DNA of 40,693 bases from NCBI GenBank assembly GCA_016932035.1, contig JAFGDR010000053.1:1-40693 (forward strand), in the 5' to 3' direction. Shown here one piece after another: positions 1-40,693 of this stretch. The position numbers and the translations under genes were made by a program. The stretch's first letter is position 1. Each line of letters opens with the position of its first letter. The stretch is from Candidatus Cloacimonadota bacterium. Its GTDB lineage: Bacteria; Cloacimonadota; Cloacimonadia; JGIOTU-2. The notes below the pieces were generated by a model. The model did not search any database. It was not told where the DNA came from and saw nothing but the letters and a program-made list of their open reading frames with translations.

Positions 1-303
1 AAAGAAGAAGCCCACGAACTGGTCAAAGCACAATTAATGGTAGCGGAAGATATGCTTCCAGTTCTGGAAGAAGATGAATTTTATCCTAACCAGCTTGTTA
101 ACTACACAGTTATTACAAACGATGGCGTGTTTATCGGAAAAGTATCAGATATATTATCAACTCCTGGACAGGACATCCTGATAATACCTAACGATGATAA
201 AGAAATAATGATCCCCTTCTGTGATGAGTTCATAAAAGTTATTAATCACGATGAAAAGAAGATCATGATTGAACCGATCGAAGGTTTACTCAATGCACAT
301 TGA
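1..303 (+). CDS. rimM: Ribosome maturation factor RimM, C-terminal part (5' end outside window)
   Basis: The reading frame is open from base 1, so the gene starts before the window; an internal Met at 37 is not the start. The visible ~100 residues match the end of RimM: the tail of the N-terminal domain (EEAHELVKAQLMVAEDMLP), then the PRC-barrel domain with the EDEFYPNQLVNYTV entry and the closing PFCDEFIKVI...EGLL pattern. RimM binds ribosomal protein S19 and helps mature the head of the 30S subunit. Its stop overlaps the trmD start by 11 nt, the usual rpsP-rimM-trmD-rplS arrangement, so co-translation is likely. The identification is firm even though the protein is partial. Confidence 0.93.
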   Translation, partial: KEEAHELVKAQLMVAEDMLPVLEEDEFYPNQLVNYTVITNDGVFIGKVSDILSTPGQDILIIPNDDKEIMIPFCDEFIKVINHDEKKIMIEPIEGLLNAH

Positions 304-985
304 TATTCTGACACTATTCCCTGAAATGTTTGAAAGTCCGCTTGCACACAGCATTGTGAAACGAGCTATTGAACGGGAAAAGCTCTCGATCGAACTGATT
401 AATTTCCGAGATTTTTCAGATGACAAACATAAACAGGTTGATGACTACCCCTTTGGAGGAGCCCCGGGTATGGTCATTAAGCCACAACCTATTTTTGACG
501 CAATTGATTTTCTTAAAGAAAGAAGAAGAGAAATAATAGATGATGCTCCTTTCCCTCTCATCTATTTAACTCCTCAAGGTGAAAGGTATAATCAGAAAAT
601 CGCTGAAGAATTAAGTAATGAAAAATATCTTGCAATTTTATGCGGACACTACAAGGATGTTGACTATCGTGTTCGTGAGCATCTTGTAACCAGAGAAATT
701 TCAATCGGCGATTACGTGCTATCTGGTGGTGAGCTTCCAGCAATGATTATCATCGATTCGTTAGCTCGTCTTCAGGAAGGTGTACTTACGAACATCGAGT
801 CTGCGTACAGTGACTCTTTTCAGGAAGACAGCTTTGATGGTCCATACTATACCAGACCGCGTGAATATCGAGGTTATAAGGTACCCGATGTGCTACTATC
901 TGGTAATCATAAAAAAATCGAAGAATGGCAAAAAAAAAAGCGGAAAAGATTGAAAGATAAGGTGAAAGGAGTTCCACATGTATGA
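293..985 (+). CDS. trmD: tRNA (guanine-N1-)-methyltransferase TrmD
   Basis: TrmD makes m1G37 in tRNAs that read CNN, CCN and CGG-type codons, using S-adenosylmethionine, and so prevents +1 frameshifting. The 230-residue protein starts MHIDILTLFPEMF and has the family's YPFGGAPGMVIKP loop and the trefoil-knot SAM site ISIGDYVLSGGELPA. I chose the ATG at 293 because family members begin exactly at this M-x-I-D-I-L-T-L-F-P motif; an upstream in-frame start at 269 would add eight residues inside rimM. The gene overlaps rimM by 11 nt and the next gene by 8 nt, so the block is tightly coupled. Confidence 0.97.
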   Translation: MHIDILTLFPEMFESPLAHSIVKRAIEREKLSIELINFRDFSDDKHKQVDDYPFGGAPGMVIKPQPIFDAIDFLKERRREIIDDAPFPLIYLTPQGERYNQKIAEELSNEKYLAILCGHYKDVDYRVREHLVTREISIGDYVLSGGELPAMIIIDSLARLQEGVLTNIESAYSDSFQEDSFDGPYYTRPREYRGYKVPDVLLSGNHKKIEEWQKKKRKRLKDKVKGVPHV

Positions 986-1541
986 TAATCTGTTTCTTGG
1001 ATTAGTCCATTATCCTGTATATAACAAAAACAAAGAGATCGTTACAACTTCTCTCACCAATCTCGATATTCACGACATAGCTCGAACATGCAAAACCTAT
1101 GGTATCAAGAATTACTTTATAATAAATCCCGAACCAGCGCAGAAAGAGATTTTTAATAAACTTCAGGATTTCTGGCGAACAGGTCCAGGTAAGCAATATA
1201 ATATCAATCGATTTGATGCCTTTAAACTTATCGAGTTTGTCCCGGATATTGAATCCGCAAAACAGTGGATCAAAAATAGGTATTCACAGGATCCAATTAT
1301 TATCACTACTTCTGCCAGATTAGTTCCCGGTAGTGTTTCTTACAAAGAGATGAGAAGAATAATAGATCGATCGTTTCCAAAGCTTATCCTTTTTGGAACC
1401 GGCTATGGTATGTCAGAGGAGTTAATAAACTCAAGTAATTTCCACGTTTTACGTATCGAAGGAACCGGTCCATATAATCATCTTTCAGTTCGCAGTGCTA
1501 TTGCTATAACACTTGACAGGTTAATTGGCAATTACGAATAA
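978..1541 (+). CDS. SPOUT-type RNA methyltransferase of the Methyltrn_RNA_4 (PF09936) family
   Basis: This 187-residue protein looks like the small TrmD-associated SAM-dependent RNA methyltransferase family, in some bacteria fused to TrmD. It begins with the LFLGLVHYPVYNKN motif and has TTSLTNLDIHDIARTCKTYG near the N-terminus. A C-terminal SPOUT-knot region follows: LFGTGYGMSEELI, then PYNHLSVRSAIAITLDRL. The RNA target of this family is not established to my knowledge. Its start overlaps the trmD stop by 8 nt and rplS follows 59 nt later, so it lies inside the trmD-rplS block. Family assignment is from memory of sequence patterns; the substrate is unknown. Confidence 0.85.
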   Translation: MYDNLFLGLVHYPVYNKNKEIVTTSLTNLDIHDIARTCKTYGIKNYFIINPEPAQKEIFNKLQDFWRTGPGKQYNINRFDAFKLIEFVPDIESAKQWIKNRYSQDPIIITTSARLVPGSVSYKEMRRIIDRSFPKLILFGTGYGMSEELINSSNFHVLRIEGTGPYNHLSVRSAIAITLDRLIGNYE

Positions 1542-1600
1542 AGGCACAATTCACAAAAAATATTAAGGACTTAAAATAATTAAGCAATAATGAGGTTTTA

Positions 1601-1984
1601 ATGGATATTTTATATAGAGTTGGTCAAGAACAAATGAATGTAGATCTACCGGATTTTAATACCGGAGACACAATAAAAGTGCACTATGTAATTCGAGAAT
1701 TCGAAAAACCACGTATCCAGGTTTTTCAAGGTATCGTAATCCAGAAGAAAGGTTCTGGAATCAATAAGACTTTTACCGTACGTAAGATCAGCCATGGTGT
1801 TGCAGTGGAACGTATTTTCCCTCTTTTTTCACCATTGATCCAACAAATTGAAATAGTACGTTATGGTCGTGTACGCCGCTCAAAACTTTTATATCTGAGA
1901 AAACTTCGAAGTAAAAGCACAAAGGTGAAACGAGGGAAAAGACCTACGGTAAAGAACATTGCTGAAACAATAACCGAAGAATAA
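1601..1984 (+). CDS. rplS: 50S ribosomal protein L19
   Basis: L19 sits at the 30S-50S interface of the ribosome. The 127-residue protein has the usual order: an N-terminal helix ending EQMNVDLPDFNTGDTIKVHY, a core with RIQVFQGIVIQKKGSGINKTFTVRK, and the basic end VRRSKLLYLRKLRSKSTKVK. The length is slightly above the usual ~115 because of a short basic tail. The start has a TGAGG ribosome binding site at 1591-1595. It closes the rimM-trmD-methyltransferase-rplS block. The 58 nt before it hold only a weak AT-rich inverted repeat. Confidence 0.98.
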   Translation: MDILYRVGQEQMNVDLPDFNTGDTIKVHYVIREFEKPRIQVFQGIVIQKKGSGINKTFTVRKISHGVAVERIFPLFSPLIQQIEIVRYGRVRRSKLLYLRKLRSKSTKVKRGKRPTVKNIAETITEE

Positions 1985-2024
1985 CGAAAGGTATCAAAAA
2001 GCGCAAAGGAATATTACTGTTTTC

Positions 2025-2053
2025 TTAACATCATTCTGACTCAGAAATATAAT
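2025..2053 (+). promoter_or_regulatory. Putative sigma70-type promoter upstream of the Trk potassium genes
   Basis: TTAACA at 2025-2030 and a perfect TATAAT at 2048-2053 are separated by 17 nt, the optimal spacing for a housekeeping promoter. They lie in the 107-nt gap after rplS and about 39 nt before the ATG at 2092, which fits transcription of trkH-trkA apart from the ribosomal block. No clear intrinsic terminator is visible between rplS and this site. In AT-rich DNA such matches also occur by chance. Confidence 0.5.
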
Positions 2054-2091
2054 ATTCATGCACTGTTCATAGCTTTAGGCTACTGAAAATT

Positions 2092-2160
2092 ATGTTTAAG
2101 CGAATTGATTTCAAGAAAGAATATTGGCAATTCTTTGAACTGTTAATGTGTTTCCTGTAG
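2092..2160 (+). other. 22-codon reading frame running into the trkH start (leader ORF or shifted true N-terminus)
   Basis: An ATG at 2092 opens a 22-codon frame encoding MFKRIDFKKEYWQFFELLM..., ending at TAG 2158-2160. It overlaps the GTG start of the trkH frame at 2148 by 13 nt. The basic, amphipathic composition looks like the cytoplasmic N-terminus of a membrane protein and leads naturally into FPVAICLAFF of the trkH frame. One extra G in ATGTG near 2147 would join the two frames. It may therefore be the real trkH start split by a single-base deletion or sequencing error, or a short leader peptide. Confidence 0.45.
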
Positions 2161-3806
2161 CTATTTGCCTGGCTTTCTTCATTATTTATCAGCAATTCCA
2201 CCCCAAAATTATACCGCTTTTCAACCAATATACGCAGATTCTCATCCTGTATTTTGCATTTCTCAATATTCTTAAGATTTATTACAATCGAGGTAGCTTT
2301 TCTTACATCAAGAAAATATTTTTCGATCTTTGTGCCGTTGTTATTTCCTTTGTTTTTTATAACGATCTGATTGTATTCCAGGTATATATTATCCTGAGAC
2401 AAATTGTCATCCTTATAGATATGCTTGCTTCAACAAGACCAGCTGTTAATCTTTTCTCAAGATTTAGAAACCATCCCTCCAAAGTGATCCTTCTCAGCTT
2501 TGGTATTATTATCCTTCTTGGAACGACATTCCTCAGTCTCCCGCTCGCTTCATCAAATGGAGAAAGTATTGGAATTATCAATGCGGGTTTTACAGCAACA
2601 TCTGCAACGTGCGTAACAGGTTTGATTGTTCTCGATACCGGTGCTGACTTCTCCTCTTTTGGACATATAATCATACTCATCCTAATGCAGATCGGTGGAC
2701 TCGGTATTATGACCTTCTCTACTACCCTGATCATGCTCTTCGGTAAACAAATCAGCCTTCAGGGGCAATCCCTTCTGCAAGGGGTTCTTGGTGAAGCAAC
2801 AAAAGAGAGTGTGGTAAAATTGCTTCGAGCAATTATTATTACAACGTTGATCTTTGAGCTTGTCGGAGCAATGATTCTGTTCTTGAAGTTCAGACCTCTC
2901 AACCACTTTGCTGCACTCTCAAATATGGACCTGTTTGGACATAGTATGTTCCATTCTGTTTCTGCCTTCTGCAATGCAGGATTTTGTCTCTACCCGGACA
3001 GCTTTATCGGTTTCCAGGGTAGCTGGACAGTCAACCTTGTTATCATGTCGTTAATCATTTTTGGTGGTATTGGCTTCACTGTTCTACTGGATGTTTATAA
3101 CAATGTTATACGAAGAAGACATATTAGATTTCTATCCTTGCACTCAAAAGTTGTGATCGTTACAACTGTTGCACTCATTATCATTGGTAGCGTTCTTATC
3201 TTTGCTTTCGAGTATAACAATCAGTTGAATCAATTACCCATGAAGAATAGTATTCTCGCTTCGACATTCCAATCTGTGACAACTCGAACCGCAGGATTCA
3301 ATACCCTCGATATTTCGAAAATGAGTTTTGCATCTGTGCTTTTAATGATCGTTTTTATGTTTATTGGAGCATCTCCTGGTTCTACAGGTGGTGGAATAAA
3401 AACAACAAGTTTTGCAATACTGGTATTGTCTGTATGGTCGATCATTAGACATCGTGAGGATGTTGAAGTATTTCATCGCTCGATCTCATCAGAAAATACA
3501 AAAAAAGTGATGTCTCTCATCTCGATTTCTGCAACGATACTCGTAACACTTATTCTCGTTCTTCTTATATCAGAAGCAAGCCGTGGGTTCAAATTTGAAC
3601 AGATAATCTTTGAGGCATTTTCGGCTTTTGGTACCGTCGGTCTCTCAATGGGTATCACTCCACACTTGACATCCATCGGTAAACTTGCAATTATTGCTTT
3701 AATGTATCTTGGACGTGTTGGTCCCCTGACTATCGCTTTCGCATTAAGCGAGAAAAAAATAAGTGTTCATTATCATTATCCTGATGAAAATATAGCTATC
3801 GGTTAA
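2148..3806 (+). CDS. trkH: Trk/Ktr potassium uptake channel subunit TrkH
   Basis: This is the membrane subunit of a K+ (or Na+/K+) uptake system. The four pore loops of the superfamily are all present: TSATCVTGL (about residues 151-159), SVSAFCNAGF, SVTTRTAGFNT and AFSAFGTVGLSMG, each with the filter glycine. Roughly 110 residues with about four hydrophobic segments precede the canonical core, longer than a KtrB-type subunit. The frame as given starts at a GTG with no visible Shine-Dalgarno sequence, and an ATG 56 nt upstream in another frame encodes a plausible missing N-terminus, so the true 5' end is uncertain. The partner RCK subunit follows 22 nt downstream. Confidence 0.93.
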   Translation: MFPVAICLAFFIIYQQFHPKIIPLFNQYTQILILYFAFLNILKIYYNRGSFSYIKKIFFDLCAVVISFVFYNDLIVFQVYIILRQIVILIDMLASTRPAVNLFSRFRNHPSKVILLSFGIIILLGTTFLSLPLASSNGESIGIINAGFTATSATCVTGLIVLDTGADFSSFGHIIILILMQIGGLGIMTFSTTLIMLFGKQISLQGQSLLQGVLGEATKESVVKLLRAIIITTLIFELVGAMILFLKFRPLNHFAALSNMDLFGHSMFHSVSAFCNAGFCLYPDSFIGFQGSWTVNLVIMSLIIFGGIGFTVLLDVYNNVIRRRHIRFLSLHSKVVIVTTVALIIIGSVLIFAFEYNNQLNQLPMKNSILASTFQSVTTRTAGFNTLDISKMSFASVLLMIVFMFIGASPGSTGGGIKTTSFAILVLSVWSIIRHREDVEVFHRSISSENTKKVMSLISISATILVTLILVLLISEASRGFKFEQIIFEAFSAFGTVGLSMGITPHLTSIGKLAIIALMYLGRVGPLTIAFALSEKKISVHYHYPDENIAIG

Positions 3807-3819
3807 AAGATAGTTGTTC

Positions 3820-3825
3820 GGAGGA
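3820..3825 (+). promoter_or_regulatory. Ribosome binding site that fixes the trkA start
   Basis: GGAGGA lies 3 nt before the ATG at 3829. It argues against the upstream in-frame TTG at 3814, which would place this site inside the coding region. Confidence 0.75.
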
Positions 3826-3828
3826 ACA

Positions 3829-4539
3829 ATGGCTCAATTTGGCGTTATCGGACTTGGTAGATTTGGTGTTACAATTGCTGAAACCCTTGTAAAAAAAGGC
3901 GCTGAAGTAATTGCGATCGACAATGACGAGAAGAAGGTCGAGGAAGCTCGTGCTTTTGTGACCAATGCTGTTTGTCTGGATTGTACAGACGAACAAGCGC
4001 TTCGTGCAATCGATATTGGAAACGTTGATGCTGTTGTCATCGCAATTGGAGAAAATATTGAAGTAAGCGTTCTTTCTGCAGCAGTTCTACGAAAAATCGG
4101 TGTGGGTAAAATTCTCGCAAAAGTCGATAGTGAGCTCCATGCCAGAATCCTTTCGATCATGGGAGTGCAACGCACAATTTTCCCTGAACAATATGTGGGT
4201 CGAGAAATTGCAAATCTGCTGATCTCTCAACATATTTTTACGTATACAGAAATTTCAAAAGAACATAGTGTCGTTGAAATCGCAGTACCGGCTTTCTTTG
4301 TGGGCAAAAGTCTTAAAGAACTCGATGTACGAAACAAATATAATATTAGTATCATTGCCATAAAAAGTACCAAACCCACCGTTGATGAACTTGGCAACAA
4401 CATTCTCCTTGAAGAAACGAATGTTCTACCTTCTGCTGACGATGTACTCCATAAAACGGATAAGATCATCATCATTGGTAAAAATAATGATGTTGACGCT
4501 CTTGTAAAGATGGCAGAAAAACACAAGGTCAAGGAATAA
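3829..4539 (+). CDS. trkA: Trk/Ktr potassium uptake regulatory subunit TrkA (RCK protein)
   Basis: This cytoplasmic subunit binds NAD(H) or ATP/ADP and gates the TrkH channel. The 236-residue protein starts MAQFGVIGLGRFG, a Rossmann fold with the GxGxxG nucleotide loop, and continues with IDNDEKKVEEA and the TDEQALRAIDIGNVDAVVIA pattern of the TrkA_N domain. The second half is an RCK_C-type domain (about residues 140-232, EHSVVEIAVPAFFVGKSLKEL). A single RCK unit of this size matches KtrA-type proteins rather than the double-length E. coli TrkA. The start is set by GGAGGA at 3820-3825. It pairs with trkH upstream and is 12 nt from the next gene. Confidence 0.94.
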   Translation: MAQFGVIGLGRFGVTIAETLVKKGAEVIAIDNDEKKVEEARAFVTNAVCLDCTDEQALRAIDIGNVDAVVIAIGENIEVSVLSAAVLRKIGVGKILAKVDSELHARILSIMGVQRTIFPEQYVGREIANLLISQHIFTYTEISKEHSVVEIAVPAFFVGKSLKELDVRNKYNISIIAIKSTKPTVDELGNNILLEETNVLPSADDVLHKTDKIIIIGKNNDVDALVKMAEKHKVKE

Positions 4540-4551
4540 TTTGGAGATACC

Positions 4552-5322
4552 ATGCATTTAACATTCCAATCAAAATTACGTATCATCGTCATTATTCTAT
4601 TAATTTTTATTATTGCTAATACAGGCTTTATTCTCTATAAAATTAATAATCCTGCAATGCCAGAAATCGTTCGCGATAGGATCATGACAATTCAATACAT
4701 CTTTCTATTCATCGAGCTTATTCTCGGTATTGTCCTTCTTTTTTATGTTCCTATGATACTTCAAAATTCACTAAGACCAATTGAATCTGTTTTTGAAGAG
4801 TTAAAAAGAGGTAAATTTGATATTTCGATTCCAGAAGAATATCATACAGGACCCGTTGCAACACTTATTGCTGCAACAAACCAGATGATCACAAATCTGA
4901 AACAATTCGATATTGAGAAGAAGAGTAAAATCCTTGAATACGCTCACCGGTTGAATGTGATACTTGAAAATACTGATGACGGCATCATTATAACAAATGA
5001 AAAAGATGAAATTGTCATGATAGATAGACATGCTCAGAAACTTCTCGGACTGACCTCTGTGGAAGACAATCCTCCACTGCTGGATTATCATTATGAAGGT
5101 GAAGTTTTCAAATTCTTCCAGGAATCGGTTGCTCAAAAAATGCTGGTTCCTGAGAGGAAGATTTATATTCCAAAAATAAAAAAACATGTATCATTTCATG
5201 TAGGTATTATTCATAATGAAGAGGGTTTGGTGATAGGGATGGTCTTTGTCATAACCGGTATCGACTTGAAAAAATTATATGAATCACCCGGGACTGAAGA
5301 TGGAAAATCACGAGCAGAATGA
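4552..5322 (+). CDS. Membrane protein with HAMP linker and PAS domain, no output domain
   Basis: The 256-residue protein has two transmembrane segments (about residues 8-29 and 48-70) around a very short periplasmic loop. A HAMP-like region follows (70-120: LRPIESVFEELKRGKFD..., then ATNQMITNL), then a helical linker and a PAS domain (132-240, HRLNVILENTDDGIIITNEKDEIVMID). This is the front half of a sensor histidine kinase, but the protein stops with no kinase, GGDEF or other output. It lies 12 nt after trkA and overlaps the next gene, so it is probably co-expressed with the K+ system. The ligand and role are unknown. It may signal through a partner protein. Confidence 0.8.
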   Translation: MHLTFQSKLRIIVIILLIFIIANTGFILYKINNPAMPEIVRDRIMTIQYIFLFIELILGIVLLFYVPMILQNSLRPIESVFEELKRGKFDISIPEEYHTGPVATLIAATNQMITNLKQFDIEKKSKILEYAHRLNVILENTDDGIIITNEKDEIVMIDRHAQKLLGLTSVEDNPPLLDYHYEGEVFKFFQESVAQKMLVPERKIYIPKIKKHVSFHVGIIHNEEGLVIGMVFVITGIDLKKLYESPGTEDGKSRAE

Positions 5323-6313
5323 TAGGTTTGACAGGGAATTCACTTTCGCAGTTCGCACCGAAGAGAGTATCAGGATTGATAAGTATTTAGCGAACTTAAA
5401 CATAAACGAACTGTATTCACGATCCTTTGTTGATCGACTTATGAAAGATGGTTTCGTGACACTTGACGGGAAACCGGTAAAAAAAAGCGAACATGTTCAG
5501 CAAAATCAGATCATTCATATAAAGATCCCACCTCCATTAAAAAAGGACATTTTCCCTGAAAATATTGAACTCTCATTTGTCTATGAGGATGAGTATTTAG
5601 CAATTATCGATAAACCTGTGGGTATGGTCGTTCATCCTGCTCCAGGTCACTATCATGGAACGCTCGTAAATGCTATCATGTATCATCTCAAGCAGCTTTC
5701 TGAACCTGATGATCCCCTACGCCCGGGTATCGTTCATCGACTTGATAAAGATACGTCCGGTTTAATCATCGTTGCAAAGAATGATCTCGTTCATACTAAG
5801 TTAAAAGAACTTTTTTCAAATCATCAAATTCAAAAAACATATATCGCTTTCACCATGGGAAACCTTGAAAACAATGAAGGTACGATCCGCACCTATTTTG
5901 GAAGGAATCCTGTCAATTCACGAAAAATGTCTGTTATTGATGAGGGTAAAATAGCGATTACACATTACGAAGTTATTGAAACCTTCCCCGGGATTGATAT
6001 TGTAAAAATTGATCTTGAGACTGGTAGAACTCACCAGATACGAGTCCATTTTTCCCATCTTCATCATCCTGTGATGGGAGACACACTCTATTCAACGCAA
6101 AAACAGATGGTGAATCTCGTACCCGAACGAGCAAAAAAAATAATCAAGCACCTTCTGGCAAACACAATACGAAGACAGGCACTCCATGCTCATCAGCTTG
6201 AGTTCATACATCCTATAACAAACGAAAATATCTTTGTCACAAGCCCGATTCCTCAGGATATGGATAATGTTGTTAAGATCATGAGAAAAAGTTTTTACGG
6301 ATCTTATATTTAA
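5300..6313 (+). CDS. rluD: RluA/RluD-family 23S rRNA pseudouridine synthase
   Basis: It converts uridines in 23S rRNA (helix 69 for RluD) to pseudouridine. The 337-residue protein has an N-terminal S4 RNA-binding domain (about residues 25-75, RIDKYLANL...SFVDRLMKDGFVTLDGKPVK) and a catalytic domain with HRLDKDTSGL; Asp149 of HRLD is the expected catalytic residue. The ETGRTHQIRVHF motif is also present. The start at 5300 has GGGA at 5290-5293; an in-frame ATG at 5279 is possible but has no visible site. It overlaps the end of the PAS gene. Within the RluA family the exact target (RluD versus RluC/RluA) cannot be fixed from sequence alone. Confidence 0.9.
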   Translation: MENHEQNDRFDREFTFAVRTEESIRIDKYLANLNINELYSRSFVDRLMKDGFVTLDGKPVKKSEHVQQNQIIHIKIPPPLKKDIFPENIELSFVYEDEYLAIIDKPVGMVVHPAPGHYHGTLVNAIMYHLKQLSEPDDPLRPGIVHRLDKDTSGLIIVAKNDLVHTKLKELFSNHQIQKTYIAFTMGNLENNEGTIRTYFGRNPVNSRKMSVIDEGKIAITHYEVIETFPGIDIVKIDLETGRTHQIRVHFSHLHHPVMGDTLYSTQKQMVNLVPERAKKIIKHLLANTIRRQALHAHQLEFIHPITNENIFVTSPIPQDMDNVVKIMRKSFYGSYI

Positions 6314-6420
6314 ATTCGTCCATATTCAACAGTATATCCAAGGCTTCTTATTCTCTCATAACGATTCATAAAAAAATTGCCAACTTCTTACCCTCATTCC
6401 AGTTATGTGAAAAATATTCT

Positions 6421-6426
6421 AGGTGG
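6421..6426 (+). promoter_or_regulatory. Ribosome binding site that fixes the aminopeptidase P start
   Basis: AGGTGG lies 4 nt before the ATG at 6431. It favours this start over the in-frame TTG at 6377, whose extra residues (MPTSYPHSSY...) do not look like the family. Confidence 0.65.
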
Positions 6427-6430
6427 TCTG

Positions 6431-7660
6431 ATGAAAAAGCAATTTTATCTTTCAAATAGAAAAGCATTGCTTACATTGATGCCAGATAAAAGTTTTGCGG
6501 TTTTTTCTGCAACACTAACAGATTCCGGGAAATTACCGGTTGAATTCGTTCAGGATGCAAATTTCTTTTACCTGACAGGACTCAAAGAAGCAAATGCTCA
6601 ACTCATTGTAGCAAAATATGGTAAAACAGAACATGCCATGCTCTTCATTGAGAGAAATATTCCTGAGATGGAAGTTTGGATTGGCAAGAAACTCTCAAAA
6701 GAAGAAGTGCAGGAGATATCCGGAGTTGAGAGGGTTTATTACGTTGATGAGTTGCCGGATGTATTACACCCGATTGCTCTCTCAAGCAGTGAATGTTTTT
6801 TTGACCATGTAAGCAGTAAGATCAACTCAAATCTGACGGATTCTCTTTCTCAATTGAAAGAGCTCACCACACATTATCCTACATTGAACATTCGCAATAC
6901 CGGACAGCTCATTACACAGCTTCGAGCTGTTAAGAAAAAACCGGAAATAGAAGAGATGAAAGAGGCAATTCGTATCACTCGTGATGCAATTCTCAATATT
7001 ATGAAGAATACGAAGCCGGGTATGATGGAGTATGAACTGGAAGCTCATTTCAGGCTTGAATGCGTAAAAAATAATGCGAAACAAATGGCATTTTCCCCCA
7101 TCATTGCCAGCGGTAAAAATGCCACCATTCTACACTATGAAAAGAATATCGGAAAAGTTGGTAAACATGACCTTGTTCTTACGGATGTTGGTGTAAAATG
7201 GAATGAATATTGTGCAGATATCACACGAACATTTCCTGCAAACGGCACTTTCTCAAAGCGTCAAAAAGAAGTGTATGAAGCAGTGCTCACCATAAATAAG
7301 GAAATTATCATGAAAGTAAAACCCTGTCTTACTCTGAAAGATCTTCAGGATGAAACTATTAAATTGATGAAAAAGGCACTCAAGCAGTTAAAACTCATCA
7401 AGAAAGATGAAGAATTCAAGAAGTATTACATGCACGGAGTAAGTCATACACTTGGTCTTGCCGCGCATGATCTGGTGGATCGATCCAAAAAACTGGAAGA
7501 GGGATGGGTCATTACTGTTGAGCCAGGGATTTACATTCCCGAAGAAGGCATCGGCGTCAGAATTGAAGACGACATACTTGTTACAAAGAACGGGTATGAG
7601 AATCTTTCCGAGCACATACCTAAAGAAATATCTGATATTGAAGATATCATGAAAAAGTAA
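6431..7660 (+). CDS. pepP: Xaa-Pro aminopeptidase (aminopeptidase P, M24B)
   Basis: It removes N-terminal residues that precede proline, using a two-metal (usually Mn) centre. The 409-residue protein has an N-terminal creatinase-like domain (about 1-165, with FFYLTGLKEANAQLIV) and a C-terminal pita-bread domain. All five expected metal ligands are visible: Asp252 and Asp263 (TDVG...CADITRTFP), His339 (HGVSH), Glu364 (VEPGIYIP) and Glu379 (RIEDD). The 117-nt gap before it holds no clear promoter or terminator. coaD follows 18 nt later. It could be annotated more loosely as an M24-family peptidase. Confidence 0.93.
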   Translation: MKKQFYLSNRKALLTLMPDKSFAVFSATLTDSGKLPVEFVQDANFFYLTGLKEANAQLIVAKYGKTEHAMLFIERNIPEMEVWIGKKLSKEEVQEISGVERVYYVDELPDVLHPIALSSSECFFDHVSSKINSNLTDSLSQLKELTTHYPTLNIRNTGQLITQLRAVKKKPEIEEMKEAIRITRDAILNIMKNTKPGMMEYELEAHFRLECVKNNAKQMAFSPIIASGKNATILHYEKNIGKVGKHDLVLTDVGVKWNEYCADITRTFPANGTFSKRQKEVYEAVLTINKEIIMKVKPCLTLKDLQDETIKLMKKALKQLKLIKKDEEFKKYYMHGVSHTLGLAAHDLVDRSKKLEEGWVITVEPGIYIPEEGIGVRIEDDILVTKNGYENLSEHIPKEISDIEDIMKK

Positions 7661-7678
7661 CCAAATTTAAGGACTATC

Positions 7679-8167
7679 ATGAAAGAAATTGCAATATATC
7701 CCGGAACCTTCGATCCGATAACAAATGGACATATTGATATTATAGAAAGGGCTGCACGAATTTTTAATAAAGTTGTTATCGGCGTTGCTGAAGAAACATA
7801 CAAAGACTGCCTGTTTACTCTTGAGGAACGGGTCGAACTTGCGCATGAATGCACCAAACATATTCCAAACGTAACGGTTGAAGCATTCTCAGGACTTGCT
7901 GTCGAGTATGTTAGGAAAAGACAAAGTTCTGTTATGATCCGTGGACTACGTGCGGTATCTGACTTTGAATATGAACTCCAGATCGCTCTGGCAAACAGGA
8001 CTCTTTCCGAAGAGGTTGAAACCGTTTTTCTCATCCCTCATAGTAAATATCTTTACCTCAGCTCCACACTCGTCAAACAGATCATTAGCTCCGGGGGTTC
8101 GATCAGAGAGTATGTTCCTAAATCAATAAGTGAAAAAATGTTGAGTAAGTACTTAAAGAAAGATTAA
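7679..8167 (+). CDS. coaD: Phosphopantetheine adenylyltransferase CoaD
   Basis: CoaD transfers AMP from ATP to 4'-phosphopantetheine, the penultimate step of coenzyme A synthesis in the cytoplasm. The 162-residue length is typical. The protein begins with the nucleotidyltransferase signature YPGTFDPITNGH (TNGH at residues 15-18) and has RGLRAVSDFEYELQIALANR and the later YLSSTLVKQI motif of the family. Its TAA stop is immediately followed by the ATG of the next gene with no intervening base, which suggests translational coupling. Confidence 0.97.
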   Translation: MKEIAIYPGTFDPITNGHIDIIERAARIFNKVVIGVAEETYKDCLFTLEERVELAHECTKHIPNVTVEAFSGLAVEYVRKRQSSVMIRGLRAVSDFEYELQIALANRTLSEEVETVFLIPHSKYLYLSSTLVKQIISSGGSIREYVPKSISEKMLSKYLKKD

Positions 8168-9415
8168 ATGAGTTATCAAATCTCAACACTTACCAGCGGT
8201 GTAACGGTTCTTTCTGAGCATATAGAACACGTTCGTTCCCTCTCTATCGGAGTCTGGATCAATGCTGGCTCTCGCGATGAGACCATACATAATCGTGGAA
8301 TTGCGCACTTTCTTGAACACATGCTGTTCAAAGGGACAACCACAAGAACCAAGATTGAAATCGCAAATTATCTTGAAGCAGTCGGCGGTTCGATCAATGC
8401 TTTTACAAGCAAGGAATATACATGCATATATGCCCGATGCCTTGAAGAATACCTTGAACATAGTATAGACCTTATCTCAGATTTGCTTCTACATTCAACA
8501 TTTCCTGAAGATGAACTACAAAAAGAGAAAGATGTTGTCATCGACGAAATAAGCGATATACAGGACACTCCCGGTGATCTTATCTTCGATCTTTTTTATG
8601 AAAACATCTATCCTGAGAATTCTCTTGGCCATCCAATCGTTGGGTACAAAGAAGAGGTTATGGAATTTCAGAAAGAAACCTGCACCTCGTTCATCTCTAA
8701 AGAATATACTCCTGAACGTATCATCATTTCTGTTTCTGGACACATTGATCATAAACAACTCGTTCAATTAGTAGAAAAATATTTTGCTTTTGATGCTCAA
8801 GAAAAAGCAACATCTGTCAGGGAATTAGTATCTCCTGCACCAATCAGGAAATTTAAAAATGTTTACACAAAAAATGCTAACCATCAGTCACATGTTTGCA
8901 TTGGAACAAGGACATTCCCCTATACAGATAAGGATCGCTACAAACTGCTGACCCTTAATGCAATTTTGTCTGGAGGAATGAGTTCACGACTCTTTCAAAA
9001 CATCAGGGAAAAGCACGGCATTTCATATGATATCGGCTCGTTTACAGATTTCTTTCATGACACTGGCTGCATCGGGATCTATACAGCAACCAAGCCAAAA
9101 AACAGCAAAAAAAGCATCGATCTTATTCACAAGGAAATCAAATCCATTATTGATAAACCAGTAGCAGACATTGAACTCGAACGAACGAAAGCGCTTCTCA
9201 AATCGAGTATTTTGATTGGATTGGAAAGCACATCAGCTCGTATGAACCGTCTGGCTAAGCAGTATATTTATATAAAAGAAATTTATCCCATCGATAAAGT
9301 CATTGCTGAGATCGAGAATATAACTCCAGGCGATATTCAGGATGTTGCTAAACGAGTGTTTGAGAAAGAGGATTTTGTTACGACGATGTTGAAAGCTTCT
9401 GAGCAGGAGAAGTGA
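8168..9415 (+). CDS. M16 family zinc metalloprotease (YmxG/processing-peptidase type)
   Basis: This is a zinc peptidase of the pitrilysin/mitochondrial processing peptidase family. The inverted zinc motif HFLEH is at residues 47-51, and the third ligand is Glu127 (VVIDEIS), 76 residues after the second His, as expected. The second, inactive half (from about residue 210) ends the 415-residue protein, so it is a two-domain bacterial M16B enzyme. There is no signal peptide, so it probably acts in the cytoplasm. Its ATG abuts the coaD stop. It is the last plus-strand gene and faces recG across 40 nt. Confidence 0.93.
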   Translation: MSYQISTLTSGVTVLSEHIEHVRSLSIGVWINAGSRDETIHNRGIAHFLEHMLFKGTTTRTKIEIANYLEAVGGSINAFTSKEYTCIYARCLEEYLEHSIDLISDLLLHSTFPEDELQKEKDVVIDEISDIQDTPGDLIFDLFYENIYPENSLGHPIVGYKEEVMEFQKETCTSFISKEYTPERIIISVSGHIDHKQLVQLVEKYFAFDAQEKATSVRELVSPAPIRKFKNVYTKNANHQSHVCIGTRTFPYTDKDRYKLLTLNAILSGGMSSRLFQNIREKHGISYDIGSFTDFFHDTGCIGIYTATKPKNSKKSIDLIHKEIKSIIDKPVADIELERTKALLKSSILIGLESTSARMNRLAKQYIYIKEIYPIDKVIAEIENITPGDIQDVAKRVFEKEDFVTTMLKASEQEK

Positions 9416-9455
9416 TCGTATATACTGAATGTAACAATATTTTCCAGATTTACAA

Positions 9456-11528
9456 TCAATAACTGAAAAGCCGCTCCCTTTTAAGATAATATTTCTTATA
9501 CTTCTCGTTCAATTCCCTGTTCTTTTCATCATCCAAGTTATAATCGTTTTGGATAATACTGAAAGCCAGCTTTCTCGCATCTTCGAGGATTGGTCGATCA
9601 CGAACAATATTTGCAATCCTAAAAGCAGGTAAACCTGACTGTTTGGTTCCAAAAAATTCTCCGGGACCACGTAATTCAAGATCTACTTCTGAGATTTTAA
9701 ATCCATCATTCGTCTCTTTCATTGTATTAAGCCGTATCATTGCCTCTTCGCTTATCGGTTCGTAAGCCACAAGTACACAATAAGATTTATAAGCACCCCG
9801 TCCCACACGTCCACGAAGCTGATGGAGTTGAGATAGCCCGAATCTTTCTGCATGCTCGATCATCATAATGGTTGCATTTGGTAGGTCAATGCCAACTTCG
9901 ATGACAGTCGTTGAAACAAGTACATCGATGGCATGCGCTTTGAAATCCTGCATGATCTGATCTTTTCCCTGGTTCGTCATTCTGCCGTGGAGAAGTCCGA
10001 CCGAATATTCTTTAAAAACAGTGCTCTGCAATTCTTTATAGGTATTCGTTGCATCCCTCAAATCCGATTTCTCAGATTCTTCTACAAGTGGACAGACCAC
10101 ATAGACCTGCCGACCTTGCTTGAGCTGTTTTCTAATAAAATCATATACCTGTGCTTTTTTACTTGAGGAAATCCAGTTTGTATAGATTTCTTTTTTATGA
10201 GGTGGCAATTCATCGATGACGCTGACATCGAGATCGCCATAAACCGTAAGTGCAAGTGATCGCGGAATTGGTGTGGCACTCATGATCAGTTTGTCTGGTG
10301 TGTGCCCTTTTTGAGTTAAGGTTAGACGCTGCATCACTCCGAATCTGTGCTGCTCATCGATAACGATCATGCTGAGTTTTTTAAAATTCACGTCTTTTTG
10401 AATAAGTGAATGGGTGCCGATCGCAATATGAACATCACCTCTCTCGATTGCTGCTTTAATCTCATTTTTTCCTGCGTATGTTCCTCCCAAAAGGAGTTCA
10501 ACACGAAGTCCAAAATTCTCAAGAAATTCTCGTAAAGAAAAATAGTGTTGTGTAGCAAGAATCTCTGTCGGTGCCATAATTGCTGCCTGGAAGCCATTTT
10601 CGATTGCCAGAAGCATAGCAAAGATCGAGATGATCGTTTTACCCGATCCAACATCTCCTTGAAGAAGCCGGTTCATTTGATGAGGAGATTTCATGTCTTC
10701 AACAATCTCATTGAGAACACGTTTTTGGGCGTGTGTTAACGTAAAGGGTAGCGATTCTCTTAGTTTAGTCGTATAGGTTCTCATTAACTCCATCGAATAA
10801 CCGGAGGCTTTATGCCAGTTTACCTTTTTACGAGCAAGCATCAGTTCGAGGAAGAAGAGTTCTTCAAAGACAAATCGTTTTCGTGCGTTCTTAATATCTT
10901 CATCATTTTCAGGAATGTGAATTTTATAGAGAGCATCGTTGAGGGGCAAGAGTTGTTTATCATCCCTGATATACTGAGGAATTGTTTCATCTAGCATCAA
11001 TTCCTGTGAAAGAACTGTCCGCATTATTTTTCTGAGTGTTTTGTTCGAAATTCCTTCTGTCAGAGGATAAAGCGGTAGAATATCCTGGTCGACCCAGAAA
11101 CTCTTTTTCTCCTTATCCTGCACAATCTCAAAATCAGGATGTATGACGCATAATTTGTTATAGTAATACTGAATTTTTCCAAGAATGATTATCTCTTTGC
11201 CAACTTCAAATTGTTCCACGAGCCAGGGAGTTGGACGAAACCACATCAAGATCAGGTAGCCGGTGCCGTCAGAGATAAAAACTGTGAACGGATGTTTATG
11301 ATATTTATTACCTTTTGATTCGAATCCAGTAATATGTCCTCTCACACTTGCCATGTCATTGATCTTCAGGTCAGCGATTCTTTTTCCTGATACCTTGCTG
11401 AGATAATCTCTTGGAAAGTAAAAAAGAAGGTCTTTTACGGTTTTAATACCCAGCTTATTGAGAAGCTTAGCACGTTTCGGTCCTACCCCCGGAACGAATT
11501 GTATATTATCTTGCAACTGGAATGCCAC
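9456..11528 (-). CDS. recG: ATP-dependent DNA helicase RecG
   Basis: RecG remodels stalled replication forks and branch-migrates Holliday junctions. The 690-residue protein has an N-terminal wedge/OB region (about 1-230, with FVPGVGPKRAKLLNKLGI), a Walker A motif GDVGSGKT at 291-298, a DEQH box at 391-394, MSATPIPRSLALTVYGDLD (motif III region), and the C-terminal helicase half with QLRGRVGRG. The start is a GTG at 11528 with GGAG 5 nt upstream; the overlapping ATG at 11530 is in another frame. The gene lies 18 nt after the propeller gene and closes the long minus-strand run. Length is normal for RecG. Confidence 0.97.
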   Translation of the reverse strand: MAFQLQDNIQFVPGVGPKRAKLLNKLGIKTVKDLLFYFPRDYLSKVSGKRIADLKINDMASVRGHITGFESKGNKYHKHPFTVFISDGTGYLILMWFRPTPWLVEQFEVGKEIIILGKIQYYYNKLCVIHPDFEIVQDKEKKSFWVDQDILPLYPLTEGISNKTLRKIMRTVLSQELMLDETIPQYIRDDKQLLPLNDALYKIHIPENDEDIKNARKRFVFEELFFLELMLARKKVNWHKASGYSMELMRTYTTKLRESLPFTLTHAQKRVLNEIVEDMKSPHQMNRLLQGDVGSGKTIISIFAMLLAIENGFQAAIMAPTEILATQHYFSLREFLENFGLRVELLLGGTYAGKNEIKAAIERGDVHIAIGTHSLIQKDVNFKKLSMIVIDEQHRFGVMQRLTLTQKGHTPDKLIMSATPIPRSLALTVYGDLDVSVIDELPPHKKEIYTNWISSSKKAQVYDFIRKQLKQGRQVYVVCPLVEESEKSDLRDATNTYKELQSTVFKEYSVGLLHGRMTNQGKDQIMQDFKAHAIDVLVSTTVIEVGIDLPNATIMMIEHAERFGLSQLHQLRGRVGRGAYKSYCVLVAYEPISEEAMIRLNTMKETNDGFKISEVDLELRGPGEFFGTKQSGLPAFRIANIVRDRPILEDARKLAFSIIQNDYNLDDEKNRELNEKYKKYYLKRERLFSY

Positions 11529-11533
11529 ATTTA

Positions 11534-11537
11534 CTCC
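11534..11537 (-). promoter_or_regulatory. Ribosome binding site of the recG GTG start
   Basis: GGAG on the minus strand ends 5 nt before GTG 11528. It lies in the 18-nt gap after the propeller gene and supports a non-ATG start for recG. Confidence 0.6.
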
Positions 11538-11546
11538 GGTTGCATG

Positions 11547-14009
11547 CTAGCGGATTAGTGCAAATTTACCATTCACATAGTTTTTCCCAGAATCTGATGA
11601 TATAACGTAGAAATAAATTCCACTTGCAGCATCTTTGCCATTGTTCTTGCCATCCCAGAAAAATCTAAAATGATCTGATTCCCCTATTTCAGCAATGAGT
11701 TCACCTGCAAGATTATAAATGTAAAGAGTATTGATTCCTGCCGGTAGTTTTGCATTGGGTCTGGTTTCAAAATAGACATAAGGATGTTCAGAGGGCTTGA
11801 AAGGATTGGGATAGATCACAATTTTTTCACCACTATCGGTCCCTTGTGTATTATTGATCTGAGCACCGATGTTGAATGAACACATACCCTCAGCGGTTCC
11901 AACATACAATTCACCAGTATAAACATTATGTGCAAATGAGAGAACAGCATTGCTTGGTAGGGATGAATTTTCAGTTGTAAAATTTCTGAAAGTATAGTTC
12001 TCTTCATCAAGAACAGAGATACCACCACCATTCGTGGCTATCCATTTCCTTCCATGCTGATCGACATAGACCTGGTTGATCTGTATTGCTTTTCCTGATC
12101 CCATACGCGGTTCTGGATTACCTTCATCATCATACCAGTAATAATCGTAATTATCCCACTCGATGCCGTTCCAGCGATACATTTTCACGTTTTCAACAAG
12201 CCCGTTCGAATACCTGAACCATTGTTGCCAATAGAAATCATACATATATAATCCATCTACACCGCATGCCCAGAGATAACGTCCATCTTCGGATTCCTGG
12301 TATTCGATATTGAGTATAGGACCGGAAAAGGATGGATTGCCAGCAGGGATGTGAATATCATTGACTATTGGAAATCCTGTTCCATCCCAGTAACGCATCC
12401 CACTATAATATGCACCAAACCAAACCTGACTGTAAGGCAGGAACAGAATTGATATAGGATCCTGTTTGTCATTTGGATGTGATGATGGAACAAAGCCCTG
12501 AAAACCATATACACTATCATCATTCACCACAATTTTAATATCTTTGTTATAGTCACCTATCCACATATTGCCATATTCATCATTTTGCAAAAAGGATATC
12601 GTATTTTCCTCTATGATCCCCGGCACATCACAGGTTGATCTGCTAGTTATCGACTGCCAGAGTTCTGTATCTTCTCCATAATCAGTAATCCTCGTGATAC
12701 CGCTATTCCAGTCACCAACCCATATCCTGTGTCCTAAATCCTGTGTAATCCTGAATGATTTATCACCAACGAGTTTGCTGTTCGTCATATTATATGTAGT
12801 CCAATGATCATTTTCAAGAACTGAGATTCCTTTTACTCCCTGGCGTGCACCTGAGCCGATCAAACCGCTTGCACACCAAAGTCGCTTTTCATGGTCAATG
12901 AAAAGGTATGAAGCAAAATTGAATCCAATACAGTTACGCTTTACATTAATCCATTGTCCACTTTCCAGTGTTTTTCTATACAGATCCTCACCCCATGTTG
13001 AAACCCAGATATTCTGTTCATCATCAATGGCTATGTCAGATATTTGGTCCACGAAATCATTCTCACTATTCCAATGTCTGGGAACCCAACTTAATCCATC
13101 ATATTCATATTGACTTATACCAGCGGCCGCCTCAATTGCCTGTTCATCCTCGTCGAACCAGCCAAATGCTACAATGAATAGTGTGTCTGATACAGGCTGG
13201 ATATCTTGAATATAGACACTTGGTAATGCTGTATTGAATGCTTCATATTCAAAATTATCAGCATGAATATCTTTTATATAAGCAAATCCGTCTTCTGTTC
13301 CAAAATAAATTCTTGAGTTTTGATACGCTATGGTTTTTATCTTATCACTCGCTAGAGGATAGCCAATTGTTGATGAATTAATGTGATTCCAATTTGTACT
13401 TAAGATCATTTCGTCATACACAATCTTCGTGTAATCGATTCCTTCATCAGTAGCTACCCAGATCCTATTACTGTCATCGATAGCTATGCTGTTTACTCTG
13501 TCATGAGAAAGCCAACGCGGTGCAATGAAGGTTTTTTTGAAGATTGGTTTACCACCCAATATGATTTCAAACATAGAAAGTCCATTTTCAGAAGCAACAA
13601 AGATATACTCTCCATTATCATCGATATCATAAATGTAATATCCGTCAATACCTTGATTTTCCTGGTAGGGACTGAGAATTTCACCATTTTTATAGCGCAT
13701 TACTCCTTCAGTAAAGGTGCCAAACCAGTATTCATCGATCTCAGGAATATAATGAACCGACCATAATTCGTTCTTCGCAAGACCATCGCCCTTTGTTATT
13801 GGTATAAAGGTTCCGGTCTCAGTGTCATAAATGCTTACTCCACCCCATGATGCAGATATAACTGAATCTCCTTCACATATCAGTTGATGTATATATGTTG
13901 TATTGGTATACACATTCCAGTTTGCAAGCGAAATATCTTCTGCCTCGTAAGCAAGAGCAGAAAATGATACAAGACAGATCATACATAGTGTAATTGCTGT
14001 TTTTTTCAT
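11547..14009 (-). CDS. Secreted protein with 14 two-component-regulator-type propeller repeats and C-terminal sorting domain
   Basis: The 820-residue protein has a Sec signal peptide (MKKTAITLCM..., cleavage likely after ALA at residue 20). It then carries about 14 repeats of the Reg_prop type, such as RIWVATDEGI, IWVGDWNSGI, MWIGDYNKDI and KWIATNGGGI, enough for two seven-bladed propellers. The C-terminal ~90 residues (YPNPFKPSEHPYV..., LYIYNLAGELI, FFWDGKNNGKDAASGIYFY) form a FlgD-like/type IX-type sorting domain. Such propellers usually form the sensor half of hybrid two-component systems, but no kinase is present here. It is probably exported to the periplasm or cell surface. It overlaps the WecA-type gene by 4 nt and precedes recG. 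Confidence 0.85.
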   Translation of the reverse strand: MKKTAITLCMICLVSFSALAYEAEDISLANWNVYTNTTYIHQLICEGDSVISASWGGVSIYDTETGTFIPITKGDGLAKNELWSVHYIPEIDEYWFGTFTEGVMRYKNGEILSPYQENQGIDGYYIYDIDDNGEYIFVASENGLSMFEIILGGKPIFKKTFIAPRWLSHDRVNSIAIDDSNRIWVATDEGIDYTKIVYDEMILSTNWNHINSSTIGYPLASDKIKTIAYQNSRIYFGTEDGFAYIKDIHADNFEYEAFNTALPSVYIQDIQPVSDTLFIVAFGWFDEDEQAIEAAAGISQYEYDGLSWVPRHWNSENDFVDQISDIAIDDEQNIWVSTWGEDLYRKTLESGQWINVKRNCIGFNFASYLFIDHEKRLWCASGLIGSGARQGVKGISVLENDHWTTYNMTNSKLVGDKSFRITQDLGHRIWVGDWNSGITRITDYGEDTELWQSITSRSTCDVPGIIEENTISFLQNDEYGNMWIGDYNKDIKIVVNDDSVYGFQGFVPSSHPNDKQDPISILFLPYSQVWFGAYYSGMRYWDGTGFPIVNDIHIPAGNPSFSGPILNIEYQESEDGRYLWACGVDGLYMYDFYWQQWFRYSNGLVENVKMYRWNGIEWDNYDYYWYDDEGNPEPRMGSGKAIQINQVYVDQHGRKWIATNGGGISVLDEENYTFRNFTTENSSLPSNAVLSFAHNVYTGELYVGTAEGMCSFNIGAQINNTQGTDSGEKIVIYPNPFKPSEHPYVYFETRPNAKLPAGINTLYIYNLAGELIAEIGESDHFRFFWDGKNNGKDAASGIYFYVISSDSGKNYVNGKFALIR

Positions 14010-15040
14010 TTTTTCATAAACTCGCTTTTTATTATATTATAGAAAATTATAAAAATCAATACACCCATACCTAGCAAAAGACTGAGCAGGATTTTCCTGT
14101 CAACTAAAAGAAATCCCAATGATACAAGACCAAAAAGCAATGTTATGAAATATCCGATCAGTACAACTGTCTTATAACTCAGACCAATCTCAAGAAGTAT
14201 GTGATGAAGGTGGTTCTTATCTGCCTGGAAGATGTGTTTTGTTGATCTGATCCTTCTAAAGATCGCAAATAAAGTATCGATTAACGGTACAGACAACACG
14301 ATGATCGGCACCAGCATGGTAAGTGCAGTTGCTCCTTTGTATTGCGCATTTCCAGCAATGGATAGAGTAGCAATGCAAAATCCAAGAAATAAACTTCCAG
14401 CATCACCAAGAAAGATCTTAGCAGGATGAAAGTTGTATCGTAAGAAGCCAATACAGCCCCCTAAGATGGAAAAGCTAAAAAGAGCTACAAAATAATTACC
14501 GGTACTCCATCCGGCAATACCAAGTATGAGAGAGACAATAGCAATGATCCCTGTCGCAAGTCCATCAAGTCCATCAATGAGATTGATCGCATTCACAACC
14601 AGCAAAAACCAGCAAATGGTAAGAGGATAGGATATGAAACCGATATTGATAGGATCTCCGAAAGGATTTGTGAGTAGCTCGATCTTGAAACCAAAAGAAA
14701 TCATAATGAGCCCAATCCCGATCTCTATGATCACTTTCAGCCAAGCAGGGAGATTGTAGAGGTCATCGAGCAAACCAAGTATCACAATGAGAATCCCTCC
14801 TATTAACAAGCCATACATCAAACTATTGAGTTCCTGGAATTTAAAGAAAACTAATATCAACTGGGTTATAAATATCCCAACAAAAAGCGCTAAACCACCG
14901 CTGCTGGGAGTAATACTTGCATGAATACTCCTATCGCTGGGTTCATCAATGTTTCCCACTCGCTTCGAGAACCAGATATTTACTGGGGTAAGCAAAAAAA
15001 CAAGTAAAAAGGTTCCAATCGTAACAAATATATTAATCAT
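14006..15040 (-). CDS. WecA/MraY-type undecaprenyl-phosphate sugar-1-phosphate transferase
   Basis: This integral membrane enzyme transfers a sugar-1-phosphate (GlcNAc-1-P in WecA) from a UDP-sugar to undecaprenyl phosphate, starting a lipid-linked glycan. The 344 residues form about ten transmembrane segments. The family's cytoplasmic motifs are present: LGLLDDLYNLPAWLKV, NAINLIDGLDGLATG, FLGDAGSLFLGF and a HLHH motif near residue 275 (DKNHLHHILLEIG). It is not MraY itself by its context among glycan genes. It overlaps the propeller gene by 4 nt and the next gene upstream by 8 nt. The exact sugar donor is unknown. Confidence 0.92.
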   Translation of the reverse strand: MINIFVTIGTFLLVFLLTPVNIWFSKRVGNIDEPSDRSIHASITPSSGGLALFVGIFITQLILVFFKFQELNSLMYGLLIGGILIVILGLLDDLYNLPAWLKVIIEIGIGLIMISFGFKIELLTNPFGDPINIGFISYPLTICWFLLVVNAINLIDGLDGLATGIIAIVSLILGIAGWSTGNYFVALFSFSILGGCIGFLRYNFHPAKIFLGDAGSLFLGFCIATLSIAGNAQYKGATALTMLVPIIVLSVPLIDTLFAIFRRIRSTKHIFQADKNHLHHILLEIGLSYKTVVLIGYFITLLFGLVSLGFLLVDRKILLSLLLGMGVLIFIIFYNIIKSEFMKK

Positions 15041-16166
15041 ATTTTTTCTCTATTAATCTCTGATATAATTGTTCGTATGAACTCACGAACGTATCGAGTG
15101 TATATGACTCTAAAAATATCTTATAACCCGCTTCTCCAAATTTTTTTTGCGTCAGCGTGTCTTTTGATAGAGATATGATTTTTTTTGTCAACTCTTGATG
15201 ATTATTTATATCAACGAGGTATCCATTTATTCCGTCAATAATGAGTTCATTATTCCCTTTTATGTTTGATGCAATAAGAGGTTTTTTCATGCTCATTGCT
15301 TCAAGAAGTGTCAATGAGAGCCCCTCCCATTTCGAATAAAGGATAACAATATCGAATAAATCATACCAGTCTTCAACATTCGACTGCCAGCCAACGAGTT
15401 TGATATTTTGAGTAACTCCAGCTTTGTGTATAATGTCCTGTGTTTCCTCAAAATACTCCCCGTCACCGATAAAAACAAATACAATATTCTCTGCTTGTTT
15501 AACCACTTCGACAGCTACATTGATAAGGTTGATAATATTCTTCTGTTCCGAAAATCGGCTAACTGATCCGACGATCACTTTCTCTTTTTTCAAACCAAAT
15601 GTTTCGCGTGTTATGGGATTATGGGATTCCAATCCTACGATGCCATTGCAGATAGTCATAATTTTGTTTCTATTGATGAGATGTTTTTCAACTGCAAGAT
15701 CACGCTCGAATACATTCACAGAAACCGCCTGATCACAGAAAATGCCTGCCAATCGCTCAAGATTTTCATAGAATTTTCGTACAAGTGGAGATTGATAGGG
15801 ATGAAAAGGAAAGCCATGAATCGTATGAATAATTATCTTCACACCTGCGAGTTTTGCGGCTATTCTGCCCAATAAACCGGTTTTGGATGAATGAGTATGA
15901 ACTATATCGAATCGATTATTTCTGAAGAATTTATAGAATCTGAATAAGATGAATACATCGTGCAGATTGATTTTCTGAATCAAATGATAAAATGCAACAT
16001 GCTTTAACTTCATCTCATGTAACTTGTTAATCATTGGACCATCAGGAGCTGAGATGACCGTTATATCATATTCTGTTTTATCAAGATGATCGAGAAGATG
16101 GATCATCATGTTCTGTACCCCGGAAAGGAGTGGAAGCAACTGAACATGACAAATCTTATATTTCAT
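15033..16166 (-). CDS. GT4-family glycosyltransferase
   Basis: The 377-residue protein has a GT-B fold with the N-terminal half MKYKICHVQLLPLLSGVQNMM... and VHTHSSKTGLLGRIAAKLAG, resembling exopolysaccharide enzymes of the EpsF/PelF group. The donor-binding C-terminal half has VSRFSEQKNIINLI, VGWQSNVEDWYDLFDIVIL and the E-x7-E motif EGLSLTLLE. It adds a sugar from a nucleotide donor to a lipid-linked or surface glycan at the cytoplasmic face. The donor and linkage cannot be read from the sequence. It is translationally coupled on both sides (8-nt and 4-nt overlaps). Confidence 0.9.
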   Translation of the reverse strand: MKYKICHVQLLPLLSGVQNMMIHLLDHLDKTEYDITVISAPDGPMINKLHEMKLKHVAFYHLIQKINLHDVFILFRFYKFFRNNRFDIVHTHSSKTGLLGRIAAKLAGVKIIIHTIHGFPFHPYQSPLVRKFYENLERLAGIFCDQAVSVNVFERDLAVEKHLINRNKIMTICNGIVGLESHNPITRETFGLKKEKVIVGSVSRFSEQKNIINLINVAVEVVKQAENIVFVFIGDGEYFEETQDIIHKAGVTQNIKLVGWQSNVEDWYDLFDIVILYSKWEGLSLTLLEAMSMKKPLIASNIKGNNELIIDGINGYLVDINNHQELTKKIISLSKDTLTQKKFGEAGYKIFLESYTLDTFVSSYEQLYQRLIEKKYD

Positions 16167-17446
16167 AGTAACATATTGAGGGTTTCAGCAAGTTTTCCCG
16201 TCAATGTTCTACGCTCAAAAACTGAATAATCATTTGCTGCTAAAGGAAATCTGGATGTGATAATACCGAGTTCTCTTTCTCTTACTAACTCTACGACAGC
16301 TTCTTTGATCTTTTCAATATCATCCGACTCACACACAATTCCTGCATTGTTCCTGTTAATGATATGAGCAGCTTCTCCTTGTGATGGAATTATAGCCAAG
16401 ATCGGCTTTCGTGCTGCAAGATACTCAAAAAGTTTTGCCGGTATAACAAGTTCTCCTTTGTACTTTGCAATAAACAGAAGCAAGAAATCACTTTCTAGGA
16501 GTTCTTTAATAGAATCCTTGTGTGATACTTGTGAGGTCAGTTGTATGTGGTCTTTAATCTTTGAATGTTCAAATTCTTCTCGAATAGAGTCTGATATATT
16601 CCCGAAAAATCTGAATAAAACATTTTCTGGCAATATCCTGGATTCCTTCAATTCTTCTAGTGCCTTGATGAGAAAAGCTGGACTGCGCTCTCCATAAAAT
16701 CCGCCGGTATAAGTAAAAATAATCTTGTTTTTTGACGTAGCAAAATTTTGGGAATAATCCTCGGCATCAAAGCCATTATACAGCACACTAAATTTTGTAT
16801 CATTTATTAAAGGATACAATTCACATATCCTTTTTTTTGCCCTTTCAGTATTCATAATGACTGCAGATGCCCGGCTAAGAATTTTCTTCTCCCATTTGTA
16901 TGCATATCTTTCATGCCATGATGTTAAATAACTTTCATCCGGCTTCCCAACAAAGAGATCACGATAATCAACAACGAAAGGTATACCAAATTTCTTTGAA
17001 AGCCTATATCCAAGAATAGCTGAAGAAAATGGTCCCACAGTACTGTAAATGACATCAATATTTTGGGTTTTACATATTTTTTTTCCTTCACGATATGCAA
17101 AAGGTATCCAGCCAATCTTTGAATCGATAGGAAATATATCTCTGAAGAACTGCTTTCTATGCTGTGAAGTCTTTGTATAGATTCCTTGTTCCTGGTTTGT
17201 ATCTTTGAGCTTTTCAAAAAGATACAAAAGACGCATCATATCCAGCGAATCGGTTCTATCAAGATCCACATTTTTAACTTCTGTAGTGAGTGAATCATCC
17301 CTTGCTATATACGCTATATCTTTGACAGTGAGGATTATTGGATGCCATCCGAATTCAGGGAGATACTTACAGAATTTAACAGATCGTTGCACACCCGGTC
17401 CACCAAGAGGTGGGAAAAAATAGGATATGAATAGAACGTTTTTCAC
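16163..17446 (-). CDS. GT4-like glycosyltransferase
   Basis: The 427-residue protein begins with MKNVLFISYFFPPLGGPGVQRSVKF, typical of a GT-B acceptor domain, and its second half carries FTYTGGFYGERSPAFLIKAL and VIPAKLFEYLAARKPILAI. The canonical E-x7-E motif is replaced by the AKLFEYLA pattern seen in a subset of these enzymes. It probably builds a surface glycan with its neighbours. It overlaps the preceding GT39-like gene by a single base (TAATG) and the next by 4 nt. Sugar specificity is unknown. Confidence 0.85.
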   Translation of the reverse strand: MKNVLFISYFFPPLGGPGVQRSVKFCKYLPEFGWHPIILTVKDIAYIARDDSLTTEVKNVDLDRTDSLDMMRLLYLFEKLKDTNQEQGIYTKTSQHRKQFFRDIFPIDSKIGWIPFAYREGKKICKTQNIDVIYSTVGPFSSAILGYRLSKKFGIPFVVDYRDLFVGKPDESYLTSWHERYAYKWEKKILSRASAVIMNTERAKKRICELYPLINDTKFSVLYNGFDAEDYSQNFATSKNKIIFTYTGGFYGERSPAFLIKALEELKESRILPENVLFRFFGNISDSIREEFEHSKIKDHIQLTSQVSHKDSIKELLESDFLLLFIAKYKGELVIPAKLFEYLAARKPILAIIPSQGEAAHIINRNNAGIVCESDDIEKIKEAVVELVRERELGIITSRFPLAANDYSVFERRTLTGKLAETLNMLL

Positions 17447-19011
17447 TACTCTTTCGCCTTATTATATACTTGAATATTTCGGGATTTTAATAAAAAAATA
17501 TGACATTCAGAACTAGGAAAATTAAAGATATCATACTGAGAAATTAAAGTATATTTTGAATCGTCAAACTCATTTGGTTCATTTGTGATGTAATAATTAC
17601 CTGAATTATCTTCCTGGTGATATACAAATGGCAAATGGTTTATTGCTGCAAGGATACTTGAAGGCATGCCAAACATACAGTTTGTGTATTCTACGTATTT
17701 TTCATTAATATCTGCTTCAATATCTTTCTGAATAGAAAGTGCTGAATTTTTAAGTGTGAAATTCCTATGACATAAAAAATTTCCCATTTTCCATATGTTC
17801 CATGTGTTTGAAAGTACAATCAATATGAAAACGATTAATATACTTTTTGGGTTAATATCTATATTACTATTCGAATGAAAATAATCTTTCATAACAAGAA
17901 ATATTTTCGGAACAAAATAGAGCATTGGAATAAGAAGTATAGTAAAGTAACGTTCTGCTTGAGGAGTAAAATATCCCAAAAACAAGAAGCTGGATATTGT
18001 AAGAGATAACATTATTAAATCAATTAATAATATTTTCCTCACTATAATAGATTTTTGTATAATAATAATGATACTCACTAACATAATGAGGAATAGAGCA
18101 CTATTATAGATCAAAACATTGTTCGTAAAAAATCTCATGTAATTTTTCATGATCAGCAAAGGATTGAATTGGCTATTATTAACTGTTTCAACATTGATTA
18201 TATATCTTAATGGCATTGAGAAAAAAGAACCTGTAATTATTTTGTTTGTAGTAAGTAATATCAACAACAGTGTGAATATTGTTGTGATAAAGAATAGAAT
18301 CAATCCCTTAATATTTGCTCTATTATTCGATTCATTAAAAATTTTTAAAAACAAAACAGAAACGATTGACGATATAAAGAATATTAATCCTGTCGTTTTA
18401 ACACACAAACATATGCCTATAGAAACTCCATGTATCGCGAATAATAGATACTTCCTTTTAGTTTTTGTTTCTTTTAGTGCATGATATAAAATTATCAATC
18501 CAAACATCCCAAAAACGAACATTGGAATATCAAAAAAAGCGATTCTACCTTGTATGAATAAAAAATAACTTGTTGCTGCAAGAAAGACGTAAAGAAGTAT
18601 TGTTATTAGAAAAGTGTTACTTTTCTTCTCTCGCAGAGAGTATAATAAGGTTATTGCAATCAGAAACAAGAGTACGATTGAAAATAGAACAAAAGGTAAA
18701 CGTAATGAAAAAAGTGATAAACCAAAAATTCTAAATGATGTATATACAATCAGGGGCATTACTGGCCATAGAAGCATATCATTTTTATCATTGCATAGCC
18801 ATTTATTTGATATTATTTTGTTTATTGCATTTCCCGATTTCCATCCCTCGTCTGTTACATATGCACCTTGCAGTTTTGAAATCGAAACATCAGGATCTGC
18901 TTCTATAGCTATAAACCTTGTTGCTATGCTAAAGAGAATCCCTAAAAATATAAGTAAAATCAATACAAATCTAATTTTTGAATCTTTATTAGATTTTGTT
19001 TCGTATCTCAT
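17446..19011 (-). CDS. GT39/ArnT-like polytopic membrane glycosyltransferase
   Basis: The 521-residue protein has roughly twelve hydrophobic segments and an N-terminal periplasmic loop with acidic residues (ADPDVSISKL, then TDEGWKSG), like the catalytic loop of GT-C/PMT enzymes that use polyprenyl-linked sugars. It ends with a soluble C-terminal domain of about 110 residues. It probably adds a sugar to a glycan or lipid in the periplasm, or it could serve as a divergent polymerase. It overlaps the flippase gene by 23 nt. Its base composition looks more AT-rich than that of the genes around it. No clear Shine-Dalgarno sequence precedes the start. Confidence 0.75.
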   Translation of the reverse strand: MRYETKSNKDSKIRFVLILLIFLGILFSIATRFIAIEADPDVSISKLQGAYVTDEGWKSGNAINKIISNKWLCNDKNDMLLWPVMPLIVYTSFRIFGLSLFSLRLPFVLFSIVLLFLIAITLLYSLREKKSNTFLITILLYVFLAATSYFLFIQGRIAFFDIPMFVFGMFGLIILYHALKETKTKRKYLLFAIHGVSIGICLCVKTTGLIFFISSIVSVLFLKIFNESNNRANIKGLILFFITTIFTLLLILLTTNKIITGSFFSMPLRYIINVETVNNSQFNPLLIMKNYMRFFTNNVLIYNSALFLIMLVSIIIIIQKSIIVRKILLIDLIMLSLTISSFLFLGYFTPQAERYFTILLIPMLYFVPKIFLVMKDYFHSNSNIDINPKSILIVFILIVLSNTWNIWKMGNFLCHRNFTLKNSALSIQKDIEADINEKYVEYTNCMFGMPSSILAAINHLPFVYHQEDNSGNYYITNEPNEFDDSKYTLISQYDIFNFPSSECHIFLLKSRNIQVYNKAKE

Positions 19012-20437
19012 GAAGAATATCTTTCTTTTTTGTAATTATAAAAAATATTGCTCCAATAATAGCAATAAAAACAACTTTAATCAGAGTATGATAAAAATGA
19101 TATGGAATGATAAAATTAATTATTGAGATAGCAGCCAGAACTACTATTGCTAAAATTACGTATCCAAAATTATATTTTACTGGATACATTCTTTCCGCAA
19201 TGATAAGATTGAAGAACACAATGAGAGCAAAGGCAATGATAGACGCAATACCTGCTCCATAAATCCCGTACTGAGGAATTAACATGAAATTCAAAACTAT
19301 ATTAAGAATTGCTCCAAGTCCGACAGCAAGTGCAATGTTTCCTGCTTTCTTTTTAACATAGAAACTCAGATTGATAATATTAAAAATGCCGTAAAGATAA
19401 TTTGAAATGACCCCAAATACAACAATTTTGATCGCTTCATGATACCTGGAATCGATAAATATCTTAAAGATTTCTGGAGAAAATAAGATGACAGAAAAGC
19501 CAATTAAACCTCCAAAAATAACATAAAAATTGAATACTTTTCTGAACGAATTTTTTGCATTAGAATCCTCAGCAACTCTCATCGCATAAGGGAAATAGAC
19601 AAGACTTATGATCGAATTCAAAAAAGTAATGATCATACCGATTCGGTACCCTATCGCATAAATACCCACATCATATAATGACCGTGCAGAAAGGTAGGTC
19701 AACATATAACGGTCAGACACTTTGAGGATCAACATTGCAAACGTGCCGGGGATCATGACCAATCCGAAGGAGAGGAGTCTTTTTATGATCGGATATGAAA
19801 ATATTTTCTTACTCCTGCTATTTTGTGATAATCTCCTCATGATCGAGCCCATTACACTGACCGCAACAAGTGCAGCACAACCGGAAGAAATAGTCATCAA
19901 AATAAAGATTGTCTTAAGGTCGAATCTTGAAGAGATAGCAGCTACAATAAGCAAGATGAGAAGGAGAACATGCTTGAAATTACCGACGAATATGTATTGC
20001 TTAGACCTCTCCATCATATTGAGGATACTCAGAACCATACCATAGACTACATCGAAAAAAAGGATCATACTCACCCATAACATGATATTAGAGAAAGCTT
20101 TTGTTCGTAAGATCAGTTGTGATAATTCAATTCTGAAAATGATAATTATTATCGATAAAATTATACCAAATACGATTATCGTTATAAATATCGAGCTAAT
20201 AAGTGTGTAATGATACTCGGGTGATTTCTTTTCATAGAAATAAGAAAAGATCGCTTGCTGAAATCCGAGAAAATAAATCAAACTTGCGAATGATATGAAC
20301 ACCACAACATTCGTATAGACTGCATATTCTTCCGGTACAAGGAAATGAGTAAAAACAGGCAGAAGTATGAGGAGAATAATTTTTTGCAGTAGATTTCCTG
20401 CAGTGTAATGGAGTATTTTCTCTATATATTCTTTCAT
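18989..20437 (-). CDS. Wzx-type oligosaccharide flippase
   Basis: The 482-residue protein has about 12-14 transmembrane helices and the MOP-superfamily opening MKEYIEKILHYTAGNLLQKIILLIL...PEEYAVYTNVVV of polysaccharide flippases. Further typical segments are ISRFDLKTIFILMTISSG and YGIYGAGIASIIAFALIV. It would move an undecaprenyl-diphosphate-linked oligosaccharide across the inner membrane. The genes around it for WecA-type priming and GT4 extension fit that role. It starts 4 nt inside the upstream GT gene. The assembled glycan could be an O-antigen, a capsule or an exopolysaccharide. Confidence 0.9.
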   Translation of the reverse strand: MKEYIEKILHYTAGNLLQKIILLILLPVFTHFLVPEEYAVYTNVVVFISFASLIYFLGFQQAIFSYFYEKKSPEYHYTLISSIFITIIVFGIILSIIIIIFRIELSQLILRTKAFSNIMLWVSMILFFDVVYGMVLSILNMMERSKQYIFVGNFKHVLLLILLIVAAISSRFDLKTIFILMTISSGCAALVAVSVMGSIMRRLSQNSRSKKIFSYPIIKRLLSFGLVMIPGTFAMLILKVSDRYMLTYLSARSLYDVGIYAIGYRIGMIITFLNSIISLVYFPYAMRVAEDSNAKNSFRKVFNFYVIFGGLIGFSVILFSPEIFKIFIDSRYHEAIKIVVFGVISNYLYGIFNIINLSFYVKKKAGNIALAVGLGAILNIVLNFMLIPQYGIYGAGIASIIAFALIVFFNLIIAERMYPVKYNFGYVILAIVVLAAISIINFIIPYHFYHTLIKVVFIAIIGAIFFIITKKKDILHEIRNKI

Positions 20438-21471
20438 TTTGAGAGAACGTTTTTGTACATATTAACTGTCTGCTCGGCTATCTTATCCCATAGAAAATTC
20501 TTTAGAATATGGTTGCGAAGATCGGAAGATTTCTTTTTATTTAATGCAAGTTCAGTCATTTTTATAATAGACATAACAGAAGATGGTTCAGCATATTCTG
20601 CCAAGGAATCAAAGTATTCTCTGGTTCCACCATAAGGAGTTATGACAACATTTGCACCTGCCAGTCCCGCTTCCAGCGCAGCCCGTCCCGGCGTTTCATA
20701 ACGGGTCGGTAGAACGAACGTATGACAAGCCGCATATGCAGATTCAAATAAGGGGTCATCATGCTTGAGCCAATCAATATGAAGTATATTTTTTGATTTC
20801 CCAAGCATCTCTTTGCAAAGGTCGCCCTCCTTATTCTTTAAAACATCTGCAATAAGAACTGCAGGATGATCGATCCTTTGTAACGCTTCGATGATCTTCG
20901 GACCATTCTTTCGTACAGCACCGAGATGTCCTACATAGAGAATGAAATCCTTGAGATCATACTTTTTCTCAAAAAGTGCCGGATCAGCATGAGCAAAGCG
21001 TTCCTCCACACCATTATGGATCACTTCGATCTTTTCACTTTTTACCCCAAGACCTCCACATAGAAGATTACCTTCATCACGCGTATTTGGCAACACTTGT
21101 TCAGCATTATCGCAGATGAATTTCGTGAAGTAGTAGTCGGAATAGGTTCTTTTAAAAATTTTCTTAAATGGAGCTTCAAGCATCCTGTACATATGGATCA
21201 TCTGAGCTGAATGGTTACTGAAAAAAATGGGATTGACCACATATTTAGCACCATACAACTTTAGATTCATCGCCATCGGATAGGTATGGATGTTCGCATT
21301 AAATATATGAACGATGTCATCATCATCAAATTTCAGATCATAATCCCACATATTGAAAAATTCAACATTAATTTTAAGTTTATCCAAAGCCTGTTTTAAT
21401 GACAAAATTTTATAGGTGGGTCCACCCCTATTGATCATCAATGTTTGGTAACTCGCTAAGTAAATTTTCAT
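20434..21471 (-). CDS. GT4-family glycosyltransferase
   Basis: The 345-residue protein starts MKIYLASYQTLMINRGGPTYKILSL and has the GT-B donor half with VIHNGVEERF, LYVGHLGAVRKNGPKII and the E-x7-E motif ETPGRAALE. The last residues LWDKIAEQTVNMY are typical of this group. It belongs to the surface-glycan set; the sugar it transfers is unknown. Its stop overlaps the flippase by 4 nt, and its start shares one base with the stop of the deacetylase gene. Confidence 0.9.
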   Translation of the reverse strand: MKIYLASYQTLMINRGGPTYKILSLKQALDKLKINVEFFNMWDYDLKFDDDDIVHIFNANIHTYPMAMNLKLYGAKYVVNPIFFSNHSAQMIHMYRMLEAPFKKIFKRTYSDYYFTKFICDNAEQVLPNTRDEGNLLCGGLGVKSEKIEVIHNGVEERFAHADPALFEKKYDLKDFILYVGHLGAVRKNGPKIIEALQRIDHPAVLIADVLKNKEGDLCKEMLGKSKNILHIDWLKHDDPLFESAYAACHTFVLPTRYETPGRAALEAGLAGANVVITPYGGTREYFDSLAEYAEPSSVMSIIKMTELALNKKKSSDLRNHILKNFLWDKIAEQTVNMYKNVLSK

Positions 21472-23006
21472 TATTGCTTCTTTGCTTTTTTATGTTCATG
21501 GTTTTGCAAAATATCTCTCCAGTAAAATTGCCGCATTGACTTGTTTTCATCAAAAAGGAGAGGGTCTACTTTTGTAAACATCAAACTATTTATTTTGTAT
21601 TCTATGTTCGGTTTAAGATGGGTTACACTTCCTTGATCCGTAATAACTGAATAAGTCATTTCAGAGTCATTGCTCTGAATAGTAATTGTATCATTAGTCG
21701 AATCATACCAAAATTTATTGTTCAATCTTTTCTTCCACCAGGATGAGAACTCATACATCGTTGGATTCCAAGCATTTTTGTTTTTGATGTATAAGAATAC
21801 TTCTTCGATAACATCAAGCTTTTTATGATGAGGATGGTGATAGATGATCGCGGGAACATTTCGAGAAAAATTATAATCGATAAAATTCTTATAATATTGT
21901 ACCATTTCATCATTCATGAAGTGTGACCTTCGAAGTCTGCCGATGCTTATTGGATGGATAGGAATCTGCAGTACAGGAGAAAAATGATCCTTAAAGAATG
22001 GATGAAAGGCTACATCGTCATAATCGAGAGAAAATTCAGAGGAATAATCAAATCCTAAATCCTTAAGCACATGTCCAAGAGATTCATTCCATTCTCCAAA
22101 TGGTGCAGCGAATCCTTTTACTTCTATACTATTTTTTCTCAAGGTATCCAAAGCATGTTCAAGATGATGATAATTTTCTTTGTAAGTTTTATGTACCTTG
22201 TGATGTTCACAATGAAGAGCAATCTCATGATCTGTAAAATTAGGATATACACCCTTAAGTAAGGTTTCATCGTGAGTATCGACAAACCAGGTTGCTTTAA
22301 TGTCATATTTTTTGCAGAGCTCATAGAGATTTTGTGCATCTTGGGCTGAACAAAAATCTGTATCGATTCTAAACATAAAAGCATTTTCAGTCTTATCTGG
22401 ATACACATCTTTTTCAACAACAGGAATATTCATTTGCTGAAAAAATCTACTAATCACCGTAAATATGATATCACGAATTTTACTCTTACTAACACGCGAT
22501 ACCACTTCTGAGGGAAGTTCTTTTCTGTCTGCATAGAAACGTTTTCTCTTAAATGCATTTGAAAGGATCGTCTCATTTACAGAAAAGGGAAGAATCACTA
22601 CTTTTCCTTTGCCGATCTTTGATTCGTAAACACTGCAATCTTTATCAATTTGGTTACAAGATTCACCTTTTGCTATATAAAAATCTGTATAAAAATCAAC
22701 CAGTCCAAGTGAATGAAATATTGATTCTTCGCCTGGAATTATGTATGTTATCTTTCTTTTCTTACATGTACTATCAAAAAAATACGGAAATGTATCTTTA
22801 TCAAGAATTGCAAAACCACCGTTTGAAATAAATGCTTCTAAATCCTGTTTTTTTGTTTCAGCGAGTTCGCTGTTTGGAATAAGAAGGTTGAACTTCGAAA
22901 AATCAATCTTTGAATTGATATCCAGCTTTTCAAAACTTATACCTAGCTGTGTTATAATGATCTCCCAACCGGGATTAGGTGTACAAAGTCCTATCTTTAT
23001 TTCCAT
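21471..23006 (-). CDS. Polysaccharide-deacetylase-like protein with N-terminal glutamine-amidotransferase-like domain
   Basis: The 511-residue protein has two parts. Residues 1-~150 look like a class I amidotransferase-like or beta-galactosidase-trimerisation-like fold (NLLIPNSELAE...FISNGGFAILDKDTF, then KGKVVILPFS) with no clear catalytic Cys. Residues ~205-430 are a NodB-type domain: RIDTDFCS (Asp215/Asp217), HCEHHKVH (His265-His272) and FAAPFGEWNESLG. A C-terminal extension follows. NodB enzymes remove acetyl groups from polysaccharides. No signal peptide is present, so it may act on a precursor on the cytoplasmic side. It overlaps GT4 genes on both sides (1 and 10 nt). Confidence 0.8.
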   Translation of the reverse strand: MEIKIGLCTPNPGWEIIITQLGISFEKLDINSKIDFSKFNLLIPNSELAETKKQDLEAFISNGGFAILDKDTFPYFFDSTCKKRKITYIIPGEESIFHSLGLVDFYTDFYIAKGESCNQIDKDCSVYESKIGKGKVVILPFSVNETILSNAFKRKRFYADRKELPSEVVSRVSKSKIRDIIFTVISRFFQQMNIPVVEKDVYPDKTENAFMFRIDTDFCSAQDAQNLYELCKKYDIKATWFVDTHDETLLKGVYPNFTDHEIALHCEHHKVHKTYKENYHHLEHALDTLRKNSIEVKGFAAPFGEWNESLGHVLKDLGFDYSSEFSLDYDDVAFHPFFKDHFSPVLQIPIHPISIGRLRRSHFMNDEMVQYYKNFIDYNFSRNVPAIIYHHPHHKKLDVIEEVFLYIKNKNAWNPTMYEFSSWWKKRLNNKFWYDSTNDTITIQSNDSEMTYSVITDQGSVTHLKPNIEYKINSLMFTKVDPLLFDENKSMRQFYWRDILQNHEHKKAKKQ

Positions 23007-24007
23007 GCTGTATGCTTGATAAGATTAACGAGAGCATTCTCTCTTCTTTGCATTGAGAAATGCTCTAAAATATGATTTCTGACATGAGTGCCTTTTGTGG
23101 ATTGAAGGGCTTTTTGGATTGCTTTTGCGGTTTCTTCAGGTGCATTAAAAGGGACATAATAACCGTTATCTCCAACCAATTCGGGAAGAGCACCTTTTTT
23201 GGTCACTACCGGAATGCACTCGCATAACATTCCTTCAGCAAGTGAGATACCGAACCCTTCATGTCCCGAAACCTGCACATAGACTCTTGCCTTTTGATAA
23301 AATCTTATCAACTCCTCTTCTATTACATAACCGGTGAATATCACATTTTCAGTTGCAATTTTTTTCAAATATTGGAGCGTTGCTTCGTCAGCTTTTCCAA
23401 TAACATAAAATGGAATACCGGGCAGATAGGCAGCTGCTTTCACGAACGTTTCAATACCTTTACGGCTCAAATTCGATGAGGTAACAGCACCAACAGTAAT
23501 TGCAATATTTTCTTTTGGAATCACAGAGTCAACGAGAAATTTCTCTGTTTCAACACCATTATAAACAAGAATAGATTGAGTATATCCATAATTTTGAATC
23601 AACTCATTTTTACTTGCTTCAGAAACAGACAACACGACGTCAGCATGCCGGATGATCCAGGATATCTTACTTTTCAGTTTCGGGCTAAATGCTCCCCCAT
23701 AGGAAATTTGAGGTTCATTTGCAACTTCATATCCACCTACCACCAGAATCGTTTTTTTCTTTAATAGCTTGGAGAACATAATCGTAATCATCGCTCTGAA
23801 ATCAGCAAACCAGATGAATGAAAGATCACAAGATTGTAGTTTCTTCCAAATGACTATAATTGTTTTTAATGTTTCTCTAATTGTTTTTTTTATTCCGACA
23901 AAATTTGCAACCTCAACATTAAAATGCTGTTGTAGAAGTTCAATATCACGTAGAACAAATGCAACTGAGTAGGATGAAACTATTAAGACTCGTAAAGTCT
24001 TCTTCAT
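22997..24007 (-). CDS. GT4-family glycosyltransferase
   Basis: The 336-residue protein has an N-terminal domain with CDLSFIWFADFRAMITIMFSKLLKKK and a donor half with LVYNGVETEKFL, VGAVTSSNLSRKGIETFVKAA, VIFTGYV and the E-x7-E motif EGFGISLAE. It is the first gene of the downstream glycan block, starting 9 nt before the transketolase gene's stop boundary on the transcript side. It overlaps the deacetylase gene by 10 nt. The sugar donor is unknown. Confidence 0.9.
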   Translation of the reverse strand: MKKTLRVLIVSSYSVAFVLRDIELLQQHFNVEVANFVGIKKTIRETLKTIIVIWKKLQSCDLSFIWFADFRAMITIMFSKLLKKKTILVVGGYEVANEPQISYGGAFSPKLKSKISWIIRHADVVLSVSEASKNELIQNYGYTQSILVYNGVETEKFLVDSVIPKENIAITVGAVTSSNLSRKGIETFVKAAAYLPGIPFYVIGKADEATLQYLKKIATENVIFTGYVIEEELIRFYQKARVYVQVSGHEGFGISLAEGMLCECIPVVTKKGALPELVGDNGYYVPFNAPEETAKAIQKALQSTKGTHVRNHILEHFSMQRRENALVNLIKHTAWK

Positions 24008-24016
24008 CGTTGTTGT

Positions 24017-25903
24017 TTATTGTATTATCCGAATAATATCTGCTGAGATAGACTCAGGATCAAGATGCAGGTATGAATAAACTTCTTCACTGCTTCCCGA
24101 AATACCATATCTGTTGACGCCAAACGGATGAACACGAGCTTGGATTCCTATTTGGTTAATTTTTGCCGAAAGAATTGCTCCAAGACCTGTATGAACATTA
24201 TGATCTTCATACGTGAATACGATCTTATTTTTTGAAATCTCTTTCAAGTCGTCCTGGTTTATATCCGTTGGAGAAGATATGTTCCACACATCGAGTTTGA
24301 TGCCTTGATCACGTAGTATTTCATGAACTTGTACCGCTTTTTCAACCATTACGCCGGTGGCAACAAGTGTAGCATACTTTCCATGTCTTAAATGATCTGC
24401 AATACCATACTGGAATCCATAGTCTTTTCCGTAGAATTCATTACCATCTTCATCAGTAATAATTGCAGTTCCGGATCGTCCAATTGGCACATAGAAGTTA
24501 CCTGGTTGAGTTGCAATATATCTGATGATCTTATCTGCCTGATTACCATCTGCAGGAATAACGATCTTAAAACAAAAGAGGTTACTCATCAAGGAGATAT
24601 AGTCGATACACTGGTGGGTCTTGCCGTCCTCGCCGACATTCAATCCAACGTGTGTAGTCACGAGTTTTAAATTGGTGTTATTAATATCATTGAGCCGCTG
24701 CTGGTTATATGTTTCGTCAACGCCAAAAACCCCGAAATCTGAGAAAAAAGTAATGATATTCTCCTTCGACATAGCTCCGGCAACCACTGCTGTGTTATGC
24801 TCCTGAATACCCCCCTGATAGAACCTTGCCGGAAATACCTTTGCAAATTGTGATGTTTTGACGGATCCTGCAAGATCGCAGTCAAACACAGCGAATTGCA
24901 CATTGGTATTCAGCTCCGCGATGTCTGCAAGAGCACAACCATATGCGCTTCTGCACGCAACTTTCTTATCTTTTGAATAAAACATTTCACCCATGTTATA
25001 AATATGAGGATAAATAACAGAAATTTCATTGTGTGGAGATGGGAAAAAATTCTCTCTTACCTTTATGTATTTATTAAGATCATTTTCCAGATCGAGTTCC
25101 TGTAATGCCTTTACACATTCCTCATATGTCAGCGCTTTTCCATGAAATCCCTCATCATTTTCCATGAACGAAACACCATGCCCCATGACTGTGTGTGCTA
25201 TAATAACAGTCGGATTTGGATTTTTATGAGCTCTGTCAAGAGCGTCAAAAATCTGATGAAAATCATGACCATTTATTTCTATCACATCCCAACCGTCAGA
25301 TATATAATTATCAGCAATGTTCTGAGGCATTACATCATGAACGCTACCGCTGATCTGTAACTGGTTATAATCGACAAGGGCTGTAACATTTGTGAGATCA
25401 TATTTTTTAATAAATCTGCGTGCTTCACCCAATTGACCTTTCTGTTGTTCACCGTCACCCATGCACACGTAGACATTGTAACTCAATCCTTTTTGTTTTC
25501 CAGCCAACGCAAATCCTGCACCTGCAGATAAACCTTGTCCAAGATTTCCTGTGGCCCACTCGATGCCGGGAACATCAGGTTCTATGTGACCCTCAAAGAT
25601 ACTACCAGCTTTCCTGAAACATGCAATAACATCATTAATATCAAAAAAACCGAATCGACCAAGAACCGAATATATTCCCGGTGCGGTATGACCATGGCTT
25701 ATGATGATCCTGTCCCTATTTTCATCGGTCAAATTTTCAGGTGTTATATGTGCAGACGCATACAATGCAAGATACAGGTCTAATGATGACATCGAACCGC
25801 CGGGGTGTCCGCTTTTAGCAATGGTCGTCATCTTAAGTATGTCACCCTTGCAAAGTTTGCTCATTTCATTAAGTTCTTCGATCGAACGCTTTAAATCTTT
25901 CAT
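24017..25903 (-). CDS. tkt: Transketolase (single-chain)
   Basis: Transketolase moves two-carbon ketol units between sugar phosphates in the non-oxidative pentose phosphate pathway, using thiamine diphosphate and Mg. The 628-residue protein has SGHPGG at 31-36, the ThDP/Mg motif GDGEQQKGQ...N at 149-180, and a C-terminal half with FAVFDCDLAGSVKTSQFA, GGIQEHNTAVVAGAMS and NVGEDGKTHQ. It is somewhat shorter than classical TktA (~660) and reads like a fusion of the split two-subunit form. It starts 4 nt inside the RNase PH gene and is followed by glycan genes, possibly feeding pentose or ketose precursors. That link is an inference. Confidence 0.94.
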   Translation of the reverse strand: MKDLKRSIEELNEMSKLCKGDILKMTTIAKSGHPGGSMSSLDLYLALYASAHITPENLTDENRDRIIISHGHTAPGIYSVLGRFGFFDINDVIACFRKAGSIFEGHIEPDVPGIEWATGNLGQGLSAGAGFALAGKQKGLSYNVYVCMGDGEQQKGQLGEARRFIKKYDLTNVTALVDYNQLQISGSVHDVMPQNIADNYISDGWDVIEINGHDFHQIFDALDRAHKNPNPTVIIAHTVMGHGVSFMENDEGFHGKALTYEECVKALQELDLENDLNKYIKVRENFFPSPHNEISVIYPHIYNMGEMFYSKDKKVACRSAYGCALADIAELNTNVQFAVFDCDLAGSVKTSQFAKVFPARFYQGGIQEHNTAVVAGAMSKENIITFFSDFGVFGVDETYNQQRLNDINNTNLKLVTTHVGLNVGEDGKTHQCIDYISLMSNLFCFKIVIPADGNQADKIIRYIATQPGNFYVPIGRSGTAIITDEDGNEFYGKDYGFQYGIADHLRHGKYATLVATGVMVEKAVQVHEILRDQGIKLDVWNISSPTDINQDDLKEISKNKIVFTYEDHNVHTGLGAILSAKINQIGIQARVHPFGVNRYGISGSSEEVYSYLHLDPESISADIIRIIQ

Positions 25904-26643
25904 AAAATAAGCCCTTCTAGTATTAGTTCTTTTTGATAGGCAATAATCTCTTTTATCCCTTTCTCAGCAAACGAAAGCATCTCTTGTAACTGCTCCCGGC
26001 TAAATGGTGTTTCCTCGCTTGTACCCTGTACTTCAATAAAATTACCATTCTCATCCATCACAATGTTCATATCAACCTGTGCTGCCAGATCCTCATCATA
26101 GGCAAGATCCAGCAAAACAGTATCTTGTACAACACCTGTACTAATTGCGCCGATAAAATTTTGAATGGGAAACTCCTTGAGCCACTTCCTCTCTCTCATA
26201 TATGAACATGCATCATAGAGGGCAATAAAACTACCGTTTATCGCTGCTGTACGTGTTCCACCATCCGCCTGGATGACATCACAGTCAAGGATGATTTGCT
26301 TTTCAGGAATTTGAGTTAGATCGAAAATAGCTCTGAGTGAACGTCCAATAAGGCGTTGAATTTCCTGGCTTCTTCCTTTTATCTTTCCCTGGTATCTGTC
26401 CCGCAAGATCCTTTTTTGAGAACTTCTTGGGAGCATATCATATTCAGCTGTTACCCATCCCTGGCTGAGACCCTGTTCTCGAATGAATTGGGGCACCTTA
26501 TGATCAATGGTAGCTGTACAAATTACTTTGGTATTTCCTAGTTCAACAAGCACAGAGCCTTCAGGATCATTCAGATAATTTCTCGTTATTGTGAATTCAC
26601 GTAATTGATCGACTTTTCTTTTATCACTTCTCTTGAAACTCAT
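25900..26643 (-). CDS. rph: Ribonuclease PH
   Basis: RNase PH trims the 3' ends of tRNA precursors phosphorolytically. The 247-residue protein has the expected FKRSDKRKVDQLREFTITRNY start, the phosphate-binding region MLPRSSQKRILRDR, and GGTRTAAINGSFIALYDAC. The end carries NFIEVQGTSEETPFSREQL. It overlaps the upstream YihY gene by 20 nt and the transketolase by 4 nt. RNase PH is often followed by an XTP/dITP pyrophosphatase gene; here transketolase takes that place. Confidence 0.97.
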   Translation of the reverse strand: MSFKRSDKRKVDQLREFTITRNYLNDPEGSVLVELGNTKVICTATIDHKVPQFIREQGLSQGWVTAEYDMLPRSSQKRILRDRYQGKIKGRSQEIQRLIGRSLRAIFDLTQIPEKQIILDCDVIQADGGTRTAAINGSFIALYDACSYMRERKWLKEFPIQNFIGAISTGVVQDTVLLDLAYDEDLAAQVDMNIVMDENGNFIEVQGTSEETPFSREQLQEMLSFAEKGIKEIIAYQKELILEGLIL

Positions 26644-27649
26644 TCGAATCCTTATTATCTTCAGATTTCTTAACCTCTGCAGGTTTTGCTGGTTTTACGA
26701 TTTCTTGTATAAACTTCATAAATGTCTTATTATCAATTTCGTTTTTAACAGACTGAATCGATTTTATCTCCTTTGAGATTTCTCCAGGCACTTGCTTTTC
26801 TAGGGTCAAAGTTAAAGCTAACTTACAATTCTTATCTTTTTGCGGACAACTCGCCTGTGTTCTTCCAGAGAGATACGCAACGATCTCCATGCCAAAAAGA
26901 ATTGTCAGCCAGGTAAAATAAAGCCAGATCATAAGTATAGGAAAAGCTCCAAGTGTGCCATACACAGATCTTACATTTGTGAAGGTTGCAATATACCAGT
27001 CAAAGCCACCCTTTCCAATCGACCAGATAATACTTGTTATCACTGCACCAATTAATGCATGTCCTACCTTAGGATGGACAGGTGATACAACTTCAAACAA
27101 CACAAATATTAAAAGAATCATTCCAAGGTATGGTAAAAGCTTGATAAAAATACCTATTTTTGTAATTTGACTGATGACAGGCATAGAAGCTGCAACGAGA
27201 AGTGCTGCAAGGACAATAAAACCCCCGACAATTGCTGCAATAAACCGTTCAAAATCCCTGAAAACTGAACGCTTTTTATGTTTTTGGGTAGGTAATATCT
27301 TAGAAAATGTATGCGATATTGATTTGAATAGGAAAAAGGATGTAATTACAAGTAGAATGATACCAATCACATCAAGACCTGTTCTGCGAGCAAGCAGATC
27401 ATTGAAAATCTCTTTAAGAATTTCTGCAGATTTCGGAATGAATGTCTCGAAAATGAAATTGAGAAAAACATCTTTGATCTTTACCATAGTTATATTCGGC
27501 GTGAAGAGAAACGTAACCATGATGAATGGCATAAAAGCTAAGAAAGTAATATAGGAAAGTCCTGTTGCTCTCAAATATGCCTGATCCTCTACAAAATGTG
27601 CATAGAGAATTTTCAACGTTTTCCAAAAATTCTGTAAGCCTTTTTTCAT
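26624..27649 (-). CDS. YihY/virulence factor BrkB family membrane protein
   Basis: The 341-residue protein has about six transmembrane segments and the family's ATGLSYITFLAFMPFIMVT opening and GTLGAFPILMIWLYFTWLTILFGMEI near the end of the membrane part. The family is poorly characterised and was once misnamed RNase BN. The last ~75 residues form a charged cytoplasmic tail rich in Lys and Glu (KPAKPAEVKKSEDNKDSN...), which is longer than is typical. It overlaps rph by 20 nt and follows the ABC permease after 3 nt. Confidence 0.9.
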   Translation of the reverse strand: MKKGLQNFWKTLKILYAHFVEDQAYLRATGLSYITFLAFMPFIMVTFLFTPNITMVKIKDVFLNFIFETFIPKSAEILKEIFNDLLARRTGLDVIGIILLVITSFFLFKSISHTFSKILPTQKHKKRSVFRDFERFIAAIVGGFIVLAALLVAASMPVISQITKIGIFIKLLPYLGMILLIFVLFEVVSPVHPKVGHALIGAVITSIIWSIGKGGFDWYIATFTNVRSVYGTLGAFPILMIWLYFTWLTILFGMEIVAYLSGRTQASCPQKDKNCKLALTLTLEKQVPGEISKEIKSIQSVKNEIDNKTFMKFIQEIVKPAKPAEVKKSEDNKDSNEFQEK

Positions 27650-27652
27650 ATG

Positions 27653-28879
27653 CTACTCGTACCGTAATATTTTAATCGGATCAGAGCGACTCGCCTGCAG
27701 GGCTGGAAAAAACCCGGCAATAAATCCTACTCCTACAGAAAGCACAAGGGCTATTACAATCATATTAGGACTGGCTGCAGTTGGTGACGATAAAAATTTT
27801 CCCAAAGCTCGTAGAAGCGAAATCCCCATTATAACGCCTATTATTCCCCCGATCAAACTCATAAAGGTAGTTTGAATTAAAAACTGCACTAAAATATCTT
27901 TCCGTTTAGCCCCAACTGCCATTCTGACCCCAATTTCCCGAAGGCGTTCTTTTACTGATGCCAGGCTTATATTTGTAATAACAATTCCTCCGACAATGAG
28001 TGAAATTCCACCAACGATCATCAGAATAAGTTGTGTATCTTGTGAGCTTTTCTCGATATTTTCAAGTCGGTCACTGTTCGCCCGAACTTCAAAGATTTCG
28101 TTTCCATTTCTGAGAGCTTTGAGAAAACTATTTAGTCTCTCCTGAGTCGGCTTTACCATCTCAACTGATGACACCTGAAAATTTATCTCATCGATCGGCT
28201 CATCACCGAATAATTTCTTCAACATTGTTGTTAATGGTATGAAGGACTGCCTGTTCAACCAATCCATGGGATTATGTCCACTCCAACCGGACATCTCCAT
28301 CGTCTTCTCTTCCATAACACCAACTACTTTAAATTGCGTTTCATTAACGATAATATTCTTACCAAGAGCATTTTCCTTACCAAAGAGTGCATCTTTCACC
28401 CTTACTCCGATAGCGATTACGCAGGAAGCTTGTTCGATATCGAATTCCGATATAAATCTTCCATCACCGATATGAAAATTCTCAGCATCCTGATACGCAG
28501 GAAAGACACCGTTCACAAGAGTGTGGAAGATTTTTTCCTTATACTTCAATCGCAGCCACTTGGAACTTTCCGGACTGAAATGTAACAAATCAGGAAAATA
28601 ATTTCTGATCACTTTCATATCCTTAAGCATCAAACGCTGTTCATAAATCTGTGAGCGTTCATTAAGATCAAGACTCCACTTTGTATCGATTGACATTTTG
28701 AGAACACCACCCCGTTCTTCCAGCCAGCGAATTGACTGCTCACGTCCACCTTGGACCAGTGAAAGCACTGCTATGATTGACATCGTACCGAGTATGACTC
28801 CGAGCATCGTTATCAAGGTTCGTCCAACATTGTGGATCATATCGACAATACCGAGTTTGATGTTATATAGGATACTCAT
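27653..28879 (-). CDS. MacB/FtsX-type ABC transporter permease
   Basis: The 408-residue protein has the MacB topology: one N-terminal transmembrane helix (GRTLITMLGVILGTMSIIAVLSLV), a large periplasmic domain of about 230 residues, then three helices near the C-terminus around VKERLREIGVRMAVGAKRKDI, and a final ASRSDPIKILRYE. These proteins couple ATP hydrolysis to mechanical transfer of lipids, peptides or proteins in the periplasm, rather than moving substrate through the membrane. The ATPase gene overlaps its start by 4 nt. The substrate is unknown; no MacA-type adaptor is encoded in the window. Confidence 0.93.
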   Translation of the reverse strand: MSILYNIKLGIVDMIHNVGRTLITMLGVILGTMSIIAVLSLVQGGREQSIRWLEERGGVLKMSIDTKWSLDLNERSQIYEQRLMLKDMKVIRNYFPDLLHFSPESSKWLRLKYKEKIFHTLVNGVFPAYQDAENFHIGDGRFISEFDIEQASCVIAIGVRVKDALFGKENALGKNIIVNETQFKVVGVMEEKTMEMSGWSGHNPMDWLNRQSFIPLTTMLKKLFGDEPIDEINFQVSSVEMVKPTQERLNSFLKALRNGNEIFEVRANSDRLENIEKSSQDTQLILMIVGGISLIVGGIVITNISLASVKERLREIGVRMAVGAKRKDILVQFLIQTTFMSLIGGIIGVIMGISLLRALGKFLSSPTAASPNMIVIALVLSVGVGFIAGFFPALQASRSDPIKILRYE

Positions 28880-29556
28880 GAGCTTACGACTTTCCCATCC
28901 CGTAAGGTTACGACACGCTGGGTCATTTTTGCAATATTGCTATCATGCGTAACGACGATAATCGTATGTCCCTGTTCATGAAGATCGGAAAAGATTTTCA
29001 TAATACTACTTCCTGATGTACTATCAAGATTCCCTGTTGGTTCGTCGGCAAGTATGATCGATGGGTTATTAGCGAGTGCTCGTGCAATTGCTGTTCTCTG
29101 TCTTTCACCACCTGATAATTCCTGGGGTTTATGCTTTAACCGATGTCCAAGTCCGACTTGCTCCAGAACCTCTTTTGCTCGATTTTTTCTTTTCTTTTTT
29201 GATACCCCTGCATACATCAAAGGTAATTCAACATTCTCGAGGATATTCATATTTGGAAGAAGATTGAATACCTGGAAAACGAAACCGATCTTGCTGTTCC
29301 TGATCTCAGCTAGTTTATTGTAACTGAGATCACTAACCGTTTCATGATCAAGATAATATACTCCTTCAGTTGGTGTGTCAAGACAACCAAGTATGTGCAG
29401 CAGTGTTGATTTTCCAGAGCCCGACGGTCCCATGATTGCAGTATAAGTATGCTTATTAATAGAAAGGTTGATCCCAACAAGAGCAGGGACTTTTACCTTT
29501 CCCATCTGATAGATTTTTGATATATTTTCAATTTGTATAACAGTATTATTGTTCAT
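28876..29556 (-). CDS. MacB/LolD-type ABC transporter ATP-binding protein
   Basis: This is the cytoplasmic ATPase partner of the permease downstream. The 226-residue protein has Walker A GPSGSGKST at 43-51, a Q-loop in FVFQVFNLLPNMNILENVELP, the ABC signature LSGGERQRTAIARAL, and Walker B IILADEPTGNLD with the catalytic Glu. The TGNLDS motif and overall length place it in the MacB/LolD subfamily. It is coupled by 4-nt overlaps to both the permease and the phospholipase-like gene upstream. Confidence 0.96.
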   Translation of the reverse strand: MNNNTVIQIENISKIYQMGKVKVPALVGINLSINKHTYTAIMGPSGSGKSTLLHILGCLDTPTEGVYYLDHETVSDLSYNKLAEIRNSKIGFVFQVFNLLPNMNILENVELPLMYAGVSKKKRKNRAKEVLEQVGLGHRLKHKPQELSGGERQRTAIARALANNPSIILADEPTGNLDSTSGSSIMKIFSDLHEQGHTIIVVTHDSNIAKMTQRVVTLRDGKVVSS

Positions 29557-30386
29557 TTTTTCCTTCGTAAACTGATCGTACCCGAATCATATATTTTCAA
29601 ATGATACATTCGATCTGATTCAAACAATCCTTTTATCTCGTGCAACAATGCAAGATTCTTGATGTGGGATTTGTACACATGAATCTTTTTCTCAAAGGGA
29701 TACCATACATTTGCAATGCATTTTGCTGCTTCGGAGAGAAATTTTTCTGTTGTTGTTTTTGCTTTTTTCCATCTATCTGGTTTTACCTTATTTGGTGTAA
29801 GAAAATAACAATTTATCAGTGAATCATAATATTTATTAATGTTATAGATTTTATCATAAAGATACCTCTCCATATCTTTGACTGGATATCGTCTTTTACC
29901 AATATTAAGAATGATTTTGTTAAAGTTTTTTCTTACATCAGCTTCATATATCTTATGAGGAACTTCCTCGAGCTCGAATCTGTATTTCCCATCTGTATGA
30001 AACGGCTGATGAAGATCTGCAACATAATGTGAGATCACACCAAGCTCAAATACGAGAGCTTTTACTGGATTATCCAAAATGTTCTGTATATAAGAAGCAC
30101 AATTAGGATGATAAACGAGTTTATCGTGATTGTCGATCATATGATTAATAAGTTCTGTCTCCTTAATAATCTTTTTCACGACACTGCCATAGTGATAACC
30201 AGCTGCACTTGGTGTGCAGTTGTAATAATGATTTGTGGAGTCGCAAAACAATTTATCAGGCGCAATGATGCCGAGTTCAAAATATTCAGGATAGATGGAA
30301 ATGATTTTGTTGAATGGCTCGGACATTTTATTTAGTGCATGTTTACAAAGCTGAATATGGGTCGCGGGATTCCAAATCCAATTCAT
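29553..30386 (-). CDS. Zinc-dependent phospholipase C / S1-P1 nuclease-like protein
   Basis: The 277-residue protein carries a trinuclear-zinc ligand pattern: Trp5 and His10 (WNPATH), Asp44, then His120, Asp124 and His130 in ISHYVADLHQPFH, with His144 and Glu148 (HKIYE). The spacing of the last five ligands equals that in Bacillus cereus phospholipase C (H118, D122, H128, H142, E146). Secreted relatives expose the ligand Trp at the mature N-terminus, but here it follows MNWI with no signal peptide, so it may be cytoplasmic. The substrate (phospholipid or nucleic acid) is unknown. It is coupled to the ABC exporter by 4 nt and follows smpB by 6 nt. Confidence 0.8.
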   Translation of the reverse strand: MNWIWNPATHIQLCKHALNKMSEPFNKIISIYPEYFELGIIAPDKLFCDSTNHYYNCTPSAAGYHYGSVVKKIIKETELINHMIDNHDKLVYHPNCASYIQNILDNPVKALVFELGVISHYVADLHQPFHTDGKYRFELEEVPHKIYEADVRKNFNKIILNIGKRRYPVKDMERYLYDKIYNINKYYDSLINCYFLTPNKVKPDRWKKAKTTTEKFLSEAAKCIANVWYPFEKKIHVYKSHIKNLALLHEIKGLFESDRMYHLKIYDSGTISLRRKK

Positions 30387-30392
30387 TGTTAA

Positions 30393-30830
30393 TTATCTCC
30401 GAATTGCTCGATCCATCTCACGGTCAGCATCTCTTTCTTTGATCTTATCTCTTTTTTCATACGATCTTCTTCCCTTAGCCAGAGCAAGAACGATCTTTGC
30501 AAGCCCTTTGTCATTGATATATAGTGAAAGCGGTACGAGCGTATATCCTTTTTCTGTTATTTTACCCTCAAGTCTTCTAATTTCATATTTGTGCATGAGG
30601 AGTTTTCGAGCTCGTTTCGGATTGTAATCATAATTGAAACCTTTCTCGTAGGGGCTAATATGTAAATTCTCAAGCCAGAGTTCACCTTCCTTGATCCTGG
30701 CAAAACTGTCTGTAAAATTCACTCTTCCTTCTCGGATTGATTTTATCTCATTACCTGTAAGAACGATACCCGTCTCGTAGGTTTTTTCAATATAATAATC
30801 CTTTCTCGCTTTTTTATTTCTATACTCCAT
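30393..30830 (-). CDS. smpB: SsrA-binding protein SmpB
   Basis: SmpB brings tmRNA to stalled ribosomes for trans-translation. The 145-residue protein starts MEYRNKKARKDYYIEKTYETGIVLTGNEIKSIREG in pattern, with NFTDSFARIKEGELWLENLHISPY and a basic C-terminal tail KGRRSYEKRDKIKERDADREMDRA that enters the decoding centre. Length is usual. No tmRNA gene is visible next to it; the flanks are coding. It sits one base after the SDR gene and 6 nt before the phospholipase-like gene. Confidence 0.97.
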   Translation of the reverse strand: MEYRNKKARKDYYIEKTYETGIVLTGNEIKSIREGRVNFTDSFARIKEGELWLENLHISPYEKGFNYDYNPKRARKLLMHKYEIRRLEGKITEKGYTLVPLSLYINDKGLAKIVLALAKGRRSYEKRDKIKERDADREMDRAIRR

Positions 30831-30831
30831 G

Positions 30832-31791
30832 CTATTTTTTATAGTATTCGATAATTTCTTTGAGGATACGGCTAAGATTTACTTTAGGTTTGTAGTTAAT
30901 GTCGCTTCCTGCTTTTGATATATCAGGAATTCTTTGTTTCATATCCTCGAAGCCCTCTTCATATGCCTCATCATAAGGAATGAGTTTAATTTGCGACTTG
31001 CTGTTAGTAAGCTCCTTGACTTTTTCTGCAAGGTTGTAAATTGAAATTTCTTCATTAGTACCTATATTATATATTTGACCGATACATTTCTCATTTTCCA
31101 TTAACTTAACAATGCCGTCCACAACATCACCCACATAAGCAAAACATCGGGATTGCTTTCCGTCACCATAAACTGTCAGAGGATGGTCGAGAAGTGCCTG
31201 TTGTACAAATCTTGGAACAACCATACCATATTGACCGGTCTGTCTGGGACCTACTGTGTTAAACAATCGAGCGATCACAACAGGTAATTTCTTCTCATGT
31301 AAGTATGCTAATGCAAGGAATTCATCAATGGCTTTGGATTCTGCATACGACCATCTCCTTATCGTAGTAGGACCATATACTCTCATAGCATCTTCTTTAA
31401 ATGGAAGTTCGTCTGATTTACCATATACTTCAGAAGTGGAAGCAATAAAAATCTTCTTCTTATATTTATTTGCTGCTTGAAGTAAGATCTCAGATCCGCC
31501 GACATTTGTCTCAATTGTCTGAACCGGATTATCAACGATAAACCTAACACCAACAGCAGCTGCAAGATGATATATATGATCACAATCCTTAACCAATTCA
31601 TCAACTAATTCGCGATTAAAAATAGTATCTATATGTACTTCCAGGTTCTTATGCCGATAAATATTTTTTATATTGGCAAGCCGTCCAGTAGATAGATTAT
31701 CTAAGACAACTACATAGTGTCCCTTATTCAGCAAGTATTCTGCGAGATATGATCCAATAAAACCCGATCCGCCTGTGATTAAAACTTTCAT
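30832..31791 (-). CDS. NAD-dependent sugar-nucleotide epimerase/dehydratase (extended SDR)
   Basis: The 319-residue protein binds NAD through GGSGFIG at residues 7-13 and has the extended-SDR catalytic set STSE (118-121) and YAESK (Tyr149, Lys153). The STSEVYG...RRWSYAESK region resembles UDP-glucuronate decarboxylase and ArnA-like enzymes more than plain GalE, but this does not fix the reaction. It probably supplies a modified UDP-sugar for the glycan genes. It overlaps the next SDR upstream by 4 nt and precedes smpB by one base. Confidence 0.85.
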   Translation of the reverse strand: MKVLITGGSGFIGSYLAEYLLNKGHYVVVLDNLSTGRLANIKNIYRHKNLEVHIDTIFNRELVDELVKDCDHIYHLAAAVGVRFIVDNPVQTIETNVGGSEILLQAANKYKKKIFIASTSEVYGKSDELPFKEDAMRVYGPTTIRRWSYAESKAIDEFLALAYLHEKKLPVVIARLFNTVGPRQTGQYGMVVPRFVQQALLDHPLTVYGDGKQSRCFAYVGDVVDGIVKLMENEKCIGQIYNIGTNEEISIYNLAEKVKELTNSKSQIKLIPYDEAYEEGFEDMKQRIPDISKAGSDINYKPKVNLSRILKEIIEYYKK

Positions 31792-32732
31792 GAGTTCTCC
31801 TTATTCAATAAAAAATCAATCGTTCTATGTAAGCCTTCTTCGAAAGGAATTTCAACCGTATATCCCAATAATTCATCAGCCTTTTGTATCGAGGCGAACG
31901 AGTGTTTAACATCTCCGCTTCTCGCTTCAGCAAAAAGTGGTTGGACATCTCTTTCCAAATATTTATTAATCATTTCAACCAGTTCTAATAGCGTTGTACT
32001 ATCATGGCAGGCAATATTGATAACCTGTCCAGCAGCTTTTGGAGCTGTACATGCAAGCAAATTAGCATTTATAACGTTCTGAATAAATGTAAAATCCCTC
32101 GATTGTAATCCGTCTCCGTAAATCGTAGGTTGTATATTTTCAGAAATCAGTTTAATAAATTTTGGTATGACTGCACTGTACTGGGAAAAAGGATCTTGAT
32201 TTGGTCCAAATACATTGAAATATCTAAGACATACCGTTTCTAGCCCATAAATCATTGTATGTATCTGGCAGTAACGTTCGGCTGTATATTTTGAAAGAGC
32301 ATATGGCGAAAGGGGACGAATGAACATATCTTCTCTTTTCGGAAGTTCTTCACTATCACCATAAATTGAAGAAGATGAAGCATAAACGATTCTTTTAATA
32401 TTAAATTCACGAGCTGCTTCCAGGATATTAAGTGTTCCCAGGATATTTACATCGTTCGTTGTAATCGGATCATTTATTGAGCGTGGAACCGATGGAAGAG
32501 CTCCTTGGTGAAGGATAAAATCAATTCCTCTCACCGCATCTCGAACCGTATGAAAACTCCTGAGGTCACCTTCGATTAACTCAAAATTAGAATTAGTCAT
32601 AAAGGATAATATATTATCTCTTTTACCCGTAGAGAAGTTATCAAGAACACGTACTTCTTCTCCTCTCCTGAGAAGTTCTTGTACAATATTCGAACCAATA
32701 AAACCGGCACCGCCAGTAACTAAATATTTCAT
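31788..32732 (-). CDS. UDP-GlcNAc/UDP-glucose 4-epimerase-like SDR (WbpP type)
   Basis: The 314-residue protein has GGAGFIG at 7-13, an ASSSSIYG triad region at 118-125, and YALSK (Tyr144, Lys148). The GALPSVPRSINDPITTNDVN stretch matches the WbpP/GalE-like 4-epimerases that act on UDP-N-acetylhexosamines. The start at 32732 is set by AAGGAG 5 nt upstream; an upstream in-frame start would add nine non-family residues (MKYYYQGDC). It follows a 104-nt AT-rich gap and overlaps the next SDR by 4 nt. The likely product is an epimerised UDP-HexNAc for the glycan block. Confidence 0.86.
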   Translation of the reverse strand: MKYLVTGGAGFIGSNIVQELLRRGEEVRVLDNFSTGKRDNILSFMTNSNFELIEGDLRSFHTVRDAVRGIDFILHQGALPSVPRSINDPITTNDVNILGTLNILEAAREFNIKRIVYASSSSIYGDSEELPKREDMFIRPLSPYALSKYTAERYCQIHTMIYGLETVCLRYFNVFGPNQDPFSQYSAVIPKFIKLISENIQPTIYGDGLQSRDFTFIQNVINANLLACTAPKAAGQVINIACHDSTTLLELVEMINKYLERDVQPLFAEARSGDVKHSFASIQKADELLGYTVEIPFEEGLHRTIDFLLNKENS

Positions 32733-32737
32733 GCAAT

Positions 32738-32743
32738 CTCCTT
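32738..32743 (-). promoter_or_regulatory. Ribosome binding site that fixes the WbpP-type SDR start
   Basis: AAGGAG on the minus strand ends 5 nt before ATG 32732 and lies inside the longer open frame starting at 32759, so it supports the shorter protein. Confidence 0.75.
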
Positions 32744-32836
32744 GATAATAGTACTTCAATGACGATAGTAAGCTTTTTTATGCAAGTTTTTCCTATCTCT
32801 GTAAATAATATTATAATAATCTTTATAAAATAGTAA

Positions 32837-33820
32837 TTATCTTACTTGAATTCCTCTCTCTTTATAATACCACTCAATCGTCCGTGTAATCTCTTCCTCT
32901 ATAGTATAACACTGTTTGTAACCGAGTTCTCTTATTTTCTCCGCTCTATAGTCAGTTGATGTCGCAAATTTTTTCATCCTATCACTATTTATTGGGAGAT
33001 CTTTATGAACTATTTTTCCGATAACATCAAATATTTTACCAATACCAACGGCGAGACCTAATGGAATGCGGATATAGGGCATATGGAATCCCTTATGGCT
33101 CGCAATGATCTCCATAAGTTTGTGGAGCGTTATATATGGTTTATCGATACAATTATATGCTTGTATACCAGGTTTAAAATGAGACATTATAAAATATGTC
33201 ATATCAACAAGATTTGCCAAAGATACAATCGACTTGATGTGATTACATTCTCCGATAGTAAAATAGGGTTTTCTATATAGCGTATCAACGAGGTTATACA
33301 TATTTGCATAATTATATGGTCCGTAAATAATTGTGGGTCGCAAGAAAATCACTTCGCGCGAAACATCCTCTTTCCACCATTCTTCAATGACTATCTCTCC
33401 TGCTAGCTTTGCTTCACCATAGATAGTATTTGGCAGATGATCCGCAGATTCGTCGCATGGATGATCCTGGTGACCGTAAATAGAAACTGTGCTGTAATAT
33501 ATTATTTTTGGAATGCTCTTCCGGGTCATGAAATCAGTTAATACTTTGGTTCCATATTCATTGGTGCTGAAATAACTTTCTTGAGAAATTCCAAAATCGT
33601 GTTTTTCTGCGGCACAGTGAATTACCAGGTCAAAATCGATACTATCGAACTGCTCATAATCTTCTGTATTTCGGATATCCCCCCTTCGATTGTTTGGATG
33701 TTTTTCAATTAAACAAGACTCATCTCTATCAATACCCCAGACTGTATGTCCCTTTTCTTCAAGAAACCATATCAAACGTGATCCAACAAATCCTGTTGAT
33801 CCTGTAATAAAAATATTCAT
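32837..33820 (-). CDS. NAD-dependent epimerase/dehydratase-like SDR
   Basis: The 327-residue protein begins MNIFITGSTGFVGSRLI with the Rossmann glycine motif, keeps YYSTVSIYG, and has YGEAK as the Tyr-x3-Lys pair. It resembles the SDRs that reduce or epimerise nucleotide sugars or lipid-linked sugars next to WbuB-type transferases. ATG 33820 is preferred: GGAG at 33826-33829 precedes it by 5 nt, while a TTG at 33823 would sit closer. The gene shares one base with the stop of the GT gene upstream (TGATG). Its substrate is unknown. Confidence 0.83.
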   Translation of the reverse strand: MNIFITGSTGFVGSRLIWFLEEKGHTVWGIDRDESCLIEKHPNNRRGDIRNTEDYEQFDSIDFDLVIHCAAEKHDFGISQESYFSTNEYGTKVLTDFMTRKSIPKIIYYSTVSIYGHQDHPCDESADHLPNTIYGEAKLAGEIVIEEWWKEDVSREVIFLRPTIIYGPYNYANMYNLVDTLYRKPYFTIGECNHIKSIVSLANLVDMTYFIMSHFKPGIQAYNCIDKPYITLHKLMEIIASHKGFHMPYIRIPLGLAVGIGKIFDVIGKIVHKDLPINSDRMKKFATSTDYRAEKIRELGYKQCYTIEEEITRTIEWYYKERGIQVR

Positions 33821-35052
33821 CAATACTCCAAAATTAATAAATTCGAGATTATTGTTTCAATCTTGGCTGCAAGAACCTTTCTATCATAGTTTTTTTCAAC
33901 GAACCTTCTTCCAATTTTACCCATTTGATTCAGATTTTCTCTGTTTTTTAACAACATTATTTTTTCAGTTAAATCGTTGTGTTCTTCAGGTTCATAAAAA
34001 TAACCAGCTTTACTCTCTTCAAGAATAGCACGGGCTTCCCCATCTACACCAATGAGTACTGGAACCTCGCAAGCCAGATAGTCGAAAAGTTTTGAAGGTA
34101 TCGTACCTTTAAAGACATTAGACTTGATCAATGGAACGATCCCACAATCTGCAATGGAAAGAAATCGTGCAATTTCCTCTCGGGGCTGTTCCTCAATAAA
34201 CACTACATTTATAAGATGTAAGTCTTTATGAATGCTATGCAATTTCTCCCGTTCGGGACCATCACCAATAATTAGGAATTGTATGTCTTTTGTATCTTTT
34301 AGAATATTTGCTGCTTTTAAGATCGTTTCAACACCTTGCGCAAGACCGAGATTACCAGCATACATCACGACAAATTTATTATCAGGATTATATTTCATTT
34401 CTAGATCAGTAGTATCCTGCACCCGACTCCAATTACTGATATCAGTTCCATTTCTTACAACATTGAGTTTATTGATGTTAACACCTTTTTTATTTATTTC
34501 ATCTCGAAAATAATATGTTACAGGAATAACTGAATCTGCTAATATATAACATTCTTTTGCTAACTTAGTACTTAATTTAATAAACTTAGGATTATTAAGT
34601 TCACCCATCTCAACTGCAACATCAGGCCATAGATCTCTTACTTCAAAAATAAACTTTATCTTGGGGAATAGTCTTTTGATTGTGATTCCAATTCCACCTA
34701 CAAAAAGCGGAGGAGAAGAAACAAATACAAGATCATAATCGCGCCAGGTAAGCAGAGCTGTTAACAGTCCAAATATCATAAATGATATATAAAAAAGGAT
34801 TCGAGTGATGAAATTTTTCTTTGGGGATGTATATATCCACGTCCTCAGCACATCAAATCCATCCATATTTTCATGAATGAATATTTTCTTTCGATATGGT
34901 TTAAAAATTATACCCCGTGGATGATTGGGCATCTCGGTGAGGACTGTGACGTGATGTCCACTATCACTCAAATGCTTTATTGTTGCATAAGCACGATTAG
35001 ACGGAGCACAGGTTTCCGGTAAAAAATATTGTGTTATATACAAGATTTTCAT
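33820..35052 (-). CDS. WbuB-like GT4 glycosyltransferase
   Basis: The 410-residue protein opens with MKILYITQYFLPETCAPSNRAY and has TEMPNHPRGIIFKPYR, FVSSPPLFVGGIG, and FEVRDLWPDVAVEMG, all hallmarks of the WbuB/WbpH-like GT4 group that transfers L-FucNAc or similar amino sugars to lipid-linked acceptors. The donor half has VMYAGNLGLAQGVETILKAA and IPSKLFDYLACEVPVLIG, without the E-x7-E motif. It is coupled to the SDR (1 nt) and the heparinase-like gene (4 nt). Donor identity is an inference. Confidence 0.88.
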   Translation of the reverse strand: MKILYITQYFLPETCAPSNRAYATIKHLSDSGHHVTVLTEMPNHPRGIIFKPYRKKIFIHENMDGFDVLRTWIYTSPKKNFITRILFYISFMIFGLLTALLTWRDYDLVFVSSPPLFVGGIGITIKRLFPKIKFIFEVRDLWPDVAVEMGELNNPKFIKLSTKLAKECYILADSVIPVTYYFRDEINKKGVNINKLNVVRNGTDISNWSRVQDTTDLEMKYNPDNKFVVMYAGNLGLAQGVETILKAANILKDTKDIQFLIIGDGPEREKLHSIHKDLHLINVVFIEEQPREEIARFLSIADCGIVPLIKSNVFKGTIPSKLFDYLACEVPVLIGVDGEARAILEESKAGYFYEPEEHNDLTEKIMLLKNRENLNQMGKIGRRFVEKNYDRKVLAAKIETIISNLLILEY

Positions 35053-36611
35053 AGAGCTCGAATTCTTGTTTCCAAAAATTTTGTGTCCACAAATCTACCT
35101 GATACAATTAATGTATCTTTATCCTCTTTTATATACATCTTCGGAAAGAGAGAAGTTTTCTCACCAACTATATTTTCATCCGATAGGATAAACTCCATAT
35201 TATTATCAATAATTACGTTATTCTCAGACAGTTGAATCGAACAGTTGGGAGAAAAATGAAAAAACATTCGAAATGCATGTTCTCCTGTTGCAAGCAGGAT
35301 GTCTCGAATGATGATTGCATCATTCTCGATTTTAATCTCTCTGCTATGGCTGATATTACGAAATTTATACGTACAACGAATTAATTTGCTGGAAATTTCA
35401 GGCTCAGTAATAAATGCACGATTCCCTACCCGGAATGCTTTCCACATTTCTGCCTGATCACTTGAATCAATCTCGATCGTATTATGAGCTTTTGTTGATC
35501 GAGAATATGCTCTTTCATCGCTTTCAGAATAGGTATAATTGCCTGTATCAACCAAGATCCGCTTGCCATTATACCAAAGAAGAACAGAGTTTATATCTGC
35601 GTGTGAGTGGGAAGGATTGTATGGTGGATTGAAAGGAGCACAACACATCATTATTTTCATACTTCCATTATTGATCGTGGGATAATAACTTGAATGTTGA
35701 TTCTTCTTGCTATTAATTCCTAACACCTGAGCTAACTTAATAATCTCATCAGGTTGAGGAGTATCCTGATAATTTACATCATTTATAGGAAGATAGCCCT
35801 CTTTATCATAATAATACTGATTCCAATAAAGCGCTGAACTGGTCACATTTTGCAGATTTCTCACTGTTTCGTTATTGACGTTACAATCATTATTTGACAG
35901 CAAGTTATACACATTAAGTAGATCCTTGGTAAAAATCGCATGATAGGTTGGAGAAAATTCAAAATGATATCCCTCTTTAGTGATTTGCTCATCAATTTGT
36001 TTATTTAGATCATGAAGCGCCCATTGAAACCACTTTTTATTGCTGAAAACATATCCTAAATACAATAAAGCAACAATATTCTTAAAGAAATGATTTGCAA
36101 GAAGATGGAATTCTCTTTGATGATACAACCAGATTCCCTGCAGATGAAGGGAATTGTATATCGTTTGATCCTTAATATCAAATTTTGCAATGAATTTGAT
36201 CCAATTTACCACTCTGATCGAAATTGTATAAGGATCCCATTCAATAGAATCAGATGGCGGATTTTCATGAATCCAGTTGAGAATAATATCTAAACCTGTT
36301 CCTTTGTCGATACCTAAAATGAAATCATTATAATGAAGATGATATTGGAATAAAGTATCGTTTATATGCTCTTTCCAATTTATATGAGTTAGATCGATAG
36401 AATCATTAAATAATTTATATTTACGATCTGCGTATTCTCGAATTTTGGGAATTATAAGTTTTGGTATATGTAATGAAGATGGTGGTTTGCAGTTTTTTTT
36501 GAATGCACACAGGTATTGTCTTTGACATCTCAACCATATCCTCGAAAGGAATTGTATTACATTAATATACCTCAAGGAATGAAAATAACAAGAGCACCTG
36601 GATAAAAACAT
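35049..36611 (-). CDS. Heparinase II/III family protein
   Basis: The 520-residue protein has an (alpha/alpha)-toroid N-terminal part (about residues 50-300, with LNWIHENPPSDSIEWDPYTISIRV and ANHFFKNIVALLYLGYVF) and a C-terminal beta-sheet part with NPSHSHADINSVLLWYNGKRILVDTGNY and STKAHNTIEID, the conserved core of heparinase II/III-like lyases. These lyases cut uronate-containing polysaccharides by beta-elimination. No clear signal peptide is present, though the first 40 residues are rich in Cys and hydrophobic residues. It sits between the oxidoreductase (1-nt overlap) and the WbuB-like GT, as in many exopolysaccharide loci. It may edit the glycan made here. Confidence 0.85.
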   Translation of the reverse strand: MFLSRCSCYFHSLRYINVIQFLSRIWLRCQRQYLCAFKKNCKPPSSLHIPKLIIPKIREYADRKYKLFNDSIDLTHINWKEHINDTLFQYHLHYNDFILGIDKGTGLDIILNWIHENPPSDSIEWDPYTISIRVVNWIKFIAKFDIKDQTIYNSLHLQGIWLYHQREFHLLANHFFKNIVALLYLGYVFSNKKWFQWALHDLNKQIDEQITKEGYHFEFSPTYHAIFTKDLLNVYNLLSNNDCNVNNETVRNLQNVTSSALYWNQYYYDKEGYLPINDVNYQDTPQPDEIIKLAQVLGINSKKNQHSSYYPTINNGSMKIMMCCAPFNPPYNPSHSHADINSVLLWYNGKRILVDTGNYTYSESDERAYSRSTKAHNTIEIDSSDQAEMWKAFRVGNRAFITEPEISSKLIRCTYKFRNISHSREIKIENDAIIIRDILLATGEHAFRMFFHFSPNCSIQLSENNVIIDNNMEFILSDENIVGEKTSLFPKMYIKEDKDTLIVSGRFVDTKFLETRIRAL

Positions 36612-38749
36612 TATATCTTGAGTGCAAGTCCCGTCTTTATTGATTCCATTGCGCGAATTGTCGTCAATGTAGTGATATATAGGTCGTTAAATGCAATAGG
36701 TGATGATTTTCCATTTCTGATTGCATTGAAAAACTGAGAATATTCTTCCAAGAAACCCTTATTCTGACCTTTTGAGGAATATGATGTCTTCTTGCCATCA
36801 TGATATAACTCGGTTTTGTAGAAGTTATACATCTTAGCAGTTTTGTTTCCAGAACTTGCTTCAAAATACTCCTTAGGTAAAGAGCGATCACCAACGGCAT
36901 GATATGTAATACAACCGATCGAACCATCTGCAAATTTGATTGTAATTTGTACAGAATCGTCATTATTGTATAGTATATCATCTGTGTTTACTGAAATCGC
37001 ATAAACCTCTATTGGATCACTCTGACAAATTGATTGCATAAAATCTATAAAATGACAGCCTTCTCCGATTATTCGACCTCCGCCAATTTCAAGATTTTGA
37101 GTCCAATGTTCTGGAGGTATTGCTCCCGCATTTATCAAGTAGTTCATAACCAATGGTGTTCCGGAATTTTGCATGAACTCTTGTATCTTTTTTGCATGTG
37201 AAGAAAATCTTCTATTGAAACCTACCAGGATAGAAACATCTGACTTTTCATATATTTCCTTGATTTTCTTGAGTTGTTCTTCGTTCATAGCTAAGGGTTT
37301 TTCAACAAATACATTTTTACCTGATTTAATGCAATCAATTGCTAGTCCTGTATGAGTATTATGGGGAGTTGTGATCATAACTGTATTTATGCTATCATCT
37401 TTGAGTATTTCGTTGAGATCTGAAGAAACCTGTGAAAATCCGAATTTTTTTCCGATATGTGTTGCAATTGATGTGTCAAAATCTATTAGGGCTGTAAGAT
37501 TGGCATCGGTTTTACGCAAAAATGGTAATGCTACAGATTGACAAAAATTACCAGCACCAATAACTGCAAGATTAATACTTCCCGATTTATTATGTGCATT
37601 GAGCTCAACAGTACTCTTTTTATACTCGATTTCTGAATACTCTAAAACAATGCCAAGATAAGGTTCTTTTTTCTTACCAGTTAGTAGTTCATAAGCTTCA
37701 AGCACATTGGTGAAATCAAAAACGTGCGAAATAAGTTTTTCCGGAGTGATTTTTTTCTGAGAAATAAGGTTAAGAATAGCTTCCATATTCCTTTGTTCAG
37801 TCCAGCGCACAAAAGAATAGGGATAATCTATACCTCCTTCTTCATATGAAGGATCATATCTTCCAGGTCCATATGACATTGATAGTTTACATTCAAGTTC
37901 TTTTTTATAATAGAGATCTCTCGGAATTTCTATCGGAAACATTCCTACGATGATGACCCTCCCCCTTATTCTGCACAATTCGCCAGCACTGGTCATAAGA
38001 GATGGAGATGTCGTTGAAGCAGTAATGATAACGCCATCAACACCTCTGCCCTCTGTAAATTCCTGAACAGCTTCAACCATATCTGCATTTTGGACGGCAG
38101 CATCAGCACCCATTTCCTTAGCAAGCTCCAATTTAGCTTTCGCGATATCTATTGCTATAACATTGCATCCGTTCGCCTTGAGTAGCTGGATTGTGATTTG
38201 TCCTATAAGACCTGCTCCAATAACGGCGATCTTCTCGCCGAGTGTTGGGTTCAATTGCCGAACACCCTGAAGTGCAATAGCGGCTACTGTGGTAAAAGAT
38301 GCTTGCTGATAACTGACATTCTCAGGTATTTTTACAACTAAATTACCTGGAACAAAGTTTATTTCTGCATGACTTGCATAACCTGCTCCAGCACATGCCA
38401 CTCTGTCTCCCGGTTGGATATCTTTGACATTCTTACCTGACATACATACTTCACCAGCACACGAATAACCAAGAGCAACTGGCGAATCGAGTTTGCTAAA
38501 AACTTTTTCAAGAGTTGGTTTTAATCCATCACGCTTGATTTTTTCCATAACCTGTTTGACCAAATCCGGTCTTGCTTGTGCTTTACCAACCAGGGATTTT
38601 TTTGCTAGATCGATCATAAGTTTTTCTGTACCTGCAGAGACGAGTGATGCTTTTGTTTCTACAAGGACTCCATTGTTTCCACAACCTGGTATGGGCACTT
38701 CAACGACTTCCATTTTTCCTGTTTTATATGATTGTATCAGTTGTTTCAT
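36611..38749 (-). CDS. Two-domain oxidoreductase: MDR (alcohol-dehydrogenase-like) fused to Gfo/Idh/MocA
   Basis: The 712-residue protein has an MDR domain (about 1-370) with GYSCAGEV, PGDRVACAGAGYASHAE and the nucleotide site VIGAGLIGQIT. The usual zinc ligands near GHE are not visible. Then comes a Gfo/Idh/MocA domain (about 390-712) with VIGAGNFCQSVALPF, the active-site EKP (VFVEKPLA) and GEGCHFIDF. This fused architecture is a known bi-domain family of polysaccharide gene clusters, with no firmly known reaction. An RBS (GGAG at about 38759-38762) precedes the start. It overlaps the heparinase-like gene by one base. It probably makes or modifies a nucleotide-linked or polymer-linked sugar. 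Confidence 0.9.
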   Translation of the reverse strand: MKQLIQSYKTGKMEVVEVPIPGCGNNGVLVETKASLVSAGTEKLMIDLAKKSLVGKAQARPDLVKQVMEKIKRDGLKPTLEKVFSKLDSPVALGYSCAGEVCMSGKNVKDIQPGDRVACAGAGYASHAEINFVPGNLVVKIPENVSYQQASFTTVAAIALQGVRQLNPTLGEKIAVIGAGLIGQITIQLLKANGCNVIAIDIAKAKLELAKEMGADAAVQNADMVEAVQEFTEGRGVDGVIITASTTSPSLMTSAGELCRIRGRVIIVGMFPIEIPRDLYYKKELECKLSMSYGPGRYDPSYEEGGIDYPYSFVRWTEQRNMEAILNLISQKKITPEKLISHVFDFTNVLEAYELLTGKKKEPYLGIVLEYSEIEYKKSTVELNAHNKSGSINLAVIGAGNFCQSVALPFLRKTDANLTALIDFDTSIATHIGKKFGFSQVSSDLNEILKDDSINTVMITTPHNTHTGLAIDCIKSGKNVFVEKPLAMNEEQLKKIKEIYEKSDVSILVGFNRRFSSHAKKIQEFMQNSGTPLVMNYLINAGAIPPEHWTQNLEIGGGRIIGEGCHFIDFMQSICQSDPIEVYAISVNTDDILYNNDDSVQITIKFADGSIGCITYHAVGDRSLPKEYFEASSGNKTAKMYNFYKTELYHDGKKTSYSSKGQNKGFLEEYSQFFNAIRNGKSSPIAFNDLYITTLTTIRAMESIKTGLALKI

Positions 38750-38794
38750 TGATATTAACTCCGAAATTTTATGCTACATCTCTTACGTATATCT

Positions 38795-40132
38795 CTACTG
38801 GTCAAGAATGGTACTTTTATCATCAACTTTGATCATTGAATCATTGATATTTTCAAGAACATTTCTACTGATCTTATTTGATGGGCTATTGTCTTTAATG
38901 AGTATATTATATCGAATGATTTTATCATTTTTTAGTGTTGTAACAATTTGATTATCCGTGATAGTATTATTCGTTGAGAGTGGTTCATCTGGTTTGTATT
39001 GTGCCACAGAAATCTCACCTGTTTCAAATTTATTGATATTGGTTAGATGAGAATAAATATTGTTATTCATAATAAAATTAGTCTCGATGGTACACCTCTG
39101 AGAAGAAAAGACAGCGATACCTTTTCCATTATTATTTTCAACAGAATTCTTTGACACAAGTAAGCCGTCTGATCTCCAGAGACAAATTCCAACATCACCT
39201 CCATAAGCAACATAATTTGACTCAATTACGCCGATAGAGCAATCATATGCTCCAATCATATCGGCATTTCCACCATCCTGAAAAGGAAGGGAGTTACCGA
39301 TAAGAGTGTTATTTGAAATCAGGATATTTTTATGACGAATCCCGCCACCAGTTGATAATCTAATAGGATGACCTGCAAATCCAGTACCCCCGATATCACT
39401 CATAAAATTATTACTGATAATAATGCTTCGAGTATAACTTTTTTTCTCACCACTCCCCTGGAAATCGATAGCCATATTTGCTATTGAGTAAAAAACACTA
39501 TTAGATATTTTAATATTTTCTGCATTATCTGTTGTTCTAATTCCATAATAATAATTATGAAAAGTGCAATTAGAAATTTCAACATCCTTTACCAATACTT
39601 CTTTTTCATCTCCCTTGATCCATACAGCATAATCATTTTTTTTGATATTTTTGAAAACTTCGCAGTTTTTGATTGATATATTCTGTATGAGCTGACCATC
39701 AGGATCAATCTTAAAAGCATGGAACGAATCGCGATCAATTAATGAGCAATCGATTATTAGATCAGAAATATGTACATTACTTCCTTTAATAAAAAAGCAA
39801 TTGCCACCTGTAAAATCTTTCGATAATTGAACATATACCTTCCCGCGATTCGCTGAAATTGATATTTCCGAAGGTATAGTTACAGTTTTTGATATTAGTA
39901 TTACTGAATTAAATGGAATAATAATTTCACTAATTCCTTTATCCTCTGCATCCTTAAGAGCTTGTATAAAGGATTCATGGGAAATCATATTTCCTATACC
40001 TTCGATATATGTTCCTAGATTGATCTCCTTCTGCTTCATATTAGATTGAGATGATTTAGCATACAATGCAATAGAAAAAGCTAAAAAAATTAATAAAAAA
40101 AATACAATTAAGATTTTTACATTGATTTTCAT
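38795..40132 (-). CDS. Secreted right-handed parallel beta-helix protein
   Basis: The 445-residue protein starts with a signal peptide or membrane anchor (MKINVKILIVFFLLIFLAFS). About ten beta-helix coils follow, such as IKNCEVFKNI, ISNCTFHNYYYGI, ISNSVFYSIANMAI, ISNNTLIGN and ETNFIMNNN, with Asn at turn positions. This is the NosD/pectate-lyase-like fold (Beta_helix), found in polysaccharide lyases, epimerases and adhesins; no catalytic set stands out. ATG 40132 is favoured over 40141 because an AAAGGA site (about 40141-40146) is 8 nt upstream of it. It lies 45 nt before the oxidoreductase and may process or bind the glycan outside the cell. Confidence 0.82.
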   Translation of the reverse strand: MKINVKILIVFFLLIFLAFSIALYAKSSQSNMKQKEINLGTYIEGIGNMISHESFIQALKDAEDKGISEIIIPFNSVILISKTVTIPSEISISANRGKVYVQLSKDFTGGNCFFIKGSNVHISDLIIDCSLIDRDSFHAFKIDPDGQLIQNISIKNCEVFKNIKKNDYAVWIKGDEKEVLVKDVEISNCTFHNYYYGIRTTDNAENIKISNSVFYSIANMAIDFQGSGEKKSYTRSIIISNNFMSDIGGTGFAGHPIRLSTGGGIRHKNILISNNTLIGNSLPFQDGGNADMIGAYDCSIGVIESNYVAYGGDVGICLWRSDGLLVSKNSVENNNGKGIAVFSSQRCTIETNFIMNNNIYSHLTNINKFETGEISVAQYKPDEPLSTNNTITDNQIVTTLKNDKIIRYNILIKDNSPSNKISRNVLENINDSMIKVDDKSTILDQ

Positions 40133-40159
40133 GATATTCATCCTTTCTTTATAGAGTTA

Positions 40160-40693
40160 TTAATAAATTGCATGTTTAATGTAAATCTTTCTTAAAACGT
40201 TGGCATATTTTTTCCAATTATATGCTTCAATATATAGTCTTTGTGCATTGTCGCCATAGGTTTCAAGTTTTGATTTATTCCTTTTTATATCTCTAATCGT
40301 ATCCTTAATTATTTCAGTTCTTGAATATTCAGTTACAATACCAATCTTATGCTTAACGACAAAATCAGATAAAGATGTTCCAAAATTAGTGAAAATAGGG
40401 ATTTTTAGCATCATCGCTTCAAAAACCTTGTTTGAGTTAGGATGTTTGTGAGCTATAAGATCTGGATTATAAAATGCAAGTAACAAATCACTCCTGACCA
40501 TTTCTTGAATGCATCTTTCATGAGTTAAATTACCAAGTGAAAAAACATTTGGATATTCAAAGAGTTTCAGCATGAACTCATCTTCAAAACTCACATTCCC
40601 GCTATTAGCAATTTCAAATCTGACATTCTCCAATCCCTGTATGCTTTGTGCAATTTCCATCAATCCCCTATCCTTACCAACTCTCCCACTGTA
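40160..40693 (-). CDS. GT4-family glycosyltransferase, C-terminal half (5' end outside window)
   Basis: The frame stays open to the right edge, giving YSGRVGKDRGLMEIAQSI upstream of the first in-window start codon, which is the G-R-x-x-K-D-x-G nucleotide-binding region of GT-B enzymes. The visible ~177 residues continue with FSLGNLTHERCIQEMVRSDLLLAF and SNKVFEAMMLKIPIFTNFG, the donor-sugar region. The acceptor domain is missing because it lies beyond base 40693. It ends 27 nt before the beta-helix start and belongs to the same glycan run. Confidence 0.85.
   Translation of the reverse strand, partial: YSGRVGKDRGLMEIAQSIQGLENVRFEIANSGNVSFEDEFMLKLFEYPNVFSLGNLTHERCIQEMVRSDLLLAFYNPDLIAHKHPNSNKVFEAMMLKIPIFTNFGTSLSDFVVKHKIGIVTEYSRTEIIKDTIRDIKRNKSKLETYGDNAQRLYIEAYNWKKYANVLRKIYIKHAIY

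Follow-up and report, generated by a model that had tools for sequence, protein, structure and literature searches.

A fused oxidoreductase and a heparinase-like protein in a conserved, mobile cassette with a probable role in bacterial surface-sugar synthesis

Described relatives of the pair

A gene for a fused oxidoreductase next to a gene for a heparinase-like protein is a described though poorly explained arrangement, with relatives in Pseudomonas and Vibrio. In Pseudomonas aeruginosa PA14, zbdP-hepP (PA14_23420/23430) is an operon of proven co-transcription that encodes a fusion of MDR and Gfo/Idh/MocA domains and, after an 8-nt gap, a heparinase II/III protein lacking a type 1 export signal and negative for a signal in PSORTb (PMC5732420). 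On assay plates, recombinant HepP gave a positive result for heparinase activity, and a zbdP insertion mutant formed a normal pellicle and had near-normal virulence, which a hepP mutant did not (PMC5732420). That study read hepP as a virulence heparinase, not as half of a polysaccharide synthesis pair, and found DNA matching zbdP-hepP in only three strains, one of them named by serotype O10, with O-antigen not mentioned (PMC5732420). The PA14 O-antigen repeat is -4)-a-L-GalNAcA-(1-3)-a-D-QuiNAc-(1-3)-a-L-Rha- (PMC2997053).

In Vibrio vulnificus YJ016, deletion of either the zinc-binding dehydrogenase gene VV0357 or the heparinase-like gene VV0358 abolishes capsule (PMC6037467). Acinetobacter K loci contain adjacent gnlA-gnlB genes, with gnlB once alone, that are predicted to serve UDP-L-GalNAcA synthesis after the emulsan genes for WeeE/WeeF (PMC9676051); one paper gives D-GalNAcA, not the L form, for the RAG-1 polymer. 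For Vibrio cholerae VPS, L-GulNAcA was proposed to arise from D-ManNAcA by C5 inversion (PMC3901696). Papers on Sphingomonas and Actinoplanes EPS contain no mention of a heparinase or bi-domain gene.

The Cloacimonadota locus and its proteins

The window analyzed here is a 40,693-nt contig (JAFGDR010000053.1) from a Candidatus Cloacimonadota bacterium. Four of its minus-strand genes encode a bi-domain oxidoreductase (FUS; 712 aa, 36611..38749), a heparinase II/III-like protein (HEP; 520 aa, 35049..36611), a glycosyltransferase closest to the WbuB/WcaI type (GT4; 410 aa, 33820..35052), and an extended NAD-dependent epimerase/dehydratase (SDR; 32837..33820). Reading the junctions base by base confirmed an initial annotation of same-direction genes overlapping by 1, 4, and 1 nt: 'ATATAATG' for FUS/HEP (1 nt at 36611), 'CTATGA' for HEP/GT4 (4 nt, 35049-35052), and 'TATTGATGAAT' for GT4/SDR (1 nt at 33820, with an ATG start for the SDR at 33820; the alternative start from the ORF tool is a TTG at 33823, one codon outward). 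The range assigned to all four genes, 33820-38749, covers only three and leaves the SDR outside. The overlap of FUS and HEP differs from the gap in PA14, but the order of an MDR-Gfo/Idh/MocA fusion followed by a signal-less heparinase II/III protein is the same in the architecture described there.

The four genes lie in an operon-like series of a glycosyltransferase, a beta-helix protein, FUS, HEP, GT4, SDR, a TviC-like SDR, a UXS-like SDR, and smpB; those before smpB are all on the minus strand. The glycosyltransferase is a C-terminal part truncated at the contig end (40160..40693). Immediately upstream of FUS, the right-handed beta-helix protein (38795..40141; Beta_helix and NosD matches) has a signal-like, hydrophobic N-terminal segment, and it is possible that this is a periplasmic polymer-modifying enzyme of the AlgG-like fold class. 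Downstream, a probable continuation of the operon encodes a TviC-like SDR of the UDP-HexNAcA 4-epimerase family (31788..32759; NF011728 at 266 bits, under the cut-off of 760) and a UXS/LegB-like SDR (30832..31791). The same strand continues with genes for glycosyltransferases, a flippase, and a transferase of the initiating type (PF00953). At the end of this polysaccharide gene run, 11547-14009 encodes a beta-propeller protein of 820 aa with a weak match to the CHU_C domain of type IX secretion.

FUS combines the Pfam domains ADH_zinc_N (E 8e-23) and GFO_IDH_MocA (E 7e-26) in one chain of ~710 aa, with the MDR half N-terminal (residues ~1-375, 37625..38749) and the Gfo/Idh/MocA half C-terminal (residues ~392-712, 36614..37576). 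Eighty homologues matched FUS over all or nearly all of its length, with identities of 39-58%. This architecture, found with Pfam and NCBIfam searches, and the full-length homology make FUS a member of the RefSeq 'bi-domain-containing oxidoreductase' group, and plasmid genes so named cover 95-100% of the query. The fusion had been put forward as the best candidate for a little-described system, a view that was not supported: besides its RefSeq name, the FUS-HEP pair corresponds in architecture to zbdP-hepP (PMC5732420) and very probably to VV0357/VV0358, described as a zinc-binding-type dehydrogenase and a heparinase II/III-like protein near a capsule cluster (PMC6037467).

An alignment of 32 FUS homologues identified an NAD motif (G178/G180/G183 and D201) in the NAD-type Rossmann MDR half, and invariant G398, G400, E483-K484-P485, H566, and D569 in the other half, as in the Gfo/Idh/MocA family. 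The zinc ligands of MDR enzymes (the Cys in xCGTD, and GHE) were not recognizable in FUS; SAGTE and GYS occupy these places and are conserved across the 32 homologues, so the name 'zinc-binding' is misleading for this protein. Residues 292-323 (window positions about 37781-37876) read SYGPGRYDPxYEExGxDYPxxxVRWTEQRNME and are invariant in nearly all 32 fusion proteins. This block is likely a substrate loop usable as a family signature. The AF2 model of FUS (pLDDT 90) has its lowest confidence at residues 294-296, inside the block. The best Foldseek matches of the model include KanD2, levoglucosan dehydrogenase, and further Gfo/Idh/MocA sugar oxidoreductases, several of which act at C3. A role as a sugar enzyme, proposed from the start, is supported, with a nucleotide- or lipid-linked sugar as the most likely substrate.

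HEP belongs to the heparinase II/III superfamily (Pfam Hepar_II_III_C, E 1e-35, and Hepar_II_III_N, E 1e-9). N173, Y223, and H335, its putative catalytic residues, align with an Asn, a Tyr, and a His of established catalytic role in the PDB entry for heparinase III (HepIII) and are invariant together with D339 in 16 homologues. In a set of 41 sequences, N173, H174, Y223, H224, H335, and D339 were retained in nearly all. Foldseek ranked PL12 HepIII first and PL17 lyases next for the AF2 model (pLDDT 87). The nearest solved structures are all lyases, a point counted against the reading of HEP as a C5-epimerase.

Heparinase III and PL17 alginate lyases are secreted degradative enzymes. HEP shares their fold and their N/Y/H arrangement, but it is signal-less and located in synthesis operons. 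In a simple hydropathy test, which is not a trained predictor, a signal-peptide-like hydrophobic segment rose above threshold in 0 of 40 HEP relatives. The N terminus of HEP is cytoplasmic-type, and this test of the 40 relatives gave no signal peptide or lipoprotein anchor of the kind that marks a secreted polysaccharide lyase. Nor does HEP qualify as the heparin/heparan lyase HepC, scoring 36.6 bits against NF045573 (cut-off 700) and 30.4 bits against NF045572 (cut-off 600).

GT4 matched Glycos_transf_1 (Pfam, E 5e-24), and its best NCBIfam match was the WcaI subfamily (PRK10307) at 181.7 bits, below the cut-off of 276; an E. coli gene annotated as WbuB scored 184.0. The SDR matched the NAD-dependent epimerase family (Pfam, E 2e-30). 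Domain searches upheld the original calls of an MDR-Gfo/Idh/MocA fusion, a heparinase II/III protein, and an SDR, with WcaI/WbuB as the kind closest to GT4.

Co-inheritance and gene neighborhoods

The initial annotation regarded these genes as a joint polysaccharide synthesis module, a view that rarity of shared genomes would refute. Rarity was not found. FUS and HEP are co-inherited, occurring together far above chance in three groups and sharing 32 genomes. The 125 genomes of the window's phylum included 9 with FUS, 8 with HEP, and 6 with both (0.58 expected, P 5e-7); among 321 Gammaproteobacteria, centered on a genome titled Gammaproteobacteria bacterium (L082), the counts were 27, 19, and 15 (1.6 expected, P 3e-15), with all P values in this comparison assuming independent genomes, which related genomes are not. 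Among 289 Alphaproteobacteria, centered on a genome titled Sphingomonas (L073), FUS was found in 15, HEP in 30, and both in 11 (1.6 expected, P 2e-9), a test that is looser for orthology because the 30 HEP genomes take in ~200-bit matches that may represent another heparinase family. A stronger point than the P values is adjacency across distant phyla: the two genes adjoin in 26 of the 32 shared genomes (6/6 in the window's phylum, 7/11 in Alphaproteobacteria, and 13/15 in Gammaproteobacteria).

Of the 80 FUS loci taken from named genomes, 21 have HEP close by in the same orientation, mostly right beside FUS, and 14 of the 21 also have a full-length GT4 of this type. A GT4 of the WbuB type lies beside HEP on the chromosome and on plasmids of E. 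coli, in Citrobacter, and in gamma- and alphaproteobacterial loci, also where FUS is absent, as in E. coli wecB-wecC-...-HEP-GT4 clusters. The GT4 orthologue comes after HEP in loci of E. coli and Citrobacter and elsewhere, and CP016036 annotates it as 'glycosyltransferase WbuB'. Two genomes of the window's own family likewise have the SDR after GT4. One (G116) keeps the order FUS-HEP-GT4-SDR, with FUS split across two contig ends, and the other (G123) has HEP-GT4-SDR-UXS-smpB without FUS. These counts and gene orders define HEP-GT4 as a core, FUS as a frequent addition, and the SDR as a local partner. In the four-gene unit first proposed, the SDR is conserved alongside the other three genes only in the window's family.

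Several related cassettes include WecB, called as TIGR00236 above cut-off. The order is FUS-WecB-HEP in three loci (L173, L182, and L186), FUS-HEP-GT4-WecB-WecC in L185, and FUS-HEP-wecC-wecB in Parabacteroides; WecB lies within the FUS-HEP cassette of L166, and Citrobacter, like E. coli, has wecB-wecC...HEP-GT4 without FUS. The FUS frame is broken by a single TAG in L185 (genome G216) and by a single TGA in L166 (genome G621), suggesting from the reading frames that these copies are decayed or mis-assembled.

The E. coli wecB-wecC-...-HEP-WbuB O-antigen clusters (CP162190 and CP026755; IncC plasmids CP016036 and CP034402) resemble the window in having HEP followed by a WbuB-type GT4 and differ in lacking FUS and in containing the UDP-ManNAcA genes. 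On the conjugative IncC plasmids CP016036 (L103) and CP034402 (L104), the polysaccharide cluster is an O-antigen-like wecB-wecC-(DUF2837)-wzy-GT-HEP-WbuB run beside IS26 copies. Other E. coli plasmids carry the HEP DNA of these two loci at 100% identity, and Enterobacter plasmids carry a closely matching HEP. The overlapping genes are a conserved, mobile cassette, probably for bacterial surface-sugar synthesis.

FUS also occurs apart from HEP, in 59 of the 80 loci, mostly Bacteroidota. Near FUS in 41 of the 80 loci (e.g., L005:11112-12299), usually beside WecG, was a ~396-aa toroid-type protein (cluster 3), possibly the Bacteroidota counterpart of HEP. Its Pfam matches were weak only (Pec_lyase, GH88, and C5-epim_C), and a PDB sequence search gave none. 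As a heparinase relative it was rejected, with an hhalign probability of 0.3%; given this value and the weak Pfam matches, it was kept as a separate toroid-type protein and not merged with HEP.

Proposed chemistry and its alternatives

Co-inheritance, gene content, intact sites, and a cytoplasmic-type N terminus are the basis for regarding FUS-HEP-GT4 as a module, one that probably builds sugars in the cytoplasm rather than degrading them. We infer the substrates, the level at which the enzymes act (nucleotide or lipid-linked), and the carbon inverted by each. The module would be the cytoplasmic part of an O-antigen, capsule, or EPS operon, making and placing an uncommon hexosaminuronic (or uronic) acid in the L configuration.

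Synthesis would start from a nucleotide-activated D-HexNAcA, with UDP-GlcNAc as its precursor and a C2 epimerase of the WecB type plus a 6-dehydrogenase as the enzymes that form it. FUS would then invert C3, its Gfo/Idh/MocA half oxidizing C3 and its NAD-dependent MDR half serving in a second redox step. The proton next to the carboxylate, H5, is the one that heparinases remove, and the heparinase-type N/Y/H site of HEP would abstract it to invert C5, most likely on a UDP-sugar or lipid-linked oligosaccharide, before the WbuB-type GT4 transfers or extends the L residue. Dermatan sulfate epimerase, a eukaryotic enzyme acting on GlcA, is a heparinase-type fold working as a polymer C5-epimerase, and the mode proposed for HEP would be the same: a lyase fold, H5 abstraction, and re-protonation. 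The SDR and the TviC- and UXS-like SDRs would be further sugar-nucleotide enzymes of the window operon.

A comparison of configurations showed that converting D-gluco into L-galacto takes inversion at C2, C3, and C5 and nowhere else, and that L-gulo is reached by inverting C2 and C5. Set beside cassette gene content, the simplest reading is WecB for C2, FUS for C3, and HEP for C5. In PA14, the best-matched case, the product would be L-GalNAcA, or D-GlcNAcA inverted at C2, C3, and C5; where HEP and WecBC occur without FUS, it would be L-GulNAcA. The L-hexosaminuronic reading draws on co-occurrence, HEP-GT4 pairing, WecB in the cassettes, L-GalNAcA in the PA14 O-antigen, capsule loss in V. vulnificus, the L-GulNAcA C5-inversion proposal, and the near-invariant HEP site with no signal peptide. 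It also draws on the gnlA-gnlB prediction, these genes and weeE-weeF being, by description, adjacent two-gene capsule modules like FUS-HEP whose second gene can stand alone.

The specific scheme, with C3 redox or epimerization by FUS, C5 epimerization by HEP, and GT4 acting on the resulting L-hexosaminuronic acid, is offered tentatively, as a real possibility still short of an even chance. It is held there by the plate activity of recombinant HepP, the D-GalNAcA given for RAG-1, the Bacteroidota FUS loci that lack HEP, and the zbdP mutant, whose difference from the hepP mutant is unexpected if both genes serve one sugar. For the window itself, the absence of WecB and WecC from the contig also counts against an L-hexosaminuronic product; WecB and a UDP-glucose-dehydrogenase-type enzyme are present elsewhere in the genome. 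A second contig (C20), carrying WecB/Ugd/GalE, was rejected as a neighbor because its start does not extend the truncated glycosyltransferase gene.

Alternatively, HEP could be a genuine uronate lyase, trimming or removing chains that have stalled or been assembled wrongly, as AlgL does in alginate systems, while FUS makes a rare sugar independently. AlgL-type clearing enzymes are periplasmic, whereas none of the 40 HEP relatives has a signal peptide, and HEP keeps company with a glycosyltransferase and HexNAcA-forming enzymes. The fold and intact lyase site agree with such a role, heparinase activity of recombinant HepP on plates makes a lyase reaction possible (PMC5732420), and a lyase role was suggested by the V. 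vulnificus authors, whose deletion nevertheless left no capsule at all (PMC6037467). With signal-less relatives, an assembly-operon setting, and capsule loss on deletion, the polymer-editing lyase envisaged in the initial annotation becomes less likely, and we regard this alternative as unlikely.

A second alternative, also improbable though to be taken seriously, is that FUS alone makes the sugar nucleotide, with a UDP-sugar as the substrate of its two redox steps, and that HEP-GT4 is a separate unit often co-traveling because both serve acidic polysaccharides. HEP-GT4 does exist without FUS, and most Bacteroidota FUS loci have another alpha/alpha-toroid-type protein nearby in place of HEP. 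This sits poorly with how strongly FUS and HEP are associated across genomes and with their lying side by side in several distant phyla, and it is compatible with sequential C3 and C5 inversion if the enzymes act one after the other. That HEP is a catalytically dead, structural or chaperone-like subunit of GT4 would fit its adjoining GT4 in many loci but is very improbable, since near-universal retention of the six residues named above, from N173 to D339, is unexpected for a dead enzyme.

The pattern as a whole suggests that HEP takes part in making a rare acidic sugar of mirror-image form rather than degrading sugars. A wider proposal, conceivable but rather doubtful at present, is that a heparinase-fold cytoplasmic C5-epimerase and a two-in-one C3-epimerase form a general bacterial route, used in many phyla, that starts at D-GlcNAcA/D-ManNAcA and leads to L-GalNAcA where FUS is present and to L-GulNAcA where it is not, and that hepP-type 'heparinases' are then O-antigen enzymes. 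If true, this would assign reactions to the very common 'bi-domain-containing oxidoreductase' and to the 'heparinase II/III' or 'alginate lyase family protein' of O-antigen and capsule clusters, and would explain the biosynthesis of L-hexosaminuronic acids. hepP would no longer be read as a host-attacking heparinase, and the presence of L-GalNAcA or L-GulNAcA would become predictable from gene content.
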